A DNA stretch of 64,000 bases from Marmoricola sp. URHB0036. GTDB taxonomy: Bacteria > Actinomycetota > Actinomycetes > Propionibacteriales > Nocardioidaceae. The translations under genes were made by a program, and so were the position numbers. A model generated the notes under the pieces. The model was not told the DNA's origin. It did no database searches and saw nothing but the letters and a program-made list of their open reading frames with translations. Location of the stretch: assembly GCF_000426045.1 (NCBI RefSeq), contig NZ_AUEP01000014.1, positions 62,001 to 126,000 on the forward strand. The letters are read 5' to 3'. This document shows positions 1 through 64,000 of the stretch, piece by piece (the stretch's first letter is position 1; each line of letters begins with the position of its first letter).

Positions 1-1537
1 CCGACGGTCCCTCGCGTGACGCGACGCCGAGCTTGATGTCGGCCCGGTGGAGCCCACCCTTCGGCCCGACGACCAGCAGCCGCCGGCTCACTGACGGGAA
101 GGTCACGTGCTCGGAGACGAGCCGCGCCAGCAGCTCGGTGGTGTTGCGCGGGTAGAGGAGTCGCGTCAGCACGGACTCGGGCGGGCTGGTCGAGACGAGG
201 TCCGCTCGGCCGGCGTGCCGAAGGTCGTTGCGCAGGTTGTGCACGTAGGCGTTGCTGGCGTTCCCGGTGTGCCAGATGTGGCCGTACGCCACCGAGTTGG
301 CGATCCCCGAGACACTGACCAGCGAGACGAGGAACACCGGCCACCACCGCGGGAGGGCCAGCACCAACGGCTGTTCGCGCGGTTCGCTGCTCTCGACCGC
401 ACCCTTCAGCTCGATCGAGGCGAGTGCGATGCAGAGCACCGCCACGCACGCCGTTCCGGTGAGGAAGCGGTAGTCGCGCCCGGCGACCTGACCGTAGTCG
501 GACCTGGCGCTGGCCAGCAGCCCGGCGACGATCACGAGGTAGAGGCCGAGCAGGACCCAGGCACGCAGCGTCCGGGTCCGGCGCAGGGCGAGGTAGACGA
601 TGACCAGCGCGGCCAGGGCCCACGAGGCACTCACCAGGAGGTCCGGGGTGTCACTGAACGCCGTCGGCGGGCTCGGGTCGCGCCACTGCCACGGTCCTCC
701 GAGGATTCCGGGCACCAGGGCTCGACCGAAGAGCAGCGAGACCAGCTCGCCCAGCGACGTCGTGGGTGCGTCCTTGGTGATCTGCGGGACCTCGAGCAGG
801 TAGTAGCCGCTGTAGGCCGCGCCCAGGAGGATCAGCAGCAACCAGCTGTAGCGGTAGGACCAGAGCACGTGCCAGAGCCGACGCAGCAGCGAGCCGGAGG
901 AGAAGTAGGCCACGGCGAGGTAGGCCAGCACGGGCAGCACCAGCACGGCCTTCACGTCGAAGGCGAGGCTCACGGCCACGGCGACAACGGTCCCCGCCAG
1001 GGGCAGCCAGCGCCTGGTGCGCAGGTGGACCACCCACGCCCCGACGGCGACGAAGAAGGAGACCTGGGCGGGCAGCGAGGTGAGGGACGCGATCCACCAG
1101 GTGAAACCCGGGAGGGTCAGGGCGCTGGTCAGGTAGATCGCCAACGGCACCAGGATGGCCGGTCGGGTGCCGAAAAGGGTGCGCAGCATCCACCAGGCCG
1201 CGAGGCTGGCGGCGGCCTGGAGCACCAGGGTGAACGAGGCGGCCAGGGTCCAGTTGAGCTCGCCGGAGTGGGCCACGATCCAGGTGACCAGGCGCCCACC
1301 GGGCATCAGGTGACCCTCGTAGGGGCGCATCAGGAAATGGACGCTCAGGGCAGACCTGCGGGCGTCGTACAGGAAGCTGTAGTCGTCGTACAGGAACCAC
1401 GACGGGAGCAGCACCCACGCCCGGAAGGCGACCTGCGCGACCACCATGACGGCGGCGACGGCGGAGACTCGTTGGGCACGGTCCCGGGAGGTCCAGACGG
1501 CCGCGAGCGCACGCAACGGGGTGGTCACTGCGAGCAC
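1..1537 (-). CDS. Polytopic membrane protein, GT-C glycosyltransferase-like (3' end outside window)
   Basis: At least 512 codons are open on the minus strand and run off the left edge. The GTG at 1537 is chosen because an AGGAGG lies 5 nt upstream; a second GTG at 1528 is possible. One hydrophobic segment is followed by a short exported-looking stretch with an Asp-Asp pair (FLYDDYSFLYDA, about residue 50), then many hydrophobic helices and a soluble C-terminal part. An acidic pair just after the first membrane segment is typical of GT-C/PMT-family glycosyltransferases that use polyprenyl-phosphate sugars, so a role in cell-envelope glycosylation is inferred. No family signature is decisive, and the donor and acceptor cannot be read from sequence. 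Confidence 0.7.
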   Translation of the reverse strand, partial: MLAVTTPLRALAAVWTSRDRAQRVSAVAAVMVVAQVAFRAWVLLPSWFLYDDYSFLYDARRSALSVHFLMRPYEGHLMPGGRLVTWIVAHSGELNWTLAASFTLVLQAAASLAAWWMLRTLFGTRPAILVPLAIYLTSALTLPGFTWWIASLTSLPAQVSFFVAVGAWVVHLRTRRWLPLAGTVVAVAVSLAFDVKAVLVLPVLAYLAVAYFSSGSLLRRLWHVLWSYRYSWLLLILLGAAYSGYYLLEVPQITKDAPTTSLGELVSLLFGRALVPGILGGPWQWRDPSPPTAFSDTPDLLVSASWALAALVIVYLALRRTRTLRAWVLLGLYLVIVAGLLASARSDYGQVAGRDYRFLTGTACVAVLCIALASIELKGAVESSEPREQPLVLALPRWWPVFLVSLVSVSGIANSVAYGHIWHTGNASNAYVHNLRNDLRHAGRADLVSTSPPESVLTRLLYPRNTTELLARLVSEHVTFPSVSRRLLVVGPKGGLHRADIKLGVASREGPS

Positions 1538-1719
1538 CCCGTCCTCCTTCGGCTGCGACGCGTGGCACGCACGGCGTGGCATCGCGTGGAGGCCATCATG
1601 CTGGGCGCCCGAATCCTACGTCCTTGTTTCGGGAGGGTGTCCGGCACATATCGGGGCGCCTGATGCGCCCCCGGCACGGAGTGCGCTACCTTACGCCGAC
1701 GAGTTCTGGGAGGGACTAC
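1538..1719. promoter_or_regulatory. Divergent intergenic region
   Basis: This 182-bp gap separates the divergent GT-C-like gene and the DUF3068 gene, so it should carry promoters for both. A GGGAGGG ribosome-binding site lies just before the plus-strand start at 1720. I could not pick -35 boxes with confidence. Confidence 0.4.
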
Positions 1720-2634
1720 ATGCGCAAGATCATTCCGGTGCTGTTCGGACTCGGTGGATTTCTTCTCGTAGCAGGCCTCGTCTGCTGGCTCTGGGCACCG
1801 GGAGTGGTGAAGAAGACCCCGCTCGACGTGAGCACCACGACTCACCTCAGCGGCCAGGCCCAGAAGCTCAACACCGCGACCGGGGAGCTCGAGTCCAACC
1901 CCGTGAACGCGACCAGCGTGACCAAGACGGACTCGAAGGCCTCCAGCGACAACGTCGTCGTCTGGACCAACAGCAGCTGCCTGGTCATCGACACGGACAA
2001 CCCTCCGGACTGCGTTGACGGCCAGGACCCGCGCCTCATATCGGCCAGCACCGACGTGTTCGCCACCGACCGCGTGTCGGCGCTGGCGGTCAACGACAGC
2101 AAGTACCTCCCCTCCGACGCCGTCGAGCACCACGGACTGGTGAACAAGTTCCCCTTCGACACCGAGAAAAAGACCTACCCCTACTGGGAAGGCACGCTCG
2201 GCAAGGCCGTCGACGCGAAGTACTCCGGCACGGCCAAGGTGAAGGGCGCCGAGACCTACGTCTTCAAGGTCGTCACCAAGGACGCACCGATCGACATCGC
2301 CGAGGGCGTCAAGGGCACCTACACCGACGAGACCACGATCTACGTCGAGCCGCGCACCGGTGCGATCCTCAACCAGACCGATGACCAGCAGCGCTTCCTG
2401 GACAGCGGCGAGAAGGTCCTCGACCTGCAGCTGGCCTTCACCAGCGCCCAGCAGCAGCAGAGCGTCGACGACTCCGACAGCAACCTGCGCCTGCTCAGCC
2501 TGGTCGAGTGGATCGTCCCGGTCGTGGGCATCGTCGGTGGCGTGATCTGCCTCGGCATCGCCGCGTTCCTGCTGATCGCCGGCCGCCGCCGCGACACACC
2601 GACTGCGGAACACCGCGAGCCTGCCCACGTCTGA
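1720..2634 (+). CDS. DUF3068 (PorA-family-like) membrane-anchored protein
   Basis: 304 residues. The ATG at 1720 follows GGGAGGGACTAC. The N-terminus (MRKIIPVLFGLGGFLLVAG) is a signal-anchor helix at residues 5-27; the body is hydrophilic with beta-rich spacing, and a second helix (IVPVVGIVGGVICLGIAAF) lies near residues 265-290, followed by a short Arg-rich tail. This layout of an exported domain between two membrane helices is that of actinobacterial DUF3068, distantly related to corynebacterial PorA. The function is unknown; a cell-envelope role is inferred. It is followed on the same strand by another exported protein and a sensor kinase, so an envelope-related group is plausible. Confidence 0.8.
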   Translation: MRKIIPVLFGLGGFLLVAGLVCWLWAPGVVKKTPLDVSTTTHLSGQAQKLNTATGELESNPVNATSVTKTDSKASSDNVVVWTNSSCLVIDTDNPPDCVDGQDPRLISASTDVFATDRVSALAVNDSKYLPSDAVEHHGLVNKFPFDTEKKTYPYWEGTLGKAVDAKYSGTAKVKGAETYVFKVVTKDAPIDIAEGVKGTYTDETTIYVEPRTGAILNQTDDQQRFLDSGEKVLDLQLAFTSAQQQQSVDDSDSNLRLLSLVEWIVPVVGIVGGVICLGIAAFLLIAGRRRDTPTAEHREPAHV

Positions 2635-2753
2635 CGCCAGGGGCTCCCGACGGCGGAGGTACTACGACCATCGCGCGATAGCGGGCTGTCCTGTCTAGGA
2701 TCCATGGTTGTGGCTGAGGGAGCACCGCGCCCCGGCTATCACCTGGAGTCCCG

Positions 2754-3299
2754 ATGAACCGCATCTACCTCTACGTCGCCGGCATCGTCGTCGCACTGGT
2801 CCCGGCCGTGCTGGGACTCACGGGCAACGCCTCGTTCTCCCAGTCGGTCCCCGTGCGCGTCCCTGACCAGGTGTCGCGCGACGACGCGAGCAGCACCCCG
2901 ACGCCGCAGCCGAGCACCGCCCCCACTCACGACGCCGCCGACGACCGTGGGCGGGGAGGCGCGGACGACGGTCCGAACCACGACGCCAACGACGACCGGG
3001 GCGATGACCGCAACCGGGGCGGCGACGACGGCTCCGGCGACAGCTCGGGGCGTGGCTCGTCGGGCAGCGGCGGAGGCCACGACGGGTCGGGTGACAACCA
3101 GGGTCCCGGGTCGACCAGCGGCAATGGTGGCGGTGGCGCGGACGACGGTGCGAACCACGATGCCGGCGACGACCGCGGCTCCCACTCGGGTGGCGGCGAC
3201 GGCAGCAACGACAGCGGGCACCACTCGGGCGGTGACGACGGACGCCACGGCGGTGGCTCGGACGACGGTGGGTCCGGTGGCCACGGATCCGACGACTGA
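2754..3299 (+). CDS. Secreted Asp/Gly/His-rich low-complexity protein
   Basis: 181 residues. Residues 1-29 look like a signal peptide or anchor (MNRIYLYVAGIVVALVPAVL). From about residue 45 the protein is almost entirely D, G, H, S, N and R, with imperfect repeats around ADDGPNHDANDDRG and ADDGANHDAGDDRG. Such acidic, His-containing disordered proteins can bind metal ions, but nothing here proves that. Its 3' end overlaps the longest possible reading frame of the kinase that follows (GTG at 3277), so co-transcription with the two-component system is likely. The low-complexity G/C-rich repeats also make the length prone to slippage. No family is recognised. Confidence 0.65.
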   Translation: MNRIYLYVAGIVVALVPAVLGLTGNASFSQSVPVRVPDQVSRDDASSTPTPQPSTAPTHDAADDRGRGGADDGPNHDANDDRGDDRNRGGDDGSGDSSGRGSSGSGGGHDGSGDNQGPGSTSGNGGGGADDGANHDAGDDRGSHSGGGDGSNDSGHHSGGDDGRHGGGSDDGGSGGHGSDD

Positions 3300-3411
3300 C
3301 CTCCAGTCCTCCGTTGCGTCGGCCACGCCGGACCAGGGTGCCGACGACAGCGCGGAGAACGGGCCGTCAGACGTCAGCTGGCGCACGATCGCGACGCCCG
3401 AGCGCGAGGTC

Positions 3412-4782
3412 ATGGGCGAGGAGCCGATGCAGGTGCGTCGCGTGGTCGCCCAGCTCGTGCTCGGCATCGTGCTGGTGCTCGTGGCGGTCACGGTCGGCGG
3501 ATCCCTGGCCGCCCGCAAGCTGGCCGAGCGCGAGGCGGTCAACGACGCCGTCAACCTGACCGACGTCTTCGCCGAGACGGTCATCCGCCCGGCGCTCACC
3601 GACCAGCTGGCCGCTGGACAGCCGGCCGCCCGGAAGACGTTCGACAACCTGGTGCACGCCCACGTCCTTGGGCCGTCCGTCACGCACGTCAAGCTCTGGA
3701 CCCCTGGCGGCAAGGTCGTCTACGCAGACGAGTCCGGCCTGGTCGGGCGGACCTTCCACCTCGACGAGGACCAGACCGATGCGCTCGAGAAGTCCGAGAC
3801 CCGGGCTGACATCTCCCACCTCGACCGGGACGAGAACACCCTCGACGGCAAGGCCGGCGACAAGCTGGTGGAGGTCTACCGACCCGTCTACACCGACTCG
3901 GGCAAGAAGCTGCTCTTCGAGATCTACGCGCCGTACGAGCAGGTCGGCCAGCGCACCAGCCAGCTCTGGCGCGGCTTCGCCGGCGTCACCCTGAGCAGCC
4001 TGCTCCTCTTCCTGCTGCTGATCACGCCGCTGTTCTGGCACCTGATGTCGCGGGTACGCCGCAACCAGCGCCAACGCGAGCTCCTGCTGCAACGGTCGGT
4101 GGACGCCTCCAGCAACGAGCGTCGCCTGATCGCCGCCTCGCTGCACGACGGCCCTGTCCAGGACCTCGCCGCGACCTCGTTCGTGGTCGCGGGCGCGACG
4201 GCGCGAGCCAAGGCGGCCGGCCAGCACTGGCTGGTCGACGAGCTCCAGACCGTCGCCGGCTCGGTGCGTGCGAGCATCCGGGCCCTGCGTTCGCTGCTGG
4301 TCGACATCTACCCGGCCAGCCTCGCGCAGGCCGGTCTCGGGGCCGCCCTCGGCGATCTCGTGCAGTCCGTGCGTGCTCCGGGGCTCGAGGTCCGGCTGCA
4401 CCACGACGACGAGGCCGAGCTCGGACTCACTCCGGAGCAGGAGCGGCTCGTCTACCGGGTCGCGCAGGAGACGCTGCGCAACGCGGCCAAGCACGCGGTG
4501 CCGTGCACCGCGAGCGTGACGCTCTACCGGGTCGGCGACGAGGTGGTCCTCGACGTGCTCGACGACGGCAACGGCTTCGACGTCGACGCCCAGCTCGCCG
4601 ACCCGGAGCCCGGCCACTTCGGCCTGCAGCTGCTCGCCAACGCTGCGGCCACCGGGGGAGCCCTGCTGCAGGTCGCCTCGGTTCCGCGCCGCGGCACGCA
4701 CTGGCGACTGCGGGTGCCGCAGGCCGCGGCGACCCACCCGAACCCGACCCCCCCCGAGCCGGAGGACACCCCCGATGACTGA
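3412..4782 (+). CDS. NarL/LuxR-partner sensor histidine kinase (HisKA_3 type)
   Basis: 456 residues from ATG 3412; GTG 3277 or ATG 3427 are alternatives, and 3427 has a GAGGAG close upstream. The order is membrane helix 1 (about 11-31), an exported sensor loop of about 150 residues, membrane helix 2 (about 188-212), a short coiled linker, the dimerisation box ERRLIAASLHDGPVQDL with phospho-acceptor His245, then the GHKL ATPase with N-box Asn357 (LRNAAKH), D-box DDGNGFD (about 384-390) and GHFGLQLL. It autophosphorylates and passes phosphate to the response regulator immediately downstream, whose start overlaps this gene by 8 bases (ATGACTGA). The stimulus is unknown. The Pro/Glu-rich C-terminal tail is not part of the ATPase fold. 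Confidence 0.9.
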   Translation: MGEEPMQVRRVVAQLVLGIVLVLVAVTVGGSLAARKLAEREAVNDAVNLTDVFAETVIRPALTDQLAAGQPAARKTFDNLVHAHVLGPSVTHVKLWTPGGKVVYADESGLVGRTFHLDEDQTDALEKSETRADISHLDRDENTLDGKAGDKLVEVYRPVYTDSGKKLLFEIYAPYEQVGQRTSQLWRGFAGVTLSSLLLFLLLITPLFWHLMSRVRRNQRQRELLLQRSVDASSNERRLIAASLHDGPVQDLAATSFVVAGATARAKAAGQHWLVDELQTVAGSVRASIRALRSLLVDIYPASLAQAGLGAALGDLVQSVRAPGLEVRLHHDDEAELGLTPEQERLVYRVAQETLRNAAKHAVPCTASVTLYRVGDEVVLDVLDDGNGFDVDAQLADPEPGHFGLQLLANAAATGGALLQVASVPRRGTHWRLRVPQAAATHPNPTPPEPEDTPDD

Positions 4783-5422
4783 ACCGAACCCGTCGCTGAT
4801 CACCGTGCTCCTGGTCGACGACCACCAGATGGTCCGCGCCGGACTGGACGCCCTGCTCGGCGCCACCGAGGACATCAGGGTGGTCGCCCAGGCCGGCGGC
4901 GGGGACCAGGCGGTCACCGAGGCCGCGCGCACCTACCCCGACGTCGTCCTGATGGACCTGTCGATGCCCGGCGTCGACGGGGTCGAGGCCACCCGCCGGA
5001 TCCTCGCCGAACAGCCCGAGGTGAAGATCGTCGTGCTCACCAGCTTCTCCGACCGGGGCCGGGTCAGCGACGCACTCGGCGCCGGCGCGGTCGGCTATCT
5101 CCTCAAGGACTGCGAGCCGGGTGACCTCCTCGCGGCGGTTCGTTCCGCCGCTGCGGGCCACGTCCCGCTCGACCCGCGTGTGGCCGGCGTGCTGCTCCCC
5201 GACTCGGGTGGTCGTCCCGAGGATGCGATGAGCCCCCGCGAGCTCGAGGTCCTGCGGCTGGTGGCGCAGGGCCTGGCCAACAAGCAGATCGGGCGCCGCC
5301 TCGGGATCAGCGAGCGCACGGTCAAGGCCCACCTCGGCCGGGTGTTCCGCCAGCTCGGTGTCGCCGACCGCACCAGCGCCGCGCTCTGGGCCCACGACCA
5401 CCTGCCGGACCGGGTCGGCTAG
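4775..5422 (+). CDS. NarL/FixJ-family response regulator
   Basis: 215 residues. The receiver domain (about 8-125) has acidic residues VDD at 14-16, phospho-acceptor Asp61 in VVLMDLSMPG and a conserved Lys in YLLKDC. A LuxR-type helix-turn-helix (about 148-205) contains the signature LSPRELEVLRLV-like stretch (MSPRELEVLRLVAQGLANKQI). It is the cognate partner of the kinase it overlaps by 8 bases, which implies translational coupling and matched levels. Target promoters cannot be read from sequence. Its stop codon interlocks with the stop of the convergent methyltransferase gene. Confidence 0.93.
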   Translation: MTEPNPSLITVLLVDDHQMVRAGLDALLGATEDIRVVAQAGGGDQAVTEAARTYPDVVLMDLSMPGVDGVEATRRILAEQPEVKIVVLTSFSDRGRVSDALGAGAVGYLLKDCEPGDLLAAVRSAAAGHVPLDPRVAGVLLPDSGGRPEDAMSPRELEVLRLVAQGLANKQIGRRLGISERTVKAHLGRVFRQLGVADRTSAALWAHDHLPDRVG

Positions 5423-6243
5423 GTCGCCCGGCCGGGGCGGGGTCCGTCGAGCCGGGCCACGAAGACCGCCGAACCTGGCGTCAGCATGCCCCGGACCCGG
5501 CTCCAGCCGCCCCAGGTCCGGTCGTGCTCGGCCGGCCACTCCGGCTCGTGCAGGTCGGTGATCCGGAAGCCGCAGTGGGCCAGCGCGCCCACCCAGTCGC
5601 CGAGGGTGCGATGGTGCTCGACATACCTGGTCTCGCCGGTCACGTCGTCGACCTCGACGTACGGCGTCCGGTCCCAGTAGGACTGCGACGCGACCAGTCC
5701 CTCCTCGCCGGGATCGTCGGGGAACATCCAGCGGGTCGGGTGGGTGATCGAGAACGCGAAGACGCCTCCGGGCCGCAGCACCCGCGCGACGTCGGCGACC
5801 AGGGCCTCGGCGTCGGCGACGAACTGAAGGGCGCCGAAGGCCGAGAAGACGACATCGAAGGTCGCGTCTCCGAACGGCATCCCGGCCGCCGACGCACACA
5901 GGGTGGGTACGACGACCCGGTGCTCCTCGTCGATGCGCCGGCTGTGCTGGAGCTGCCTCATGGAGACGTCGATGCCGACCGGCCGACCGCCGTGGACCAG
6001 GACCCAGCGCGAGCACTGCCCGGCGCCGCTGCCGATCTCCAGCACGTCCTTGCCCTCGACGTCACCGAGGGCGTGCAGGTCGTCCTCGCGGACCCCCTCC
6101 GGACCCCACAGGAAGCCGTGGTCCCCGAGGAACTCCCCGTGGGTGGACTGGTACTCGTCGGCGTAGGCGTCCCAATCGGCACGGTTGGCCCGCAGGGACT
6201 CCGCCTCGTCGACCTCGCGCCGCTCGGGGCGTACACCTGACAC
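5419..6243 (-). CDS. Class I SAM-dependent methyltransferase
   Basis: 274 residues. The Rossmann motif I is VLEIGSGAGQCSRW (about residue 70), followed by GIDVSMRQL, and a later motif (VFSAFGALQFV) matches Methyltransf_11/25 small-molecule methyltransferases. The start is GTG 6243, with a TAGCCT hexamer at 6250-6255 on the minus strand leaving 6 nt to the start, which predicts a leaderless transcript. The substrate is unknown. It converges on the response regulator: both stop codons are read from the four bases CTAG at 5419-5422. No functional link to the two-component system is shown. Confidence 0.85.
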   Translation of the reverse strand: MSGVRPERREVDEAESLRANRADWDAYADEYQSTHGEFLGDHGFLWGPEGVREDDLHALGDVEGKDVLEIGSGAGQCSRWVLVHGGRPVGIDVSMRQLQHSRRIDEEHRVVVPTLCASAAGMPFGDATFDVVFSAFGALQFVADAEALVADVARVLRPGGVFAFSITHPTRWMFPDDPGEEGLVASQSYWDRTPYVEVDDVTGETRYVEHHRTLGDWVGALAHCGFRITDLHEPEWPAEHDRTWGGWSRVRGMLTPGSAVFVARLDGPRPGRAT

Positions 6244-6249
6244 GCTGGC

Positions 6250-6255
6250 AGGCTA
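6250..6255 (-). promoter_or_regulatory. -10 hexamer TAGCCT, leaderless start of methyltransferase
   Basis: TAGCCT on the minus strand lies 6 nt before GTG 6243, so transcription would begin at or next to the start codon. Confidence 0.5.
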
Positions 6256-6291
6256 GCCCCAGCCCTCACCCGTGCCCGCGCGGGCGCTCGG

Positions 6292-6322
6292 TTGGACGCT
6301 CGCGCCTGCAGGCCGATAGACT
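6292..6322 (+). promoter_or_regulatory. Promoter of rpsA
   Basis: TTGGAC (6292-6297) and TAGACT (6317-6322), 19 bp apart, resemble the actinobacterial SigA consensus; TAGACT is a common strong -10. The predicted leader is about 160 nt, long enough for regulation of the S1 message. Confidence 0.55.
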
Positions 6323-6487
6323 GGGCGGTGCGCCAGAAGTCTGCCTGAGTCTCAGACGGAGCAGCCTCTCGCTCGCTGTCGGCCCAACGTGGGAAACCGT
6401 GCTGGGCAGCGAAACACATCGTGATGGTGAAAAGGGTTTCTGCGCGTGCCCGCACGACACCCATCCATCCAAGGAATCTCCTTCCAC

Positions 6488-7969
6488 ATGACGATCACCC
6501 CCACTCTTTCCGATGCGCCGCAGGTAGCGGTCAACGACATCGGTTCCGAGGCTGACTTCCTCGCCGCCATCGACGAGACGATCAAGTACTTCAACGACGG
6601 CGACATCGTCGAAGGCACCATCGTCAAGGTCGACCGCGACGAGGTCCTCCTGGACATCGGCTACAAGACCGAGGGCGTCATCCCCTCGCGCGAGCTCTCC
6701 ATCAAGCACGACGTCGACCCCAACGAGGTCGTCGAGGTCGGCGACAAGGTCGAGGCCCTGGTTCTCCAGAAGGAGGACAAGGAAGGCCGGCTGATCCTGT
6801 CCAAGAAGCGTGCGCAGTACGAGCGCGCCTGGGGCACCATCGAGCAGGTCAAGGAGGAGGACGGCGTCGTCGAGGGCACCGTCATCGAGGTCGTCAAGGG
6901 CGGCCTGATCCTCGACATCGGCCTGCGTGGCTTCCTGCCCGCGTCGCTGGTGGAGATGCGCCGCGTGCGCGACCTGCAGCCGTACGTCGGCCAGACGCTC
7001 GAGGCGAAGATCATCGAGCTGGACAAGAACCGCAACAACGTCGTGCTCTCCCGCCGTGCGTGGCTCGAGCAGACCCAGTCCGAGGTCCGCCACGGGTTCC
7101 TCACCCAGCTGCAGAAGGGCCAGATCCGCAAGGGCGTCGTGTCCTCGATCGTCAACTTCGGTGCGTTCGTGGACCTCGGCGGCGTCGACGGCCTGGTGCA
7201 CGTCTCGGAGCTGTCCTGGAAGCACATCGACCACCCGAGCGAGGTCGTCACCGTCGGTGACGAGGTGACCGTCGAGGTGCTCGACGTCGACATGGAGCGC
7301 GAGCGCGTCTCCCTGTCGCTGAAGGCCACCCAGGAAGACCCGTGGCAGCACTTCGCCCGCACCCACCAGATCGGCCAGATCGTCCCGGGCAAGGTCACCA
7401 AGCTGGTGCCGTTCGGTTCGTTCGTCCGCGTCGAGGAGGGCATCGAGGGCCTGGTGCACATCTCCGAGCTGGCCGAGCGCCACGTCGAGATCCCCGAGCA
7501 GGTCGTCCAGGTCAACGACGACGTGATGGTCAAGATCATCGACATCGACCTCGAGCGTCGCCGGATCTCGCTGTCGCTGAAGCAGGCCAACGAGACCGCG
7601 ACCGCTGCCGAGTCCGAGGAGTTCGACCCGACCCTCTACGGCATGTCCGCGACCTACGACGAGCAGGGCAACTACATCTACCCCGAGGGCTTCGACCCCG
7701 ACACGGGTGAGTGGCTCGAGGGCTTCGACGAGCAGCGCAAGCTCTGGGAGGACCAGTACGCCAAGGCGCACGCCCGCTGGGAGGCCCACGTCAAGCAGCA
7801 GACCGAGGCCGCGCAGGCCGAGGTCGAGGCCGGCGAGGCCACGTCGTACTCCAGCGGCGGCGACACCGCCGCGGCCGAGGGCGGCAGCAGCGAGGCCGAG
7901 GGCGGCTCGCTCGCCTCCGACGAGGCGCTGCAGGCGCTGCGCGAGAAGCTCACCGGCGGCGGCAACTGA
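6488..7969 (+). CDS. rpsA: 30S ribosomal protein S1
   Basis: 493 residues. Four S1/OB-fold RNA-binding repeats are visible at about 36-105, 122-188, 207-276 and 292-362; each begins with a G-x-V/I-x-G-x-V/I pattern, and the third and fourth show GAFVDLGGVDGLVHVSELSW and GSFVRVEEGIEGLVHISELA. This four-domain form is the normal actinobacterial S1, shorter than the six-domain E. coli protein. The C-terminal tail of about 100 residues is acidic and Ala/Glu/Gly-rich. It recruits mRNA to the 30S subunit. ATG 6488 was chosen because the S1 N-terminal sequence starts there and AAGGA lies 11 nt upstream. A strong hairpin follows at 7990-8023. Confidence 0.97.
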   Translation: MTITPTLSDAPQVAVNDIGSEADFLAAIDETIKYFNDGDIVEGTIVKVDRDEVLLDIGYKTEGVIPSRELSIKHDVDPNEVVEVGDKVEALVLQKEDKEGRLILSKKRAQYERAWGTIEQVKEEDGVVEGTVIEVVKGGLILDIGLRGFLPASLVEMRRVRDLQPYVGQTLEAKIIELDKNRNNVVLSRRAWLEQTQSEVRHGFLTQLQKGQIRKGVVSSIVNFGAFVDLGGVDGLVHVSELSWKHIDHPSEVVTVGDEVTVEVLDVDMERERVSLSLKATQEDPWQHFARTHQIGQIVPGKVTKLVPFGSFVRVEEGIEGLVHISELAERHVEIPEQVVQVNDDVMVKIIDIDLERRRISLSLKQANETATAAESEEFDPTLYGMSATYDEQGNYIYPEGFDPDTGEWLEGFDEQRKLWEDQYAKAHARWEAHVKQQTEAAQAEVEAGEATSYSSGGDTAAAEGGSSEAEGGSLASDEALQALREKLTGGGN

Positions 7970-7989
7970 CCCGCTGGTCGATCTGAGAC

Positions 7990-8023
7990 AGGAGCCCGGT
8001 CCCCGCGAGGGGGCCGGGCTCCT
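7990..8023 (+). terminator. Hairpin terminator of rpsA
   Basis: A 15-bp perfect stem (left arm AGGAGCCCGGTCCCC) with a GCGA tetraloop begins 21 nt after the rpsA stop. There is no T-run, as is common in high-GC actinobacteria. Confidence 0.8.
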
Positions 8024-8057
8024 GGGCGTTCTGCCCACTGCCCTGGTCGATCGCCGC

Positions 8058-8063
8058 TAGCCT
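8058..8063 (+). promoter_or_regulatory. -10 hexamer TAGCCT, leaderless start
   Basis: TAGCCT lies 6 nt before ATG 8070. Confidence 0.5.
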
Positions 8064-8069
8064 CCGGGG

Positions 8070-10202
8070 ATGAGGCGACCTCTCGGCATCTTCGTGCTGT
8101 GCTGCGCGGTGCTCGCGATCCCCGCGATGGTCGCCACGACCGGCACGGCCACTGCGGCGCCTCCTGCCACCCACTCGATCACCGTGACCGGCACTGGTGT
8201 GGAGATGTGGCCGGCGTTCTCCAACGAGGTCGCGCGCTACGGCCTCACCACGACGGCCGGTACCGCGGGCAGCGTCACCGTGCACGCCACCACCAGTGAC
8301 GTGGCAGGGGTCGTGCTCGTGGACGGCCGGGTCGCACCCGGAGGCAACGCAACAGTCGACGAACTCACCGAGGGCGACGAGATCTCGGTGATCTTCGAGG
8401 ACTCCGGAGGCAGCAGCGCCTACTCGCTCGTCTACCTCCCGATGGGCTTCCCGAAGATGACCGAGGCGGTCCCGGCGGCCCCCGGCACGAGCACGAGCGA
8501 CGTACTGGTGAACCTGAGCAGGTACACCAACGACGACACCCCGAACTTCGAGGCCGTGCTCGACCGTCGCGGCGTGCCCCGGCACGTGCAGTCGTTCCCC
8601 GCAGGTCAGGTCTCGGGAGACTTCAAGCCCGGTGGCGCCCCTGGCCACTTCACCGTGGGCCGGCCGACCACCACTCCCGGCCGGTCGGGCACGCAGCTGG
8701 TCGAGCTCGACGCGAAATTCCACGAGGTACGCCGCTACGAGACCCAGGGGCTCTTCAACACCGACAACCATGACTCACTGCTGCGTGCCGACGGCAGCCG
8801 GATCCTGCTGGCGTACGAGCCCAACAGCCAGACCCACCTGACCGACGCCGTGATCCAGGAGGTCGATGCCGTCGGCGACGTCGTCTACACCTGGAACAGC
8901 GCGGAGCACCTGGACCCCGCGGCCGAGACGACCACCACCCCGGGCGATGCCGACTACGCCCACCTCAACTCGATCGCGGTGATGTCCGACGGCGACATCC
9001 TGGCGTCTTTCCGGCACCTGAGCGCGGTCCTGAAGATCGCTTGGCACCCGCACGACGGCTTCCAGCGCGGTGACGTCGTGTGGCGGCTCGGTGGACGGCA
9101 CAGCGACTTCGACTTCGTGGACGACCCCTATCCGAGCGGGCCGTGTGCTCAGCACTCCGCGACCCAGCTCGCCAACGGACACATCCTGATCTACGACAAC
9201 GGCTCGATCACGCTGGGTTCTGATCCCAAGCACTGTGTCGACCCGGCGGACCCGACGGGACCGACGATCGCTCGACAGCAGTCGCGGGTCACCGAGTACG
9301 CCCTCGATCCGGGCGTGGGCACGGCGACGCTGGTCTGGAGCTTTCAGGTCAACGGGAGGTTCACCTACTTCGCCGGGTCGGCCCGTCGGCTCGGCAACGG
9401 CAACACCCTGGTCGGCTGGGCTGCTGCCACCGCGGCCACGGCGAGCGAGGTGTCTCCCCAGGGCACCACCCTCTGGGAACTCAAGAACGACGCGGGCTAT
9501 CTGTCCTACCGCGCGATCCCCGCCGTCGTGCCCGACGTCGAGAGCCCGGTCGTTGTGGTGACCACGCCGGTCCAGGGAGCGTCGTACACCCAGGGGCAGG
9601 TGGTCACGGTGGACGCGAGCTGCACCGACCGCGGCGGCTCCAGCCTGGCGTCCTGTGCGATCGCGCGCGGTCGGCTGGACACCTCCACGAGCGGGCGGCG
9701 CACCTTCCGGGTGGTCGCCACCGACGGGGCGGGCAACCGGACCACCCGCGACGTCGGCTACACGGTCAGGCCGTTGTTCCGGCCCGACGCGCTCATCCGA
9801 GGAGCGGGTGGCGCCTGGCTAGGCGGCGACGTCTACTCCACGCAGGCCGGGCAGACTCTCCGGCGGTTGTTCCCGCGCGACGGTGCCGTGCGGGCGGCGG
9901 CCGTGCGTCTGCAGAACGACGGCGTCCGCCCGGACCGGCTCCAGGTCCGTGCCACGCCCGGCAACCGGAAGTTCCGGGTGAGCTACTTCCTGGGCGGTCG
10001 CAACGTGACTGCCGGTGCCGTGGCGGGCAGCCTGCGCACGGCTGCCCTGGCGCCTGGACGCTCGGTCGACCTGCTGGTCCGGGTGACGCGGCTGCGACCG
10101 GCCGGCACCGGGAACCACCGCGCGCTGCTCGTCTACGCACGGTCGGTGATGAGAGCAGCCCTGGCCGACCACGTGACGCTGGCCGTCCGCGCCACCAGGT
10201 AG
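8070..10202 (+). CDS. Secreted arylsulfotransferase (ASST)-family protein
   Basis: 710 residues with a clear signal peptide (about 1-29, ending TGTATA-APP). The central region (about 150-480) matches the arylsulfotransferase beta-propeller family: DNHDSLLRADGSRILLAYE, DYAHLNSIAVMSDGDILASFRHLSAVLKI, VVWRLGGRHSDFDF, then CAQHSATQLANGHILIYDNG. The His residues in these blocks sit where ASST enzymes keep their catalytic and structural histidines. Beyond about 490 there is a Big/HYR-like domain with a Cys pair and a final beta-rich domain of about 110 residues. Enzymes of this family move sulfate between phenols without PAPS, but many actinobacterial members are untested. Single gene, leaderless-type start. 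Confidence 0.8.
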   Translation: MRRPLGIFVLCCAVLAIPAMVATTGTATAAPPATHSITVTGTGVEMWPAFSNEVARYGLTTTAGTAGSVTVHATTSDVAGVVLVDGRVAPGGNATVDELTEGDEISVIFEDSGGSSAYSLVYLPMGFPKMTEAVPAAPGTSTSDVLVNLSRYTNDDTPNFEAVLDRRGVPRHVQSFPAGQVSGDFKPGGAPGHFTVGRPTTTPGRSGTQLVELDAKFHEVRRYETQGLFNTDNHDSLLRADGSRILLAYEPNSQTHLTDAVIQEVDAVGDVVYTWNSAEHLDPAAETTTTPGDADYAHLNSIAVMSDGDILASFRHLSAVLKIAWHPHDGFQRGDVVWRLGGRHSDFDFVDDPYPSGPCAQHSATQLANGHILIYDNGSITLGSDPKHCVDPADPTGPTIARQQSRVTEYALDPGVGTATLVWSFQVNGRFTYFAGSARRLGNGNTLVGWAAATAATASEVSPQGTTLWELKNDAGYLSYRAIPAVVPDVESPVVVVTTPVQGASYTQGQVVTVDASCTDRGGSSLASCAIARGRLDTSTSGRRTFRVVATDGAGNRTTRDVGYTVRPLFRPDALIRGAGGAWLGGDVYSTQAGQTLRRLFPRDGAVRAAAVRLQNDGVRPDRLQVRATPGNRKFRVSYFLGGRNVTAGAVAGSLRTAALAPGRSVDLLVRVTRLRPAGTGNHRALLVYARSVMRAALADHVTLAVRATR

Positions 10203-10224
10203 CGCGGCGAGGTGTCGGGTGCCG

Positions 10225-10377
10225 CTAGAAGCTGGACCCTCGGACGTCGCGGATCCCGGCGCGCTGGCGCTCGAGGTGCTCGGCTTCGCGCTGGTCGGTC
10301 AGCTCCTCGCGATACCGGGTCTTGGCGTACTTCCGGACCCGGTGCTCCCGCCACAGTCTCTGCAGTAGTGCGCGCAT
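10225..10377 (-). CDS. Small basic hypothetical protein (50 aa)
   Basis: ATG 10377 follows GGGAGG at 4 nt spacing, a good ribosome-binding site, which is the main support. The product is MRALLQRLWREHRVRKYAKT followed by 30 more residues; it is rich in Arg and Glu and predicted mostly helical. No family is recognised. It lies alone between two convergent longer genes. Confidence 0.55.
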   Translation of the reverse strand: MRALLQRLWREHRVRKYAKTRYREELTDQREAEHLERQRAGIRDVRGSSF

Positions 10378-10471
10378 GCTGCCTCCCGTGACGACGGACC
10401 TGCCTGGTCCACTGATCCCATGGTGACGCGTCGGACGTCGCCGCACCAGCGGTTGGAGAAACTCCCGCGCC

Positions 10472-11044
10472 TCAGATGACTCCGGCCGCGCGGGCCGGCT
10501 CGGCGTAGGCCTCGGTGAGCGAGGCGATCGTCTCGTGGGCGTTCAGGCCGCTCGGGTTGGGCACCACCCACAGCTCGGCACCCTCGAACGGCTCCGGCTG
10601 GAGACCGAGGGTGGCCTTGCGGGCGCCGAACGCCTGGCGGTACGCCGTGATGCCGAGGATCGCGACCACCCGTGGATTCCGCTCGCGAACGAGGGACCGC
10701 AGGTGCTCGCCACCCTCGCGCAGCTCAGCGGCGCTCAGGTCCGAGGCGCGGGCGGAGGCCCGGCTGACCAGGTTGGTGATGCCGAGGCCGCGCTTGCGAA
10801 ACCGGTCGCGGTCCTCGTCGGTCATCCCGGCCGACGGACTCACCGGCTCGGTCACGATGCCGGCGCCGAGCAGGGCCGGGTAGAACCGGTTGGCCGGGTG
10901 CGCGAAGTGGGTCTGCACCGCGGCGGTCCACAGGCCGGGGTTGATGCCGACGAAGAGGAGCTTCAGCGGGTCGGGCGGCTCGGGAAGGAGGTCGGGCACC
11001 TCGACGTCGCGGAAGGCCTGCAGCTCCTCGGTGGTGAAGCCCAT
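10472..11044 (-). CDS. mug: Mug-type mismatch-specific uracil/thymine DNA glycosylase
   Basis: 190 residues. Motif 1 is GINPG (33-37, in LFVGINPGLWT), with the Asn that positions the catalytic water in Mug/TDG. Motif 2 is NPSGLNAH (163-170), the family's NPSGLS-type loop that inserts into DNA. The enzyme removes uracil or thymine opposite guanine and starts base excision repair. Its ATG shares one base with the TGA of the upstream acyl-AMP ligase (TGATG at 11042-11046), so it is translated by termination-reinitiation from a shared message, although the two functions are not obviously related. Length is normal for Mug. Confidence 0.9.
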   Translation of the reverse strand: MGFTTEELQAFRDVEVPDLLPEPPDPLKLLFVGINPGLWTAAVQTHFAHPANRFYPALLGAGIVTEPVSPSAGMTDEDRDRFRKRGLGITNLVSRASARASDLSAAELREGGEHLRSLVRERNPRVVAILGITAYRQAFGARKATLGLQPEPFEGAELWVVPNPSGLNAHETIASLTEAYAEPARAAGVI

Positions 11045-12309
11045 CAGTCCTCCACGGTCAACAGGTCGGGCAGGTCGAGGCGTCGTACCTTGCCGGTGGG
11101 GGTGCGGGGGAGGGAGTCGAGGCGGTGGTACTCCTTGGGTCGCTTGGCCGGGGCCAGGTGCGCGCGGGCATGGGCCTCGAGGATGGCGTGCTCGGCCGCA
11201 CCGACCACGGCAGCACAGACCCGCTGGCCCCACTGCTCGTCGTCCACGCCGTAGACCGCGATGTCGTCGACACCCGCGACCTCGCCGAGCACCTGCTCGA
11301 CCTCGGCTGGGTAGACGTTCACCCCACCACTGATGATCAGGTCCTCGCGGCGGCCGTCCAGGTAGACGTAGCCGTCCTCGTCGATGCGCCCCAGGTCGCC
11401 GACGGTGAACGCCGGCCCGCGCCATGCCCCGGCCGTCTTCCCGGGGTCGCCGAAGTAGCTGAACCGCGCATGAGCAGGTACGACGCACCAGAGGTGGCCG
11501 TCCTCGTCGACGGTCATCTCCCGGCCGGGCCGGGCACGACCGAGGGTGCCGGGGTGCTCGAGCCACTCCTCGCTCCGGCAGGCGGTGAACTGGCCCTCGG
11601 TGGACCCGTAGAACTCCCACGTCGAACCGGCCGGGAACTCCTCGATCAGCCGGCGCTTGACCCACTCCGGACAGGGCGCTCCGGCGTGCGCGACGAGCCG
11701 GAAGCACGACAGGTCGGGGGACCCGTGCTCGTCCCAGTGGGCGAAGAGGCGCTGGAGGTGCGCCGGGACGCAGAACATCGAGGTCGGCCGCTCCTCGACG
11801 ATGGTGGCCGTTGCAGTGGCCGGATCGAACTGACCCGGCAGCGCGACCCGGCCTTCGGCGAGCAACGTGCCCATCGCGAACCGCAGCGGGGCCGAGTGGT
11901 GGAGGGGGCTCAGCACCAGGTTGACGTCGTCGGCGCAGAACCCCCAGAGCTCGCGTTCCTCGGCCACCAGTGCCTCCGCGTCGGCCGGATCGAGCAGGCC
12001 GGAGAAGACGCCCTTGGGTCGGCCGGTCGTGCCGCTGGTGAGGTGGATGGGGCGACCACGGGGAGGTCCGAGCGACGGATCGTCCGGCAGCGCGGCCAGC
12101 AGGTCCTCGAGCTGCCCCTGCCTGGTCACCACGAGGGCCGGGTCGAGGTCGGCGAGCAGCCCGGCGCGTTCGCTCGCAGTCAGCTTGACGTCCATCGGCA
12201 CCGGGAAGACGCCCCGCCGCAGCAGGGAGATCACCAGCTCGGCGTACGCCACGGACCCGGGGACGAGCAGGACGACCCGGTCGCCGGGTGCGAGGTCGTG
12301 CGGGTCCAC
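11044..12309 (-). CDS. Short acyl-AMP ligase / acyl-CoA synthetase (AMP-binding)
   Basis: 421 residues, about 80-100 shorter than usual because the N-terminal part is brief. ANL-family motifs are present: A3 HLTSGTTGRPKG (about 106), A5 WEFYGSTEGQFT, A7 TVGDLGRIDEDGYVYLDGR, A8 DLIISGGVNVYPAEVE and the C-terminal Lys motif PRTPTGKVRR. It should adenylate a carboxylic acid and probably transfer it to CoA. No carrier protein, condensation domain or thioesterase is nearby, so it is not an NRPS module. GTG 12309 has no Shine-Dalgarno; CAGGAT lies 6 nt upstream, close to a leaderless -10. It is translationally coupled to mug downstream. Confidence 0.85.
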   Translation of the reverse strand: MDPHDLAPGDRVVLLVPGSVAYAELVISLLRRGVFPVPMDVKLTASERAGLLADLDPALVVTRQGQLEDLLAALPDDPSLGPPRGRPIHLTSGTTGRPKGVFSGLLDPADAEALVAEERELWGFCADDVNLVLSPLHHSAPLRFAMGTLLAEGRVALPGQFDPATATATIVEERPTSMFCVPAHLQRLFAHWDEHGSPDLSCFRLVAHAGAPCPEWVKRRLIEEFPAGSTWEFYGSTEGQFTACRSEEWLEHPGTLGRARPGREMTVDEDGHLWCVVPAHARFSYFGDPGKTAGAWRGPAFTVGDLGRIDEDGYVYLDGRREDLIISGGVNVYPAEVEQVLGEVAGVDDIAVYGVDDEQWGQRVCAAVVGAAEHAILEAHARAHLAPAKRPKEYHRLDSLPRTPTGKVRRLDLPDLLTVED

Positions 12310-12384
12310 AGGTCGATCCTGTCAGCCGGTCACAGTTGCGCAGAAACCGGGACAGGACGTCCGTCGTACCGCACACTTCTCGTC

Positions 12385-12777
12385 GTGATTCGCTTCGAGC
12401 TGGGTTTCGGGCTGATCGTCTTCGCCATGTGGGTCTTCTCCCTGGTGGACGTGATCAGCAGTGACGAGGGTGCCATCCGCCACCTCCCCAAGGTGTGGTG
12501 GCTGTTGATCGTGTTGTTCTTCCCGTTCGCGGGTTCGGTCGCGTGGCTGGTCGCCGGGCGTCCGGCGGGGCCGTCGCGGCCCTCTCGCTACGAGCGGGCG
12601 GTGCCGACGTATCCGGAGTACGACCGGCCCGGACGCGCTGCCGCGACCAGCCCGGACGACGACGAGGAGTTCCTGCGCAAGGTCCGCGAGCGGGCCGAGG
12701 AGCAGCGGCGCGCCTATCGCGAGCAGCGGCTGGAGCGCGAGCGCCGCGAGCGCGGCGAGACCGGGACCACGGACTGA
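12385..12777 (+). CDS. PLDc_N-domain membrane protein
   Basis: 130 residues from GTG 12385. Two close hydrophobic segments (about 4-21 and 36-56) surround VDVISSDEGAIRHLPKVWW, and FPFAGSVAWLVAGRP follows, which is the phospholipase D-nuclease N-terminal (PLDc_N) anchor domain. Many actinobacterial members have only this anchor, as here. The C-terminal half is hydrophilic and ends in an Arg/Glu-rich predicted coiled coil (about 95-125). Function unknown. It lies 24 bp before coaE on the same strand. Confidence 0.8.
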   Translation: MIRFELGFGLIVFAMWVFSLVDVISSDEGAIRHLPKVWWLLIVLFFPFAGSVAWLVAGRPAGPSRPSRYERAVPTYPEYDRPGRAAATSPDDDEEFLRKVRERAEEQRRAYREQRLERERRERGETGTTD

Positions 12778-12788
12778 CCCTCACCCGA

Positions 12789-12794
12789 TAGCGT
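12789..12794 (+). promoter_or_regulatory. -10 hexamer TAGCGT, leaderless start of coaE
   Basis: TAGCGT lies 7 nt before ATG 12802, and there is no Shine-Dalgarno. Confidence 0.5.
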
Positions 12795-12801
12795 CTCGCC
12801 C

Positions 12802-13404
12802 ATGCGTGTGGGGCTGACCGGAGGAGTGGCGTCTGGGAAGAGCACCGTCGCGGCGATGCTCGAGGAGCTGGGCGCCGTGGTCATCGATGCCGACGCGCTG
12901 GCGCGCGAGGTGGTGGCGAAGGGTACGCCGGGACTGGCCGCTGTCGTCGAGGAGTTCGGCGAGGAGCTGCTCGGCCCCGACGGCGAGCTCGACCGTCCCG
13001 CGATGGGACGGCTGGTCTTCGGCGACGAGTCCGCCCGGCGCCGGCTCGAAGCCATCGTGCATCCCCTGGTCTTCGAGCGGATCGTGGAGCTCGAGGAGCG
13101 GGCCCCTGCCGACGCCGTCGTCGTGCACGACATCCCGCTGCTCGCCGAGAATGGCCGGGCCGGGGACTTCGACGCGGTGATCGTGGTCGACGCGCCGGAA
13201 GAACTGCAGCTGCAGCGGATGACCGGCGACCGGGGGTGGACCGAGGATGACGCCCGCTCCCGGATCGCCGCCCAGGCGACGCGCGAGGAACGACGAGCCA
13301 TCGCCACCCACGTGATCGAGAACACCGGGACGCGCAAAGACCTCCGCGGGCGGGTCGCGGAGGTCTTTGCTGAGGTGGTCTCGGCGGAGCAACCGGGCGG
13401 CTGA
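12802..13404 (+). CDS. coaE: Dephospho-CoA kinase
   Basis: 200 residues, the family's normal length. The P-loop is GGVASGKST (7-15); DADALARE and HPLVFERI (substrate-binding region), VHDIPLLAENG and the lid R-x-A-x-Q (SRIAAQATREERR) follow. It phosphorylates dephospho-CoA, the last step of coenzyme A synthesis, in the cytosol. In many actinobacteria the protein carries a fused GrpB/UPF0157 domain; here it does not. The last 35 codons contain a perfect 15-bp hairpin (13334-13370) inside the coding region. Confidence 0.95.
   Translation: MRVGLTGGVASGKSTVAAMLEELGAVVIDADALAREVVAKGTPGLAAVVEEFGEELLGPDGELDRPAMGRLVFGDESARRRLEAIVHPLVFERIVELEERAPADAVVVHDIPLLAENGRAGDFDAVIVVDAPEELQLQRMTGDRGWTEDDARSRIAAQATREERRAIATHVIENTGTRKDLRGRVAEVFAEVVSAEQPGG
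13334..13370. repeat. Perfect hairpin within the coaE 3' coding region
   Basis: 15-bp perfect arms (13334-13348, 13356-13370; left arm GCAAAGACCTCCGCG) enclose a 7-nt loop. It ends 34 bases before the stop of coaE and could act as a terminator-like or mRNA 3'-end structure. Confidence 0.75.
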
Positions 13405-13455
13405 GCGGTCAGGCCGTTCCGAGCCCGCCGAGCGGTCTCGACAGGGCTGGGTTGC

Positions 13456-14415
13456 TCAGGCCGCCAGGTCGGGGTCGGCCAGCCGGCGGAGCTTGGTGAT
13501 CGCCTCGCGCTCCAGCTGGCGTACCCGCTCGGCGGAGATGCCGTGCCGGGCGCCGATGTCGGCCAGCTTGTGCTGGCGTCCGTCGGTGAGCCCGTAGCGG
13601 GACCGCACGATGTCGGCCGACCGCTCGTCGAGCAGGTCGACGAGGGTGTTCAGCCGGTCGCGCGACTCGGTGTCCAGCACCGTCAGGTCGGGGCCGGGCG
13701 AGCTCTCCTGGGCGATCAGGTCACCCAGCGAGGTGTCGCCGTCCTCGTCGACGGGCGTGTCCAGGCTGACGTGGTCGCGGCCCCACGACATCAGGTCGAG
13801 GACGCGCTCGATGTCCATGTCGAGCTCGGCGGCGATCTCCTCCGGCTCCGGGTCGCGGCCCAGCTGGCGCTCGAGCGTTCGGCGGGCCGAGCCCACCTGG
13901 TTGAGCTCCTCGACGACGTGCACCGGCAGGCGTACGACGCGGGCCTGCTGGGCGATGCCGCGGGTGATCGCCTGGCGGACCCACCAGGTGGCGTACGTCG
14001 AGAACTTGTAGCCCTTGGCGTAGTCGAACTTCTCGACCGCGCGGATCAGGCCGGTGTTCCCCTCCTGGATGAGGTCGAGCATCGGCATCTGGCTGCGGCC
14101 GTACTTGCGTGCGATGGAGACCACGAGGCGCAGGTTGGCGTTGATGAAGCGCTGCATCGCGCGCTCGCCCTCGTCGACGAGCCAGCGCAGCTCGGCCTCG
14201 TTGGCGTACTTGGGCGCGCCGCCCTTCTTGCGGCCGACGCGGCCTTCCTCGAGGAGCTTGCCGGCGAACAGGCCGGCCTCGATGGTCTTGGAGAGCTCGA
14301 CCTCGGTGGCGGCGTCGAGCAGCGGTGTGCGGGCGATCTCGTCGAGGTACAGCCCAACGCTGTCGCGGCCCTCGATCTCGCGGTCGTTCCGGGTGGTGGT
14401 GGCGGTGGTAGCCAT
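13456..14415 (-). CDS. sigB: Sigma-70 family RNA polymerase sigma factor, SigB-like
   Basis: 319 residues. Region 1.2 is DSVGLYLDEIARTPLL, region 2 is [59 protein letters not shown], region 3 follows, and region 4 has an HTH near ISAERVRQLEREAITKLRRL. It lacks the long basic N-terminus of the principal factor at 20852 and so belongs to the non-essential SigB/HrdA-D class that runs stationary-phase and stress genes. A sequence matching a SigR/SigH promoter lies about 60-85 bp upstream (14474-14501), predicting control by a redox-responsive ECF sigma factor, as known for sigB in mycobacteria. Confidence 0.88.
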   Translation of the reverse strand: MATTATTTRNDREIEGRDSVGLYLDEIARTPLLDAATEVELSKTIEAGLFAGKLLEEGRVGRKKGGAPKYANEAELRWLVDEGERAMQRFINANLRLVVSIARKYGRSQMPMLDLIQEGNTGLIRAVEKFDYAKGYKFSTYATWWVRQAITRGIAQQARVVRLPVHVVEELNQVGSARRTLERQLGRDPEPEEIAAELDMDIERVLDLMSWGRDHVSLDTPVDEDGDTSLGDLIAQESSPGPDLTVLDTESRDRLNTLVDLLDERSADIVRSRYGLTDGRQHKLADIGARHGISAERVRQLEREAITKLRRLADPDLAA

Positions 14416-14473
14416 GGGGGTGACGTGCTCCCTTCCTACAGGGGTGGACCGGTGGAACTGGTCCTGCCATGTC

Positions 14474-14501
14474 CAACGTTGTCCCGGGCCGGAGGATTCC
14501 C
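14474..14501 (-). promoter_or_regulatory. SigR/SigH-type promoter of sigB
   Basis: Reading the minus strand, GGGAAT (14501-14496) and GTTG (14477-14474) are separated by exactly 18 bp. This matches the published SigR consensus GGGAAT-N18-GTT. Confidence 0.7.
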
Positions 14502-14651
14502 CACGGACGGTGCCCCGTCGGTGTGACCGCGCCGTGCGGTCTCACCTGTAGTGACGGCCCGACCCTCCGTGAAGTTGCACCCTGACCACACTTCTCAGGC
14601 ACTTCTCAGTGATGCCCCGGTGCGGGTCCAGTGCCCGGGCAGGCTGGATCC

Positions 14652-15125
14652 ATGCACTCGGACTCTCACCCCGTCTCCGGGGCTGAGACGCAGATCGACC
14701 TCAACGCCGACCTCGGCGAGGGGGTGACCGACGACGACGGGCTGCTGCAGGTGGTCACCAGCGCCAACCTCGCCTGCGGTTTCCACGCCGCGACGAGGCC
14801 ACCATGCGCTCGGTGTGCACGGCCGCGGCTGCTCGCGGCGTCGTGGTCGGCACCCAGGTCTCCTACCTCGACCGGGAGAACTTCGGGCGCCGGCAGATGG
14901 ACCCGGGAGACGAGGTGCTCGCCGGGTGGGTCCGCGAACAGGTGGACCTGCTGACCACGATCGCCGAGGAGTCCGGGACCCGGGTCACCCGTGCAGATGG
15001 CTCGGGACGGCGTGGTGCGTTCGCTGTGCGTGCACGGGGACTCGCCCGGAGCGGTCGATGCCGCGCGCGCCGTATGTGCAGCGCTGTCCGGGGCCGGGTA
15101 CGCCGTGCGGCCATGGGCCCGGTGA
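14652..15125 (+). pseudogene. pxpA: Broken pxpA (LamB/YcsF 5-oxoprolinase subunit A)
   Basis: The first frame (ATG 14652) gives [22 protein letters not shown], the conserved LamB/YcsF N-terminus. The sequence GCCGCGAC near 14787-14794 then needs one inserted G to give the family's [12 protein letters not shown], after which a second frame continues through [20 protein letters not shown] to EESGTRVT. Just before 15000 the text jumps to the family's C-terminus in a third frame (MARDGVVRSLCVHGDSPGAVDAARAV, stop at 15125). About 100 residues of the middle, including the PHGALYN region, are missing. The gene therefore carries one 1-base frameshift and one large deletion and cannot make active enzyme. 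Intact PxpABC opens 5-oxoproline to glutamate. Confidence 0.85.
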
Positions 15126-15156
15126 GAAGGCACCTGGCTAGTCCGGAGCGGCCCAG

Positions 15157-15211
15157 TTGTCCACAGGATCCTGTGGACGACGTGTGGACAACTGCCCACC
15201 GCTGTGGAGGA
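15157..15211. promoter_or_regulatory. Cluster of four DnaA-box-like 9-mers
   Basis: TTGTCCACA (15157-15165, plus) and, on the minus strand, TCGTCCACA (15180-15172), TTGTCCACA (15191-15183) and TCCTCCACA (15211-15203) all fit the Streptomyces DnaA-box pattern YYVTCCACA. A 20-bp perfect palindrome centred on GGATCC occupies 15159-15178, and the outer boxes form a 10-bp inverted repeat. An AT-richer stretch follows at 15262-15285. There is no dnaA or dnaN nearby. Confidence 0.45.
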
Positions 15212-15457
15212 ATCACCGAGATCTGTGGGTGAGGTGGCCGTCGGCCGAAAATGGTCGGAACAACTTTTGAATTGCTCTTGTGCCCGGCCCCGGCGTCGCG
15301 TAGAAATCTCTCACCGCAGCCCGCAAGGGCCGCGGGGGATCGGATGAATACAGCGGATCCGTCCGACGGGGTGACTCGTCGGAGGTTGCTTGTGATGGGG
15401 CGACCGGATCCGCGGTAGTCCCTGGTTCGGGACGGGGCATCACACGCGTCCCAGCGA

Positions 15458-15496
15458 GTGGGGTCTGCGGAAACTCATACTTTCCGCAGACCCCAC
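15458..15496. repeat. Perfect 16-bp-arm hairpin
   Basis: The arms are 15458-15473 (GTGGGGTCTGCGGAAA) and 15481-15496, perfectly complementary with a 7-nt loop. Possible transcription terminator or insertion scar; no adjacent intact gene needs it on the plus strand. Confidence 0.8.
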
Positions 15497-15587
15497 GTCT
15501 AATTCAGCTGGTCTTTCCGTGCTGATCTTCGGCAACCAGAGTGCCCGCATCCCGTCCGCGCCGACAACGGTTTGCGAGGATCGCCAC

Positions 15588-15684
15588 ATGCGTGTGCGTT
15601 CGTTCGGCGACCGGGCCCTGCTCCTCGAGTGCGGCGGCACGGCCGAGGTCCGCGGCCCACGCCGAGACGCTGCGCCGGACTCGT

Positions 15685-15704
<20 letters not shown>
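15588..15704 (+). pseudogene. pxpB: N-terminal remnant of pxpB (5-oxoprolinase subunit B)
   Basis: ATG 15588 opens MRVRSFGDRALLLECGGTAE, which resembles the start of PxpB/KipI-family proteins (M-R-V-x-P-F-G-D-x-A-L-L-V-E). Similarity ends after about 22 codons, and a stop follows at 15704 inside the 3' end of dinB on the other strand. Its position just after broken pxpA supports the assignment, since the standard order is pxpA-pxpB-pxpC. The rest of pxpB and all of pxpC are gone, so the whole locus has been deleted to stubs. Confidence 0.65.
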
Positions 15705-17016
<1,312 letters not shown>

Positions 17017-17159
17017 GCCGTGATGGTGTCACGCAGCACCGACCGGTTCCGCGCTCGTGCGGCCCAGTTCGCGTCCACAGGGCAGCCCGACCCCACGGTT
17101 GTCCACCGGTCGCCGGTGGGTGGCTGCCGCCTGTCCGTCCGCGCTCCGAGGGTGAAGCC

Positions 17160-18185
17160 ATGTCCTCGACCAGTGCCTCCACGTTCATCGCCCGCAGTGC
17201 CACCGACCTCGTCGCCGTCGTGCCGGTGGTGCTCGGCTTCCATCCGCGGGACTCCGTGGTGGTGCTCACCTTCGGTGGGCCGGGACGAGGTCGCGGTGCT
17301 GCCTTCCACGCCCGGGTCGACCTCCCACTGGCGATGGGCGAGCAGGAGGAGGTGGCCGACCTGCTGATGGGAGCCGTCGCTGCCAACCGGGTCGATCGCG
17401 TGGCGGTGCTCCTCTACACCGACGACGTCGAGGTCGCCCATTCCCAGGCCACCCTGCTGCTCGGGCGGCTGCTGGACCACGGTGTCGAGGTCATCGAGGT
17501 GCTCCGCGTCGACGAGGGTCGCTGGCACGTGGTTCCGGAGGACGGCTCACCCGGCACGGCGTACGACCTCGACGGGCACCCGTTCACCGCCCAGGGCGTC
17601 TACGACGGCCAGGTCGTGCACCGCGACCGGGCCGCGCTGGCGGACACCCTGGTGGGCACCGACGACGATGACGCCGTCGAGGTGGCCCTGGCCGCGACCC
17701 GGTTCGCCGACCTGGTCGCGTCCTCGGCGGAGACCGGGATGCTCCGCACCGAGGCCCGCTGGCTGCAGGGCTTCATCAGGTCGCACCTCGACGCTCCCGT
17801 CGCGGCGGTCGACGCCGGCCGGCTGCTGGTGCTCGCCTCGATCGTCGCGACCCGTGACGTCGCCTGGGCCGAGATCACCCGCGAGTCCTCCGGCCAGCAC
17901 GTCGAGCTCTGGCGCGGACTGGTGCGTCGCGCGCCTCGTGACCTGTTGCCCGGCGCCTGCTCGCTGCTCGCCTTCGCCGCGTGGCAGCACGGCGACGGTG
18001 CCCTGGCCTGGTGCGCCGTCGACCGCTGCCTCGAGGTCGACCCTGACTACTCGATGGCGCACTGCGTGGCCCAGATCCTGACCGGGGCCGTGCCGCCGAG
18101 CGTCTGGGAGCCCATCCCCGAGCAGGACCTGCCCGTCTTCGCCGGGGAGGCACCGTCGACCGGCAGGGCCGTTCGACCCTCGTAG
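17160..18185 (+). CDS. DUF4192 family protein
   Basis: 341 residues. The N-terminus (ATDLVAVVPVVLGFHPRDSVVVLTFGG) and the later WLQGFIRSHLDAPVAAVDAGRLLVLASI and DLLPGACSLLAFAAWQHGDGALAWCAVDR are the conserved blocks of actinobacterial DUF4192. The last part, with Leu/Ala-rich helices and VDRCLEVDPDYSMAHCV, resembles a TPR pair. The function is unknown. It is divergent from dinB across 143 bp that contain a TTGTCCACC sequence near 17097. Confidence 0.85.
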   Translation: MSSTSASTFIARSATDLVAVVPVVLGFHPRDSVVVLTFGGPGRGRGAAFHARVDLPLAMGEQEEVADLLMGAVAANRVDRVAVLLYTDDVEVAHSQATLLLGRLLDHGVEVIEVLRVDEGRWHVVPEDGSPGTAYDLDGHPFTAQGVYDGQVVHRDRAALADTLVGTDDDDAVEVALAATRFADLVASSAETGMLRTEARWLQGFIRSHLDAPVAAVDAGRLLVLASIVATRDVAWAEITRESSGQHVELWRGLVRRAPRDLLPGACSLLAFAAWQHGDGALAWCAVDRCLEVDPDYSMAHCVAQILTGAVPPSVWEPIPEQDLPVFAGEAPSTGRAVRPS

Positions 18186-18203
18186 GCGGCCCGCTCATCG
18201 GTC

Positions 18204-18209
18204 TACTGT
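18204..18209 (+). promoter_or_regulatory. -10 hexamer TACTGT, leaderless start
   Basis: TACTGT lies 6 nt before ATG 18216. Confidence 0.45.
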
Positions 18210-18215
18210 TCCGGC

Positions 18216-19688
18216 ATGGGTACCGAAGTCGACCTGCAGGAGTTCTCCCGCTCCGATCGCACGCGACACCGCGAGAAGGTACGCCGCTGCCTCGACGTCT
18301 TCGCCCGGATGCTGCGCGAGTCCTACTTCGACATCGAGGACCCGATGACGGGGATGGAGATCGAGTTCAACCTGGTCGACGACGAGGGGCACCCCTCCCT
18401 GAAGAGCGCGGAGGCTCTCGAGGCCATCGCCAACCCCAGCTTCCAGACCGAGCTGGCGCAGTTCAACCTCGAGATCAACGTCCGGCCGCGACGGCTGGGT
18501 GCCCGGGGTGTCTCCGGCTTCGAGGACGACCTGCGCAGCAGCCTGAACCATGCCGAGGCGAAGTCCAACGAGGTCCGGGCCCACATGGTGATGATCGGCA
18601 TCCTGCCGACCCTCGAGGACGGCCACCTCAGCCCGTCGAACGTCAGCCCCAACCCGCGCTACAAGCTGCTCAGCGACCAGATCCTGGCCGCGCGCGGCGA
18701 GGACCTCGTCATCGACATCAACGGTCCCGAGCGCCTGCAGACGACGTCGGACTCGATCATGCCCGAGGCGGCGTGCACGAGCACCCAGCTGCACACCCAG
18801 GTCAGCCCCGACAACTTCGCGGCGTACTGGAACGCCTCGCAGGCGATCAGTGGCATCCAGCTCGCGGTCGGCGCCAACTCGCCGTACCTCCTCGGCAAGC
18901 AGCTGTGGCAGGAGACCCGCATCCCGTTGTTCGAGCAGGCCACCGACACCCGCAGCGAGGAGCTCAAGGAGCAGGGTGTCCGGCCCCGCGTCTGGTTCGG
19001 CGAGCGGTGGATCAACTCGATCTTCGACCTGTTCGAGGAGAACGTCCGCTACTTCCCGGCACTGCTGCCGATCACCGACGACGAGGACCCGCTGGAGGTG
19101 CTCGAGGGTGGTGGCACACCGACGCTCTCCGAGCTCAAGCTGCACAACGGCACCATCTACCGCTGGAACCGCCCGGTGTACGACGTCGTCGACGACGTGC
19201 CGCACCTGCGCGTGGAGAACCGCGTCCTCGCGGCCGGTCCCTCGGTCATCGACACGATGGCCAACGCAGCCTTCTACTTCGGGCTCACCCGCACGCTGGC
19301 CGAGGACGACCGGCCGCTGTGGTCGCAGATGTCGTTCTCGGCCGCTGAGGAGAACTTCCACGTCGCCGCCGAGCACGGCATCCGGGCCCGGGTCTACTGG
19401 CCGGGCATCGGCGAGGTCGACGCCACCGAGCTGGTGCTGCGCCGGCTGCTGCCGATGGCCCACGCCGGGCTGGAGCGGTGGGGGGTCGAGGCCGACGAGG
19501 CGTCGCGGTTGCTCGGGATCATCGAGCAGCGCTGCATCCTGGGCCGCAACGGCGCTTCCTGGTACGTCGACCGGGTCACCGCGCTCGAGGAGGACGGCAC
19601 CGACCGGGCCGAGGCACTGCGGCTGACCCTGCAGGAGTACCGCGAGCTGATGCACGCCAACGAGCCGGTGCACACCTGGCCGCTCTGA
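18216..19688 (+). CDS. GCS2-type glutamate-cysteine ligase family protein
   Basis: 490 residues. MTGMEIEFNLVDDEG is the GCS2 ATP/metal-binding block with paired Glu, FNLEINVRP the second, and CTSTQLHTQVSPDNFAAYWNASQ plus AVGANSPYLLGK, then PHLRVENRVLAAGPS complete the family. Such carboxylate-amine ligases join glutamate or similar acids to an amine with ATP. In actinobacteria this longer group is annotated as glutamate-cysteine ligase-like, but the true substrate is usually unproven; mycothiol producers do not need glutathione. EgtA at 26950 is a different, shorter paralogue with an assigned pathway. Leaderless-type start. Confidence 0.8.
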   Translation: MGTEVDLQEFSRSDRTRHREKVRRCLDVFARMLRESYFDIEDPMTGMEIEFNLVDDEGHPSLKSAEALEAIANPSFQTELAQFNLEINVRPRRLGARGVSGFEDDLRSSLNHAEAKSNEVRAHMVMIGILPTLEDGHLSPSNVSPNPRYKLLSDQILAARGEDLVIDINGPERLQTTSDSIMPEAACTSTQLHTQVSPDNFAAYWNASQAISGIQLAVGANSPYLLGKQLWQETRIPLFEQATDTRSEELKEQGVRPRVWFGERWINSIFDLFEENVRYFPALLPITDDEDPLEVLEGGGTPTLSELKLHNGTIYRWNRPVYDVVDDVPHLRVENRVLAAGPSVIDTMANAAFYFGLTRTLAEDDRPLWSQMSFSAAEENFHVAAEHGIRARVYWPGIGEVDATELVLRRLLPMAHAGLERWGVEADEASRLLGIIEQRCILGRNGASWYVDRVTALEEDGTDRAEALRLTLQEYRELMHANEPVHTWPL

Positions 19689-19694
19689 GCAGGG

Positions 19695-20099
19695 CTACGC
19701 CACACGGCGGCGGGTCCGGATCCGTCGCCAGACCCGTTGCTCGCCGCTGACCAGGTCGAACCACGCCGTCCTCGTCACGACCGCGAAGGCCGGCAGCACC
19801 AGGCCGTGCCGCGCGAACCCCGCCCGCGTCGCTGCGAACCAGGCGGCGTCGAGGTCGGTGGTGCCGATCTCGCCTCCTCGGGTCACCCACCCGCACGCGC
19901 CCTCGGTCGCGACGAGCCCGTCGATCGCCCGCACGACGAGGTCGGTCCGTAGACCCTGGTCGACGACCTCGGGAAGCACGACGTGCTCCCCGGCCGGCTG
20001 CCCGACGTGGACGGTGCTCGGGAGCGACCGTCTGGTGCTGGCCGCCGCCACGAAGACCCGCAGCTCGTGGGTGATCGCCTCGGCGAGCTCGGCCTGCAT
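19695..20099 (-). CDS. Hypothetical protein (134 aa)
   Basis: ATG 20099 follows GGGTGGGCGAC, a usable ribosome-binding site. The protein has alternating hydrophobic stretches (ELRVFVAAASTRRSLPSTVHV, GLVLPAFAVVTRTAWFDLV) without membrane helices and ends in a basic RRIRTRRR tail. I do not recognise a family. It is divergent from the HhH-GPD gene and convergent with the GCS2-type gene, 6 bp from its stop. Confidence 0.7.
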   Translation of the reverse strand: MQAELAEAITHELRVFVAAASTRRSLPSTVHVGQPAGEHVVLPEVVDQGLRTDLVVRAIDGLVATEGACGWVTRGGEIGTTDLDAAWFAATRAGFARHGLVLPAFAVVTRTAWFDLVSGEQRVWRRIRTRRRVA

Positions 20100-20166
20100 G
20101 TCGCCCACCCTGCCCCAGGACGGCCCGCGGCGACCGGTCGCTCCACAGGGTTGGCATGATGTCCTG

Positions 20167-20727
20167 ATGGCCATCCACATCACCGGCGACGACAAGGCCG
20201 ACGAGGTTCTCGACGGGTCGCCGTTCGCGCTGCTGCTCGGCATGCTCCTGGACCAGCAGTACCCGATGGAGCACGCGTTCCGTGGCCCGGCGAAGATCCT
20301 GGACCGCTTCGGCAGCCTGGAGCCAGCCGAGATCGCGGCCGCCGATCCCGAGCAGTTCGCCTCGCTGTGCTCCGAGCCGCCGGCCGTGCACCGCTTCCCG
20401 GGCTCGATGGCCCAGAAGGTGCAGGCGGTGGCCCGCATCGTGGTCGAGGAGTACGACGGTCGGGCCGAGCGCATCTGGACGGAGTCCGGCGATGCCACGG
20501 AGCTGCTCCGGCGGATGACGGCACTGCCCGGGTTCGGCAAGCAGAAGGCCCAGATCTTCGTGGCCCTGCTGGCCAAGCAGCTCGGCGTACGCCCCGAGGG
20601 CTGGGAGGCCGTCGTGGGCGACTACAGCCTCGAGGGCTACCGCTCGGTCGCCGACGTCGTCGACGCCGCCTCGCTGGACAAGGTCCGTGCGTACAAGAAG
20701 GAGAAGAAGGCGGCTGCGCGCGCATGA
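20167..20727 (+). CDS. HhH-GPD-type base excision DNA repair protein
   Basis: 186 residues. LLLGMLLDQQYPMEHAFRGPAKILDRFG is the N-terminal helical block, and MTALPGFGKQKAQIFVALLAKQ is the helix-hairpin-helix with G-F-G. In EndoIII-type glycosylases the catalytic Lys or Asp follows the hairpin; here GVRPEGW and GDYSLEGY occupy that stretch. There is no C-terminal FeS Cys cluster, consistent with this short actinobacterial subfamily. The lesion is unknown. The C-terminus is Lys-rich (KKEKKAAARA). It sits 124 bp before sigA on the same strand. Confidence 0.85.
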   Translation: MAIHITGDDKADEVLDGSPFALLLGMLLDQQYPMEHAFRGPAKILDRFGSLEPAEIAAADPEQFASLCSEPPAVHRFPGSMAQKVQAVARIVVEEYDGRAERIWTESGDATELLRRMTALPGFGKQKAQIFVALLAKQLGVRPEGWEAVVGDYSLEGYRSVADVVDAASLDKVRAYKKEKKAAARA

Positions 20728-20807
20728 GGTCTGGTCGAACCACCTTGGGTGGCATGACACAATAGGGGGTGCGGCTGTTGACACCTACGGGTCTTGTCGC
20801 GCCCTTG

Positions 20808-20813
20808 TAGATT
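20808..20813 (+). promoter_or_regulatory. Possible -10 (TAGATT) of sigA
   Basis: TAGATT lies 38 nt before the sigA start. A TTGACA sits at 20778-20783, but the 24-bp spacing is too long for a simple pair, so two overlapping promoters or an activator-dependent one are possible. Confidence 0.35.
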
Positions 20814-20851
20814 CCTGAGAAGCCCCTGAATGGACAACCCGAGAGGTATTC

Positions 20852-22084
<1,233 letters not shown>

Positions 22085-22132
22085 GGTTCGCCTGAGATCC
22101 GAAGTCACCCCGGGCGCCCGCGGAAACCGCGG

Positions 22133-23041
22133 CTACGAGGTGAGCTTGGGAGCCCAGTCGAGTCCCTCGGGGCCGTCGTCGCCCACGATCGGACCGGTCA
22201 GCGAGTAGCTGTGCGTCCCGTCGGGCAGGTAGGCGCGCACCTTGAAGCGCTCGTCGGTGTCCTGGTCGTTGGGCTCGTGGTTGGCGTTGAACTGCAGGAC
22301 CGCGATCTTCTTGCCGTCCGGTGACCAGGCGACGCCGATGTGGTGCAGGCCTTGCGGGTAGGCCTTCCAGCTCACCCGGAAGGGTGTCGTGGCTGACGTC
22401 GCGGTGCGGGGCACGGTCACCATCTCGCTCTTGCCGGTGAAGCGAGTGGTGATGAAGGCCAGGACCTTCGAGTCGGGTCGCCAGTCGGGGAAGGTGTTGC
22501 TGCCGCCGGAGGACACCGTCCTCAACCCGGTGCCGCTGGAGGTGATCGTCTTGATGGCGGTGCCGGTGCTGAAGGCGATCAGGGTGCCGTCAGGTGACCA
22601 GGCGGGCTGCTGCACAGCGGTGCTGGCCGTGTAGAGGGTGGTGACGGCACCGGTCGACACCTTGACCTTCTCCAGCTGGTTGCCGTCGGAGGTGACGATG
22701 GATTTCGCGTCCCCGGACCAGGCCAGGTAGGCGCCGACGGTTCCTCCCGTGTGCGTGACCTGTCGCTCGGCTCCGGTGCTGAGCGTGCGCACCCACACGT
22801 CGCCGCTCCGGAGGAAGGCGAGCTGCTTGCCGTTGGGGGAGTACTTCGGTTCGTCACCCTCCGTGACCCCGTGGTAGCTGCCTTCGCCCGGCGCCTGGGT
22901 GGTGATGCCACCGAAGCCAACGAGGAAGACGAGGTCACCGTTCTTCGGCGCGGGTGTCGTGGCACCCACCGCGGATCCGGTCGAGGCGGTCACGAATCCG
23001 ATGGCTACTGCGGCCGCGGCGAGGCTTGCCTTGATGCGCAC
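22133..23041 (-). CDS. Secreted PD40/TolB-like beta-propeller protein
   Basis: 302 residues from GTG 23041, with GGGGGAA upstream. A signal peptide (about 1-26, ending STGSAVG-AT) is followed by about six PD40/WD40-like blades: EPKYSPNGKQLAFLRSGDVWV, GAYLAWSGDAKSIVTSDG, QQPAWSPDGTLIAFSTG, FPDWRPDSKVLAFITTR and HIGVAWSPDGKKIAVLQF. The repeated xSPDGxxIAF motif is that of TolB-type propellers, which usually bind proteins or ligands. It lacks the TolB N-terminal domain, so it is not a Tol-Pal component. Function unknown. Convergent with sigA. Confidence 0.85.
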   Translation of the reverse strand: MRIKASLAAAAVAIGFVTASTGSAVGATTPAPKNGDLVFLVGFGGITTQAPGEGSYHGVTEGDEPKYSPNGKQLAFLRSGDVWVRTLSTGAERQVTHTGGTVGAYLAWSGDAKSIVTSDGNQLEKVKVSTGAVTTLYTASTAVQQPAWSPDGTLIAFSTGTAIKTITSSGTGLRTVSSGGSNTFPDWRPDSKVLAFITTRFTGKSEMVTVPRTATSATTPFRVSWKAYPQGLHHIGVAWSPDGKKIAVLQFNANHEPNDQDTDERFKVRAYLPDGTHSYSLTGPIVGDDGPEGLDWAPKLTS

Positions 23042-23564
23042 TGAGTTTCCCCCGTGTGTCGATGATGACGAGCGCCTCTGGACGCCGAGCAAGCAACGTA
23101 AGGCCCCGGCGACCGAATCCCTCCACGCTGGCGCCGAACGCGAGCGGATGGACCAGACCAGTTCGCCGGAGCCGCCCGTGCGGGGTTGATGCGCACGGAC
23201 GGCTCCGTTGTCACGAGGACCGGTCTGCGGGCGGCGCCCTCATGGAGGGATCCGGGCATGCTGCCCGCCTCGTGACTCCTGTCTCCTACCCGCTCGGGGC
23301 CCGGATACTCCTCGCTGGGTCGAGCGTGACCAATGAGGCGAGTGAGTCGTTGACGTGCTGAGTCGTCCGAGGCCACTCCGGGTTGATGGGTCTCGGACGA
23401 CTCCACCAATTCCGGGCCACGTCCCCCTCAATGAGGCCGGCCGTGAGACGCGCGTTTCGCCCCGTGGGCAGCGCCGTACCGGACGGTCGAGCCCTTCGTT
23501 GAACCCGTGTGCCCTGATCGTCCGTCCGGGGGGATGGGCGATCAGGGCTTCTCGGTGCGTGGGG
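23042..23564. other. Gene-poor region with three imperfect or perfect hairpins
   Basis: This region contains no persuasive coding frame on either strand. It holds inverted repeats at 23167-23207 (16-bp arms, one mismatch), 23360-23403 (12-bp perfect arms, 20-nt loop) and 23511-23548 (10-bp perfect arms). The first two loops share GGGTTGATG. Confidence 0.6.
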
Positions 23565-23690
23565 TCAGTTCAGGTCCGGCCAGTCGGGGCACGGCGGGAG
23601 CTGGTCGTTCAGCCCCGGCTCGTGCAGCACCTCGATGAACGCGCTCACTGATCCGACCCCGACGTCCTGACCGGCTGGCCTGTCTTCCAT
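23565..23690 (-). CDS. Possible 41-residue peptide gene
   Basis: ATG 23690 is preceded by GGGAG at 6 nt spacing. The product begins MEDRPAGQDVGVGSVSAFIE and ends CPDWPDLN; it is acidic, has a single Cys and several Pro. Third codon positions after the first few codons are almost all G or C, as in real genes here. A hairpin (23511-23548) follows the stop by 17 nt in the reading direction, as a terminator would. No modification enzyme or partner is adjacent, so a precursor-peptide role is only a thought. Family unknown; it may be non-coding. Confidence 0.4.
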   Translation of the reverse strand: MEDRPAGQDVGVGSVSAFIEVLHEPGLNDQLPPCPDWPDLN

Positions 23691-23804
23691 GGTTGGCTCC
23701 CGAGCGTCTCGTGAGTGTGCTGACACCCTGAACAACTCGACGGGAACTACGGAGGTCACGCATCGTCTCGCCAGGCGAACCACGGGACGGACCGACCTGA
23801 CGCC

Positions 23805-23810
23805 TACACT
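23805..23810 (+). promoter_or_regulatory. -10 hexamer TACACT, leaderless start
   Basis: TACACT lies 7 nt before GTG 23818. Confidence 0.45.
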
Positions 23811-23817
23811 GCGAGAC

Positions 23818-24093
23818 GTGAGCAGCGACGCATCGGAGGTCCCGACCACGAGCGACACCAACGCGCGGGCGGTGCTGGCGCGGCGGGTCGAGTTCATCAT
23901 GATCGGCATCGGCGGGGTGTTCATCATCCTCGGCTGGGGCATCGGCCACCAGGAGTGGGCGCGGGCGCTCGGTTGGGCCTTCACCGGCGTCGGGTTCGCC
24001 ATCGAGCTGGTCTACGGCAAGGTGCTCAAGCCGTCCCGGACCGCGGCGAAACCAGAGCCCGAACCGCTGGCGACCGATGAGTCGAAGTCCTGA
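23818..24093 (+). CDS. Small two-helix membrane protein
   Basis: 91 residues. GTG 23818 is used because TACACT lies 7 nt upstream and the earlier frame lacks coding character. Two hydrophobic segments (FIMIGIGGVFIILGWGIG, about 26-44, and ALGWAFTGVGFAIELVYG, about 52-70) follow a polar N-terminus, and the tail is Pro/Glu/Lys-rich. No family is recognised. Confidence 0.65.
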   Translation: MSSDASEVPTTSDTNARAVLARRVEFIMIGIGGVFIILGWGIGHQEWARALGWAFTGVGFAIELVYGKVLKPSRTAAKPEPEPLATDESKS

Positions 24094-24109
24094 CGCAGGT
24101 CGACAGCGC

Positions 24110-24709
24110 ATGAGCATCGTGACGTGTGACCTGAGCGTGTCCGTGGACGGCTACGTCGCCGGCCCCCACCAGTCGGTCGAGAACCCCATCGGCGAAGGCG
24201 GGATGGCCCTGCACCAGTGGCACTTCGGTGCCGAGGGCGCCGACGCCGCCATCGTCGAGGAGTGGCAGACCGGTGTGGGCGCCTACATCATGGGGCGGCA
24301 CATGTTCGGTCCCGACCGTGGCGAGTGGGACCTCGACTGGACCGGGTGGTGGGGCGACGAGCCGCCGTACGGCGTGCCGGTGTTCGTCCTCGGCCACCGT
24401 CCACGCCCGTCGATCCAGGTCGGGCAGACGACCTTCCTGTTCGTGACCGAGGGGATCGCGGCGGCCCTCGTCGAGGCACGGGCAGCGGCGGGTGAGCAAC
24501 GGGTCGCCATCGCCGGCGGCGCGAGCACGGCCAACCAGTACCTCGCAGCCGGACTGGTCGACCAGCTGCACCTGCACATCGCGCCGATCGTGCTGGGCGG
24601 ACCGGGGGAGCGGCTGTTCGACGGCGTGCCGCGCACCGACCTCGAACCGGTCCAGGTGGTGGCGTCACCCGGCGTGACGCACGTGAAGTACGCCCTCGTC
24701 CGCCCGTGA
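24110..24709 (+). CDS. Dihydrofolate reductase-like (RibD C-terminal) protein
   Basis: 199 residues from ATG 24110; ATG 24077 inside the preceding gene is an alternative. DLSVSVDGYVAGP, GAYIMGRHMFGP, VFVLGHRPRP, VAIAGGASTANQYLAAGLVDQLHLHIAPIVLGGPGERLF and VTHVKYALVRP are the standard blocks of the RibD_C/YwjB/YyaP family, an NADPH-dependent reductase fold. The substrate is unknown; members are not true dihydrofolate reductases. Its stop overlaps the GTG of egtE by 4 bases (GTGA), so the two are translated together. Confidence 0.88.
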   Translation: MSIVTCDLSVSVDGYVAGPHQSVENPIGEGGMALHQWHFGAEGADAAIVEEWQTGVGAYIMGRHMFGPDRGEWDLDWTGWWGDEPPYGVPVFVLGHRPRPSIQVGQTTFLFVTEGIAAALVEARAAAGEQRVAIAGGASTANQYLAAGLVDQLHLHIAPIVLGGPGERLFDGVPRTDLEPVQVVASPGVTHVKYALVRP

Positions 24710-25824
24710 CCGACGACGCCTGGGTGGCCTGGCGGGAGGCCCGACCGCCGACCTCGCTCCTGCACCTCGACACGGCTGCCGTCGGACGCTCGTCGGTCGC
24801 CACCCTCGAGGCGGTCGCCGGACACGCTCGCCTGGAGGCCGAGCGGGGTGGCTACGTGGCCCAGGAGCAGGCGGCGCCACAGCTGGAGGAGCTGCGACGT
24901 GACCTGGCCGGGCTGCTCGGCACCGACACGGACGGGGTCGCCTTCGTCGAGAGCGCGATGACGGCCCTGGACACGTTGGTGCGGGCCTGGCCGCTCGCAC
25001 CCGGCGCACACGTGCTCGTCGCGCCGTCGGAATGGGGACCCAACCTCGAGCTGCTGGAGCGGCATGGTCTGGTCACCGAGCCGATCACGACCGACGACGA
25101 CGGTGTGGTCGACCTCGACGCCTTTGGCCGTCGGGTCGGCGCGGGGCCGGTCGACGTCGTCCTGGTCGACCAGGTCTCGGCCCATCGCGGGCTGGTGCAA
25201 CCGGCCGCCGAGATCGTCGCGGTGGCGCACGAGCACGGCGTACCCGTGTGGCTGGATGCGGCTCAGTCGGTGGGCCACGTCGCCGTACCCCCGGCTGACG
25301 CGGTTGTCGCCACCAGCCGCAAGTGGCTCACCGGTCCGCGGGGCGTCGGGATGGTGGCGGTGGCCGAGCAGCACCGCCCCGACCTCCGCGTACGACGACC
25401 CGCGAAGCTGCCCGACGTACCGGTCGTCCAGCTGCTCGAGTCGCAGGAGGCCCATGTCGCGGGCCGGGTCGGGCTCGGGGTCGCCGTACGCGAGCACCTC
25501 GACCACGGACCTGGTGCCGTCGCCGACCGCCTCGCCGAGGTGGGACGTGCCGTGCGCGAGATGGCCGCCACCCTGGACGGGTGGGAGGTCGTCCACCCGC
25601 ACGCGCCGGCGGGAGCGACGACCTCGCTGCGGTCGACCGCGGGGCAGGACACCGTGCGAGCCCGCGAGCTGCTGCTCCACCGGCACGAGATCCTGACCAG
25701 CCTCTGCCTGCCGTGGCGCGCGCCGGGGGAGCGGATCGACGAGCCGTGGCTGCGGCTCAGCCCGCACGTCGACCTCACCGTCGACGACCTCGAGAGAACG
25801 GCGGCCGCGCTGCGCGTCGTGTGA
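24706..25824 (+). CDS. egtE: PLP-dependent C-S lyase of ergothioneine synthesis, EgtE-like
   Basis: 372 residues. The N-terminus (WREARPPTSLLHLDTAA, then RLEAERGGYVAQEQAAPQLE) closely follows mycobacterial EgtE. The aminotransferase class V fold shows VWLDAAQSVGHV (Asp contacting the PLP nitrogen) and ATSRKWLTGPRGVG with the Schiff-base Lys. EgtE cleaves the sulfoxide made by EgtB/EgtC to release ergothioneine. It lies 2.2 kb upstream of egtA rather than at the end of egtABCD as in mycobacteria, separated by one methyltransferase gene. It is coupled to the upstream DHFR-like gene. Confidence 0.82.
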   Translation: MTDDAWVAWREARPPTSLLHLDTAAVGRSSVATLEAVAGHARLEAERGGYVAQEQAAPQLEELRRDLAGLLGTDTDGVAFVESAMTALDTLVRAWPLAPGAHVLVAPSEWGPNLELLERHGLVTEPITTDDDGVVDLDAFGRRVGAGPVDVVLVDQVSAHRGLVQPAAEIVAVAHEHGVPVWLDAAQSVGHVAVPPADAVVATSRKWLTGPRGVGMVAVAEQHRPDLRVRRPAKLPDVPVVQLLESQEAHVAGRVGLGVAVREHLDHGPGAVADRLAEVGRAVREMAATLDGWEVVHPHAPAGATTSLRSTAGQDTVRARELLLHRHEILTSLCLPWRAPGERIDEPWLRLSPHVDLTVDDLERTAAALRVV

Positions 25825-25848
25825 GGCTCGGTGGCGGTCGCACCACGT

Positions 25849-25854
25849 TAGGGT
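25849..25854 (+). promoter_or_regulatory. -10 hexamer TAGGGT, leaderless start
   Basis: TAGGGT lies 7 nt before ATG 25862. Confidence 0.5.
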
Positions 25855-25861
25855 CGCTCGC

Positions 25862-26755
25862 ATGACCCGGTTGCCCCGCACGCGTTCCCTGGCGCGAAGA
25901 CTGCTGCGCCGCTCCCCAGCGGCATCCGGGGAAGGCTGCCGGGTGTGCGGCAGCGGCCACCTGCGCCACCGCCACCTCACCTTCGTGCGCGATACCACCA
26001 AGGAGTGCGACATCCGCCGCTGCCTCGACTGCGGCTACGTCGCCATCCTGCGCACCGAGGAGAGCATCTGGAAGGAGAAGACCAGCCTCGACCACTCCTC
26101 CGGCCGTGTCGGCACCGCGGAGCGGGTCGGTCGGGAGTTCCACATGGGCAAGCTGGCGGCCGACATCCTCGGGCGCGACGGACTCTCGGTGCTGGTGTAC
26201 GGCGCCGGTGGCAACCTCGACAACCTGCACATCGAGCAGCTCGACCAGGTCAAGCGGGTGGCGATCGGCGACATCATGAAGCTGCGCGACGACGCGGAGT
26301 TCGTCGACCTGACCAAACCGGCCCGGGAACGCTTCGACATCGTGGTCGCCAGTGAGGTCGTCGAGCACTTCCGCGACCCGCGCACCGATTTCGAGCGGCT
26401 CTTCGGCTACGTCGCCGACGACGGGCTGATCGTCGCCTCCACCAACATCCACGCCGGCAACGACCTGGCCCGCGACGGCTACATCTTCTACCCCGACCAC
26501 ACGTCGTACTACTCGCCGCGCTCGTTGCGGATGATCGCCAACGACGCCGGGTACCACCTCGACTTCCGGGCTCCGATGCTGGGCCCGCGGATGCGCAAGC
26601 GCTACGTGTTCTTCTCCCGCTCTCGCGACCTGCTGGAGGACGTCGCCTGCTACTTCGGCACCGAGGTCTACGCACCCTCGGAGTCCCCGCAGCCCCACCG
26701 GCCACCGCCGCAACGCAGCCACGCCGCCTGGCGACCGGAGCCCGAGCAAGCCTGA
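25862..26755 (+). CDS. Zinc-finger class I methyltransferase-like protein
   Basis: 297 residues. An N-terminal four-Cys site (C26-x2-C29 ... C54-x2-C57) is followed by a methyltransferase domain whose glycine motif is VLVYGAGGNLDNLH, then FDIVVASEVVEHFRDP (about residues 159-174) and a late motif DGLIVASTNIH. The zinc knuckle before a Methyltransf_23-type domain is typical of sugar C-methyltransferases and related natural-product enzymes. The glycine motif is V/YGAGG rather than E/DxGxGxG, so activity is not certain. It lies between egtE and egtA; no known ergothioneine step needs another methyltransferase, since EgtD does all three methylations. Confidence 0.75.
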   Translation: MTRLPRTRSLARRLLRRSPAASGEGCRVCGSGHLRHRHLTFVRDTTKECDIRRCLDCGYVAILRTEESIWKEKTSLDHSSGRVGTAERVGREFHMGKLAADILGRDGLSVLVYGAGGNLDNLHIEQLDQVKRVAIGDIMKLRDDAEFVDLTKPARERFDIVVASEVVEHFRDPRTDFERLFGYVADDGLIVASTNIHAGNDLARDGYIFYPDHTSYYSPRSLRMIANDAGYHLDFRAPMLGPRMRKRYVFFSRSRDLLEDVACYFGTEVYAPSESPQPHRPPPQRSHAAWRPEPEQA

Positions 26756-26949
26756 CCGTTCCGTTACCGGCCGGCGAAGTCCTCACGATTGCGTGAACAA
26801 CCGCTGACCGGCCTGGTCCCCGGTTGGAATTGTCAGTGCCCTTTGCAAGGGTGGTCGAAAGCACCACGAGGACGGTCGGGACCCTGACGGCCGCCCCCGC
26901 ACCGACCCGCGGCTGCCCCACGCAGCCGGTCCGGACCTGGAGGGGGCGG
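26756..26949 (+). promoter_or_regulatory. Regulatory region of the egtABCD operon
   Basis: This 194-bp gap before egtA contains the PafBC-type promoter at 26830-26852, giving a leader of about 90 nt that ends in GGAGGGGGCGG before the start codon. Nothing else is recognisable. Confidence 0.5.
26830..26852 (+). promoter_or_regulatory. RecA-NDp / PafBC-type promoter before egtA
   Basis: TTGTCAGTG (26830-26838), exactly 8 nt, then AAGGGT (26847-26852). The published RecA-independent DNA-damage promoter of actinobacteria, used by PafBC, is TTGTCRGTG-N8-TANNNT. The upstream block is a perfect match; the -10 differs only in its first base. Confidence 0.6.
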
Positions 26950-28230
26950 ATGACCGCTCAACGACTCACTACCGCAACGACCCCTGGTCGTGACCTGATC
27001 GAGGACGCACTGCTGGCGTCCTCCGACCCGCTCGAGACCGCCCGGCAGCACGTCGCCGAGGCGGCTCTCACCGACGGTCCTGGGGGCCAGGTGGGGCTCG
27101 AGCTGGAGTTCCACCTCGTCGACCTGGTGCATCCTGCTCGTCGGCCCACCTGGGCCGAGGCGACCCGGCTGGCCGACGGCATCGGCCCGTTGCCGTCGCG
27201 CAGCCTGGTCACGCTCGAGCCCGGCGGCCAGATCGAGCTCTCCACGCCGCCGGGCGGCGACGTGGTCTCGGCCGTGGCTGCGCTCCGGGCCGACCGGGAG
27301 GTCCTCCGTGCCCGGCTCCGCGACGAGGGGTTCGGGGCGGCGCCCCTGGGCGCTGACCTGGCGCGACCGGTCGCGCGGATCAATCCGGGAGCGCGCTACC
27401 AGGCGATGGAGATGCACTTCGACGCGCTCGGCTGCGCGGGTGCCGGCAAGGAGATGATGACGGCCACTGCCGCCCTCCAGGTCAACCTCGACGCCGGACC
27501 GATCGCCGGCTGGTCGCAGCGGCTCTCCCTGATCCGGACCCTGGTGCCGATGCTGGTCGCCGCCTCGTCCACCTCGCCCTACCTGGGTGGTCACACCTCC
27601 GGGTGGCACTCGATGCGCCAGGGCACCTGGCAGGGGATCGACCACGGCCGCAGTGACCCGGTGCCGAAGGGCGAGCCGACCGAGGCATGGGCCACCTATG
27701 CGCTGCACGCCCCGGTGATGCTGGTCGACTCCGGCGGACAGCTCCGGCCGGTGACGTCGCGGGTGTCCTTGGCCGACTGGCTGGGCGGCCGGGCTCCCTT
27801 CGGCCGCCGGCCCACGATGGTCGACCTCGACTACCACCTGACCACCCTGTTCCCACCGGTGCGGCCCCGCGGCTACGTGGAGATCCGCTGTCTGGACGCG
27901 CTGCCCGACCGCTGGTGGCCGGCAGTGGCAGCCATGGTCGCGACCCTGGTCGACGACCCGGTGGCCGCCGACGAGGCCGCCGACCTGTGCGCGCCGGTGG
28001 CCGATGCCTGGCAGACCGCCGCTCGCCGTGGTCTGGAGCATCCACTGATCCGCGCGGCGGCGACGGCGTGTGTCGACCTGGCCGCTCGCCGGGCACCCGA
28101 CGGCCTCCGCGACGAGGTCGAGGACTACGCCGAGCTGATCGCGTCCGGACGCACGCCCAGCGGCGAGCTGCGAAGCCGGGTCGAGCAGGGCGGCCCGCTC
28201 GCCGTACTCGAGGAGGAAGCGCATGCGTGA
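26950..28230 (+). CDS. egtA: Ergothioneine biosynthesis glutamate-cysteine ligase EgtA
   Basis: 426 residues; ATG 26950 has GGAGGGGGCGG upstream. [77 protein letters not shown] and [19 protein letters not shown] are the EgtA/GCS2 blocks. It joins glutamate and cysteine with ATP to give gamma-glutamylcysteine, the sulfur donor for EgtB. The stop overlaps egtB by 8 bases (ATGCGTGA), starting a chain of overlaps through egtD, so the operon is translated as a coupled unit. Confidence 0.93.
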
Positions 28231-29494
28231 GCAGACCGCACGCGGCCTGGAGGCCGCCCGCAACAGGACCCTGCGGCTGACCGACCTCGACGAGGTCGAG
28301 CTGACCACCCAGCACAGCCCGCTGATGAGCCCGCTGGTCTGGGACCTCGCCCACATCGGCCAGCAGGAAGACCTGTGGCTGCTGCGTGGCGGCAACGCGG
28401 CGGCGCAGGGGCTCCTCGAGTGCAAGATCGAGCAGCTGTACGACGCCTTCGAGCACCCGCGCGCCAGCCGGATCGACCTGCCGCTGATGTCGCCGCGCGA
28501 GTCGCGCAGCTTCATCGCCGACGTCCGGGGCCGTGTCTTCGACGGTCTCGACCGGCTCGAGGACCCAGACCCGGGGCAGCTCTTCCCCTACGTGATGGTC
28601 GAGCAGCACGAGCAGCAGCACGTCGAGACGATGACGGCCACCCACCAGCTCCGGGTCGGTGAGCCGCTGCTCGGCCAGGGCGCGCCGCTGCCGCCGGGAC
28701 GGGTGGTCCCCGCCGACTCGGTGCTGGTCCCGGCCGGACCGTTCACGCTCGGCGTCGACGGCGAGAGCGAGCCGTGGTCGCTCGACAACGAGCGCCCGGC
28801 CCACACCGTCGACCTGCCCGCGTTCCGGATCGCCCGCGTCCCGGTGAGCAACGGTGAGTGGCAGGCCTTCATCGACGCCGGCGGCTACGACCAGCCGCAC
28901 TGGTGGTCCGAGCGCGGCTGGCGCCACCGCCTGGACGCGGGGCTGGACCGGCCGCTGTTCTGGGCAGCCGACGGCTCACGACGCCGCTTCGGCATCGTCG
29001 AGGAGATCCCGGCTGACGAGCCGGTGCAGCACGTCTGCTTCTTCGAGGCCGAGGCCTACGCCGCGTGGGCCGGAGCACGGTTGCCCACTGAGCAGGAATG
29101 GGAGAAGGCGTGCGCCTGGGATCCCGTCGCGCAACGGCGGCGCCGGTGGCCGTGGGGCGACTCCGAGTGGACGCCGGCCCTGGCCAACCTCGGCGGCGAG
29201 GCGTTGCGTCCGGCTCCGGTCGGCGCCTACGAGACGGGTGCCTCGGCCTACGGGGTGGAGCAGCTGATCGGCGACGTCTGGGAGTGGACGTCGTCGAGCC
29301 TCGAACCGTGGCCCGGGTTCGAGACGATGCTCTACGCCGACTACAGCAAGCCGTTCTTCGGTGGTGACTACAAGGTCCTGCGTGGCGGCTCCTGGGCGGT
29401 GGGCGGCGCGTCCATCCGGCCGTCGTTCCGCAACTGGGACCTGCCGATCCGCCGCCAGATCTTCACCGGTCTGCGATTGGCCTGGGATGTGTAG
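28223..29494 (+). CDS. egtB: Hercynine sulfoxide synthase EgtB
   Basis: 423 residues. The N-terminal DinB-like domain carries the iron ligands His44 ([10 protein letters not shown]) and His129/His133 ([10 protein letters not shown]). The C-terminal FGE/sulfatase-modifying-like domain shows [51 protein letters not shown] and VLRGGSWAV, then [22 protein letters not shown]. The non-haem iron enzyme uses O2 to link the sulfur of gamma-glutamylcysteine to the imidazole C2 of hercynine. Complete, with no missing ligand. It overlaps egtA and egtC by 8 bases each. Confidence 0.96.
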
Positions 29495-30182
29495 GCACCT
29501 GGCCTGGCTCGGCGAGCCGCGCACGGTCTCCTCGCTCGTGCTGGAGCCCGAGCTCGGCCTGCTGCGACAGAGCTACCAGCCGCGTCGACAGTCCCACGGG
29601 TTGATGAACGCCGACGGCTGGGGCGTCGGCCTGCTCGCACCGGATCGCGCCGAGCCGGTGCGTTGGCGCTCGTCGCGCCCGCTGTGGAGCGACGCGTCGT
29701 TCGCCTCGGTCGCACCGGTGCTCAGCTCGGGCTGCGTGGTCGCCGCCGTACGCTCCGCCACGCCCGGCATGCCCACCGACGAGAGTGCCTCGGCGCCGTT
29801 CACCGACGGCCGCTGGCTGCTCTCCCACAACGGCCGGGTCGACCGCGCCGTGCTGCCGTCGTACGCCGAGGCAGAGTCGGTGTGCGACTCGGCCGTTCTC
29901 GCGGCCCACGTGTTCGCCCAGGGTCCCGATCACCTCGCCAAGATCGTCACCGAGGTGGCCCGGCTCGACCCGGTGGCTCGGCTGAGCCTGCTGCTCAGCG
30001 ACGGCGAACGGATCCTCGCGACGACGTGGGGCGACCCGCTCAGCTATCTCGTCGAGCCCGACGGCGTCGTCGTGGCCAGTGAGCCCTACGACGACGACCC
30101 GCGCTGGGTCGACGTACCCGATCGACACCTGTTGGAGGCGACTCCCGACCGCGTCGCCGTGACTGCTCTGGAGGAGCGATGA
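29487..30182 (+). CDS. egtC: Ergothioneine biosynthesis glutamine amidotransferase-like EgtC
   Basis: 231 residues. Met is followed directly by Cys2 ([11 protein letters not shown]), the N-terminal nucleophile of class II amidotransferases. [27 protein letters not shown] and [10 protein letters not shown] are the other family blocks. It removes the gamma-glutamyl group from the EgtB product to give hercynylcysteine sulfoxide. It overlaps egtB by 8 bases and egtD by 4 (ATGA). Confidence 0.95.
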
Positions 30183-31150
30183 CCACCGTCCAGCCGCACG
30201 TCCACCTCGACCCGGGAGCCCTCGCCGGCCAGATGGCCGCCGACGTGCGCGCCGGGCTGACCTCGACCCCCAAGACGCTGCCGCCCAAGTACTTCTACGA
30301 CGCCCGCGGCTCGGAGCTGTTCGACGAGATCACCCGGCTCCCGGAGTACTACCCGACCCGCACCGAGCGCTCGATCCTGGACGGCCATGTCGACGACATC
30401 GCGCGGTTGACCTCCGCAGAGACGCTCGTCGAGCTCGGCAGCGGCACCTCGGAGAAGACCCGGTTGCTGCTGCGCGCCCTCACCGACGCCGGCACCCTGC
30501 GCCGGTTCGTGCCCTTCGACGTCGACCCCGTGGTCCTCGAGGAGGCTAGCGTCGCCGTGGCCGAGGAGTTCCCCGGACTCGAGCTCGAGCCGGTGGTGGG
30601 CGACTTCGAGCGCCACCTCGGCGAGCTGCCGCGCCACCCGCGCCGGTTGCTGGCCTTTCTGGGCTCGACGATCGGCAACCTCGAGCCGGCCGCCCGTTCG
30701 ACCTTCCTGGCCGAGGTCCGCGCGACGCTGGGGGAGGGCGATGCCTTCCTCCTCGGCACCGACCTGGTCAAGGAGCCGGCCCGCCTGGTCGCGGCGTACG
30801 ACGACGACCAGGGTGTGACGGCCGCCTTCAACAAGAACGTGCTCGCGGTCCTCGACCGTGAGCTCGGAGCCGACTTCAAGTCCGAGGCCTTCGAGCACCG
30901 CGCGGTGTGGGACGCCGAGCACGAGTGGATCGAGATGCGGCTGGAGTCCATCGAGGCGCAACGCGTCCACGTCGCGGCCCTGGACCTCGACGTCTCCTTC
31001 GCCGCCGGGGAGCAGATGCGCACGGAGATCTCGGCCAAGTTCCGCCGCGAAGGCATCGAGGGCGAGCTCGCCGCCGCCGGCCTCCGGCTCGTGCACTGGT
31101 GGACCGACCCGGCCGACGACTTCGCCCTGTCGCTGTCGGTGCCCGACTGA
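30179..31150 (+). CDS. egtD: L-histidine N-alpha-methyltransferase EgtD
   Basis: 323 residues. LPPKYFYDARGSELFDEITRLPEYYPTRTE is the conserved N-terminal block, VELGSGTSEKTRLLL the SAM site, FLGSTIGNL the substrate-site loop, then LLGTDLVKEPARLVAAYDD, AAFNKNVLAVLDRELGADF and ISAKFRREGIEGEL. It trimethylates histidine to hercynine, the committed step. Although last in the operon, it acts first in the pathway together with EgtA. No terminator hairpin was found in the 28 bp before the next gene, which has its own leaderless -10. Confidence 0.96.
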   Translation: MTTVQPHVHLDPGALAGQMAADVRAGLTSTPKTLPPKYFYDARGSELFDEITRLPEYYPTRTERSILDGHVDDIARLTSAETLVELGSGTSEKTRLLLRALTDAGTLRRFVPFDVDPVVLEEASVAVAEEFPGLELEPVVGDFERHLGELPRHPRRLLAFLGSTIGNLEPAARSTFLAEVRATLGEGDAFLLGTDLVKEPARLVAAYDDDQGVTAAFNKNVLAVLDRELGADFKSEAFEHRAVWDAEHEWIEMRLESIEAQRVHVAALDLDVSFAAGEQMRTEISAKFRREGIEGELAAAGLRLVHWWTDPADDFALSLSVPD

Positions 31151-31165
31151 GACCTGCGCTGCCGG

Positions 31166-31171
31166 TAGATT
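31166..31171 (+). promoter_or_regulatory. -10 hexamer TAGATT, leaderless start
   Basis: TAGATT lies 7 nt before ATG 31179. Confidence 0.5.
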
Positions 31172-31178
31172 CCGGCGC

Positions 31179-31799
31179 ATGGCCGAGTCGACGGGGCTGG
31201 ACAGCGCGGAGCGGCTGAAGTTCTTCACCGACGCCGTCGTCGCGATCGCCATGACGCTGCTCATCCTGCCGCTCCTGGAGAGCGTCTCTGACGCCGCCAA
31301 GGACGGCGTCGACACGGCGACCTACCTCGGCGACCACGGCGACCAGATCTTTGCCTTCGTGCTCAGCTTCGCGATCATCGCGCGCTTCTGGGTGAGCCAC
31401 GAGCGGCTCTTCGACTCGGTGGAGCGCTGGACCGGATGGCTGATGGTGCTCAACATCGTGTGGATGCTGACGGTGGTCGTGCTCCCGGTGGTCACCGCCA
31501 TGGTCGGTTCGATGAAGACCGACCGCCTGCAGACCGTCATCTACATCGGCACCATGCTCGTGAACGCCCTGGTGATGACCGGGATGAGCCTCCTGGTGCT
31601 GCGCAGCCCCGTCATCTGGGGGCAGGGAAACCGGCCCGACTACTCCAGCATGGCCGGTGCGCTCTCGGTCGCGGTGACGCTCTTGTTGGCGCTGGTGCTC
31701 GCGCTGGCGTTTCCCCAGCTGGGCTACCTCGCCTTGCTGGTGCTGCTCCTGAGCAACCCGCTGCAGGCCGTGCTGGAGAGACGGCACGCAGCCGTCTGA
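31179..31799 (+). CDS. TMEM175-family (DUF1211) potassium channel-like protein
   Basis: 206 residues and six hydrophobic segments. The first carries KFFTDAVVAIAMTLLILPLLE, the bacterial TMEM175 signature (R/K-x-x-x-F-S/T-D-A-V-x-A-I-A-x-T-L-L). Bacterial members have one such six-helix unit, as here, and form tetramers that leak K+. The first-helix Ile/Leu residues form the selectivity constriction. No partner subunit is evident; a separate K+ regulator pair (ceoBC) lies at 62.5-63.8 kb. It converges with the EamA transporter 7 bp away. Confidence 0.88.
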   Translation: MAESTGLDSAERLKFFTDAVVAIAMTLLILPLLESVSDAAKDGVDTATYLGDHGDQIFAFVLSFAIIARFWVSHERLFDSVERWTGWLMVLNIVWMLTVVVLPVVTAMVGSMKTDRLQTVIYIGTMLVNALVMTGMSLLVLRSPVIWGQGNRPDYSSMAGALSVAVTLLLALVLALAFPQLGYLALLVLLLSNPLQAVLERRHAAV

Positions 31800-31806
31800 C
31801 TGTCGC

Positions 31807-32643
31807 TCAACCGGCAGCCACGCAGGCCACGCTGACGGCACAGAGGGCCAGGCCGATGGTCTGGCTGCGATGCAGCCGCTCTCCGAGCAGCAGGGTGGCG
31901 AGCAGGACCGTGAAGGCCGGATAGAGGGAGGTCAGCACGGCGGCCACGCTGAGCAGGCCCTCGTGGGTCGCCAGCAGGAAGGCGACGACGGCCAGAGTCG
32001 CGAGCAGACCGGCGGCCAGCCCCCACCACGCCTCGACCTGGCGGGGGCGCGGGTCCCCGCCCAGGAGCAGGGCGGCCACCACGACGGAGATCAGCGAGAC
32101 GATCTGGGCGGCCATCACCGGCCAGTAGCCGGAACCGTCGGGGACCTGGCCCAGGGCGGCGAAGAGGACGCCGAACCCGGCGCCGGCGAGGATCCCGTCG
32201 AGGAACCCGGCGGCCCGGCCCGCAGAGGCGTCGGTGGCCGGCTCGCGCGAGACCAGCCAGATGCCGGGCAGGGCCGCGACGATGCCGACCCACACGACCG
32301 CGCTCGGACGCTCGCCGGTGAGGACCGCAATGGCCGCGGGGAGGAGTGCGGCGCCCACCGCGGAGACGGGTGCGACCACACCCATCCGGCCCTTGGCGAA
32401 CCCCCTGTAGAGGAAGGCGGTGCCGGTGCCGCTGCCCACCCCGGCCAGCAGCCCCCAGGCGATGTCGGCCCCGGTGGCCGTCCCGGAGACGGTGACGGCA
32501 AGCACGAGGGTGCCCAGCGCGGCTCCGGCGCAGGCCAGCATGGCGACCGGCCAGACCGACGTACGTCGCGAGATGACGCCGCCGAGGAAGTCGGAGAGCC
32601 CGTAGGCAAGCGCCGCCCCGAGCGAGAGCAGAACGGTGATCAT
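31807..32643 (-). CDS. EamA/DMT-superfamily transporter
   Basis: 278 residues with ten predicted membrane helices in two EamA halves (about 2-130 and 146-277). The start MITVLLSLGAALAYGLSDFLGGV and the repeat ending FTVLLATLLLGERLHRSQTIGLALC are typical. It exports or imports a small metabolite, unknown. ATG 32643 lies 10 bp after the DUF456 gene, and the two are probably co-transcribed. Confidence 0.88.
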   Translation of the reverse strand: MITVLLSLGAALAYGLSDFLGGVISRRTSVWPVAMLACAGAALGTLVLAVTVSGTATGADIAWGLLAGVGSGTGTAFLYRGFAKGRMGVVAPVSAVGAALLPAAIAVLTGERPSAVVWVGIVAALPGIWLVSREPATDASAGRAAGFLDGILAGAGFGVLFAALGQVPDGSGYWPVMAAQIVSLISVVVAALLLGGDPRPRQVEAWWGLAAGLLATLAVVAFLLATHEGLLSVAAVLTSLYPAFTVLLATLLLGERLHRSQTIGLALCAVSVACVAAG

Positions 32644-32653
32644 CTCGGCCCGC

Positions 32654-33130
32654 TCACGTCAGCACGACCCCCGTCACCCAGACGGCCGCGGCCAGCAGGC
32701 TCGCGGTGAACTCGATCAGCAGCGACAGGCCCACGGCCTTGAGTGCATGCACCGTCGCCGGCCACGCCGCAGACCCGCCGACCCGGTTGAGCTCGGCGAG
32801 GTAGATGCCCAGGACGAAGCCCACGGGCAGACCCACCACCGGGATCACGAAGAACCCGACGACGCCGAGGACAGCGCCGAGCGCCATCGTCGAGCCGGGG
32901 ATGCCGACCTCCTTGAGCCGGCGACCCGGCACGGCGTACTTCACGACCACGCCGAGGCCGAGCACGACCGCGGCCACGGCGAACACGGTCCAGGCGGTCG
33001 CGCCGCCCTCGTGGATGGTCCAGACCAGGATCGCGCCCAGCACGAGCAACGAGCCCGGGAGCAGCGGCACCACCACCCCCACGACGCCGATCGCGATGGC
33101 CACTGCCACCAGCACCTCGACTCCGCTCAT
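32654..33130 (-). CDS. DUF456 membrane protein
   Basis: 158 residues and about five hydrophobic segments. VVPLLPGSLLVLGAILVWTIHEGG, then GIPGSTMALGAVLGVVGFFVIPVVGLPVGFVLGIYLAE, are the Gly-rich DUF456 blocks, whose GxxG helices resemble glycine-zipper segments. Function unknown. It is upstream of the EamA transporter on the same strand with a 10-bp gap. Confidence 0.88.
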   Translation of the reverse strand: MSGVEVLVAVAIAIGVVGVVVPLLPGSLLVLGAILVWTIHEGGATAWTVFAVAAVVLGLGVVVKYAVPGRRLKEVGIPGSTMALGAVLGVVGFFVIPVVGLPVGFVLGIYLAELNRVGGSAAWPATVHALKAVGLSLLIEFTASLLAAAVWVTGVVLT

Positions 33131-33164
33131 GGGAGGACTCTCTCACCGAGCCCCCACACAGACG

Positions 33165-33196
33165 CCGAGGCCCCGGTCAGCTGACCGGGGCCTCGG
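33165..33196. terminator. 32-bp perfect palindrome, terminator
   Basis: 16-bp arms (CCGAGGCCCCGGTCAG and its complement) meet with no spacer, and looser pairing continues outward. It lies 18 bp past the stop of the DUF7455 gene in its reading direction. Confidence 0.75.
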
Positions 33197-33213
33197 GATG
33201 CGTCTGGTGTGGG

Positions 33214-33444
33214 TCAGGCGTCGTCGGCCGGGGTGGCGTGGGTGTCGCCGAGCTTGCCGGTCTCGTCGTGCACGTGCTCCGCGATCTCGCGCAGCTTTTC
33301 GCTGTGCTCACGGGCGTGGTGGGCGCAGAAGAGCAGCTCGCCGCCGCTCTTGAGCTGTACGCGGAGGTAGGCCTGGGCGCCGCATCGGTCACACCGGTCG
33401 ATCGCCGTGAGCGGCGCGGCGGTGGGGGCTGTCGCAGTGGTCAC
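33214..33444 (-). CDS. DUF7455 small zinc-binding protein
   Basis: 76 residues from GTG 33444, with GAGG 6 nt upstream; ATG 33462 is a weaker alternative. The core RCDRCGAQAYLRVQLKSGGELLFCAHHAREH has Cys18-x2-Cys21 and Cys40-x2-His43, a probable single zinc site. This small family is found throughout actinobacteria, often near dtxR, sigma-factor or topoisomerase genes. Function unknown. A hairpin terminator follows. Confidence 0.85.
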   Translation of the reverse strand: MTTATAPTAAPLTAIDRCDRCGAQAYLRVQLKSGGELLFCAHHAREHSEKLREIAEHVHDETGKLGDTHATPADDA

Positions 33445-33816
33445 GTCGGGCCTCACTCTCATCTGGGTGACTTTCTCAACGAAGCAACAAGGAGAACGTT
33501 CCCTGCTCATTCGCTTTCATCAGTCACAACAGTCAACCACGGGGGATGCTTCCCGGTCGGGAGGCCTCCCATCGTTGAGATGGGTGGTGCTCCTCACACG
33601 TCCTTGATGAAGAGTGTGCTCCCCGCCCCGTAAATACGGAGCGAAACCCACCAACTCACCTTGGAAGTGCCCGTTCTGGACAGTTCAGCACATCGCTCCA
33701 ACTGCCCGCTGGTGATTCGAGACGTGGCGCGTCGCGGATTGGCGCCGCACCCGGGTAGGTAGATTCGGGTTCACCGGTTTCGTCACGCTCCGCCGACGCG
33801 CACAGAGGTCAGACCC
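33445..33816. promoter_or_regulatory. Divergent intergenic region between DUF7455 and parE
   Basis: 372 bp with no gene. On the minus strand, TTGACT near 33530 could be a -35 for DUF7455. On the plus strand, TAGATT at 33760-33765 could be a -10 for parE, with a poor TTGGCG upstream. No copy of the structured element found before parC and sepH is present. Confidence 0.4.
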
Positions 33817-35874
33817 ATCGACAACACCTACAACGCCCAGCACCTGCTCGTCCTCGAGGGGCTCGAGGCGGTCCGCAAGCGCCCGGGCATGTACATCGGC
33901 TCCACCGACACCCGCGGCTTGATGCACTGCCTGTGGGAGATCATCGACAACGCCGTCGACGAGGCCCTGGCCGGCCACTGCACCAAGGTCGACGTCACGC
34001 TGCACCCCGACGGCTCGGCCGAGGTCCACGACAACGGCCGCGGCATCCCGGTCGACAAGGAGCCGAAGACGGGGCTCTCCGGCGTCGAGGTCGTCTACAC
34101 CAAGCTGCACGCCGGCGGGAAGTTCGGCGGCGGTTCGTACGCCGCGACGGGTGGCCTGCACGGCGTCGGGGCCTCCGTGGTCAACGCCCTGTCCTCGCGC
34201 CTCGACGTCGAGGTCGACCGTTCGCCGGCGACCCAGGCGATGTCCTTCCAGCGCGGCTTCCCCGGCGTCTTCTCCGGCGACGGACCCTCGGCCTCGTTCG
34301 AGGCCCAGTCGGGGCTGCACAAGGGCAGTCGGGTCAAGAAGGGCGTGACCGGGACCCGCGTGCGGTTCTGGCCCGACCGCCAGATCTTCACCAAGGACGC
34401 GAAGTTCACCTGGGACGAGCTGGTCACCCGGGCCCGGCAGACCTCGTTCATCGTTCCCGGCCTCCAGCTCAACCTCACCGACCTGCGCGGCTCCGAGCCC
34501 CTGCACGAGTCGTTCCGCCACGACGGCGGGATCACCGAGTTCTGCACCTTCCTGGCCCACGACGAACCCGTCACCGACGTGCTCCGGCTCCAGGGGTCGG
34601 ACTCCTTCACCGAGACGGTGCCGCTGCTCGACGACAAGGGACACATGACCCCCCAGGACGTCGAGCGCGAGCTCACCGTCGACGTGGCGGTGCGATGGGG
34701 GATGGGCTACGAGACCGAGATGCGCTCGTTCGTCAACGTGATCGCGACCCCCAAGGGCGGTACCCACGTCGCCGGCTTCGAGGCGGCGCTGACCAAGACC
34801 TTCAACGAGTCGATGCGCGGGTCGCGGGTGCTCAAGGCCGGAGACACCGACGTCATCAAGGACGACGTGCTGGAGGGACTGACGGCCGTGGTGACCGTCC
34901 GGCTCGCCGAGCCGCAGTTCGAGGGACAGACCAAGGAGGTGCTCGGCACGCCGGCTGCCCGGTCCGTCGTACGCAAGGTGGTGGCGGCGGAGCTGAAGCG
35001 CTTCCTGACCTCGACCAAGCGCGCCGAGAAGGCCCAGGCCAAGCTGGTGATGGAGAAGGTCGCCGGGGCAGCCAAGACCCGGCTGGCCGCGCGCCAGCAC
35101 CGCGAGACCCAGCGCCGCAAGAACGCCCTGGAGACCTCGGCGCTGCCCGCCAAGCTCGCCGACTGCCGGTCCAACGACGTCGACCGTTCCGAGCTGTTCA
35201 TCGTCGAGGGCGACTCGGCGCTCGGTACGGCGAAGCTGGCCCGCAACTCGGAGTTCCAGGCGCTGCTGCCGATCCGCGGCAAGATCCTCAACGTCCAGAA
35301 AGCCACCGTCGCCGACGTGCTCAAGAACGCCGAGTGCGCCTCGATCATCCAGGTGGTCGGCGCCGGGTCGGGCCGCACCTTCGACCTCGAGGCGGCGCGC
35401 TACGGCCGGATCATCTTCATGGCCGACGCCGACTCCGACGGCGCGCACATCCGCTGCCTGCTGGCCACGTTGTTCTTCAAGTACATGCCCGACCTGGTCA
35501 CCAAGGGGCGGGTGTTCACCGCCGTACCTCCGCTGCACCGGATCGAGCTGACCAACCCCAAGAAGGGGATGGAGAAGTACATCTACACCTACTCCGACCC
35601 CGAGCTGCAGCGGAAGCTGGCCGAGCTGACCAAGAAGGGCGTGCGCTGGAAGGACCCCGTGCAGCGCTACAAGGGCCTCGGCGAGATGGACGCCGACCAG
35701 CTGGCGGAGACCACGATGGACCCGCGCCACCGCACCCTGCGGCGCATCACGGCCCACGACGCCGAGCAGGCGGCCGAGGTCTTCGAGCTGCTGATGGGCA
35801 CCGAGGTCGCGCCGCGCAAGGACTTCCTGGTCGCCGGCGCCTATGAAGTGGATGCCGACGCGATCGACGCCTGA
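33817..35874 (+). CDS. parE: DNA topoisomerase IV subunit B
   Basis: About 685 residues. The GHKL ATPase begins QHLLVLEGLEAVRKRPGMYIG, with EIIDNAVDEAL, DNGRGIPVD and GLHGVGASVVNALS; the Toprim domain has EGDSALGTAKLAR, DADSDGAHIRCLL; the C-terminal block is QRYKGLGEMDADQLAETTMDP. The expected N-terminus lies upstream of the first ATG (33889), but no ATG, GTG or TTG occurs in this frame after the stop at 33760-33762. ATC 33817, 8 nt after GAGG, is the best candidate; ATT 33763 is another. Starting at 33889 would remove the N-terminal ATPase arm. Pairs with ParC (39866-42343). Confidence 0.9.
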   Translation: MDNTYNAQHLLVLEGLEAVRKRPGMYIGSTDTRGLMHCLWEIIDNAVDEALAGHCTKVDVTLHPDGSAEVHDNGRGIPVDKEPKTGLSGVEVVYTKLHAGGKFGGGSYAATGGLHGVGASVVNALSSRLDVEVDRSPATQAMSFQRGFPGVFSGDGPSASFEAQSGLHKGSRVKKGVTGTRVRFWPDRQIFTKDAKFTWDELVTRARQTSFIVPGLQLNLTDLRGSEPLHESFRHDGGITEFCTFLAHDEPVTDVLRLQGSDSFTETVPLLDDKGHMTPQDVERELTVDVAVRWGMGYETEMRSFVNVIATPKGGTHVAGFEAALTKTFNESMRGSRVLKAGDTDVIKDDVLEGLTAVVTVRLAEPQFEGQTKEVLGTPAARSVVRKVVAAELKRFLTSTKRAEKAQAKLVMEKVAGAAKTRLAARQHRETQRRKNALETSALPAKLADCRSNDVDRSELFIVEGDSALGTAKLARNSEFQALLPIRGKILNVQKATVADVLKNAECASIIQVVGAGSGRTFDLEAARYGRIIFMADADSDGAHIRCLLATLFFKYMPDLVTKGRVFTAVPPLHRIELTNPKKGMEKYIYTYSDPELQRKLAELTKKGVRWKDPVQRYKGLGEMDADQLAETTMDPRHRTLRRITAHDAEQAAEVFELLMGTEVAPRKDFLVAGAYEVDADAIDA

Positions 35875-35890
35875 GCGTCAGCCCCATTGA

Positions 35891-36295
35891 TCAACCGCTG
35901 CGGTCGGGGCCGGCCTTCTTCGGGGTGATCATCAGGGCGACGCGGTGCTCGCGCTCCATTCCGGCGCGGTAGTCGTCCCAGTCGGTCTCACCGCTGATGC
36001 CGCGGTAGTACTCGACGAGCAGGTCCATCGCGTCGGGCAGCGAGACCACCTCGGTCTCGCCCTCGACGTAGAGCCAGTCGCCGAAGAAGCCGTCGTTGAA
36101 GACGCACAGCTGGGCCCACGGGTCGCGGCGCAGGTTCTTGGTCTTGTACGCCGCCTCGCGGCTGCTCACGACCAGGCGGCCGTCCTCACCGACACCGACG
36201 AGCACGGGACTCTGCTGGATGCCGTCGGGCGTGCGGGTGGCGAGCACGGCGCGGTGGTTGCTGCGGATGAAGTCGATGGCGCGGTCGAGTTCCAT
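35891..36295 (-). CDS. PPOX-class F420-dependent oxidoreductase
   Basis: 134 residues. AIDFIRSNHRAVLATRTPDGIQQSPVLVGVGEDGRLVVSSREAAYKTKNLRRDPWAQLCVFND is the split-barrel flavin/F420-binding block of TIGR-type PPOX proteins, ending WDDYRAGMEREHRVALMITPKKAG. Members reduce small molecules with F420H2 or flavin; the substrate is unknown. ATG 36295 was chosen from family length; CAGACT sits 6 nt upstream on the minus strand, near a leaderless -10. Convergent with parE. Confidence 0.85.
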   Translation of the reverse strand: MELDRAIDFIRSNHRAVLATRTPDGIQQSPVLVGVGEDGRLVVSSREAAYKTKNLRRDPWAQLCVFNDGFFGDWLYVEGETEVVSLPDAMDLLVEYYRGISGETDWDDYRAGMEREHRVALMITPKKAGPDRSG

Positions 36296-36329
36296 GAACT
36301 CAGTCTGCCGCGATGCGCATGATGGACCC

Positions 36330-36704
36330 ATGGAACACACGGACGTCAGGGGCTGGGTGCGGATGTACGAGTCCGCCTGGCGCTCTCCGGGAACCGACAA
36401 GCTGGCCGGCGTCTTCACCGAGGACGTCCGCTACCTCGCCTCCCCGTGGGCCGATCCCGTCGAGGGACTCGCGGCCGTCGCGGAGTTCTGGGACGACGAG
36501 CGCGACGGTCCTGACGAGGAGTTCACGATGAGCTCGGAGGTGGTCGCGGTCGACGGCAGGACCGCGGTCGTCCGCGCCCAGGTCGACTACGTCGACACCG
36601 GCGAACGGTGGCGCGACCTCTGGGTGCTCCGGTTCGCCGACGACGGCCGCTGCTCCCACTTCGAGGAGTGGCCGATCGCCCCGGAGCAGGACGACGGCCA
36701 CTGA
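36330..36704 (+). CDS. SnoaL/NTF2-like fold protein
   Basis: 124 residues. WVRMYESAWRSPGTDKLAGVFTEDVRYLASPWADPVEGLAAVAEFWDDE and VDYVDTGERWRDLWVLRFADDGRCSHFEEWP follow the SnoaL-like pattern of an alpha+beta cone. These proteins are small cyclases, isomerases or binding proteins; no catalytic residue set is recognisable. It is divergent from the PPOX gene and ends 9 bp before a large hairpin. Confidence 0.8.
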   Translation: MEHTDVRGWVRMYESAWRSPGTDKLAGVFTEDVRYLASPWADPVEGLAAVAEFWDDERDGPDEEFTMSSEVVAVDGRTAVVRAQVDYVDTGERWRDLWVLRFADDGRCSHFEEWPIAPEQDDGH

Positions 36705-36713
36705 ACCGTCCTG

Positions 36714-36759
36714 TGCGTCATACGAATCGTGGGCTCAAGGCCACGATTCGTATGACGCA
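36714..36759. terminator. 19-bp perfect-arm hairpin
   Basis: The arms are 36714-36732 (TGCGTCATACGAATCGTGG) and 36741-36759 around an 8-nt loop. It lies between two convergent genes (stops at 36704 and 36774), so a bidirectional terminator is the simplest reading. Confidence 0.8.
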
Positions 36760-36773
36760 AGGGCGACCGGACG

Positions 36774-37271
36774 TCAGGTGAGCTGTTCGAGCAGGCCGGT
36801 GTCGACGTCGTACAGGAAGCCGCCGACCTTGGTGGTCTCGGGGATCAGGGGGTGGGAGCGCACCTTGGCGACGTCGTCGCGCAGGGCGGCGCGCTGGTCC
36901 TCGACCACGTTGAACGGCTGCCAGGTCGCGTCCAGGCCGGCCGACTCGCCGACCCGCTCGCGCAGCTCGGCCAAGGTGGCGGAGGCCATCGCGCAGCGGG
37001 TGTGCGGGATGACCAGCACCCGGTCGACCCGCAGCAGGTGTACGCCGAGGACCAGTGCCTCGAGCGCCTGGGCGGTGACCCGACCCCCGGGGTTGCGGAA
37101 GATCTTGGCGTCGCCGAGCCCGAGACCGAGCATGTCGAGCGGCACAATCCGGGAGTCCATGCAGGTGACGATGGCGATGCCGGCATGGGCGACACCGTCG
37201 AACCCGGAGCTGTCGAAGGTAGCGGCGAACTGACGGTTCGCCTCGAGGAGGTCGTCGAAGTCGTGAGCCAC
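36774..37271 (-). CDS. Beta-class carbonic anhydrase
   Basis: 165 residues. Zinc ligands are Cys37, His90 and Cys93 (VTCMDSR, IPHTRCAMAS) with the Asp39-Arg41 dyad. It interconverts CO2 and bicarbonate. This is the short single-domain form. GTG 37271 has TAGTTT 6 nt upstream, a leaderless pattern, placed just after the stop of the MFS gene upstream. Confidence 0.92.
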   Translation of the reverse strand: MAHDFDDLLEANRQFAATFDSSGFDGVAHAGIAIVTCMDSRIVPLDMLGLGLGDAKIFRNPGGRVTAQALEALVLGVHLLRVDRVLVIPHTRCAMASATLAELRERVGESAGLDATWQPFNVVEDQRAALRDDVAKVRSHPLIPETTKVGGFLYDVDTGLLEQLT

Positions 37272-37277
37272 GGGAGC

Positions 37278-37283
37278 AAACTA
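37278..37283 (-). promoter_or_regulatory. -10 hexamer TAGTTT, leaderless start of carbonic anhydrase
   Basis: TAGTTT on the minus strand lies 6 nt before GTG 37271 and overlaps the MFS stop codon (37281-37283). Confidence 0.45.
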
Positions 37284-39116
37284 CCCGGTGCCGAGCACGG
37301 CCCGGTCGGCGGGAATGCCGCGCGTGCGGGCGCCGTGGAAGAGGAAGATCGCCGCGATCCCGGCCAGCGCCGCGCAGAGGGCGGCGCCCAGGAAGATCGC
37401 CTGCAGCTGCTCGATGCCAGCCTGTTCGACCAGCCGGGTGTACGCCGCACACCGGGTCTTGTCCCCGCCGCACACGCTGTTGGGTGACGGGATGCCGGAC
37501 TCGACGGCGTAGTAGCGCCGCAGCCCGATCGTGGTCAGGGCCGAGATGCCGACCAGCATCCCGACCATCCGGGCCACGACGAGCAGTGCGCTGGTGACGC
37601 CGTGCACCTTGTCGGCCGTACTCGCGAGCAGGGCGGCGTTGACCGGTGCCAGGGCCAGGCCGAAGCCGAGCCCGGCCATCGCCAGCACCACCGAGGAGGA
37701 CAGGTGGTGCAGCGAATCGTGGCCCCACCCGGACATCAGCCAGAACCCGACCGTGGCGAGCACCATCCCGACGGCGGCGACCACCCCCGCCGGCTGTCGC
37801 CGGGTGAGTACGCCGCCCAGCAGTGCTCCGACCGGCAGTGCGACCAGGAACTCGACCAGCACCAGGGCCGCCTTGATCTGCGAACCGTCGGCGACGGTGA
37901 TCCGCGCGAAGATCGGGATGTCCACCAGGGCGGCGATCAGGGCCGCGCCCACGAAGAAGCTGACCACGATCGAGCCCCAGGCGGCCCGCGTCGCGAACGC
38001 ACCGTGCGGCACCAGCGGCGCACGCGAGCGGCGGTTGTGCAGGATGAACAGCACGGCGGCGACGGCGGCGATGGCGAGGTACCAGGGACCGGCCGGGCTG
38101 AACACGTGCACCTCCGGGTCGGCGGTGGCAAAGGCGAGGATGATGCCGCCGAGCGCGACCGAGAGCAGTGCGGCGCCGAGCAGGTCGGCCTCCCGCACAG
38201 ATCCCCACCAGTCGCGCAGGTCCACCAGCGGTCGCCGAGCGGTCAGCAGCCGCACCAGCAGGAGTACGCCGAGCACGGCGGTCGTCACCCCGATCCGGGA
38301 GGCCCAGATCGACCCGCCGGGCGAGAACGGCACGAACGGGCCACCCAGGTCCACCGAGGTGACGAGCGACCTCGGTTGCCGCATCACCAGCAGCAGCGAG
38401 ACCAGGGTCAAAGCGAGCAGCACCAGCCCGATCCAGTCGAACCGCCGAAGCGGATAGTCCCGAGCGTTCGGACCCTCGACACGCCGGTCGGAGGGGGCCA
38501 AACGTTCGGGACTATCCGGCTTGGCTGATCCACCCAGCGTGAGGATCGCGGCGGCGAGGAGGAGGCCGACGGCGAGGTTGATCCAGAAGATGTCGCGCCA
38601 GGTGCCGAAGGCGAGCACCACGGCGCCGTACAGGGGACCGAGCACGCTGCCGAGCTCCTGGACCGCGCCGACGACGCCGAGGGGTACGCCGCGGCGTTCG
38701 GCGGGGTAGAGGTCGGCGACCAGGGCGAGCGTCACCGGCACCAGCCCGCCGCCGCCGACGCCCTGCAGGAAGCGGCCTGTCACCAGCGAGCCGAGGTCGT
38801 ACGCCGCCGCGGTGACCAGCGAGCCGAAGGCGAACACGACGAGTGCCGCGACCAGCACCGGCGTCCGTCCGCGCAGGTCGGCGATCCGGCCGATGAGCGG
38901 CAGCATCGCGACGTACCCGAGCAGGAACCCGCTGACGATCGGGGCGGCCCGCTGGAGCTGGTCGACGCTCAGCCCGACCGAGCCCATCATGTCCGGCAGC
39001 GAGAGCACCACGACGTAGGTGTCGGCGGCCGCGAACATCACCGCCACGGCGGCCAGGCCGAGCAGCAGCCGGGCCGAACGCCCCGGTCTGGCGGTCACGG
39101 CCCTGGGGCTCGGCAT
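37281..39116 (-). CDS. DHA2-family MFS exporter (P55-like)
   Basis: 611 residues and 14 predicted membrane helices. The motif-A loop GRIADLRGRTPVLVAAL and motif C GAVQELGSVLGPLYG (antiporter signature) are clear. It is longer than most DHA2 proteins (about 500) owing to a central loop of about 45 residues after helix 6 and a larger C-terminal part. The central loop includes a stretch encoded by an inverted repeat (38451-38518). The gene follows an LprG-like lipoprotein by 16 bp, the same order as mycobacterial lprG-Rv1410c (P55), which together move triacylglycerols and lipoglycans across the envelope. That role is inferred from order and family. Confidence 0.87.
   Translation of the reverse strand: MPSPRAVTARPGRSARLLLGLAAVAVMFAAADTYVVVLSLPDMMGSVGLSVDQLQRAAPIVSGFLLGYVAMLPLIGRIADLRGRTPVLVAALVVFAFGSLVTAAAYDLGSLVTGRFLQGVGGGGLVPVTLALVADLYPAERRGVPLGVVGAVQELGSVLGPLYGAVVLAFGTWRDIFWINLAVGLLLAAAILTLGGSAKPDSPERLAPSDRRVEGPNARDYPLRRFDWIGLVLLALTLVSLLLVMRQPRSLVTSVDLGGPFVPFSPGGSIWASRIGVTTAVLGVLLLVRLLTARRPLVDLRDWWGSVREADLLGAALLSVALGGIILAFATADPEVHVFSPAGPWYLAIAAVAAVLFILHNRRSRAPLVPHGAFATRAAWGSIVVSFFVGAALIAALVDIPIFARITVADGSQIKAALVLVEFLVALPVGALLGGVLTRRQPAGVVAAVGMVLATVGFWLMSGWGHDSLHHLSSSVVLAMAGLGFGLALAPVNAALLASTADKVHGVTSALLVVARMVGMLVGISALTTIGLRRYYAVESGIPSPNSVCGGDKTRCAAYTRLVEQAGIEQLQAIFLGAALCAALAGIAAIFLFHGARTRGIPADRAVLGTG
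38451..38518. repeat. Inverted repeat inside the MFS coding region
   Basis: 18-bp arms 38451-38468 (CGGATAGTCCCGAGCGTT) and 38501-38518, one mismatch, 32-nt loop, open in the MFS frame. It encodes the polar loop after membrane helix 6 (PDSPERL ... NARDYP). Confidence 0.75.
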
Positions 39117-39132
39117 CAGACTGCGACCAGGC

Positions 39133-39861
39133 TCAGGGAGCCGTGATCTTCACACCCTTGCCGTAGTCGCTGAACTTCACGTTGTAGGTGACGTCCTTGC
39201 CGGCGCTGAAGAAGATCCCGGTGATCTTCACCGTGATGGCGTAGCCCTTCTCGTCCACGCCGATCGCGGTCTCGTAGGTCTCCTTGGCGCTCGCGCTCGG
39301 GATGATCTGCTTGACCGCGGCGCCGGGCAGGGTGCCGGTGTAGGTGGTCAGGATCTGGTCGCCGGAGCGGGTGTCCTTGCCCTTCTCCAGCCCGTCGAGC
39401 TGGGTCAGCAACGAGGACAGGCCCTTCTCGGGGTCGGCGAAGTCGGCCGGGTCCGGGGCGCCGTACTCGCCCGGGTTGATTGTCGCGTAGCCCGTCGAGA
39501 GCGGCAGCTTGGCGTAGACCTTGCCGTCGACGGAGGTGATCGGGACGGTCGCGGTGAGGCCGCTCAGCACCACCTTGACGTCGCCCTTGAACGCCGGGTC
39601 GTGGGTGAGGTCGCCGGTCGCCCCGAGGACACCGTTGGAGCCGGCCGGGGGGCTGGAGTCGGTGGAGAGCGCCAGGTGCACGCTGGAGGCGTCGTCGAAG
39701 AGCTTCTTGGCGTGCTCCATCACCTCGGTCGGGCTCTTGGACTTCGGGCTGTCCTTCGAGTCGCTGCCGCTGCCGCAGCCGGAGAGCAGGAGCGCGGCGG
39801 AGAGCAGCACGCCGAGCAGCGACGTCAGGCGGCCGCGGGCAGGGTGAGGACCGGGAAGCAT
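39133..39861 (-). CDS. LppX/LprAFG-family lipoprotein (LprG-like)
   Basis: 242 residues. The signal peptide ends in lipobox LLLSGC with lipidated Cys29. TEVMEHAKKLFDDASSVHLALST and the later VDGKVYAKLPLSTGY, YTGTLPGAAVKQIIPSA, GYAITVKITG match LppX_LprAFG, a half-barrel with a hydrophobic pocket for lipids. It probably loads envelope lipids, acting with the MFS exporter encoded 16 bp downstream. It lies 4 bp after the parC stop on the same strand, so it may be part of the parC transcript. Confidence 0.88.
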   Translation of the reverse strand: MLPGPHPARGRLTSLLGVLLSAALLLSGCGSGSDSKDSPKSKSPTEVMEHAKKLFDDASSVHLALSTDSSPPAGSNGVLGATGDLTHDPAFKGDVKVVLSGLTATVPITSVDGKVYAKLPLSTGYATINPGEYGAPDPADFADPEKGLSSLLTQLDGLEKGKDTRSGDQILTTYTGTLPGAAVKQIIPSASAKETYETAIGVDEKGYAITVKITGIFFSAGKDVTYNVKFSDYGKGVKITAP

Positions 39862-39865
39862 GGCG

Positions 39866-42343
39866 TCAGCCTGCCACGTCGCTCCCCGCCGAGGCGGGCA
39901 GGGACGAGCTCACCGGAGCGGCGCAGGCGATCATCGGCTGGCTGCCCGGCGTGCCCGAACCGTCCCGCCGGTTGACCGGCTCGGGCAGGTCGACCGGTGC
40001 TCCGCTGTCGGCCGCTGCGAGCGGCGGGGCAGCGCCGGCCCAGGCGAAGACCAGCTCGTCCTCGCCCTTGAGGAACCGGTGGCAGCGGACGCCACCGGTG
40101 GCGCGGCCCTTGGCGGGGTACTCCGAGAACGGGGTCACCTTGACCGACCCGGCCTCGGTGCCCGGGAGGGCCGAGGAGGCGCCCGAGACCGACACCAGCA
40201 CGGCGTCGTCCGGGTCGAGCGCGGTGAAGGAGATCACCCGGGCGCCCGCACCGACCTTGATGCCGGCGATGCCGCCCCCGGAGCGACCCTGCGGTCGTAC
40301 GCCGCCGGCCCCGAAGTGGAGCAGCTGCCCGTCGCTGGTGACGAAGCAGAGCGTCTCCTCGCCGGTGCGCAGCTCGACCGCGCCGACGACCTCGTCGCCG
40401 TCCTTGAGCGTGATGACGTCCCAGTCGTCGCGGGCGGAGAGGTACTCGGGGTTGACCCGCTTGACCACGCCCTGGCGGGTGCCGAGGGCCAGCCCCGCGG
40501 AGTCGGGATCGAAGCCGGTGAGGCACAGCACCCGCTCGCCCTCGAGGGTCACGAACTCGCCGACCGGCGCCCCGCCCTGCAGGTTGGGGTGGTTGGCGGT
40601 GCTCGGCAGGGTCGGCAGGTCGAGCACGCCGAGCTTGACCACACGGCCGGCCGAGGTGACCACGCCGACCTCGCCGCGCGCGGTGGTGGCGACCGCCGAG
40701 ACGATCGCGTCGTGACGGGTCCGGCTACCGCCGTCGCCGGGAGGATCGAGGCTCGTCGTACGGGCGAGGAGTCCGGAGGAGGACAGGAACACGTAGCAGG
40801 GGTCGTCGGCCACCTCGAGCGGCGTCGCCGAGGCAGTGGTCGTCTGACCCGACGACTCGAGCAGGACCGTACGACGGGGCGTGCCGTAGGTCTTCGCGAC
40901 CTCGGCCAGCTCGTCGGCCACCACCTTCCGCAGCCGGGTGTCGTCGCCGAGGATCTCGTCGAGGGCCTCGATGGTGAGCTTGAGCTCGTCGGCCTCCTTG
41001 TCCAGCTCGATCTTGGAGAACTTCGTCAGGCGGCGCAGCGGCATGTCGAGGATGTAGTTGGCCTGGATCTCGGTCAGGTCGAAGACCGACATCAGTCGTT
41101 CGCGCGCCTGCTCGGCATTGTCGCTGCCGCGGATCAGCTGGATGACCTCGTCGATGTCGATGATCGCCAGCAGCAGCCCCTCGACGAGGTGCAGCCGGTC
41201 GGCTGCCTTGCCGCGGCGGTACGTCGAGCGCCGGCGTACGACGTCGAAGCGGTGCTCGAGGAACACCTCGAGCATCTCCTTGAGCCCGAGGGTGCGCGGC
41301 TGGCCGTCGACGAGGGCGACGGCGTTGATGCCGAACGACTCCTCCATCGGGGTGCTCTTGAACAGCTGCTCGAGGATGGCCTCGGGGTGGAAGCCGTTCT
41401 TGACCTCGATCACCAGCCGCAGGCCCTTCTCGCGGTCGGTGAGGTCCTTGACGTCGGCGATGCCCTGCAGCTTCTTGGTCTGCACGAGCTTCTTGATGGC
41501 GGCGATCACGCGCTCGGTGCCGACGCCGTAGGGCAGCTCGGTGACGACGATGCCCTTGCGCCGCGCTGTCACCGACTCGATGCGGGTCGTGGCGCGCATC
41601 CGGAAGCTGCCGCGTCCCGACTCGTAGGCGTCGCGGACGCCGTCGAGCCCGATGATCTTGCCGCCGGTCGGCAGGTCGGGGCCCGGGATGAACCGCATGA
41701 TGGCGTCGAGGTCGGCCTTGGGATGGGTCACCAGGTGACGCAGCGCCTGAATGACCTCGACCAGGTTGTGCGGTGCGATGTTGGTGGCCATGCCGACCGC
41801 GATGCCGGAGGCGCCGTTGACCACGAGGTGGGGGATCGCGGCAGGCAGCACCGACGGCTCCTGCTCGCGGCCGTCGTAGTTGGGCCGGAAGTCGACGGTG
41901 TCCTCGTCGATGGACGCGGTCATCGCGACAGCGGCCGGAGCCATCCGGGCCTCGGTGTAGCGCATTGCTGCGGGCGGGTCGTCGGGCGAGCCGAAGTTGC
42001 CGTGCCCGTCGACCGTGGGCAGCCGCATCGAGAACGACTGCGACATCCGCACCAGGGCGTCGTAGATCGCCCCGTCACCGTGGGGGTGGAACCGGCCCAT
42101 GACCTCGCCGACGACGCGTGAGGACTTCACGTGGCCGCGGTCGGGCCGGAGGTTCATGTCGTGCATCGCGTAGAGGATCCGGCGCTGCACCGGCTTGAGC
42201 CCGTCGCGGGCGTCGGGGAGCGCGCGGGAGTAGATGACCGAGTAGGCGTACTCCAGGAAGCTGGTGCGCATCTCGTCGCCGACGTCGATGTCGACGATGT
42301 GTTCCTCGAAGTCCTCCGGGATGGGGGCGGTACGGCGTGCCAT
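39866..42343 (-). CDS. parC: DNA topoisomerase IV subunit A
   Basis: 825 residues from ATG 42343. The breakage-reunion domain shows [27 protein letters not shown] and catalytic Tyr129 ([12 protein letters not shown]). The quinolone-contact loop reads [10 protein letters not shown], with Gly91 at the position of E. coli GyrA Ser83. The C-terminal beta-pinwheel (about 500-790) has degenerate repeats such as [12 protein letters not shown] and [15 protein letters not shown] see no canonical GyrA-box (QRRGGKG), which supports ParC rather than GyrA. Together with ParE it separates linked daughter chromosomes. A structured repeat lies 48-216 bp upstream of its start. Confidence 0.92.
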
Positions 42344-42390
42344 GAGGTGATTCTCCCCAACGCCCGAGCGCAATCTCACCGGGCCACGCC

Positions 42391-42559
42391 GCAAGGGGGC
42401 GACTCCCCGCCCCATTGCCTGCTGCACGCCGCCCGGTGGGCACCTCGCGGCGTTGTCGTCGGTCGTCGATGCTGGCGCATCGCCTCCCTCCTCCGCCTTG
42501 CGATGCACTCCACCGGACGACGCTCGCGACGGCAGAGGACGGGGAGGCACCCCCTCGCC
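42391..42559. repeat. Structured dispersed element, copy A
   Basis: The outer ends form an imperfect inverted repeat of about 22 bp (AGGGGGCGACTCCCCG against its partner at 42537-42559). Inside lie a 7-bp stem (42433-42439 with 42510-42516), conserved block 1 GGCGTTGTCGTC (42449-42460), a small hairpin GATGC-TGGC-GCATC (42468-42481) and conserved block 2 CTCCCTCCTCCGCCTTGC (42484-42501). Copy B is at 52120-52279. Confidence 0.75.
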
Positions 42560-42568
42560 TCCCTTCGG

Positions 42569-42574
42569 TACATT
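42569..42574 (+). promoter_or_regulatory. -10 hexamer TACATT, leaderless start
   Basis: TACATT lies 6 nt before ATG 42581, with no Shine-Dalgarno present. Confidence 0.5.
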
Positions 42575-42580
42575 TCACGG

Positions 42581-45295
42581 ATGACCGCGCAGGACGCAGA
42601 GCCCACCCCGACGCCCCGGGACTACCCGGAGCACTGGGAGGCCGACGTCCTGCTGCGTGACGGGCGGACGGCCCACCTGCGGCCGATCGTGCCGGAGGAC
42701 GCCGAGGGACTGGTCGAGTTCTACTCCCAGGTCTCCGAGCAGTCGAAGTACCTCCGGTTCTTCGCCCCGATGCCCAACCTCTCCGACCGCGACGTCCAGC
42801 GGTTCACCAACGTCGACTACCGCGACCGGGTCGCGTTCGTGATGACGGTGGCCGAGCGGATCATCGCCGTCGGCCGCTACGACGTGATCGAGCCCGGACG
42901 GGCCGAGGTCGCCTTCCTCGTCCAGGACGCGCACCAGGGACGCGGGATCGGCCAGTTGCTGCTCGAGCACCTCGCCCAGGCCGGTCGCGAACGCGGGGTG
43001 GAGCGGTTCGTGGCCGAGGTGCTGCCCGACAACCGCCGAATGATGCAGGTCTTCCGCGAGCAGGGCTACCAGGTCACGGGCGGCTGGGACGAGGGCGTGA
43101 TGCACCTCGAGTTCGACATCGACCCGACCGAGACCGCCATCGGCGTCATCGCGGCCCGCGAGCACCGTTCCGAGGCGGCGTCCATCGCGACCTTCCTGAA
43201 CGCCAGGAACGTCGCCGTCATCGGTGCCTCGCGTCGCAGCGACACCATCGGGGCGGCGCTGGTGCGCAACCTCGTCCTCGGTGACTACGCGGGCCGGGTC
43301 TATGTCGTGAACCCTGCGGCCGACGCGGTGGCCGGGATGCCGGCGTACCCCTCCGTCGGGGACATCCCCGGTGACGTCGACGTCGCGATCGTCGCCGTCC
43401 CGGCCGAGGCGGTCCAGGACGTGGTGCTCGACTGCGCGGCCAAGGGCGTGCACGGCCTGATCGTCATCTCCAGCGGCTTCGCCGAGACCGGCGAAGAGGG
43501 TCGCAAGCGCCAGCGCAAGCTGGTCGGGCTGGCGCGCTCCTACGGCCTCCGCCTCATCGGCCCCAACTGCCTCGGCGTCATCAACACCGCTGCCGAGGTG
43601 TCGCTGAACGCCTCGCTGGCACCGCTGATGCCGCCCCGTGGCCGGGCCGGCTTCTTCTGCCAGTCCGGCGCCCTCGGCACGGCGATCCTGGAGAAGGTGC
43701 GGGGTCGCGGCCTCGGCCTGTCGACCTTCGTCAGCGCCGGCAACCGCGCCGACGTGTCCGGCAACGACCTCCTGCAGTACTGGGAGGAGGACGACGCCAC
43801 CGAGGTGATCCTGCTCTACCTGGAGTCCATCGGTAACCCGCGCAAGTTCTCCCGCATCGCCCGCCGGGTCTCGCGGGTCAAGCCGGTGATCGCCGTGCGC
43901 TCCGGTCGTACGACGCAGGGGGTGCCCATGGGACACGCCGTACGCCAGATCGCCGCCCCGCCGGCCGCCGTGGACGCGATGTTCCGCCAGGCGGGGATCA
44001 TCCAGGTCGACACCCTCGACGAGATGTTCGACGTCGCCCAGCTGCTCGCGCACCAGCCGCTGCCGAGCGGGTCCCGGGTCGCGATCGTGGGCAACTCCGA
44101 CGCCCTCGGCCTGCTGGCCGTCGACGCGGCCGTGGCCAGCGGCCTCACCGTCACCAACGCCACCGCCCTCGGTGCCGATGCGACGGCCGAGGACTTCGAG
44201 GACGCGCTCGACGCGGCCATCGACGACGGCCACGTCGACGCCGTCGTGGCCGTCTACATCCCGCCGCTCGACGCCGGCGGCGAGGGTGTCGCCAACGTGC
44301 TCGCGGCCGTGGGGGAGCAGTCCGACAAGCCGCTGGTCTCCACCTTCCTGGGGCGTGAGGGCGTCCCCGAGCTGCTCCGCGTGCCCGACCTGGCCGGCCA
44401 CACCGCCGGTCGTGGCTCGGTGCCGTCCTACCCCGCGGTCGAGGCGGCGGTCCGGGCGCTGGCGCGGGTGGTCGAGTACGCCGCGTGGCTGCAACGGCAC
44501 GACGACTCCGCGAGCGTCGTCGAGGAGATCGATCCCGAGAGCGCCAAGCGGCTGGCCAACAAGGTGCTGATGGACAGCCCCGACGGTCGTGAGCTCACCG
44601 ACGACGAACTCTGCGAGCTGCTGGGCAGCTACGGCGTCAAGGTGTGGGAGCGGATCCACGCCGCCACCGTGGACGAGGCGATTGCCGCGGGCGAACGACT
44701 GGGCTGGGACGTCGTGCTCAAGGCCACGGCCGAGCGACTGCGCCAGCGCCCCGACCAGGCCCACGTCTGGCGCAACATCGACAACGCGGAGGAGATGCGC
44801 GACGCCTGGGAGTCGCTGATGGGCATCATCAGCGACCCGGCCGATGCCGAGTTCGTCGTACAGCGCACGGCTCCGCCGGGCGTCCCGGTCGCGATCGGCG
44901 GCCTCGAGGACCCCCTGTTCGGGCCGGCGATCTCCTTCGGCATCTCCGGCGCCCTCACCGACCTCGTCGGCGACCGCGTCTACCGAATCCCGCCGATCAG
45001 CGCGCTCGACGCGGCCGAGACGGTGCGCGCGATCAAGGCGGCCCCTCTGCTGTTCGGCTACCGCGGTAGCGAGCAGGTCGACGTCGCCGCGGTCGAGGAC
45101 CTGATCCGGCGGGTCGCGCAGCTCAAGATCGACCTGCCGCAGGTCAGCCAGATCGACCTGATGCTCGTGCACGCGACCGCCGAGGGAGTCAGCGTCCTGC
45201 ATGCCTCCGGCCGGGTGGCACGGGTGGCCGACGCCCGCTCGGACCTGTTCGTACGCCGCCTCACCGCACCGGCCGGGGACACCCTTCCCGGCTAG
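42581..45295 (+). CDS. GNAT acetyltransferase fused to NDP-forming acyl-CoA synthetase (Pat-like)
   Basis: 904 residues. An N-terminal GNAT domain (about 20-180; FLVQDAHQGRGIGQLLLEHL is the acetyl-CoA loop) is followed by a CoA-binding domain (about 205-330, VAVIGASRRSDTIGAALVRNL), succinyl-CoA-ligase-like domains (GLIVISSGFAE, GPNCLGVIN, FFCQSGALGTAIL) and an ATP-grasp domain from about 680 (VLMDSPDGRELTDDELCELLGSYGV). Such fusions are Pat/PatZ-type protein lysine acetyltransferases that often silence acyl-CoA synthetases. GNAT-first order is the actinobacterial variant; PatZ has GNAT last. In ADP-forming synthetases a His phosphorylation site follows GPNCLG; here Asn replaces it (PNCLG), consistent with a regulatory rather than catalytic ligase. 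Confidence 0.9.
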   Translation: MTAQDAEPTPTPRDYPEHWEADVLLRDGRTAHLRPIVPEDAEGLVEFYSQVSEQSKYLRFFAPMPNLSDRDVQRFTNVDYRDRVAFVMTVAERIIAVGRYDVIEPGRAEVAFLVQDAHQGRGIGQLLLEHLAQAGRERGVERFVAEVLPDNRRMMQVFREQGYQVTGGWDEGVMHLEFDIDPTETAIGVIAAREHRSEAASIATFLNARNVAVIGASRRSDTIGAALVRNLVLGDYAGRVYVVNPAADAVAGMPAYPSVGDIPGDVDVAIVAVPAEAVQDVVLDCAAKGVHGLIVISSGFAETGEEGRKRQRKLVGLARSYGLRLIGPNCLGVINTAAEVSLNASLAPLMPPRGRAGFFCQSGALGTAILEKVRGRGLGLSTFVSAGNRADVSGNDLLQYWEEDDATEVILLYLESIGNPRKFSRIARRVSRVKPVIAVRSGRTTQGVPMGHAVRQIAAPPAAVDAMFRQAGIIQVDTLDEMFDVAQLLAHQPLPSGSRVAIVGNSDALGLLAVDAAVASGLTVTNATALGADATAEDFEDALDAAIDDGHVDAVVAVYIPPLDAGGEGVANVLAAVGEQSDKPLVSTFLGREGVPELLRVPDLAGHTAGRGSVPSYPAVEAAVRALARVVEYAAWLQRHDDSASVVEEIDPESAKRLANKVLMDSPDGRELTDDELCELLGSYGVKVWERIHAATVDEAIAAGERLGWDVVLKATAERLRQRPDQAHVWRNIDNAEEMRDAWESLMGIISDPADAEFVVQRTAPPGVPVAIGGLEDPLFGPAISFGISGALTDLVGDRVYRIPPISALDAAETVRAIKAAPLLFGYRGSEQVDVAAVEDLIRRVAQLKIDLPQVSQIDLMLVHATAEGVSVLHASGRVARVADARSDLFVRRLTAPAGDTLPG

Positions 45296-45356
45296 TCACG
45301 GCTGGTCGGTGGCGCTCGCTCCTCGACCACCGTTTTCGGCGTGACAGACTGGTCGC

Positions 45357-45947
45357 ATGCGTTCTGTTGCCTCCAGGGACAGCTTCGATGATCTCGTCGT
45401 GGCGATCGAGAAGACCGGCTACTACCCGCAGGTGGTCTCCGCCGGCGTACGCGCCGCGGTCGCGGGCGAAGAGGTCGTCTCCTTCCTGGTGCACCACGAG
45501 CCGACGATCGACCGCGACGAGGTTCGCCGCCACATCACCGTCGTCGTACTCACCTCGACCCGGCTGATCCTGTGCCACACCGACGAGCACGCGCCCGACG
45601 ACCTGCTGCCCGAGCCCTACACGTCGACCTCGACCGAGGCCATCCGGCTGGCCGAGGTGCGCGCGGTGGTGGTGAACCGGATGGTGGCCAACCCGGCGAC
45701 GTTCGACGGCGGCGGCGAGCCCACGCCCAGCGAGGCGGTCGTCACCGTCGGCTGGGGTGGGGTCAACCGCATCGACCTCGAGCCGGCGGCCTGCGCCGAC
45801 CCGGACTGCGACGCCGACCACGGCTACACCGGCGTCCTGGCCTCCGACGACTTCTCCCTCCGGCTGAGCTCGGCCGCCGACGGACAGGACGCGGTCGACG
45901 CGCTGCTCGCGTTCGCCGAGACGCTGTCCGCCCGCACCCAGGGCTGA
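45357..45947 (+). CDS. DUF5998 family protein
   Basis: 196 residues. FDDLVVAIEKTGYYPQVVSAGVRAAVAGEEVVSFLVHHEPTIDRDEVRRHITVVVLTSTRLILCHTDEH and the CADPDCDADHGYTGVL Cys pair followed by DDFSLRLSSAADG are the conserved parts of this actinobacterial family. Function unknown. ATG 45357 has CAGACT 6 nt upstream, one base off the leaderless -10 pattern. It is followed after 1 bp by the phosphodiesterase gene, so the pair is an operon. Confidence 0.85.
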   Translation: MRSVASRDSFDDLVVAIEKTGYYPQVVSAGVRAAVAGEEVVSFLVHHEPTIDRDEVRRHITVVVLTSTRLILCHTDEHAPDDLLPEPYTSTSTEAIRLAEVRAVVVNRMVANPATFDGGGEPTPSEAVVTVGWGGVNRIDLEPAACADPDCDADHGYTGVLASDDFSLRLSSAADGQDAVDALLAFAETLSARTQG

Positions 45948-45948
45948 G

Positions 45949-47079
45949 GTGGCGGGGACCCAGGTCGAGCCCGACTTCATCGAGCCCGACTACGCCGGCC
46001 GCACGCTGGGCGACGTGCTGCCCGCAGTCGCCCATTCCCTCGGCGTGCCCGGATTCGAGTCGAGCGCGCTGGTGCTGCCGCCGGCCCCGGCGTACGTCGT
46101 GATGCTGGTCGACGGCCTCGGCCACGACCTGTTGGCCGAGCACCGGGTGCAGGCGCCGTACCTCCACTCATTGCTGGGTCAGCCGCCCGCCACCTGTGGG
46201 GTCCCCTCGACAACCGCCACCTCGCTCACCTCCCTGGGCACCGCACTCACCCCGGGGCAGCATGGCCTGGTCGGGTTCACCTCGCGCGTGCCGGAGACCG
46301 GCGCGTTGCTGAACTCGCTGTTCTGGGACCAGCCGGTCGACCCGCTCGAGTGGCAGCCGAACCCGACCGCGTTCGCGCGGCTCGAGTCGGCGGGGGTGCA
46401 CACGAGCGTCGTCAGCAAGCGCGAGTTCCGCAGCTCCGGGCTCACTCGCTGCGGTCAGCGGGGTGCGACCTACGTCGATGCTGACGACATCGGCGAGCGG
46501 ATCGCCGGCGCCCTCGCCGGGGCAGAGCGGCGGCCGTCGCTGACCTACGTGTACGACGGTGACCTGGACTGGCACGGCCACCGCGCCGGGGTCGACTCGC
46601 AGCGCTGGCGGGCGCAGCTGCGCGACATCGACGAGGACGTGCAGGAGCTGCGCGACGAGCTGCCCGACGACGTGCGCCTCCTCGTGGTGGCCGACCACGG
46701 AATGGTCGACTCGACCAAGGAGTCGCACATCGACGTCGACGAGCACCCCGCGCTGCGCGACGGGGTGGTCCTGCTGGGCGGCGAGGCCCGCTTCCGCCAC
46801 GTGTACTGCCACGCGGGAGCGGTCGACGACGTGGTCGCCAGCTGGCGCGGCGTACTCCGCGACCGGGCGACTGTCCTGACCCGCGACGACGCCATCGCGC
46901 GCGGCTGGTTCGGCCAGGTCGACTCCCGCGTCCGGCTGCGTCTCGGCGACGTGGTCGCGGCCGCCCACGACAACTGGGCCCTGATGAGCTCGGTCGACTT
47001 CAAGTACGAGATGACCCTGATCGGCCTGCACGGCTCGCTCACGCCGCGGGAGATGAACATCCCGATCCTCGTGGGGTAG
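45949..47079 (+). CDS. Alkaline phosphatase-superfamily phosphodiesterase
   Basis: 376 residues. Metal ligands of the nucleotide pyrophosphatase/phosphodiesterase group are visible: Asp in VVMLVDGLGHDLL, nucleophile Thr/Ser in GVPSTTATSLTSLGTAL, DGDLDWHGHRAG (Asp, His) and VVADHGMVDS (Asp-His). No signal peptide is present, so the enzyme is cytosolic. The substrate is unknown, perhaps a nucleotide or phosphonate ester. GTG 45949 lies 1 bp after DUF5998. Confidence 0.88.
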   Translation: MAGTQVEPDFIEPDYAGRTLGDVLPAVAHSLGVPGFESSALVLPPAPAYVVMLVDGLGHDLLAEHRVQAPYLHSLLGQPPATCGVPSTTATSLTSLGTALTPGQHGLVGFTSRVPETGALLNSLFWDQPVDPLEWQPNPTAFARLESAGVHTSVVSKREFRSSGLTRCGQRGATYVDADDIGERIAGALAGAERRPSLTYVYDGDLDWHGHRAGVDSQRWRAQLRDIDEDVQELRDELPDDVRLLVVADHGMVDSTKESHIDVDEHPALRDGVVLLGGEARFRHVYCHAGAVDDVVASWRGVLRDRATVLTRDDAIARGWFGQVDSRVRLRLGDVVAAAHDNWALMSSVDFKYEMTLIGLHGSLTPREMNIPILVG

Positions 47080-47120
47080 GGGTGACGGAGCACCCGGCTG
47101 ACCGGGTATCCGTGCACCCC

Positions 47121-47771
47121 TCACGCGAACGGCAGGGGCTCGGCGATCATCGAGATGGCCCGGGCCCTGGCGGCGGTCATCTTCCGCCGGTGGTGGGCGC
47201 GGCAGAGGACCTCGTAGGCGACCTCGGCCGGGAGCTCCTCGTTCTCGACGTCGCCGACGACGATGACCTCGCCCTCGGTGACCATCTCGCCGTTGACGGT
47301 GCGCGCGTTGTGGGTGGCGCGCTTGCCGCACCAGCACAGCGCCTCGACCTGGAGCACGTTCATCCGGTCGGCGAGCTCGACGAGGCGGCGCGAGCCCTCG
47401 AACAGCTCGGTACGGAAGTCGCTGAGAATGCCGAACGCGAAGGCGTCGATCTGGAGCTCGTCGACGATCTTGGCCAGCTGCTCGATCTGTACGCCGGTGT
47501 AGAACTGGGCCTCGTCGCAGATCAGGTAGTCGATCCGCGCTCCATGGGTCAGCTCGCGGACGACGTAGGTCCAGAAGTCGAAGTCCTCGTCGACCTCGAT
47601 CGCGTCATGGGTGAGGCCGAGCCGCGAGGAGATCAGCGCGTCGCCCGCGCGGTCGTGGGTGGTGAACATCCGGCCCACCCGTCCACGCGCCGCGTGGTTG
47701 TGGTTGGTCTGCAGCGCGAGGGTGCTCTTCCCGGAATCCATCGTGCCGGTGAAGAATTGGAGTTCAGCCAT
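47121..47771 (-). CDS. tdk: Thymidine kinase (TK1-like)
   Basis: 216 residues. The P-loop is GTMDSGKST (9-17), with DEAQFY holding catalytic Glu88 or neighbour and a zinc site from CWCGKRATHNAR and CRAHH. It phosphorylates thymidine in the salvage pathway. The zinc ribbon has fewer Cys than the four-Cys E. coli form, which is common in actinobacteria. It is divergent from the rhodanese gene with only 16 bp between start codons. Confidence 0.93.
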   Translation of the reverse strand: MAELQFFTGTMDSGKSTLALQTNHNHAARGRVGRMFTTHDRAGDALISSRLGLTHDAIEVDEDFDFWTYVVRELTHGARIDYLICDEAQFYTGVQIEQLAKIVDELQIDAFAFGILSDFRTELFEGSRRLVELADRMNVLQVEALCWCGKRATHNARTVNGEMVTEGEVIVVGDVENEELPAEVAYEVLCRAHHRRKMTAARARAISMIAEPLPFA

Positions 47772-47787
47772 CGGGGAGGATCATGCC

Positions 47788-48621
47788 ATGCAGGCATCCC
47801 CTTCCCGTCCCCTGATCTCCGTCGAGGAGCTGGCCGGTCTGGTCGCAGGTGAGGACTGCTCGGTGCTCGACGTCCGCTACCAGATGGGCGGCCCGTCCGG
47901 CCCCGATGAGTACGCCGCCGGCCACGTCCCGGGCGCGGCGTACGTCGACCTCGACACCGCCCTCGCGGCCGCGCCCGGCCCTCGCGGCCGGCACCCACTG
48001 CCCGAGGTGGCGGTGTTCGAGGAGGCGATGCGCGCGGCCGGCGTCCGGGACGACCTCCCCGTCGTGGTGTACGACGACTGGGCCGGCCGGGCCGCCGCGC
48101 GGTGCTGGTGGCTGCTCCGCTGGGCGGGGCATCGCGACGTCCGCGTGCTCGACGGCGGCTGGTCGTCCTGGGTCGACGGTGGGCACCCGGTCTCCACCGA
48201 GCCGGTGGCCCCTCCGCTCGGGGACTTCACCGCCAGGCCGGGGCAGCTACCCGTCCTCGAGGCCGACGACGTGCTCGATTTCGCCGCTGCCCACGTGCTC
48301 GTCGACGCGCGCGCACCAGAGCGCTTCCGGGGCGAGGTCGAGCCGGTGGACCCGGTCGCCGGGCACATCCCGGGCGCCGTCAACGTCCCGACCGGCGCCA
48401 ACCTCCGCGACGACGGACGGTTCCGGTCCGCCGCCGAGCTGGCCGAGGTGTACGCCGCCGCCCGGGAGCAGGAGACCGCCGCCTACTGCGGCTCGGGCGT
48501 GACCGCTGTCCACGACATCCTCGCGATGGCGGTGGCCGGCATCGACGCGACGCTCTACCCCGGCTCGTGGAGCGAGTGGGTGGCCGATCCCGGGCGGCCG
48601 GTGGCTACGGGCGACCGCTGA
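47788..48621 (+). CDS. Two-domain sulfurtransferase (rhodanese)
   Basis: 277 residues, two rhodanese domains. The N-terminal one is inactive, with Asp96 in VVYDDWAG at the Cys position; the second has active Cys234 in AAYCGSGVTA. The CGSGVTA loop is that of thiosulfate/3-mercaptopyruvate sulfurtransferases (SseA-like). ATG 47788 follows GGGGAGGA. Its last 17 bases overlap the convergent DUF952 gene. Confidence 0.92.
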   Translation: MQASPSRPLISVEELAGLVAGEDCSVLDVRYQMGGPSGPDEYAAGHVPGAAYVDLDTALAAAPGPRGRHPLPEVAVFEEAMRAAGVRDDLPVVVYDDWAGRAAARCWWLLRWAGHRDVRVLDGGWSSWVDGGHPVSTEPVAPPLGDFTARPGQLPVLEADDVLDFAAAHVLVDARAPERFRGEVEPVDPVAGHIPGAVNVPTGANLRDDGRFRSAAELAEVYAAAREQETAAYCGSGVTAVHDILAMAVAGIDATLYPGSWSEWVADPGRPVATGDR

Positions 48622-48922
48622 GCGGCCGCGTGTCGGTGACGGCAGCCGGGGCGAGCGGTCCGTAGATGTGCGGGAAGGTGTCGTCCCCGACGGGGTCCTC
48701 CCGCCACGGCACGTCGAGCCGGTCGGTGTCGATCGTCAGCAGCACCAGCGGCTCGTCGGCGTCGGCGTAGTAGCGGTCGAACACCCCGGCGACCTGGTCG
48801 CGTCGGGCGGCGTGCAGGAAGCCCTCGTCCTCGAGCGTCCGGCCTCGGGTCGAGGTCGCGTAGGCGCCGGAATGCTGTGCACCGGCCCAGTCGTTCTCGG
48901 TGGCGATGTGGAAGATCTCCAT
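48605..48922 (-). CDS. DUF952 family protein
   Basis: 105 residues. IFHIATENDWAGAQHSGAYATSTRGRTLEDEGFLHAARRDQVAGVFDRYYAD and the FPHIYGPL motif near the end define DUF952, a small ADP-ribosyltransferase-like fold of unknown activity. It overlaps the convergent rhodanese gene by 17 bases and lies 3 bp after the reductase gene's stop, so it is probably in that operon. Confidence 0.9.
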   Translation of the reverse strand: MEIFHIATENDWAGAQHSGAYATSTRGRTLEDEGFLHAARRDQVAGVFDRYYADADEPLVLLTIDTDRLDVPWREDPVGDDTFPHIYGPLAPAAVTDTRPLSGRP

Positions 48923-48925
48923 CGA

Positions 48926-50953
48926 CTACCAGTGCACGCCCTGGAAGGCCCTGGCCAGCGCCTTCTGCAGGCTGACCTTCTCGGTGCGGGCCTCGGGGTT
49001 GTCCCCCCGGGCCGCCGAGGAGTCGGGGAAGACCTGGTAGGCGACGTGCAGCACCCGGAAGGCGGCCTTGGGCGCCAGCGTGTGGGCGAGCGCGCCGAGG
49101 TTGCCGGTCTTGGTGTTGATCTCGTGGGGCTTCTCGACCAGGGCGGTGATCACCTTGCCGGCAGCCTGGGCCGGGCTGATCGCCGGGAAGCGGTCGTACA
49201 TCTTGGTCGGCGCGATCATCGGCGTGCGCACCAGCGGCATGTGGATGCTGGTGAAGGAGATGCCGTCGCTGATCAGCTCGCTTGACACCACGTTGCTCCA
49301 CGCGTCGAGGGCGGCCTTGGAAGCGACGTACGCCGAGAACCGGGGCGGGTTGGTGAGCACGCCGATCGAGGAGATGTTCACGACGTGGCCGGACTTCTGC
49401 TCGCGCATCTTCGGCAGGATCCCCATCACCAGCCGGATGGCGCCGAAGTAGTTCAGCTGCATGGTCCGCTCGAAGTCGTGGAACCGGTCCTCGCTGAGCT
49501 TCAGCGAGCGCCGGATCGAGCGGCCCGCGTTGTTGACGACGAAGTCGAGGTGCGCGAAGTCCTCGGAGAGCTGCTTGGTCAGCGCGTCGATCGCGTGCAG
49601 GTCGGAGAGGTCGCAGGGATAGCTGTACGCCGTACCGCCCTGGCTCTCGATCAGCCGCCTGGTGGCCTCGAGCTTCTCCGCCCCGCGCGCCACCAGGATG
49701 GGGATCGCACCGGCCTTCGCGACCTGGACGGCGGTCACCAGACCGATGCCCGACGACGCCCCGGTGATGACGACCGTCTTGCCCGAGAGCGCCTTGACGA
49801 CCGAGCTCTGGCCCTTGATGGAGTCGTCGAGCATCTCCTCCCAGTACGACCACAGCGTCGAGGCGTAGGACTCGATGTCGGGCACCGAGATGCCGGACCC
49901 CGCCAGCGCCTTCTCGGTGGACCGGGAGGCGTAGACCGAGGGGAACGAGGCGTGCTCCAGCACCTCGGGGGGTACGCCGATCCGGCCGATCGTCTGGTTG
50001 AGCGCGACGTGCACCGGCGCCAGCCGCAGGGCCGCCCCGACGAGCGCCGCCGGACGCAGGGCCGGGGGGAGCAGGGCGGTGGGCAGCTTGGAGGTCACCG
50101 TGCGATCGACGGGGACGGCGAACTGCGGCGCCTTCGCGGCCGAGGCGAAGGAGTTGATCAGTCCCACGGTGCTCAGCGGCTCGGGGTTGACCAGGTGGAA
50201 GGCCTGGCCGTCGAGATCCGGCTGGTGCGCGATGTGGTCCATCGCCTTGGCGACGTAGTCGACCGGCACCACGTTGGTGTCGCCGAGGTCGACCCCGACC
50301 AGCGGCACCCAGCCGGGCAGCGTGTCACGCATCCGCTTGAGCAGCGGGAAGAAGTAGTAGGGCCCGTCGATCTTGTCCATCGCGCCGGTCTCGGAGTGGC
50401 CGACCACGATCGCCGGGCGGTAGACCCGCCACGGCACCTCGGCCTCCTCGCGGACGATCTTCTCCGACTCGAACTTGGTCCGGTGGTACGGTGAGGGCAG
50501 TCGCTGTCCCTCGTCGAACATCGACTCGTCGAAGACACCGCGGAAGTCGCCGGACGCGGCCACCGAGGAGACCTGGTGGAAGTGACCCACCTCGAGCTTG
50601 CCGGCCAGCCCCACGGCGTTGCGGGTGCCGCCGACGTTCATCGTCTCGTTCATCTCGTCGGAGGCGGTCATGTCGTAGATGGCCGCCAGGTGGAAGAAGT
50701 GCTCGATCTGGCCGCGGTGCGACTCGATCCACTCCGGGTCGAGGCCGAGGTCAGGCTCGCTCAGGTCGCCGATGACCGGGGTGACGCGGTTGCCGTCCCC
50801 GCCGTCGGCGCTCCACTCCTCGATCAACCGCTCGAGGCGGTCCCGCGACCCTTCCCGGCAGAGCGCGAAGATCTCGCCCTCGCGGTTGTCCACCAGCTCC
50901 TGCACGAGGAATCGACCGATGAAGCCGGTGGCGCCGGTGACGAAGTAGGCCAT
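48926..50953 (-). CDS. Two-domain SDR protein, fatty acyl-CoA reductase-like
   Basis: 675 residues. The N-terminal extended SDR/thioester-reductase-like domain has GATGFIGRFLVQEL (7-20), an SSVAASGDF block and PYHRTKFESE (Tyr-x3-Lys). The C-terminal classical SDR has TGASSGIGLVTAVQVAKAG (about 395), NNAGRSIRRSL, ISSIGVL and AYVASKAAL (Tyr-x3-Lys). This architecture matches mycobacterial AcrA1 (Rv3391), proposed to reduce long-chain acyl-CoA to aldehyde or alcohol, for example for wax or ester lipids. Both NAD(P)-binding sites look intact. The actual substrates are inferred. Confidence 0.85.
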   Translation of the reverse strand: MAYFVTGATGFIGRFLVQELVDNREGEIFALCREGSRDRLERLIEEWSADGGDGNRVTPVIGDLSEPDLGLDPEWIESHRGQIEHFFHLAAIYDMTASDEMNETMNVGGTRNAVGLAGKLEVGHFHQVSSVAASGDFRGVFDESMFDEGQRLPSPYHRTKFESEKIVREEAEVPWRVYRPAIVVGHSETGAMDKIDGPYYFFPLLKRMRDTLPGWVPLVGVDLGDTNVVPVDYVAKAMDHIAHQPDLDGQAFHLVNPEPLSTVGLINSFASAAKAPQFAVPVDRTVTSKLPTALLPPALRPAALVGAALRLAPVHVALNQTIGRIGVPPEVLEHASFPSVYASRSTEKALAGSGISVPDIESYASTLWSYWEEMLDDSIKGQSSVVKALSGKTVVITGASSGIGLVTAVQVAKAGAIPILVARGAEKLEATRRLIESQGGTAYSYPCDLSDLHAIDALTKQLSEDFAHLDFVVNNAGRSIRRSLKLSEDRFHDFERTMQLNYFGAIRLVMGILPKMREQKSGHVVNISSIGVLTNPPRFSAYVASKAALDAWSNVVSSELISDGISFTSIHMPLVRTPMIAPTKMYDRFPAISPAQAAGKVITALVEKPHEINTKTGNLGALAHTLAPKAAFRVLHVAYQVFPDSSAARGDNPEARTEKVSLQKALARAFQGVHW

Positions 50954-51085
50954 GGTGAGTACACCGCTCTCGCTGATGGGGGAGTGTCCTGCGAGCCATT
51001 CAACTCGTCGCGCGAGCTGCGGTCACGCGATGCGGCGCACATTACCGGTCGGTAACCCCGACTGTCAGCCCCCGCCCAGGAGTGG

Positions 51086-52114
51086 TCAGTCCTCGCTGGA
51101 GCTGCCGCCGAACATGATCTCGTCCCACGACGGGACCGACGAGCGTCCCTTGCGCCTCGAGGACGCCTGCTTGACCTCCACGGTGTCCTCGGAGTCCGTC
51201 TCGGAGGCGGCGTCCTCGACGGCGGGCTCCTCGTCGGTGCTGGCGGCAGGTTCCTCGACCGGCCCGTCCAGCGGCGTCTCGGCGGCCGGTTCCTCGATCA
51301 GGGGTACGTCGTCGGGCGTGGGCACCGGGTCGGCCAGCCAGTCGGCGTCGGCCGTGTCGGCCGTCGGGTCGACGGCCTGTTCGGTGACCTCGTCGGTGAC
51401 CTGTCCGGCCGGGGGCGCTGGGTCGGCGTCCCGGACCAGCTCGATGGCGTCGTCGCCGAGCGGCAGCTCGTCCTGGGTGTGCACCGAGCTGAGCCGGCGC
51501 GCCTGGGGGCGGGCCGGGGCGCCCGGCTGGTCGGGGGCGCGCAGCTCGCCGGTGAAGATCCTGGCGTCGTCGTTGTCGGCCACGACATAGCGACCCGGCT
51601 GGTCGTGGGTGAACTCCGCGCGGCGGGGCTTCCCGCCGACGGCGTACGTCGCCACCAGCGCCCAGCGACCGTCGGCCCGGCGCCAGGCGTCCCACTCGAC
51701 GTCCTCGTCGTGCAGGGAGTGCTCCTCGAAGAAGAGGTCCGCCGCCTCGCCGAGGGTGCGCGGGGAGGTCGAGTCGGCGGCGGGTCGTCGCAGCGACGCC
51801 TTGAGCGCGGTGCTGGCGACGTGCTGGCGCTCGGCGATCACCGGGCCGGCGAAGGGCATGATCGCCTCGACACTCGTCTGGGCGGCGGCCGCGACGTCCT
51901 CGGGCGACTCGCCCGCGCGGATGCGCGCCTGGATGTCTCGGGGGCGCAGTGCGCTGTCCATCTTCGTCTCCAACTGACCGAGTCGTGCGTTCTCACCACG
52001 CATAGCCGAGCGCAGTCGGGTGTCCACCGGAACCGAGAACTCCTCGCCCGAGGCATTGACCAGGACCAGCCGTGTGCCGTCCTCGTTCAGCCCCACCGGG
52101 GTGAGGTCCTGCAT
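51086..52114 (-). CDS. sepH: Septation protein SepH (DUF3071)
   Basis: 342 residues from ATG 52114. The N-terminal DUF3071 domain (about 1-170) includes LTPVGLNEDGTRLVLVNASGEEFSVPVD and an HTH-like stretch (IQARIRAGESPEDVAAAAQTSVEAI). Then a long acidic, Pro/Thr-rich disordered linker leads to the conserved C-terminal motif SVPSWDEIMFG. In Streptomyces SepH binds FtsZ through its N-terminal domain and promotes division. The structured element copy B starts 6 bp upstream of the start codon, so it would lie in the 5' leader. Confidence 0.93.
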   Translation of the reverse strand: MQDLTPVGLNEDGTRLVLVNASGEEFSVPVDTRLRSAMRGENARLGQLETKMDSALRPRDIQARIRAGESPEDVAAAAQTSVEAIMPFAGPVIAERQHVASTALKASLRRPAADSTSPRTLGEAADLFFEEHSLHDEDVEWDAWRRADGRWALVATYAVGGKPRRAEFTHDQPGRYVVADNDDARIFTGELRAPDQPGAPARPQARRLSSVHTQDELPLGDDAIELVRDADPAPPAGQVTDEVTEQAVDPTADTADADWLADPVPTPDDVPLIEEPAAETPLDGPVEEPAASTDEEPAVEDAASETDSEDTVEVKQASSRRKGRSSVPSWDEIMFGGSSSED

Positions 52115-52119
52115 CTCTA

Positions 52120-52279
52120 GATGGCCACGCCCAGGGGGGCGCACGCTACGCCCCACTCACCACGCACGCTGGACGGCGTTGTCGTCAGTCGCCGTGGCTC
52201 CGCCACGGCTCCCTCCTCCGCCTTGCCAGCGCACGCGTTGAGCGGCGCTCGCTTGCACGCCCCCCTGGACCTGGCCATC
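52120..52279. repeat. Structured dispersed element, copy B
   Basis: The ends are inverted: GATGGCCA (52120-52127) with TGGCCATC (52272-52279), and CAGGGGGGCG with CGCCCCCCTG just inside. Within lie a 6-bp stem (52167-52172 with 52226-52231), block 1 GGCGTTGTCGTC (52175-52186), a hairpin CCGTGG-CTCCG-CCACGG (52192-52208) and block 2 CTCCCTCCTCCGCCTTGC (52209-52226). Compared with copy A, the blocks are identical, but the hairpin stem has changed on both sides. Confidence 0.8.
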
Positions 52280-52356
52280 TCTCGCTCCTTCGCTTCCACC
52301 TGCGGCCCGAGCCTACTTCAGCGCGAGGCGCGACTGAGCAGGGCGACTCGCCGATC

Positions 52357-52362
52357 TACGCT
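52357..52362 (+). promoter_or_regulatory. -10 hexamer TACGCT, leaderless start
   Basis: TACGCT lies 7 nt before ATG 52370. Confidence 0.45.
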
Positions 52363-52369
52363 CGGGCGC

Positions 52370-52999
52370 ATGGCTGGTCAGGACACGTTGCTGCTGGTGC
52401 TCGACCTGGCGGGCATCTTCGTGTTCGCGATCACCGGCGCCCTGGTCGCCGTCCGACGGCAGTTCGACATGTTCGGGGTCCTGGTCCTCGCCGGTGCCAC
52501 CGGGCTGGGCGGCGGGTTCCTGCGTGACGTGCTCATCGACGCGACGCCGCCGGCCGCGCTGGCGGACTGGCGCTACCTGATAGCGCCGGTCGTCGCCGGG
52601 CTGGCGACGTTCCTCTTCCACCCGGCGTTCGGTCGGCTGGAGCGCGTCATCATCGTGCTCGACGCCGCCGGCCTCGGGCTGTTCTGCGTGACCGGCACCC
52701 TCAAGGCGATCAACTACGGACTCGGGCCGGTCCCCGCGGCTCTGATGGGGATGGTCACCGGCATCGGCGGCGGCATGGTCCGCGACCTGCTGGCGGGCCG
52801 GGTGCCGGTGGTGTTCTCCAGCGAGCTCTACGCGACGCCGGCGCTGCTGGGCGCGACCTGGGCGGTCCTCGCGAACTACTGGGAGCTGCCGGTCGGCTGG
52901 GTCGCGCTGCCCGGGGTGGCCATCTGCTTCGGCATGCGGCTGCTGGCCCTGCGCCGCGACTGGCACGCGCCACTGCCGCGCGGATCCGCCAGCGTCTGA
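52370..52999 (+). CDS. TRIC/UPF0126 cation-channel family protein
   Basis: 209 residues, seven predicted membrane helices in two repeats. LDLAGIFVFAITGALVAVRRQFDMFGVLVLAGATGLGGGFLRDVLI and the second copy VLDAAGLGLFCVTGTLKAINYGLGPVPAALMGMVTGIGGGMVRDLLAGRVPVVF are the UPF0126 repeats with the G-G-G-x-x-R-D helix break of prokaryotic TRIC channels. It probably conducts monovalent cations as a trimer. Confidence 0.9.
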   Translation: MAGQDTLLLVLDLAGIFVFAITGALVAVRRQFDMFGVLVLAGATGLGGGFLRDVLIDATPPAALADWRYLIAPVVAGLATFLFHPAFGRLERVIIVLDAAGLGLFCVTGTLKAINYGLGPVPAALMGMVTGIGGGMVRDLLAGRVPVVFSSELYATPALLGATWAVLANYWELPVGWVALPGVAICFGMRLLALRRDWHAPLPRGSASV

Positions 53000-53011
53000 T
53001 CGTCGTTCCTG

Positions 53012-53055
53012 GAGTGCTCAGTAGACCTTCCACGTGGAAGGTCTACTGAGCACTC
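53012..53055. terminator. 44-bp perfect palindrome
   Basis: Two 22-bp arms (beginning GAGTGCTCAGTAGACC) meet without a spacer at CAC|GTG (53033/53034). It lies between convergent genes with stops at 52999 and 53079, so it should stop transcription from both sides. Confidence 0.8.
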
Positions 53056-53078
53056 GTCGAGCGGCTCCGGCCCAACGG

Positions 53079-53708
53079 TCAGGCAGTAGCCAGCATGACC
53101 ACGCCCTCGGGCGCCTCGGCGGAGCCTTTGACGACCTGCGTCACGGAGCCGAAGCCGGCCGCGGCCGCCAGCCTCGTCACCTCGTCATCCGCTGCGTAGA
53201 GCTTGTGGCCTGCGCGGGGGAAGCGCCGCTGGGCCATCGCCGGCATCTGCGCCTCGAGCTGGTAGCCCAGTGCGAGCAGCCCGCCGGGCCGCAGGAAGCC
53301 CCGGATCCGGGCCATCTCGGCTGCCGGGTCCTGCCAGAAGTACAGGACGTGGTTGGCCATCACGATGTCCGCCGGCTCACTCGCGCTCAGCGCCGGGACG
53401 CCACCCTCGAGGAGGGTCAGCCGACCGGCGGTCACCGCCGACTGGTTGCGCTTCCTGGACTGGGACAGCATGACCGAGGACAGGTCGACGCCCCAGACGT
53501 GCGCCTCGGGGAATTGTGCGAGCAGCGCCTCCAGCCCGAGCCCCGGCCCGGGGCCGAGCTCGGCGACATGCCGGACTCCATCGCCGTGACGGGCCGCGGC
53601 CTGTTGCACCACCCATCGGGTGTGCTGCGCGTTGCCTTTGGCCATGACACGCCCGACCAGCGCACCGAGTAGCCCCGAGGGATGACCGAACTGCTGCGCA
53701 AGACCCAC
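53079..53708 (-). CDS. Class I SAM-dependent methyltransferase
   Basis: 209 residues from GTG 53708. HVAELGPGPGLGLEALL is motif I, VWGVDLSSVML the acidic loop, ADIVMANHVLYFWQDPAAEMARIRGFLRPGGLLALGYQL motifs IV-VI. Similar to Methyltransf_11/25 proteins of unknown substrate. It is separated by 55 bp from the lactone oxidase gene upstream on the same strand, so co-transcription is possible. Confidence 0.85.
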   Translation of the reverse strand: MGLAQQFGHPSGLLGALVGRVMAKGNAQHTRWVVQQAAARHGDGVRHVAELGPGPGLGLEALLAQFPEAHVWGVDLSSVMLSQSRKRNQSAVTAGRLTLLEGGVPALSASEPADIVMANHVLYFWQDPAAEMARIRGFLRPGGLLALGYQLEAQMPAMAQRRFPRAGHKLYAADDEVTRLAAAAGFGSVTQVVKGSAEAPEGVVMLATA

Positions 53709-53763
53709 GACCGCAGTATGCGCGATGACCGCAGCTGGAGGTGGGCAAGCCCGGAGATCTGCC

Positions 53764-55059
53764 TCAGGCGCCGAGAACGCGGTCCAGGTAGGCGTTGGTG
53801 AAGAGCCGGTCGGGGTCGAGGCGCTCGCGGATCGCCTGGAAGTCGGCCCAGCGCGGATAGGCCGGCTCGAGGTCCTCGGCGGTGCGGGTGTGCAGCTTGC
53901 CCCAGTGCGGGCGGCCGTCGTACCCGCGCAGGACGTCCTCGATGCCCCGGAAGTACGCCGTGTGGTCGGTCTGCGCGTTCATGTGGAAGGCGAGGTAGAC
54001 CGAGTCGCGCTGGTACGCCGTCGACAGCGGCACGTCGTCGGCCGGGCAGACGCGGATCTCGATCGGGAAGCTGATCGTCCAGTCGTTCTTCTCGATGGTC
54101 GAGCGCACGTCGCGCAGCGCCTCACGGGCAACGGCCCGTGGCACGGCGTACTCCATCTCGCGGAACACCACCGTGCGACTGGAGGTGAACACCTTGTGCG
54201 GCACGTCGGAGTAGCGGCGCTCGCTCAGGGCGCTGCCGGAGATGTCGTTGATCCGGCGCACGAGGCCGGGGCGGCGGTTGCCGATCCGGTTGGCCCAGCC
54301 GAAGACACGGTTGGAGAGGAACTCGTCGTCGAGCCAGTGCTTCATCCGTGACAGCGGCTCGGGCTCGTCGAGGGTGCGGTTGTTGCGCTTGGTCAGCAGC
54401 CGCTCGGTGTGCGGGAACCAGTACATCTCGAAGTGGTGGTTCTCGGTCGCCAGCTCCTCGAACCGGTCGAGCCCCTCGTCCCAGAGCATCGGTGACTCGT
54501 GGGCCTCCAGGGTGAACATCGGCTCCACGTCGAAGGTGACCGCCGTCAGGATGCCCAGTGCTCCCAGTCCGAGGCGGGCGGCGTCGAGCACCTCGGGGTG
54601 CTGCTGGGCATCGGCCCGCATGAGCTCGCCCCGGCCGGTGACCAGCTCCAGGCCGGAGACCTGGGCGCTCAGCGACGCGCGCTGGCCGCCGGTGCCGTGG
54701 GTGCCGGTCGAGATGGCGCCGGCGACGGTCTGCTCGTCGATGTCGCCCATGTTGTGCAGGGTCAGGTCGAGCTTCTCCAGTGCGCCGTTCAGCTCCGCGA
54801 GCGTCGTACCGGCCAGGGCAGTGACGGTCATCGCGTCCTTGTCGACGGCCACGATGCCGCGGAGGCCGCCGGGGCGGAGCAGCAGTCCGTCGGTGATCGC
54901 GATGTCGGTGAACGAGTGGCCGGTGCCGGGCATCTTCACCGTGAGGGACTGGTGGCGTGCGGCCAGAACGGCGTCGACGACCTCGCCCGCGTCGTGGGGC
55001 GAGACCTCCTGTGTCGGGTGCGCGGTGCTGAGCCGCGACCAGTTGGTCCATGTCGCCAT
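53764..55059 (-). CDS. FAD-linked L-gulono/D-arabinono-1,4-lactone oxidase-type oxidoreductase
   Basis: 431 residues. The N-terminal FAD-binding PCMH domain shows KMPGTGHSFTDIAITDGLLL, where the residue before HS would carry covalent FAD in VAO-family members, and MGDIDEQTVAGAISTGTHGTG. The C-terminal ALO domain has EIRVCPADDVPLSTAYQRDSVYLAFHM, then YDGRPHWGKLHT and FQAIRERLDPDRLFTNAYL. It oxidises a sugar lactone or polyol. The start has TAGTCT 6 nt upstream, overlapping the stop of the MFS gene. Confidence 0.9.
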   Translation of the reverse strand: MATWTNWSRLSTAHPTQEVSPHDAGEVVDAVLAARHQSLTVKMPGTGHSFTDIAITDGLLLRPGGLRGIVAVDKDAMTVTALAGTTLAELNGALEKLDLTLHNMGDIDEQTVAGAISTGTHGTGGQRASLSAQVSGLELVTGRGELMRADAQQHPEVLDAARLGLGALGILTAVTFDVEPMFTLEAHESPMLWDEGLDRFEELATENHHFEMYWFPHTERLLTKRNNRTLDEPEPLSRMKHWLDDEFLSNRVFGWANRIGNRRPGLVRRINDISGSALSERRYSDVPHKVFTSSRTVVFREMEYAVPRAVAREALRDVRSTIEKNDWTISFPIEIRVCPADDVPLSTAYQRDSVYLAFHMNAQTDHTAYFRGIEDVLRGYDGRPHWGKLHTRTAEDLEPAYPRWADFQAIRERLDPDRLFTNAYLDRVLGA

Positions 55060-55065
55060 GCCGGG

Positions 55066-55071
55066 AGACTA
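55066..55071 (-). promoter_or_regulatory. -10 hexamer TAGTCT, leaderless start of lactone oxidase
   Basis: TAGTCT on the minus strand lies 6 nt before ATG 55059; its TAG is also the stop codon of the upstream MFS gene (55069-55071). Confidence 0.45.
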
Positions 55072-56244
55072 GTGCTCTCCGCTGCGGATGAAGACGGCGG
55101 CAAGCGCTGCGAGCGCCGCCGACACCGTGCACACCCAGTACGCCGCCGAGCCGCTCGACCCGTCGGCGACCAAGCCCGCCAGCCACGCACCGGGGGCGAT
55201 GCCGCCGCTCATCCCGGTCTGCACGAACCCCATCGCCTCGTTCAGGCGCGACCGGGGGACCGAGGCCTCGATCAACGAGAACAGCGTGATCAGCGTGGGG
55301 GCCAGCGTCATCCCGGTGACGAACAGCGCGACCGTCGCCACCGTGAGGTTCGGCAGGAACGGTAGGGAGAGGGTGCCGACCGCCAGCAGGGCAGCGCCGA
55401 TCCGGACGCGCTCCAGGGGTGCCCGTCGCCAGACGATCGTGCCGGCCACGACACCGGCGAGAAGGCTGCCCAGCGAGAAGGCACCGAGCATCAGTCCGGA
55501 GTACGCCTTGTGGCCGTGGTCGTCGGCGAACGCGACGGTGGCGACCTCGAGGGCACCGAACAGGCTGCCCAGCGCGATCGCCGCCACGGTCAGGGGGACG
55601 AGCAGACCCCATGGCATCGGGTCGCGGCGGGTGGTCGGGTCCCGGGGGTGGGCCGGGGGCTCGGTACGTCGCTGGACGGCCAGGGCGAGGGTGCCCACCG
55701 TCCCGACCGTGACCGCCGCGACGAGGCCCGCCTGCGGAGCGACGGCCGTCGCGAGGAGGGTGACCAGCGCCGGTCCGGTCACGAAGACGACCTCGTCGAA
55801 GACGCTCTCCGCCGCGAAGGCGGTGTGCCGCTCACTGGCGACCGGCAGCAGGTGGGCCCAGCGCGCACGCACCATCGTGCCGACCTGCGGGATCGCGGCC
55901 CCCGCCAGCGCAGCCCAGACGTGGGGCCAGGGCATCGCCCAGTCCTCGACGATGGAGGCGATCATCAGGCTGGTCGTCACCGCGAACGCCACCGTGTCGA
56001 CGTAGAGCACCTTGCCCTGGCCGAACCGGTCCGCCAGCCGGCCGTGCGGGATCGCGAAGACCGCGTTGCCCACGATGTACGCCGCCGACACCTGCCCGGC
56101 GAGCCCGTAGGAGCCGCTCAGCGAGCTGACCAGCAGCACGATGCCCAGCGTCATCATCGAGATCGGCAGCCGCGCGACCAGCGCGGTGGCCGAGAACGCG
56201 AAGGCGCCGGGGCGCGAGTACACCCGGCGATAGGTGGTGAGCAT
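55069..56244 (-). CDS. MFS transporter (12 helices)
   Basis: 391 residues and 12 predicted helices. [76 protein letters not shown] holds the motif-A-like loop between helices 2 and 3 ([11 protein letters not shown]). It resembles actinobacterial MFS proteins of unknown substrate. ATG 56244 was chosen because it precedes the family start LTTYRRV; the -10 (TAGGCT on the minus strand) is shared with the divergent ferrochelatase gene. Confidence 0.85.
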
Positions 56245-56252
56245 CGAGGGCC

Positions 56253-56262
56253 AGCCTAGGCT
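56253..56262. promoter_or_regulatory. Palindromic shared -10 AGCCTAGGCT
   Basis: The 10-bp palindrome reads TAGGCT on both strands: 7 nt before ATG 56270 (ferrochelatase) and 8 nt before ATG 56244 (MFS). Both transcripts would be leaderless or nearly so. Confidence 0.5.
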
Positions 56263-56269
56263 GGGGAAC

Positions 56270-57349
56270 ATGTCCGATCCGCACCCGTACGACGCGCTCC
56301 TGCTGGTCTCCTTCGGTGGTCCCGAGAAGCCCGACGACGTGGTGCCCTTCCTGCGCAACGTGACGGCCGGCAGGAACATCCCGGACGCGAGGCTCGAGGA
56401 GGTCGGCGAGCACTACTTCCAGTTCGGCGGCCGCAGCCCGATCAACGACCAGAACCGCGACCTGGTCGACGCGATCAAGGCCGACCTGTGGGCCAACGGC
56501 ATCGACCTGCCCGTCTACTGGGGCAATCGCAACTGGGACCCGTTCCTCACCGAGGCCCTCGAGGAGATGCGGGCCGACGGGGTGACCCGCGCCGCTGCCA
56601 TCCTGACGAGTGCGTACTCGTCGTACAGCGGCTGTCGGCAGTACCGCGAGAACCTGGCCGACGCCGTCGAGGCGGTGCCGGGGGCCCCCCGGATCGACCG
56701 GTTGCGCCAGTACTTCAACCACCCGGGCTTCATCGAGCCGATGGTCGACGCCACCCTCGCCGCCCTCGCCGAGCTGCCGGAGGAGGCCCGCCACGGCGGA
56801 CACCTGGCCTTCGTCACGCACTCGATCCCGACCGCGATGAACGACAGCAGCGGCCCGCGCGGAGGCGCCTACGTCGCCCAGCACCGGCTCGTCGTCGCCG
56901 AGGTCGTCGAGCGTGTGCGGGAGGAGACGGGGCACCGGTACCCGTCCGCCCTCGTCTACTGCTCGCGGTCGGGACCGCCGCAGGTGCCCTGGCTGGAGCC
57001 GGACGTCAACGACCACCTTCGCTCGCTGCGCGAGAAGGGCGTGCCCGGTGTGGTGGTGATCCCGATCGGGTTCGTCTCGGACCACATGGAGGTCATCTAC
57101 GACCTCGACACCGAGGCCAGGGCGACCGCCGAGGAGATCGGGCTGCCCTTCGCACGGGCCGCCACCGCAGGCGTCGACCCGCGGTTCGTGGCGATGGTGC
57201 GTGACCTGCTGGTCGAGCGCGCCGCCGTCGAGCGCGGGGAGTCACCCGAGCGGACGGCCCTCGGCTCCGATGCCACCTGGGACCGGTGCGCGGTCGGCTG
57301 CTGCGCCAACCCCGCCGGGCCGCGGCCGGCTCTCTGCGGCGAGGAGTGA
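56270..57349 (+). CDS. cpfC: Coproporphyrin III ferrochelatase
   Basis: 359 residues. [30 protein letters not shown]-like [40 protein letters not shown] (metal-site His), [22 protein letters not shown] and [20 protein letters not shown] are the ferrochelatase blocks. The tail has Cys340, Cys344, Cys345 and Cys356 ([17 protein letters not shown]), matching the [2Fe-2S]-type Cys cluster of actinobacterial enzymes. In actinobacteria it inserts iron into coproporphyrin III before HemQ (ChdC) acts; the older name is hemH. Confidence 0.93.
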
Positions 57350-57353
57350 ACCG

Positions 57354-58157
57354 GTGAGCGCCTCGGATCGTGACCTGCTCGACCTCGCCGTCGAGACGGC
57401 ACGGGATGCCGCTCGACTCGTGGTCGGCATGCGCGAGCAGGGCGTCGACGTCTCCGGCACCAAGTCCAGCCCGATCGACGTGGTGACCGAGGCCGACACG
57501 GCCTGCGAGGAGCTGATCCGCCAGCGGTTGCTCGGCGCCCGGCCCTCCGACGGCTTCCTCGGCGAGGAGGGCGACGACGTGGCCGGCACGTCCGGGATCC
57601 GATGGATCGTCGACCCGATCGACGGCACGGTGAACTACCTCTACGGCATCCCGCAGTACGCCGTCTCGATCGCGGCCGCGCGCGGGGACGAGGTCGTGGC
57701 CGGGGTGGTGCTCAGTCCGGTGTCCGGCCTGGAGTACGCCGCCACCCTCGGTGCCGGAGCCACCTGCAACGGCCAGCCCATCGAGGTACGCCGCCCGCCG
57801 GGCCTCGAGCAGTCGCTGGTCGGGACCGGCTTCGGCTACGAGACCGAGGTGCGCGAACGGGGGGCGCAGGCGGTGGCGCGGATGCTGCCCCGGGTCCGCG
57901 ACATCCGGCGTCAGGGATCCTGTGCCCTCGACCTGTGCGCTGTCGCGTCCGGTCAGCTCGACGCCTACGTCGAGGAGGGCCCGCACATCTGGGACTACGC
58001 CGCCGGTGGGCTGATCGCGATCGAGGCCGGGGCAGCCCTGGAGATCTGGACCTCCGTCGTCGGTCACGACCTCGTGGTGTGCGCGCCCGCGCTCGGTTGG
58101 TCCGAATTCTCCGATCTGGTGCTCGCCTGCGACTTCCTCGGAGTCGGGTCTGCCTGA
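57354..58157 (+). CDS. Inositol monophosphatase-family phosphatase
   Basis: 267 residues from GTG 57354, 4 bp after cpfC. Metal-binding motifs are FLGEEGDD (Glu), IRWIVDPIDGTVNYLYG (Asp-x-x-Asp) and HIWDYAAGGLIAIEAG (Asp). It hydrolyses inositol-1-phosphate or a related sugar phosphate, in actinobacteria feeding mycothiol and phosphatidylinositol synthesis. It is adjacent to cpfC with almost no gap, so the two form an operon. In mycobacteria the relative is suhB (Rv2701c), in the same neighbourhood as dut and ceoBC. Confidence 0.9.
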   Translation: MSASDRDLLDLAVETARDAARLVVGMREQGVDVSGTKSSPIDVVTEADTACEELIRQRLLGARPSDGFLGEEGDDVAGTSGIRWIVDPIDGTVNYLYGIPQYAVSIAAARGDEVVAGVVLSPVSGLEYAATLGAGATCNGQPIEVRRPPGLEQSLVGTGFGYETEVRERGAQAVARMLPRVRDIRRQGSCALDLCAVASGQLDAYVEEGPHIWDYAAGGLIAIEAGAALEIWTSVVGHDLVVCAPALGWSEFSDLVLACDFLGVGSA

Positions 58158-58363
58158 CCCGCTGGGCACCCGCAGGAGTGTCTTCGGCAGGCGCGGGAAC
58201 AACCGTGGGACGACGCGCGTTCTCGTGTGGTCTGCCAGCCGTGAAGACCAGTCGGTGGTTCGAGTGTGCACATTGGCCCTGAGTGGTGCACAATCTGCGC
58301 CGTCACGCGGACTACGGGGGCAGGCCGCGAGAACCACTGGGACTTGGGAGCAGGAGAGAAGGA
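58158..58363 (+). promoter_or_regulatory. Upstream region of the DUF4193 gene
   Basis: 206 bp without a gene. TGTGCACATT near 58264 and GGTGCACAAT near 58292 form an inverted pair of GTGCAC-type sites, possibly an operator for the strongly expressed DUF4193 gene. A GAGAAGGA ribosome-binding site precedes the start. Confidence 0.35.
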
Positions 58364-58654
58364 ATGGCAACCGACTACGACGCACCTCGGAAGACCGAGG
58401 AAGAGCAGAACGAGGACAGCCTCGAAGAGCTCAAGGCGCGGCGTCACGACAAGAACTCCGGGAAGGTCGACGAGGACGAGGCAGAAGCTGCCGAGTCCTT
58501 CGAGCTCCCCGGCGCTGACCTCTCGCACGAAGAGCTGGCGGTCGAGGTGAAGCCCAAGCAGCTGGACGAGTTCACCTGCATGAGCTGCTTCCTCGTGCAC
58601 CACCGCAGCCAGCTCGCGGACGAGAAGAAGCTCATCTGCCGCGACTGCGCCTGA
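58364..58654 (+). CDS. DUF4193 zinc-ribbon-like protein
   Basis: 96 residues; ATG 58364 follows GAGAAGGA. The N-terminus MATDYDAPRKTEEE and acidic middle are conserved; the end has Cys72-x2-Cys75 and Cys92-x2-Cys95 (FTCMSCFLVHHRSQLADEKK, then CRDCA), a zinc ribbon. Present across actinobacteria (Rv2699c), it is often highly expressed, but its function is unknown. A strong terminator follows. Confidence 0.92.
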   Translation: MATDYDAPRKTEEEQNEDSLEELKARRHDKNSGKVDEDEAEAAESFELPGADLSHEELAVEVKPKQLDEFTCMSCFLVHHRSQLADEKKLICRDCA

Positions 58655-58680
58655 CGCACACTTCAGGACGACAACGACGA

Positions 58681-58706
58681 AGGGCCGCCCCCACGGGGGC
58701 GGCCCT
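58681..58706 (+). terminator. Hairpin terminator of the DUF4193 gene
   Basis: Arms AGGGCCGCCCC and GGGGCGGCCCT enclose a 4-nt loop, followed by TTCGT, 26 nt past the stop. Confidence 0.85.
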
Positions 58707-58740
58707 TTCGTCTGTCCATCGGGTGCTGTCTGCGCCTCGC

Positions 58741-59091
58741 TCAGGTCGCGTCGGCGGGCGCAGCGTCGGCGTCCTGGTCGTCCTTCTGCAGGTTCGGCGG
58801 CAGGTGGCCGGTCGACTTCGCGTAGTAGATGGCCGCACGGCGGGTGGCCAGCATCCGGGCCAGACCGATGGCGGTGCCGCTCACGGTGGCCCACAGCACG
58901 GCCTCCCAGACATCCACGTCGGGGTCGGCGGGGTTCGCCGGAGGGTTCTTGCCGGTGGCCGCCTTCCAGGACGTGTTCAGGCCCTTCTTCGCGATCGTGG
59001 CGGCGATCAGCGCAGCAGCGAGCGAGAGGATGCTCCAGAACTTCGAGCTGTCCTTCTGCTTTTCCTTCTTCTGGCTCTTGTCCTTGGCCAT
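58741..59091 (-). CDS. DUF4235 membrane protein
   Basis: 116 residues. A Lys-rich N-terminus (MAKDKSQKKEKQKDSSKFW) precedes a hydrophobic segment (SILSLAAALIAATIAKKGLN), followed by TSWKAATGKNPPANPADPDVDVWEAVLWATVSGTAIGLARMLATRRAA, the DUF4235 signature with a second membrane helix. Function unknown; frequent in actinobacteria near DUF3093 and dut. Confidence 0.9.
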   Translation of the reverse strand: MAKDKSQKKEKQKDSSKFWSILSLAAALIAATIAKKGLNTSWKAATGKNPPANPADPDVDVWEAVLWATVSGTAIGLARMLATRRAAIYYAKSTGHLPPNLQKDDQDADAAPADAT

Positions 59092-59131
59092 GTCCTGCCT
59101 TTCGGGTCACTCCGGGGAGTACCCGATAACA

Positions 59132-59629
59132 CTAGTCAGAAGCCTGCCGGGCGCCGAGGGCGGCAGCCAGGCGATCGGGGTGACGCGTCGAGATGAGCCA
59201 GTACGGCGTGCGGTCGTCGGGATCGAGGACGGGCACCAGCACCGACCGTTTCAGGTAGGGCCGGGTCACCAGGAACGCCCGGGCGTCCGCATCGACCCCG
59301 TGCACCCGGCGGGTCTCCACGGCGTCCAGGGGCTCCACCGGACCGAGCAGGGCGACCGGGATGTGCGCCGTGCCGGCGTACAACGTCCCGTCGCGCACCT
59401 CGACGCGCGCGCTGCCGATCCAGGCGAACCCTGCGAAGGTGATCAGCACGAGCACAGCGGTGGCCGTCCACGCGGCCACGGCCGGCATCGAGACGATGAA
59501 GGCCAGCCACAGGGTGGCGAGCAGCATCGTGGCCTGCACCCACCAGCGCAGCGGCACGAACAGGCGCTCGCGATAGCTGCCCGCGGACGCACGGGCGTCC
59601 TGCGCGGAGGTCGACGATGCCACGGTCAA
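59132..59629 (-). CDS. DUF3093 membrane protein
   Basis: 165 residues if TTG 59629 is used; GTG 59623 gives 163 and is equally likely. [31 protein letters not shown] and [44 protein letters not shown] are two membrane helices followed by a PH-like beta domain. Function unknown. It is divergent from dut, as in mycobacteria (Rv2698). Confidence 0.9.
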
Positions 59630-59661
59630 AGCCTGTCATTCGACCGGTCCGCGCCCGCGGG

Positions 59662-59667
59662 TAGGGT
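59662..59667 (+). promoter_or_regulatory. -10 hexamer TAGGGT, leaderless start of dut
   Basis: TAGGGT lies 8 nt before ATG 59676. Confidence 0.45.
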
Positions 59668-59675
59668 CGCGAGAC

Positions 59676-60164
59676 ATGGTGGAGATCTCGATCAAGCGCC
59701 TCGACGCGGGGCTCCCGCTGCCGTCGTACGCCCATCCCGGCGACGCCGGCGCCGACCTGCACTCGGCCGTCGACCTCACCCTGCAGCCCGGAGAGCGTGC
59801 GCTCGTGCCGACCGGGATCGCGCTCGCCCTGCCGGAGGGGTACGTCGCCCTGGTGCACCCGCGGTCCGGGCTGGCGGCCAAGCACGGCATCTCGATCGTG
59901 AACGCCCCCGGCACGATCGACGCCGGCTACCGGGGCGAGGTCAGGGTCTGCCTGGTCAACACCGACGTGCACGAGCCGTTCGCCGTACGCCGGGGCGACC
60001 GCATCGCCCAGCTGGTGATCCAGCGCTTCGAGACGGCGGCCTTCGTCGAGGCCGACGACCTGCCCGACTCGGCCCGCGGTGACGGCGGCTACGGTTCGAC
60101 CGGAGGGTTCGTCGCGTCCCGGCAGCAGCCGGAGGGGATCGCCTCGGGAGGGACGACACGGTGA
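59676..60164 (+). CDS. dut: dUTP diphosphatase
   Basis: 162 residues, homotrimeric type. The five motifs are [38 protein letters not shown] (with catalytic Asp), [11 protein letters not shown] and [11 protein letters not shown], the P-loop-like tail. It hydrolyses dUTP to dUMP, keeping uracil out of DNA and supplying thymidylate synthesis. Its stop overlaps DUF3710 by 4 bases (GTGA). Confidence 0.96.
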
Positions 60165-60805
60165 GGTTCGGCCGCAAGGAACGCGTCGAGGAGTCGGCGG
60201 AGGCCGACGATGCCGTCGACGGGGAGCCCGGCGACCCGGCACCCGTCCTGGACACCTCGTCCGGGCCCTTCGACGCCTCGGAGGTCGAGGACCTCGACGA
60301 GCGTGACGGCATCGACCTCGGCAGCCTGGTCATCACCCCGGCCGGCCCGATGGAGATGCGCCTCCAGGTCGACGAGGACAGCGGCGAGGTGATCGCCGCG
60401 GTGCTGGTCGACGAGCAGGGCGCGCTCGAGCTCCGTGCCTTCGCGGCGGCTCGCGGTGGTGGCAGCTGGGCCGAGCTGCGGCCGCGGATCTCGGCGGAGA
60501 CGGCACGGATGGGTGGCACCGCCACCGAGCACGACGGCCCGTTCGGCATCGAGCTGGTCTGCGAGGTGCCGGTGCAGCTGCCCGACGGCCAGCCAGCGAC
60601 CCAGGTCAGCCGGATCAGCGGCCACGAAGGACCCAACTGGCTGCTCCGCGCGACGCTGATGGGCCAGCCGGCCGCCGAGCCGGAGTCGGCCGCCCCCTGG
60701 GAGGAGACGATCCGGTCGGTCGTCGTACGTCGGGGACGCGAGGCGATGGTGCCCGGTGCGCCGTTGCGGCTCACGCTGCCGCCCGACGCGCGCCAGGTCG
60801 ACTGA
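60161..60805 (+). CDS. DUF3710 family protein
   Basis: 214 residues. After an acidic N-terminus, [43 protein letters not shown] and later [13 protein letters not shown]-like [15 protein letters not shown] and PLRLTLPP define DUF3710. Function unknown. It is coupled to dut by a 4-base overlap, the standard actinobacterial order (Rv2697c-Rv2696c). Confidence 0.92.
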
Positions 60806-60837
60806 TCGGGGTCACTCGCGCTTCACCGCCGAGTGAC

Positions 60838-60843
60838 TACGCT
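60838..60843 (+). promoter_or_regulatory. -10 hexamer TACGCT, leaderless start
   Basis: TACGCT lies 6 nt before ATG 60850. Confidence 0.45.
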
Positions 60844-60849
60844 CGGCGC

Positions 60850-61218
60850 ATGGCGGAGCACAAGGACGGTCTGCGGGCGACGATCAGTCGCTGGGCGAAC
60901 CAGGACCGCGCCGAGGCCCGCGAGCTGCGCAAGGACACCCGCAAGGCCGGGCTGGTCACGATCAGTGAGGCTCCCGACCGCCAGCGCGTCATCGTCCAGG
61001 GCACCCTCAAGACGGTCACCCTGCGCCCGCGTGGAGGTGTGCCCGCCCTCGAGGCGGAGCTCTACGACGGGTCGGGGTCGATCAGCGTGGTGTGGCTCGG
61101 ACGGCGGCGCATCGGGGGCATCACGCCCGGCCGGGCGATCCGCGTCGAGGGACGCATCGGCGTCCAGGACAACCAGCGGGTCATGTACAACCCCCGCTAC
61201 GAGCTGAGGACGCGATGA
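60850..61218 (+). CDS. OB-fold nucleic-acid-binding protein
   Basis: 122 residues. RVIVQGTLKTVTLRPRGGVPALEAELYDGSGSISVVWLGRRRIGGITPGRAIRVEGRI is an OB-fold of the tRNA_anti/RecG-wedge type. Its basic N-terminal stretch may bind nucleic acid. The same gene sits in the same place in mycobacteria (Rv2694c). Function unknown. Confidence 0.9.
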   Translation: MAEHKDGLRATISRWANQDRAEARELRKDTRKAGLVTISEAPDRQRVIVQGTLKTVTLRPRGGVPALEAELYDGSGSISVVWLGRRRIGGITPGRAIRVEGRIGVQDNQRVMYNPRYELRTR

Positions 61219-61249
61219 TCCACGCCCTGATCTGCACGGTGGGCTGCCG

Positions 61250-61954
61250 GTGACGGACGCGACCACGCACACGGTCGAGCAGGTCGTCCGCAAACAGCTC
61301 TCCGACGCCCTGGGTGGGGTGCGCGGCATGCTCGAGGCGGCCGTCCCGACCGTCGTCTTCACCGTGGTGTTCCTGACCCGCCACGACCTGCGGCTGGCCA
61401 TCATCCTCAGCCTCGCCTGTGCCGGGGTGCTGCTGGTGGTGCGGCTGGTGCACCGCTCGTCGGTGCAGTTCGTGCTCAACGCCTTCGTGGGGATCGGAAT
61501 CGGCGCGCTCTTCGCGTGGCGAGCTGCCCGAGGTGGGGGAGACGAGGGTGACCAGGCCCTGGCCTACTTCCTCCCCGGGCTGCTCTACAACCTGGGCTAC
61601 GCCATGGTGATGGTGCTGACGATCGTGATCCGCTGGCCCCTGGTGGGCTTCATCGTGGGCAGCGTGGCCGGCGACCCGACCGCGTGGCACGCCGACCGCA
61701 ACGTCGTACGACTGTGCAGCCGGCTGACCTGGCTGCTCGCCCTGCCGTGCATCGTGCGCGTCGCCGTGCAGGGACCCATCTACCTCGCGGGCCGGAACGG
61801 CTGGTGGTCGAAGGACTCCGCCGTCGCCGCCCTCGGTGTCGCCAAGCTGGCGATGGGCTGGCCGTTGCAGGTGGCGGCCCTGGCCGTGATGGTGTGGCTG
61901 CTCTCGCGCAACGCCACGCCGCTCCGGCCGGGCGAGCCCGAGCCGCAGCTCTAG
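61250..61954 (+). CDS. DUF3159 membrane protein
   Basis: 234 residues from GTG 61250 and about six hydrophobic segments. LGGVRGMLEAAVPTVVFTVVFL, VGIGIGALFAWRAARGGGDEGDQALAYFLPGLLYNLGYAMVMVLTIVIRWPLVGFIVG are the DUF3159 blocks. Function unknown. Found next to the OB-fold gene across actinobacteria (Rv2693c-type order). Confidence 0.9.
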   Translation: MTDATTHTVEQVVRKQLSDALGGVRGMLEAAVPTVVFTVVFLTRHDLRLAIILSLACAGVLLVVRLVHRSSVQFVLNAFVGIGIGALFAWRAARGGGDEGDQALAYFLPGLLYNLGYAMVMVLTIVIRWPLVGFIVGSVAGDPTAWHADRNVVRLCSRLTWLLALPCIVRVAVQGPIYLAGRNGWWSKDSAVAALGVAKLAMGWPLQVAALAVMVWLLSRNATPLRPGEPEPQL

Positions 61955-61963
61955 CCGTGACCC

Positions 61964-62398
61964 TCAGTCCTCCAGGAGGGCCTTGGCCTTCTCCAGGTTG
62001 GAGCGCACGTCCTTGGAGTACATCTTGATCACCAGGCCGTCGCCGAACTTGAAGACGCCACCGAGCTGCTCGACCTCCTGCAGCCAGGACACCTTGGTGC
62101 CGGCACCCTCGTCGGCGAAGGTCAGCGTGATCGAGTAGGGGATCCGCCCCTCCTTGCTGGTGGTCTTCACGCGTTCGTTCTCGACGAACTCCACCAGCTC
62201 GTCGGTGTACTCCAGGCGTACGCCGACCACCTTGACCGCGAACTTCGCCTCGCGTCCGATGTCGTGGGCTCCGCCCGAGACGACGTCGTACTCGACCACG
62301 TTGCTGCTGTAGACCGGGATGTTCTCGGGAGCCGCGAAGAAGTCGAAGACCTCGGCGCGGGGCTTGTCGATGACCAGGGACTCTTCCACGGTGAGCAT
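61964..62398 (-). CDS. SRPBCC (START/Bet v1-like) protein
   Basis: 144 residues. VEESLVIDKPRAEVFDFFAAPENIPVYSSNVVEYDVVSGGAHDIGREAKFAVKVVGVRLEYTDELVEF and the final helix MYSKDVRSNLEKAKALL fit the polyketide-cyclase/dehydrase fold, a pocket for a hydrophobic ligand. The ligand is unknown. It converges with DUF3159, 9 bp apart. Confidence 0.85.
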   Translation of the reverse strand: MLTVEESLVIDKPRAEVFDFFAAPENIPVYSSNVVEYDVVSGGAHDIGREAKFAVKVVGVRLEYTDELVEFVENERVKTTSKEGRIPYSITLTFADEGAGTKVSWLQEVEQLGGVFKFGDGLVIKMYSKDVRSNLEKAKALLED

Positions 62399-62453
62399 GC
62401 TTCGACGTTATGCCTGATGCGGCCTCGACAGGGCCGCGGACTAGACGGGCGGA

Positions 62454-63137
62454 TCAGCCCTCTCGGTCGCCGCCGTGCTCGGTCGGGGCGAGCATCTTCT
62501 CGAGCTCCTCCTCGATCTCCGCGGGTACGACGAGGAGCAGCTCGTCGCCCGACTCGACCGGCTGGTCGGGGTCGGGCGTGTAGACCTGTCCGTCGCGCAG
62601 GATCGTCACCAGCGAGCAGTTCTCCGGGAACGGGATCAGGCCAGACGGCTTGCCGACGTACGGCGAGTCGGCCGGCAGCGTCATCTCGACCAGGTTGGCG
62701 TTGCCCTTGCGGAAGGTGAACAGCCGCACCAGATCGCCGACCGTGACCGCCTCCTCGACCAGGGCCGACATGATGCGCGGCGTCGACACGTTGACGTCGA
62801 CCCCCCAGGCCTCGGTGAACAGCCACTCGTTGTTCGGGTGGTTGACGCGGCCGACCGTGCGGGGCACGCCGAACTCGGTCTTGGCCAGCAGCGAGGTGAC
62901 CAGGTTGGCCTTGTCGTCACCGGTGGCCGCGATCACCACGTCGCAGTCCTCGAGCCGGGCCTCCTCCAGCGAGGACAGCTCGCAGGAGTCGGCCAGCAGC
63001 CACTCCGCGTCAGGCACCCGGTCGGGCTTGATCGAGGCGGGGTCCTTGTCGATCAGCAGCACCTCGTGACCGTTGCCGATCAGCTCGCGGGCGATCGAAC
63101 GCCCCACGGCTCCTGCTCCTGCAATGGCTACGCGCAT
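62454..63137 (-). CDS. ceoC: Trk potassium uptake regulator CeoC (TrkA-type)
   Basis: 227 residues from ATG 63137. MRVAIAGAGAVGRSIARELIGNGHEVLLIDKD is the Rossmann RCK_N domain (G-x-G-x-x-G) that binds NAD(H) or ATP; a C-terminal RCK_C domain (about 140-215) ends PAEIEEELEKML. With CeoB it forms the ring that gates a Trk/Ktr-type K+ channel. It is encoded 2 bp after ceoB. No trkH or ktrB is in this window. Confidence 0.93.
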   Translation of the reverse strand: MRVAIAGAGAVGRSIARELIGNGHEVLLIDKDPASIKPDRVPDAEWLLADSCELSSLEEARLEDCDVVIAATGDDKANLVTSLLAKTEFGVPRTVGRVNHPNNEWLFTEAWGVDVNVSTPRIMSALVEEAVTVGDLVRLFTFRKGNANLVEMTLPADSPYVGKPSGLIPFPENCSLVTILRDGQVYTPDPDQPVESGDELLLVVPAEIEEELEKMLAPTEHGGDREG

Positions 63138-63139
63138 GA

Positions 63140-63802
63140 CTAGTCGTCCTCCGGACCCTTCTTGAGGACGTCGTAGACGCCGTTGGCCTTCTCCTCGCGC
63201 ATCACGATGTGCAGGAGGTCGCCCTCCTGGAGCACGGACTCGCGGCTGGGCAGGATGCCCTCGCCGAGCCGGTCGATCCAGGCGATGCGGCACAGAGCCT
63301 GCTCCTGGAACTGCACGGTCCGGTGGCCGACCCAGGCGTCGGGAACGAGGATCTGGTCGACCCGGATGGTGCCCGAGGGGTCACGGAAGTCGGGCTCGGC
63401 GCCGGCCGGCAGGATCCGGCGCAGCACCTGGTCGGCGGTCCACTTGACCGTCGCGACCGTGGTGATGCCCAGCCGCTGGTAGACCTCGGCCCGGCCCGGG
63501 TCGTAGATGCGGGCCACGACCTGCTGGATCCCGAACGTCTCGCGGGCCACCCGGGCGGCGATGATGTTGGAGTTGTCGCCGCTGCTGACGGCCGCGAAGG
63601 CGTCCGCGCGCTCGATGCCGGCCTCGGTGAGCACGGCCTGGTCGAAGCCGTAGCCGGTCACCTTGGTGCCGTTGAAGGACGGGCCGAGACGGCGGAAGGC
63701 GTCGGGGTTGCTGTCGATGATGCTCACGGTGTGGTTGCGGTCCTCGAGGCTTCGGGCGAGCGTCGAACCGACGCGGCCACAACCCATGATCACGACGTGC
63801 AC
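63140..63802 (-). CDS. ceoB: Trk potassium uptake regulator CeoB (TrkA-type)
   Basis: 220 residues from GTG 63802. VHVVIMGCGRVGSTLARSLEDRNHTVSIIDSNPDAF is RCK_N with G-x-G-x-x-G; SGDNSNIIAARVARETFGIQQVVARIYDP follows; RCK_C lies at about 138-215. It is the upstream half of the ceoBC pair. TACTGT lies 6 nt before the start, a leaderless pattern, and the APC permease gene diverges 57 bp away. Confidence 0.93.
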   Translation of the reverse strand: MHVVIMGCGRVGSTLARSLEDRNHTVSIIDSNPDAFRRLGPSFNGTKVTGYGFDQAVLTEAGIERADAFAAVSSGDNSNIIAARVARETFGIQQVVARIYDPGRAEVYQRLGITTVATVKWTADQVLRRILPAGAEPDFRDPSGTIRVDQILVPDAWVGHRTVQFQEQALCRIAWIDRLGEGILPSRESVLQEGDLLHIVMREEKANGVYDVLKKGPEDD

Positions 63803-63808
63803 CCGGCC

Positions 63809-63814
63809 ACAGTA
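63809..63814 (-). promoter_or_regulatory. -10 hexamer TACTGT, leaderless start of ceoB
   Basis: TACTGT on the minus strand lies 6 nt before GTG 63802. Confidence 0.5.
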
Positions 63815-63847
63815 GTGGGTCTGCCTCCGGCGTGTAGCGATGTGCTC

Positions 63848-63853
63848 TAGCCT
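63848..63853 (+). promoter_or_regulatory. -10 hexamer TAGCCT, leaderless start of APC permease
   Basis: TAGCCT lies 6 nt before GTG 63860. Confidence 0.5.
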
Positions 63854-63859
63854 CGCTAC

Positions 63860-64000
63860 GTGGGCATTGGAAATGTCTCAAAGCGGATCTTGCTCGGGCG
63901 CAAGCTCCGCAGCTCCCAGTTGGGCGAGACGCTGCTGCCCAAGCGGATCGCCCTGCCCGTCTTCGCGAGCGATGCACTGTCCTCGGTGGCCTACGCGCCG
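63860..64000 (+). CDS. APC-family amino acid permease, N-terminal part
   Basis: The first 47 codons are in the window: VGIGNVSKRILLGRKLRSSQ and then GETLLPKRIALPVFASDALSSVAYAP. The last stretch is the conserved first helix entry (FASDALSSVAYAP) of actinobacterial APC permeases next to ceoB (Rv2690c). Substrate unknown; K+ or amino acid transport is possible, since it is divergent from the K+ regulator genes. Truncated by the window edge. Confidence 0.88.
   Translation, partial: MGIGNVSKRILLGRKLRSSQLGETLLPKRIALPVFASDALSSVAYAP

Follow-up and report, generated by a model that had tools for sequence, protein, structure and literature searches.

A MITE-like element family of Actinomycetota and Clostridia with a conserved core selected on one strand

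Two sequences, copies A and B, in the stretch of 64,000 nucleotides from Marmoricola sp. URHB0036 analysed here (hereafter the window) are members of a dispersed family of MITE-like, non-autonomous transposable elements. The elements are palindromic, about 160–190 bp long, carry no transposase gene and are present in many copies per genome. By the evidence of their wobble pairs, the stems of their core are selected on one strand, the minus strand of the window, and selection on an RNA would be the simplest reading of this strand-specific fold.

Copies in the window and distribution of the family

Copy A spans positions 42391–42559, with decayed terminal inverted repeats (approximately 42391–42425 and 42526–42559) and no intact TA at its ends. 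Copy B spans 52119–52279, with approximate ends, between the terminal repeats GATGGCCACGCCCAGGGGGGCG and GATGGCCAGGTCCAGGGGGGCG. The terminal repeats of the window copies are decayed. An RNA-like core with its stems lies on the minus strand at 42408–42548 in A and at 52132–52273 in B (104.9 and 94.3 bits with covariance model R1). Within it, on the same strand, are a conserved internal loop and an apical hairpin, at 42449–42501 in A (blocks 42449–42460 and 42484–42501) and at 52175–52226 in B (blocks 52175–52186 and 52209–52226). Read directly, block GGCGTTGTCGTC starts at 42449 and 52175, and block CTCCCTCCTCCGCCTTGC at 42484 and 52209. The spans re-derived from these starts, 53 nt in A and 52 nt in B, agree with an earlier note on this DNA, which had described two identical blocks at near-equal spacing, and the apical hairpins that it named are both present (GATGC/GCATC in A, CCGTGG/CCACGG in B). 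Minus-strand RNA folds of six examples gave z values of -8.1 (B), -4.1 (A), -8.9, -10.2, -2.0 and -8.2. Plus-strand RNA folds, whose end points differ slightly from those on the minus strand, gave -2.3 (A) and -5.9 (B), and plus-strand DNA folds of four stretches were no better than shuffles (z between -1.0 and -0.1).

The likeness of A and B is not due to chance, since the core 18-mer with up to two mismatches occurs 10 times in the 4.83-Mb genome and the reversed control pattern 0 times. The earlier note had taken the element to be present in two copies and had suggested a covariance model to look for more. Built from 60 copies and searched against this genome and the genus, such a model did find further copies, and the family proved not to be confined to two: at E≤1e-4 this genome gave 16 matches, including a partial one, and 16 of the 24 genus genomes, its own included, had one or more. 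In a genus relative (G023, contig C1, 146199–146645), four model matches follow one another at a 101-bp step and form a tandem array. Across sampled Actinomycetota, 36 of 396 genomes and 18 of 246 genera matched (E≤1e-5, with up to eight candidates scored per genome). A search with the core pattern, using one genome per species, returned at least 119 loci. Streptomyces made up the majority among the matches listed (80 titles), the other hosts there being Kitasatospora, Gordonia, Pseudonocardia, Leucobacter, Nocardioides, Lachnospiraceae and other Clostridiales. The family is present in Actinomycetota and in Clostridia, including some gut clostridia. One Streptomyces copy matched 55 plasmid records, all from Streptomyces. 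Of five Streptomyces genomes, three had tens of terminal-repeat matches apiece and the other two had 8 and 11, and recent bursts of near-identical copies were seen, for example in genome G026. A phage origin was considered and set aside: the exact core pattern had no occurrence in viral contigs, and phage records contained no match to one Streptomyces copy.

Anatomy and covariation of the core

Single long folds failed to delimit the element, and alignment of terminal repeats delimited it better. The outermost inverted repeats vary by lineage; many Streptomyces copies start with CTAGGGCCTGTC or a similar sequence. A terminal repeat of 12 matches in 14 positions was found in 97 of the 125 copies tested. 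Of the 125, 40 have TA placed symmetrically at the two ends and 29 have CTAG, and a TA control placed 25 bp further out gave 0. Inside the outer repeats come a long stem and then the core, which on the strand opposite to the search pattern reads 5'-CAAGGCGGAGGAGGGAG-variable hairpin-GACYGACGACAACGC-3'. The 60 aligned sequences were retrieved via the core itself, so that its conservation among them is partly a product of how they were found. The core was also kept in all 24 full-length Streptomyces copies fetched by terminal repeats alone (up to two mismatches in the 18-mer), and divergent copies found by the model hold it too, with changes: the inner blocks are kept and the stems are different.

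Alignment A1 comprises copy B and 59 of 85 sequences selected by hand; the 85 are the 92 representatives minus long hairpins and edge cases, and most sequences left out of A1 have arms with additional hairpins or insertions. Changes on both sides were found at 25 of 26 stem pairs, including G-C to C-G and A-U, which bears out the earlier suggestion of further compensatory changes. The cells were paired in 87.0% of cases against a shuffled mean of 58.9%, and in 32.1–50.6% in slid controls. The covariation score was 0.713 against 0.225 when shuffled. Neither value was reached in any of 500 shuffles. The outcomes that the earlier note had named as contrary to its reading, a lack of further copies or a loss of pairing in them, were looked for; further copies exist and their stems pair. 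Its main claim, of a selected structure and not a simple duplicate, is strongly supported by this covariation and by the strand-specific wobble pairs.

Selection on one strand

To compare the two strands, the arms of all 92 representatives of 157 elements were aligned to each other with an equal penalty for every mismatch. Mismatches were scored as G·U-type on the minus strand or as the opposite kind, which is G·T on the plus strand. The minus-strand type prevailed in the mid stem (271 vs 24) and in the apical hairpin (48 vs 2), and the outer repeats were close to balance (171 vs 140). Treating representatives as independent, bootstrap intervals of the fraction were 0.87–0.96 for the mid stem and 0.49–0.61 for the outer repeats; the representatives are related, so the counts are not independent events. 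Counted by representative (n = 92), the mid stem showed the bias in 73, the reverse in 4 and a tie in 15, and the outer repeats in 38, 23 and 31, respectively. The bias was weaker, 16 vs 6, in the nine low-GC representatives, at least five of which are titled Clostridia. G·U exceeded A·C on the minus strand in 59 of the 60 aligned sequences, for a structure predicted on that strand. Wobble pairs make up about 14% of standard mid-stem pairs (271/1962), a share that is usual for RNA.

The outer repeats provide an internal control against plain mutational bias. The asymmetry in the mid stem and hairpin, together with the near balance in the outer repeats, indicates that the fold of one strand is selected. 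Such a comparison of inner and outer repeats offers a test, made on sequence alone, that separates RNA-selected repeats from merely palindromic ones.

Mobility and the IS5-family partner

A clean pair of filled and empty sites was found in Streptomyces atratus (L332 and L338). The empty site reads GTGCC-TAA-TTC and the filled site GTGCC-TAA-element-TAA-TTC; TAA is duplicated, and two nearby flank bases differ in the printed sequences. A second pair (L331 and L337) is not a clean insertion, since 11 bp also differ. The filled sites are on two S. atratus plasmids and the empty sites on a third. Among relatives of one Streptomyces, no empty site was close enough for comparison.

In one S. atratus genome, the repeat AGACCGACCGGCA flanks numerous elements, 160 or 198 bp long, and a single 985-bp unit (L352). 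This unit encodes a 283-aa IS5-family transposase (NF033580, E 7.7e-41; PF01609, E 3.9e-10), and the S. atratus elements and L352 have 13-nt terminal repeats in common at both ends. Several of these insertions, among them the IS, have identical outer flanks, which places them in a repeated target. Movement of the S. atratus members, at TA/TNA-type sites, is due to IS5-family DDE transposases whose terminal repeats match theirs, and other members are probably moved likewise. Neither core block is inside the 985-bp unit of L352, the one IS unit whose interior was tested, and a relation of the usual deletion-derivative type, with the interior taken from the parent IS, was not found for it.

In another Streptomyces genome (G031), transposase matches lie within units of 875, 891 and 1260 bp whose inverted ends are bordered by TA. 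One end of the 891-bp unit, TAGGGGGTGTC, has 11 nt in common with the elements there. Also in G031, at L177, a 1260-bp IS5-type unit is inserted in the terminal CTAG of an element. The 891-bp units in L167 and L168 resemble the IS427-group ISs of Paracoccus, which in the available part of their description are 832–865 bp long, mostly with 2-bp duplications and some with two overlapping ORFs (PMC3281130).

The core was present in 24 of 32 elements fetched by terminal repeats, the other eight having been chosen deliberately from short repeat pairs. These eight (L200–L207) are about 80 bp long; they keep the terminal repeats and have lost internal sequence in at least four different ways, and one deletion junction is common to three copies at different sites. 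The core therefore seems unnecessary for movement, and the idea that movement requires it is weakened. Although seemingly dispensable for movement, the core is what the phyla have in common. Transposase profiles PF01609 and PF13340 had no match in the genome of the window; as no IS5 partner was recognised there, copies A and B are probably stranded.

Copies A and B beside parC and sepH

Judged from the corresponding loci of the genus, A and B are both lineage-specific insertions. Copy A sits between divergent genes, upstream of a promoter-like motif (GGCGNGSCC-like ... GAGAAT) that lies about 6–7 nt before the parC ATG and is common to most genus members. This motif is the putative parC promoter, and its position, downstream of A and so close to the ATG, suggests that parC is leaderless. 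Copy A is probably not part of a parC leader, and the proposal of the earlier note that it could be is left unsupported by the motif between the two. The first core block was absent within about 330 nt upstream of parC at all 22 other loci read. A parC leader or riboswitch was rejected, as the genus comparison gave no conserved leader position. Near copy A, neither a sigma-70-like nor a terminator-like site could be found.

The gene downstream of copy B is sepH (NF040712, E 1.9e-70). In genus relatives, a Shine-Dalgarno-like GAAGGAG, which would act as the ribosome-binding site, stands just before the sepH ATG; in the window it is at 52285–52291 on the minus strand, and copy B separates it from that ATG (52114–52112). 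An open frame of 53 codons (52117–52278, minus strand) begins at an ATG 6 nt after GAAGGAG, runs through copy B and ends in a TAG, two bases short of the sepH ATG. As the new frame stops so near, translational coupling could rescue sepH, and the insertion at the sepH start may have been tolerated in this manner. This in-frame leader ORF is simpler than a hairpin bridging the sepH Shine-Dalgarno to its ATG, an alternative that was dropped. In 18 other genomes the sepH start could be located, and none of them has the element there; at four further loci the start was not located. At one sepH locus (L281), a 2-mismatch match to the first block lies at the Shine-Dalgarno, without the second block adjacent.

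Placement relative to flanking genes, which the earlier note expected might be consistent, turned out to be mixed. Among the 76 copies that could be classified, no rule of orientation to genes was apparent: 30 were opposite to both neighbours, 17 were in the same direction as both, 19 had the upstream gene in the same and the downstream gene in the opposite direction, and 10 had the reverse. The 76 came from 157 copies, of which 14 were inside an ORF call, 22 were too far from genes and 1 was without a flank, the remainder being skipped as short, low-GC or at an edge. Mixed orientation and the core-less copies together count against the idea that the element serves a single host gene or the chemistry of transposition. 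Elements of this kind beside genes such as parC and sepH can pass for regulatory leaders.

Possible function of the core

MITEs are usually defined by their ends and viewed as passengers. In this family it is the ends that change, and the strand-selected core persists in hosts from Streptomyces and Nocardioides to gut Clostridia; a selected function therefore seems to reside in the interior. A proposal that we believe and doubt in about equal measure is that the core of this IS5-mobilised, MITE-like family acts as a host-factor-bound RNA that makes insertions tolerable. Where an element lies within a transcript, the long hairpin with its purine-rich, G-A-rich internal loop would form, and a conserved host protein or RNase might conceivably bind or process it. 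Insertions near genes would then become tolerable and copies would stay alive; the core would act as RNA and be kept because core-bearing lineages of the element last longer. More tentatively, several groups of IS5-family transposons could have captured the core as an RNA module, or passed it between them by exchange of ends, and it could have spread in this way through two phyla on the strength of the RNA. Such a module would act on host transcripts, translation or a host protein without a protein of its own, and the long-term success of a transposable element would then rest on the structured RNA that it carries, not on its own protein.

Strand asymmetry alone cannot tell RNA from DNA, and the family is mobile. 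The selected strand might therefore work as a single-stranded DNA hairpin, extruded or displaced in transposition or replication and recognised by a protein, as in attC sites and IS200/IS605 elements; a published mobile/repeat candidate bears the same RNA/DNA caveat in the available part of its description (PMC11109978). We regard this as unlikely in view of the wobble share of about 14% in the mid stem and of the DNA folds, which on the plus strand, the one folded as DNA, were no better than shuffles. The ends and the partner are moreover of the DDE, terminal-repeat type, which is not known to need one strand as a hairpin. An RNA that serves the transposon, by guiding, activating or restraining an IS5-type transposase in trans, would fit the presence of the core in 24 of 24 full-length copies fetched by terminal repeats and in both phyla. 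It too seems improbable, since the IS5-family unit L352 is without the core, core-less copies sit at many sites and the terminal repeats differ widely among copies that share the core.

The recent bursts, as in G026, would suit an ordinary MITE whose core is common through recent spread only and whose wobble asymmetry is mutational, but in these copies the outer repeats show wobble of both kinds in near-equal number, many stem changes are two-sided (G-C to C-G and A-U among them), and divergent copies retain the inner blocks while their stems differ, which makes this explanation very improbable. Hardly any credence can be given to a cis-regulatory leader of parC or sepH, even though both predicted RNA strands point toward the downstream minus-strand gene in the window and copy B immediately precedes the sepH ATG. 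Neither the 22 other parC loci nor the sepH starts located in 18 other genomes yielded the element, copy A is upstream of the shared promoter-like motif, and elsewhere there is no consistent gene or orientation; a general cis-leader role is already contradicted.

Relation to known elements

Rfam 15 gave no support for a known RNA family. The window had no match at gathering scores, and with the threshold relaxed to E = 1 three weak matches appeared in six loci, none of them over the element. Several known classes resemble the family in part. Correia/NEMIS, ERIC and similar intergenic palindromes are dispersed repeats that can be co-transcribed and fold, but they have other hosts and sequences, and the present elements have IS5-type ends and a conserved asymmetric internal loop. 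The ends of IS200/IS605, REP elements and attC sites are strand-specific hairpins tied to mobility that rest on single-stranded DNA transposition or recombination, whereas here there are terminal repeats, a target duplication and a DDE-type partner. Like the IS5-family MITEs (of IS427 and related ISs), these elements are short and non-coding, with terminal repeats of the IS5-family type and a small target duplication. They differ in a strand-selected conserved core that is absent from L352 and common to elements with different ends.

Among the mobile/repeat sequence candidates of the Breaker laboratory, MRSC-65-2 has a long covarying stem and many copies, sometimes near transposase genes, and whether it acts as RNA or DNA is open (available part of PMC11109978). 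The present family likewise has one long covarying stem and many copies per genome. MRSC-65-2 is described there by a UYCCGG repeat, and the core here is different (PMC11109978). To the extent of that text, the kind of sequence, a long covarying repeated stem that is sometimes near transposases, is already known (PMC11109978). Since Streptomyces avermitilis is among the genomes of the survey, which gives 250 candidates in the part available, the family may sit unnamed among them and may already be listed (PMC11109978). The available part of PMC2864571 contained no named motif that could be matched to this core. A search of the open-access literature, including by sequence letters and covering main text as distinct from figures and supplements, returned no paper on this element.

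Variants of the core

The G-A-rich blocks of the internal loop suggest tandem G·A pairs. A K-turn in this loop is no more than a suggestion, since the side on which the apparent 3-nt bulge lies is the wrong one for a K-turn and L248 alone has a fold with Watson-Crick pairs at that place. For L256, a similar reading was given up, as its fold gives those bases other partners. Five Streptomyces copies (L218, L219, L354, L356 and L357) have a second hairpin with CTCGGCTTCGCTCGAG inserted in the apical loop or arm, as a nested repeat in its own right. In two others (L249 and L251), the conserved part is changed and shorter, with GGCGGAGG... and ...CCGACAAC. The genomes that carry them, G316 and G354, each have at least eight matches.
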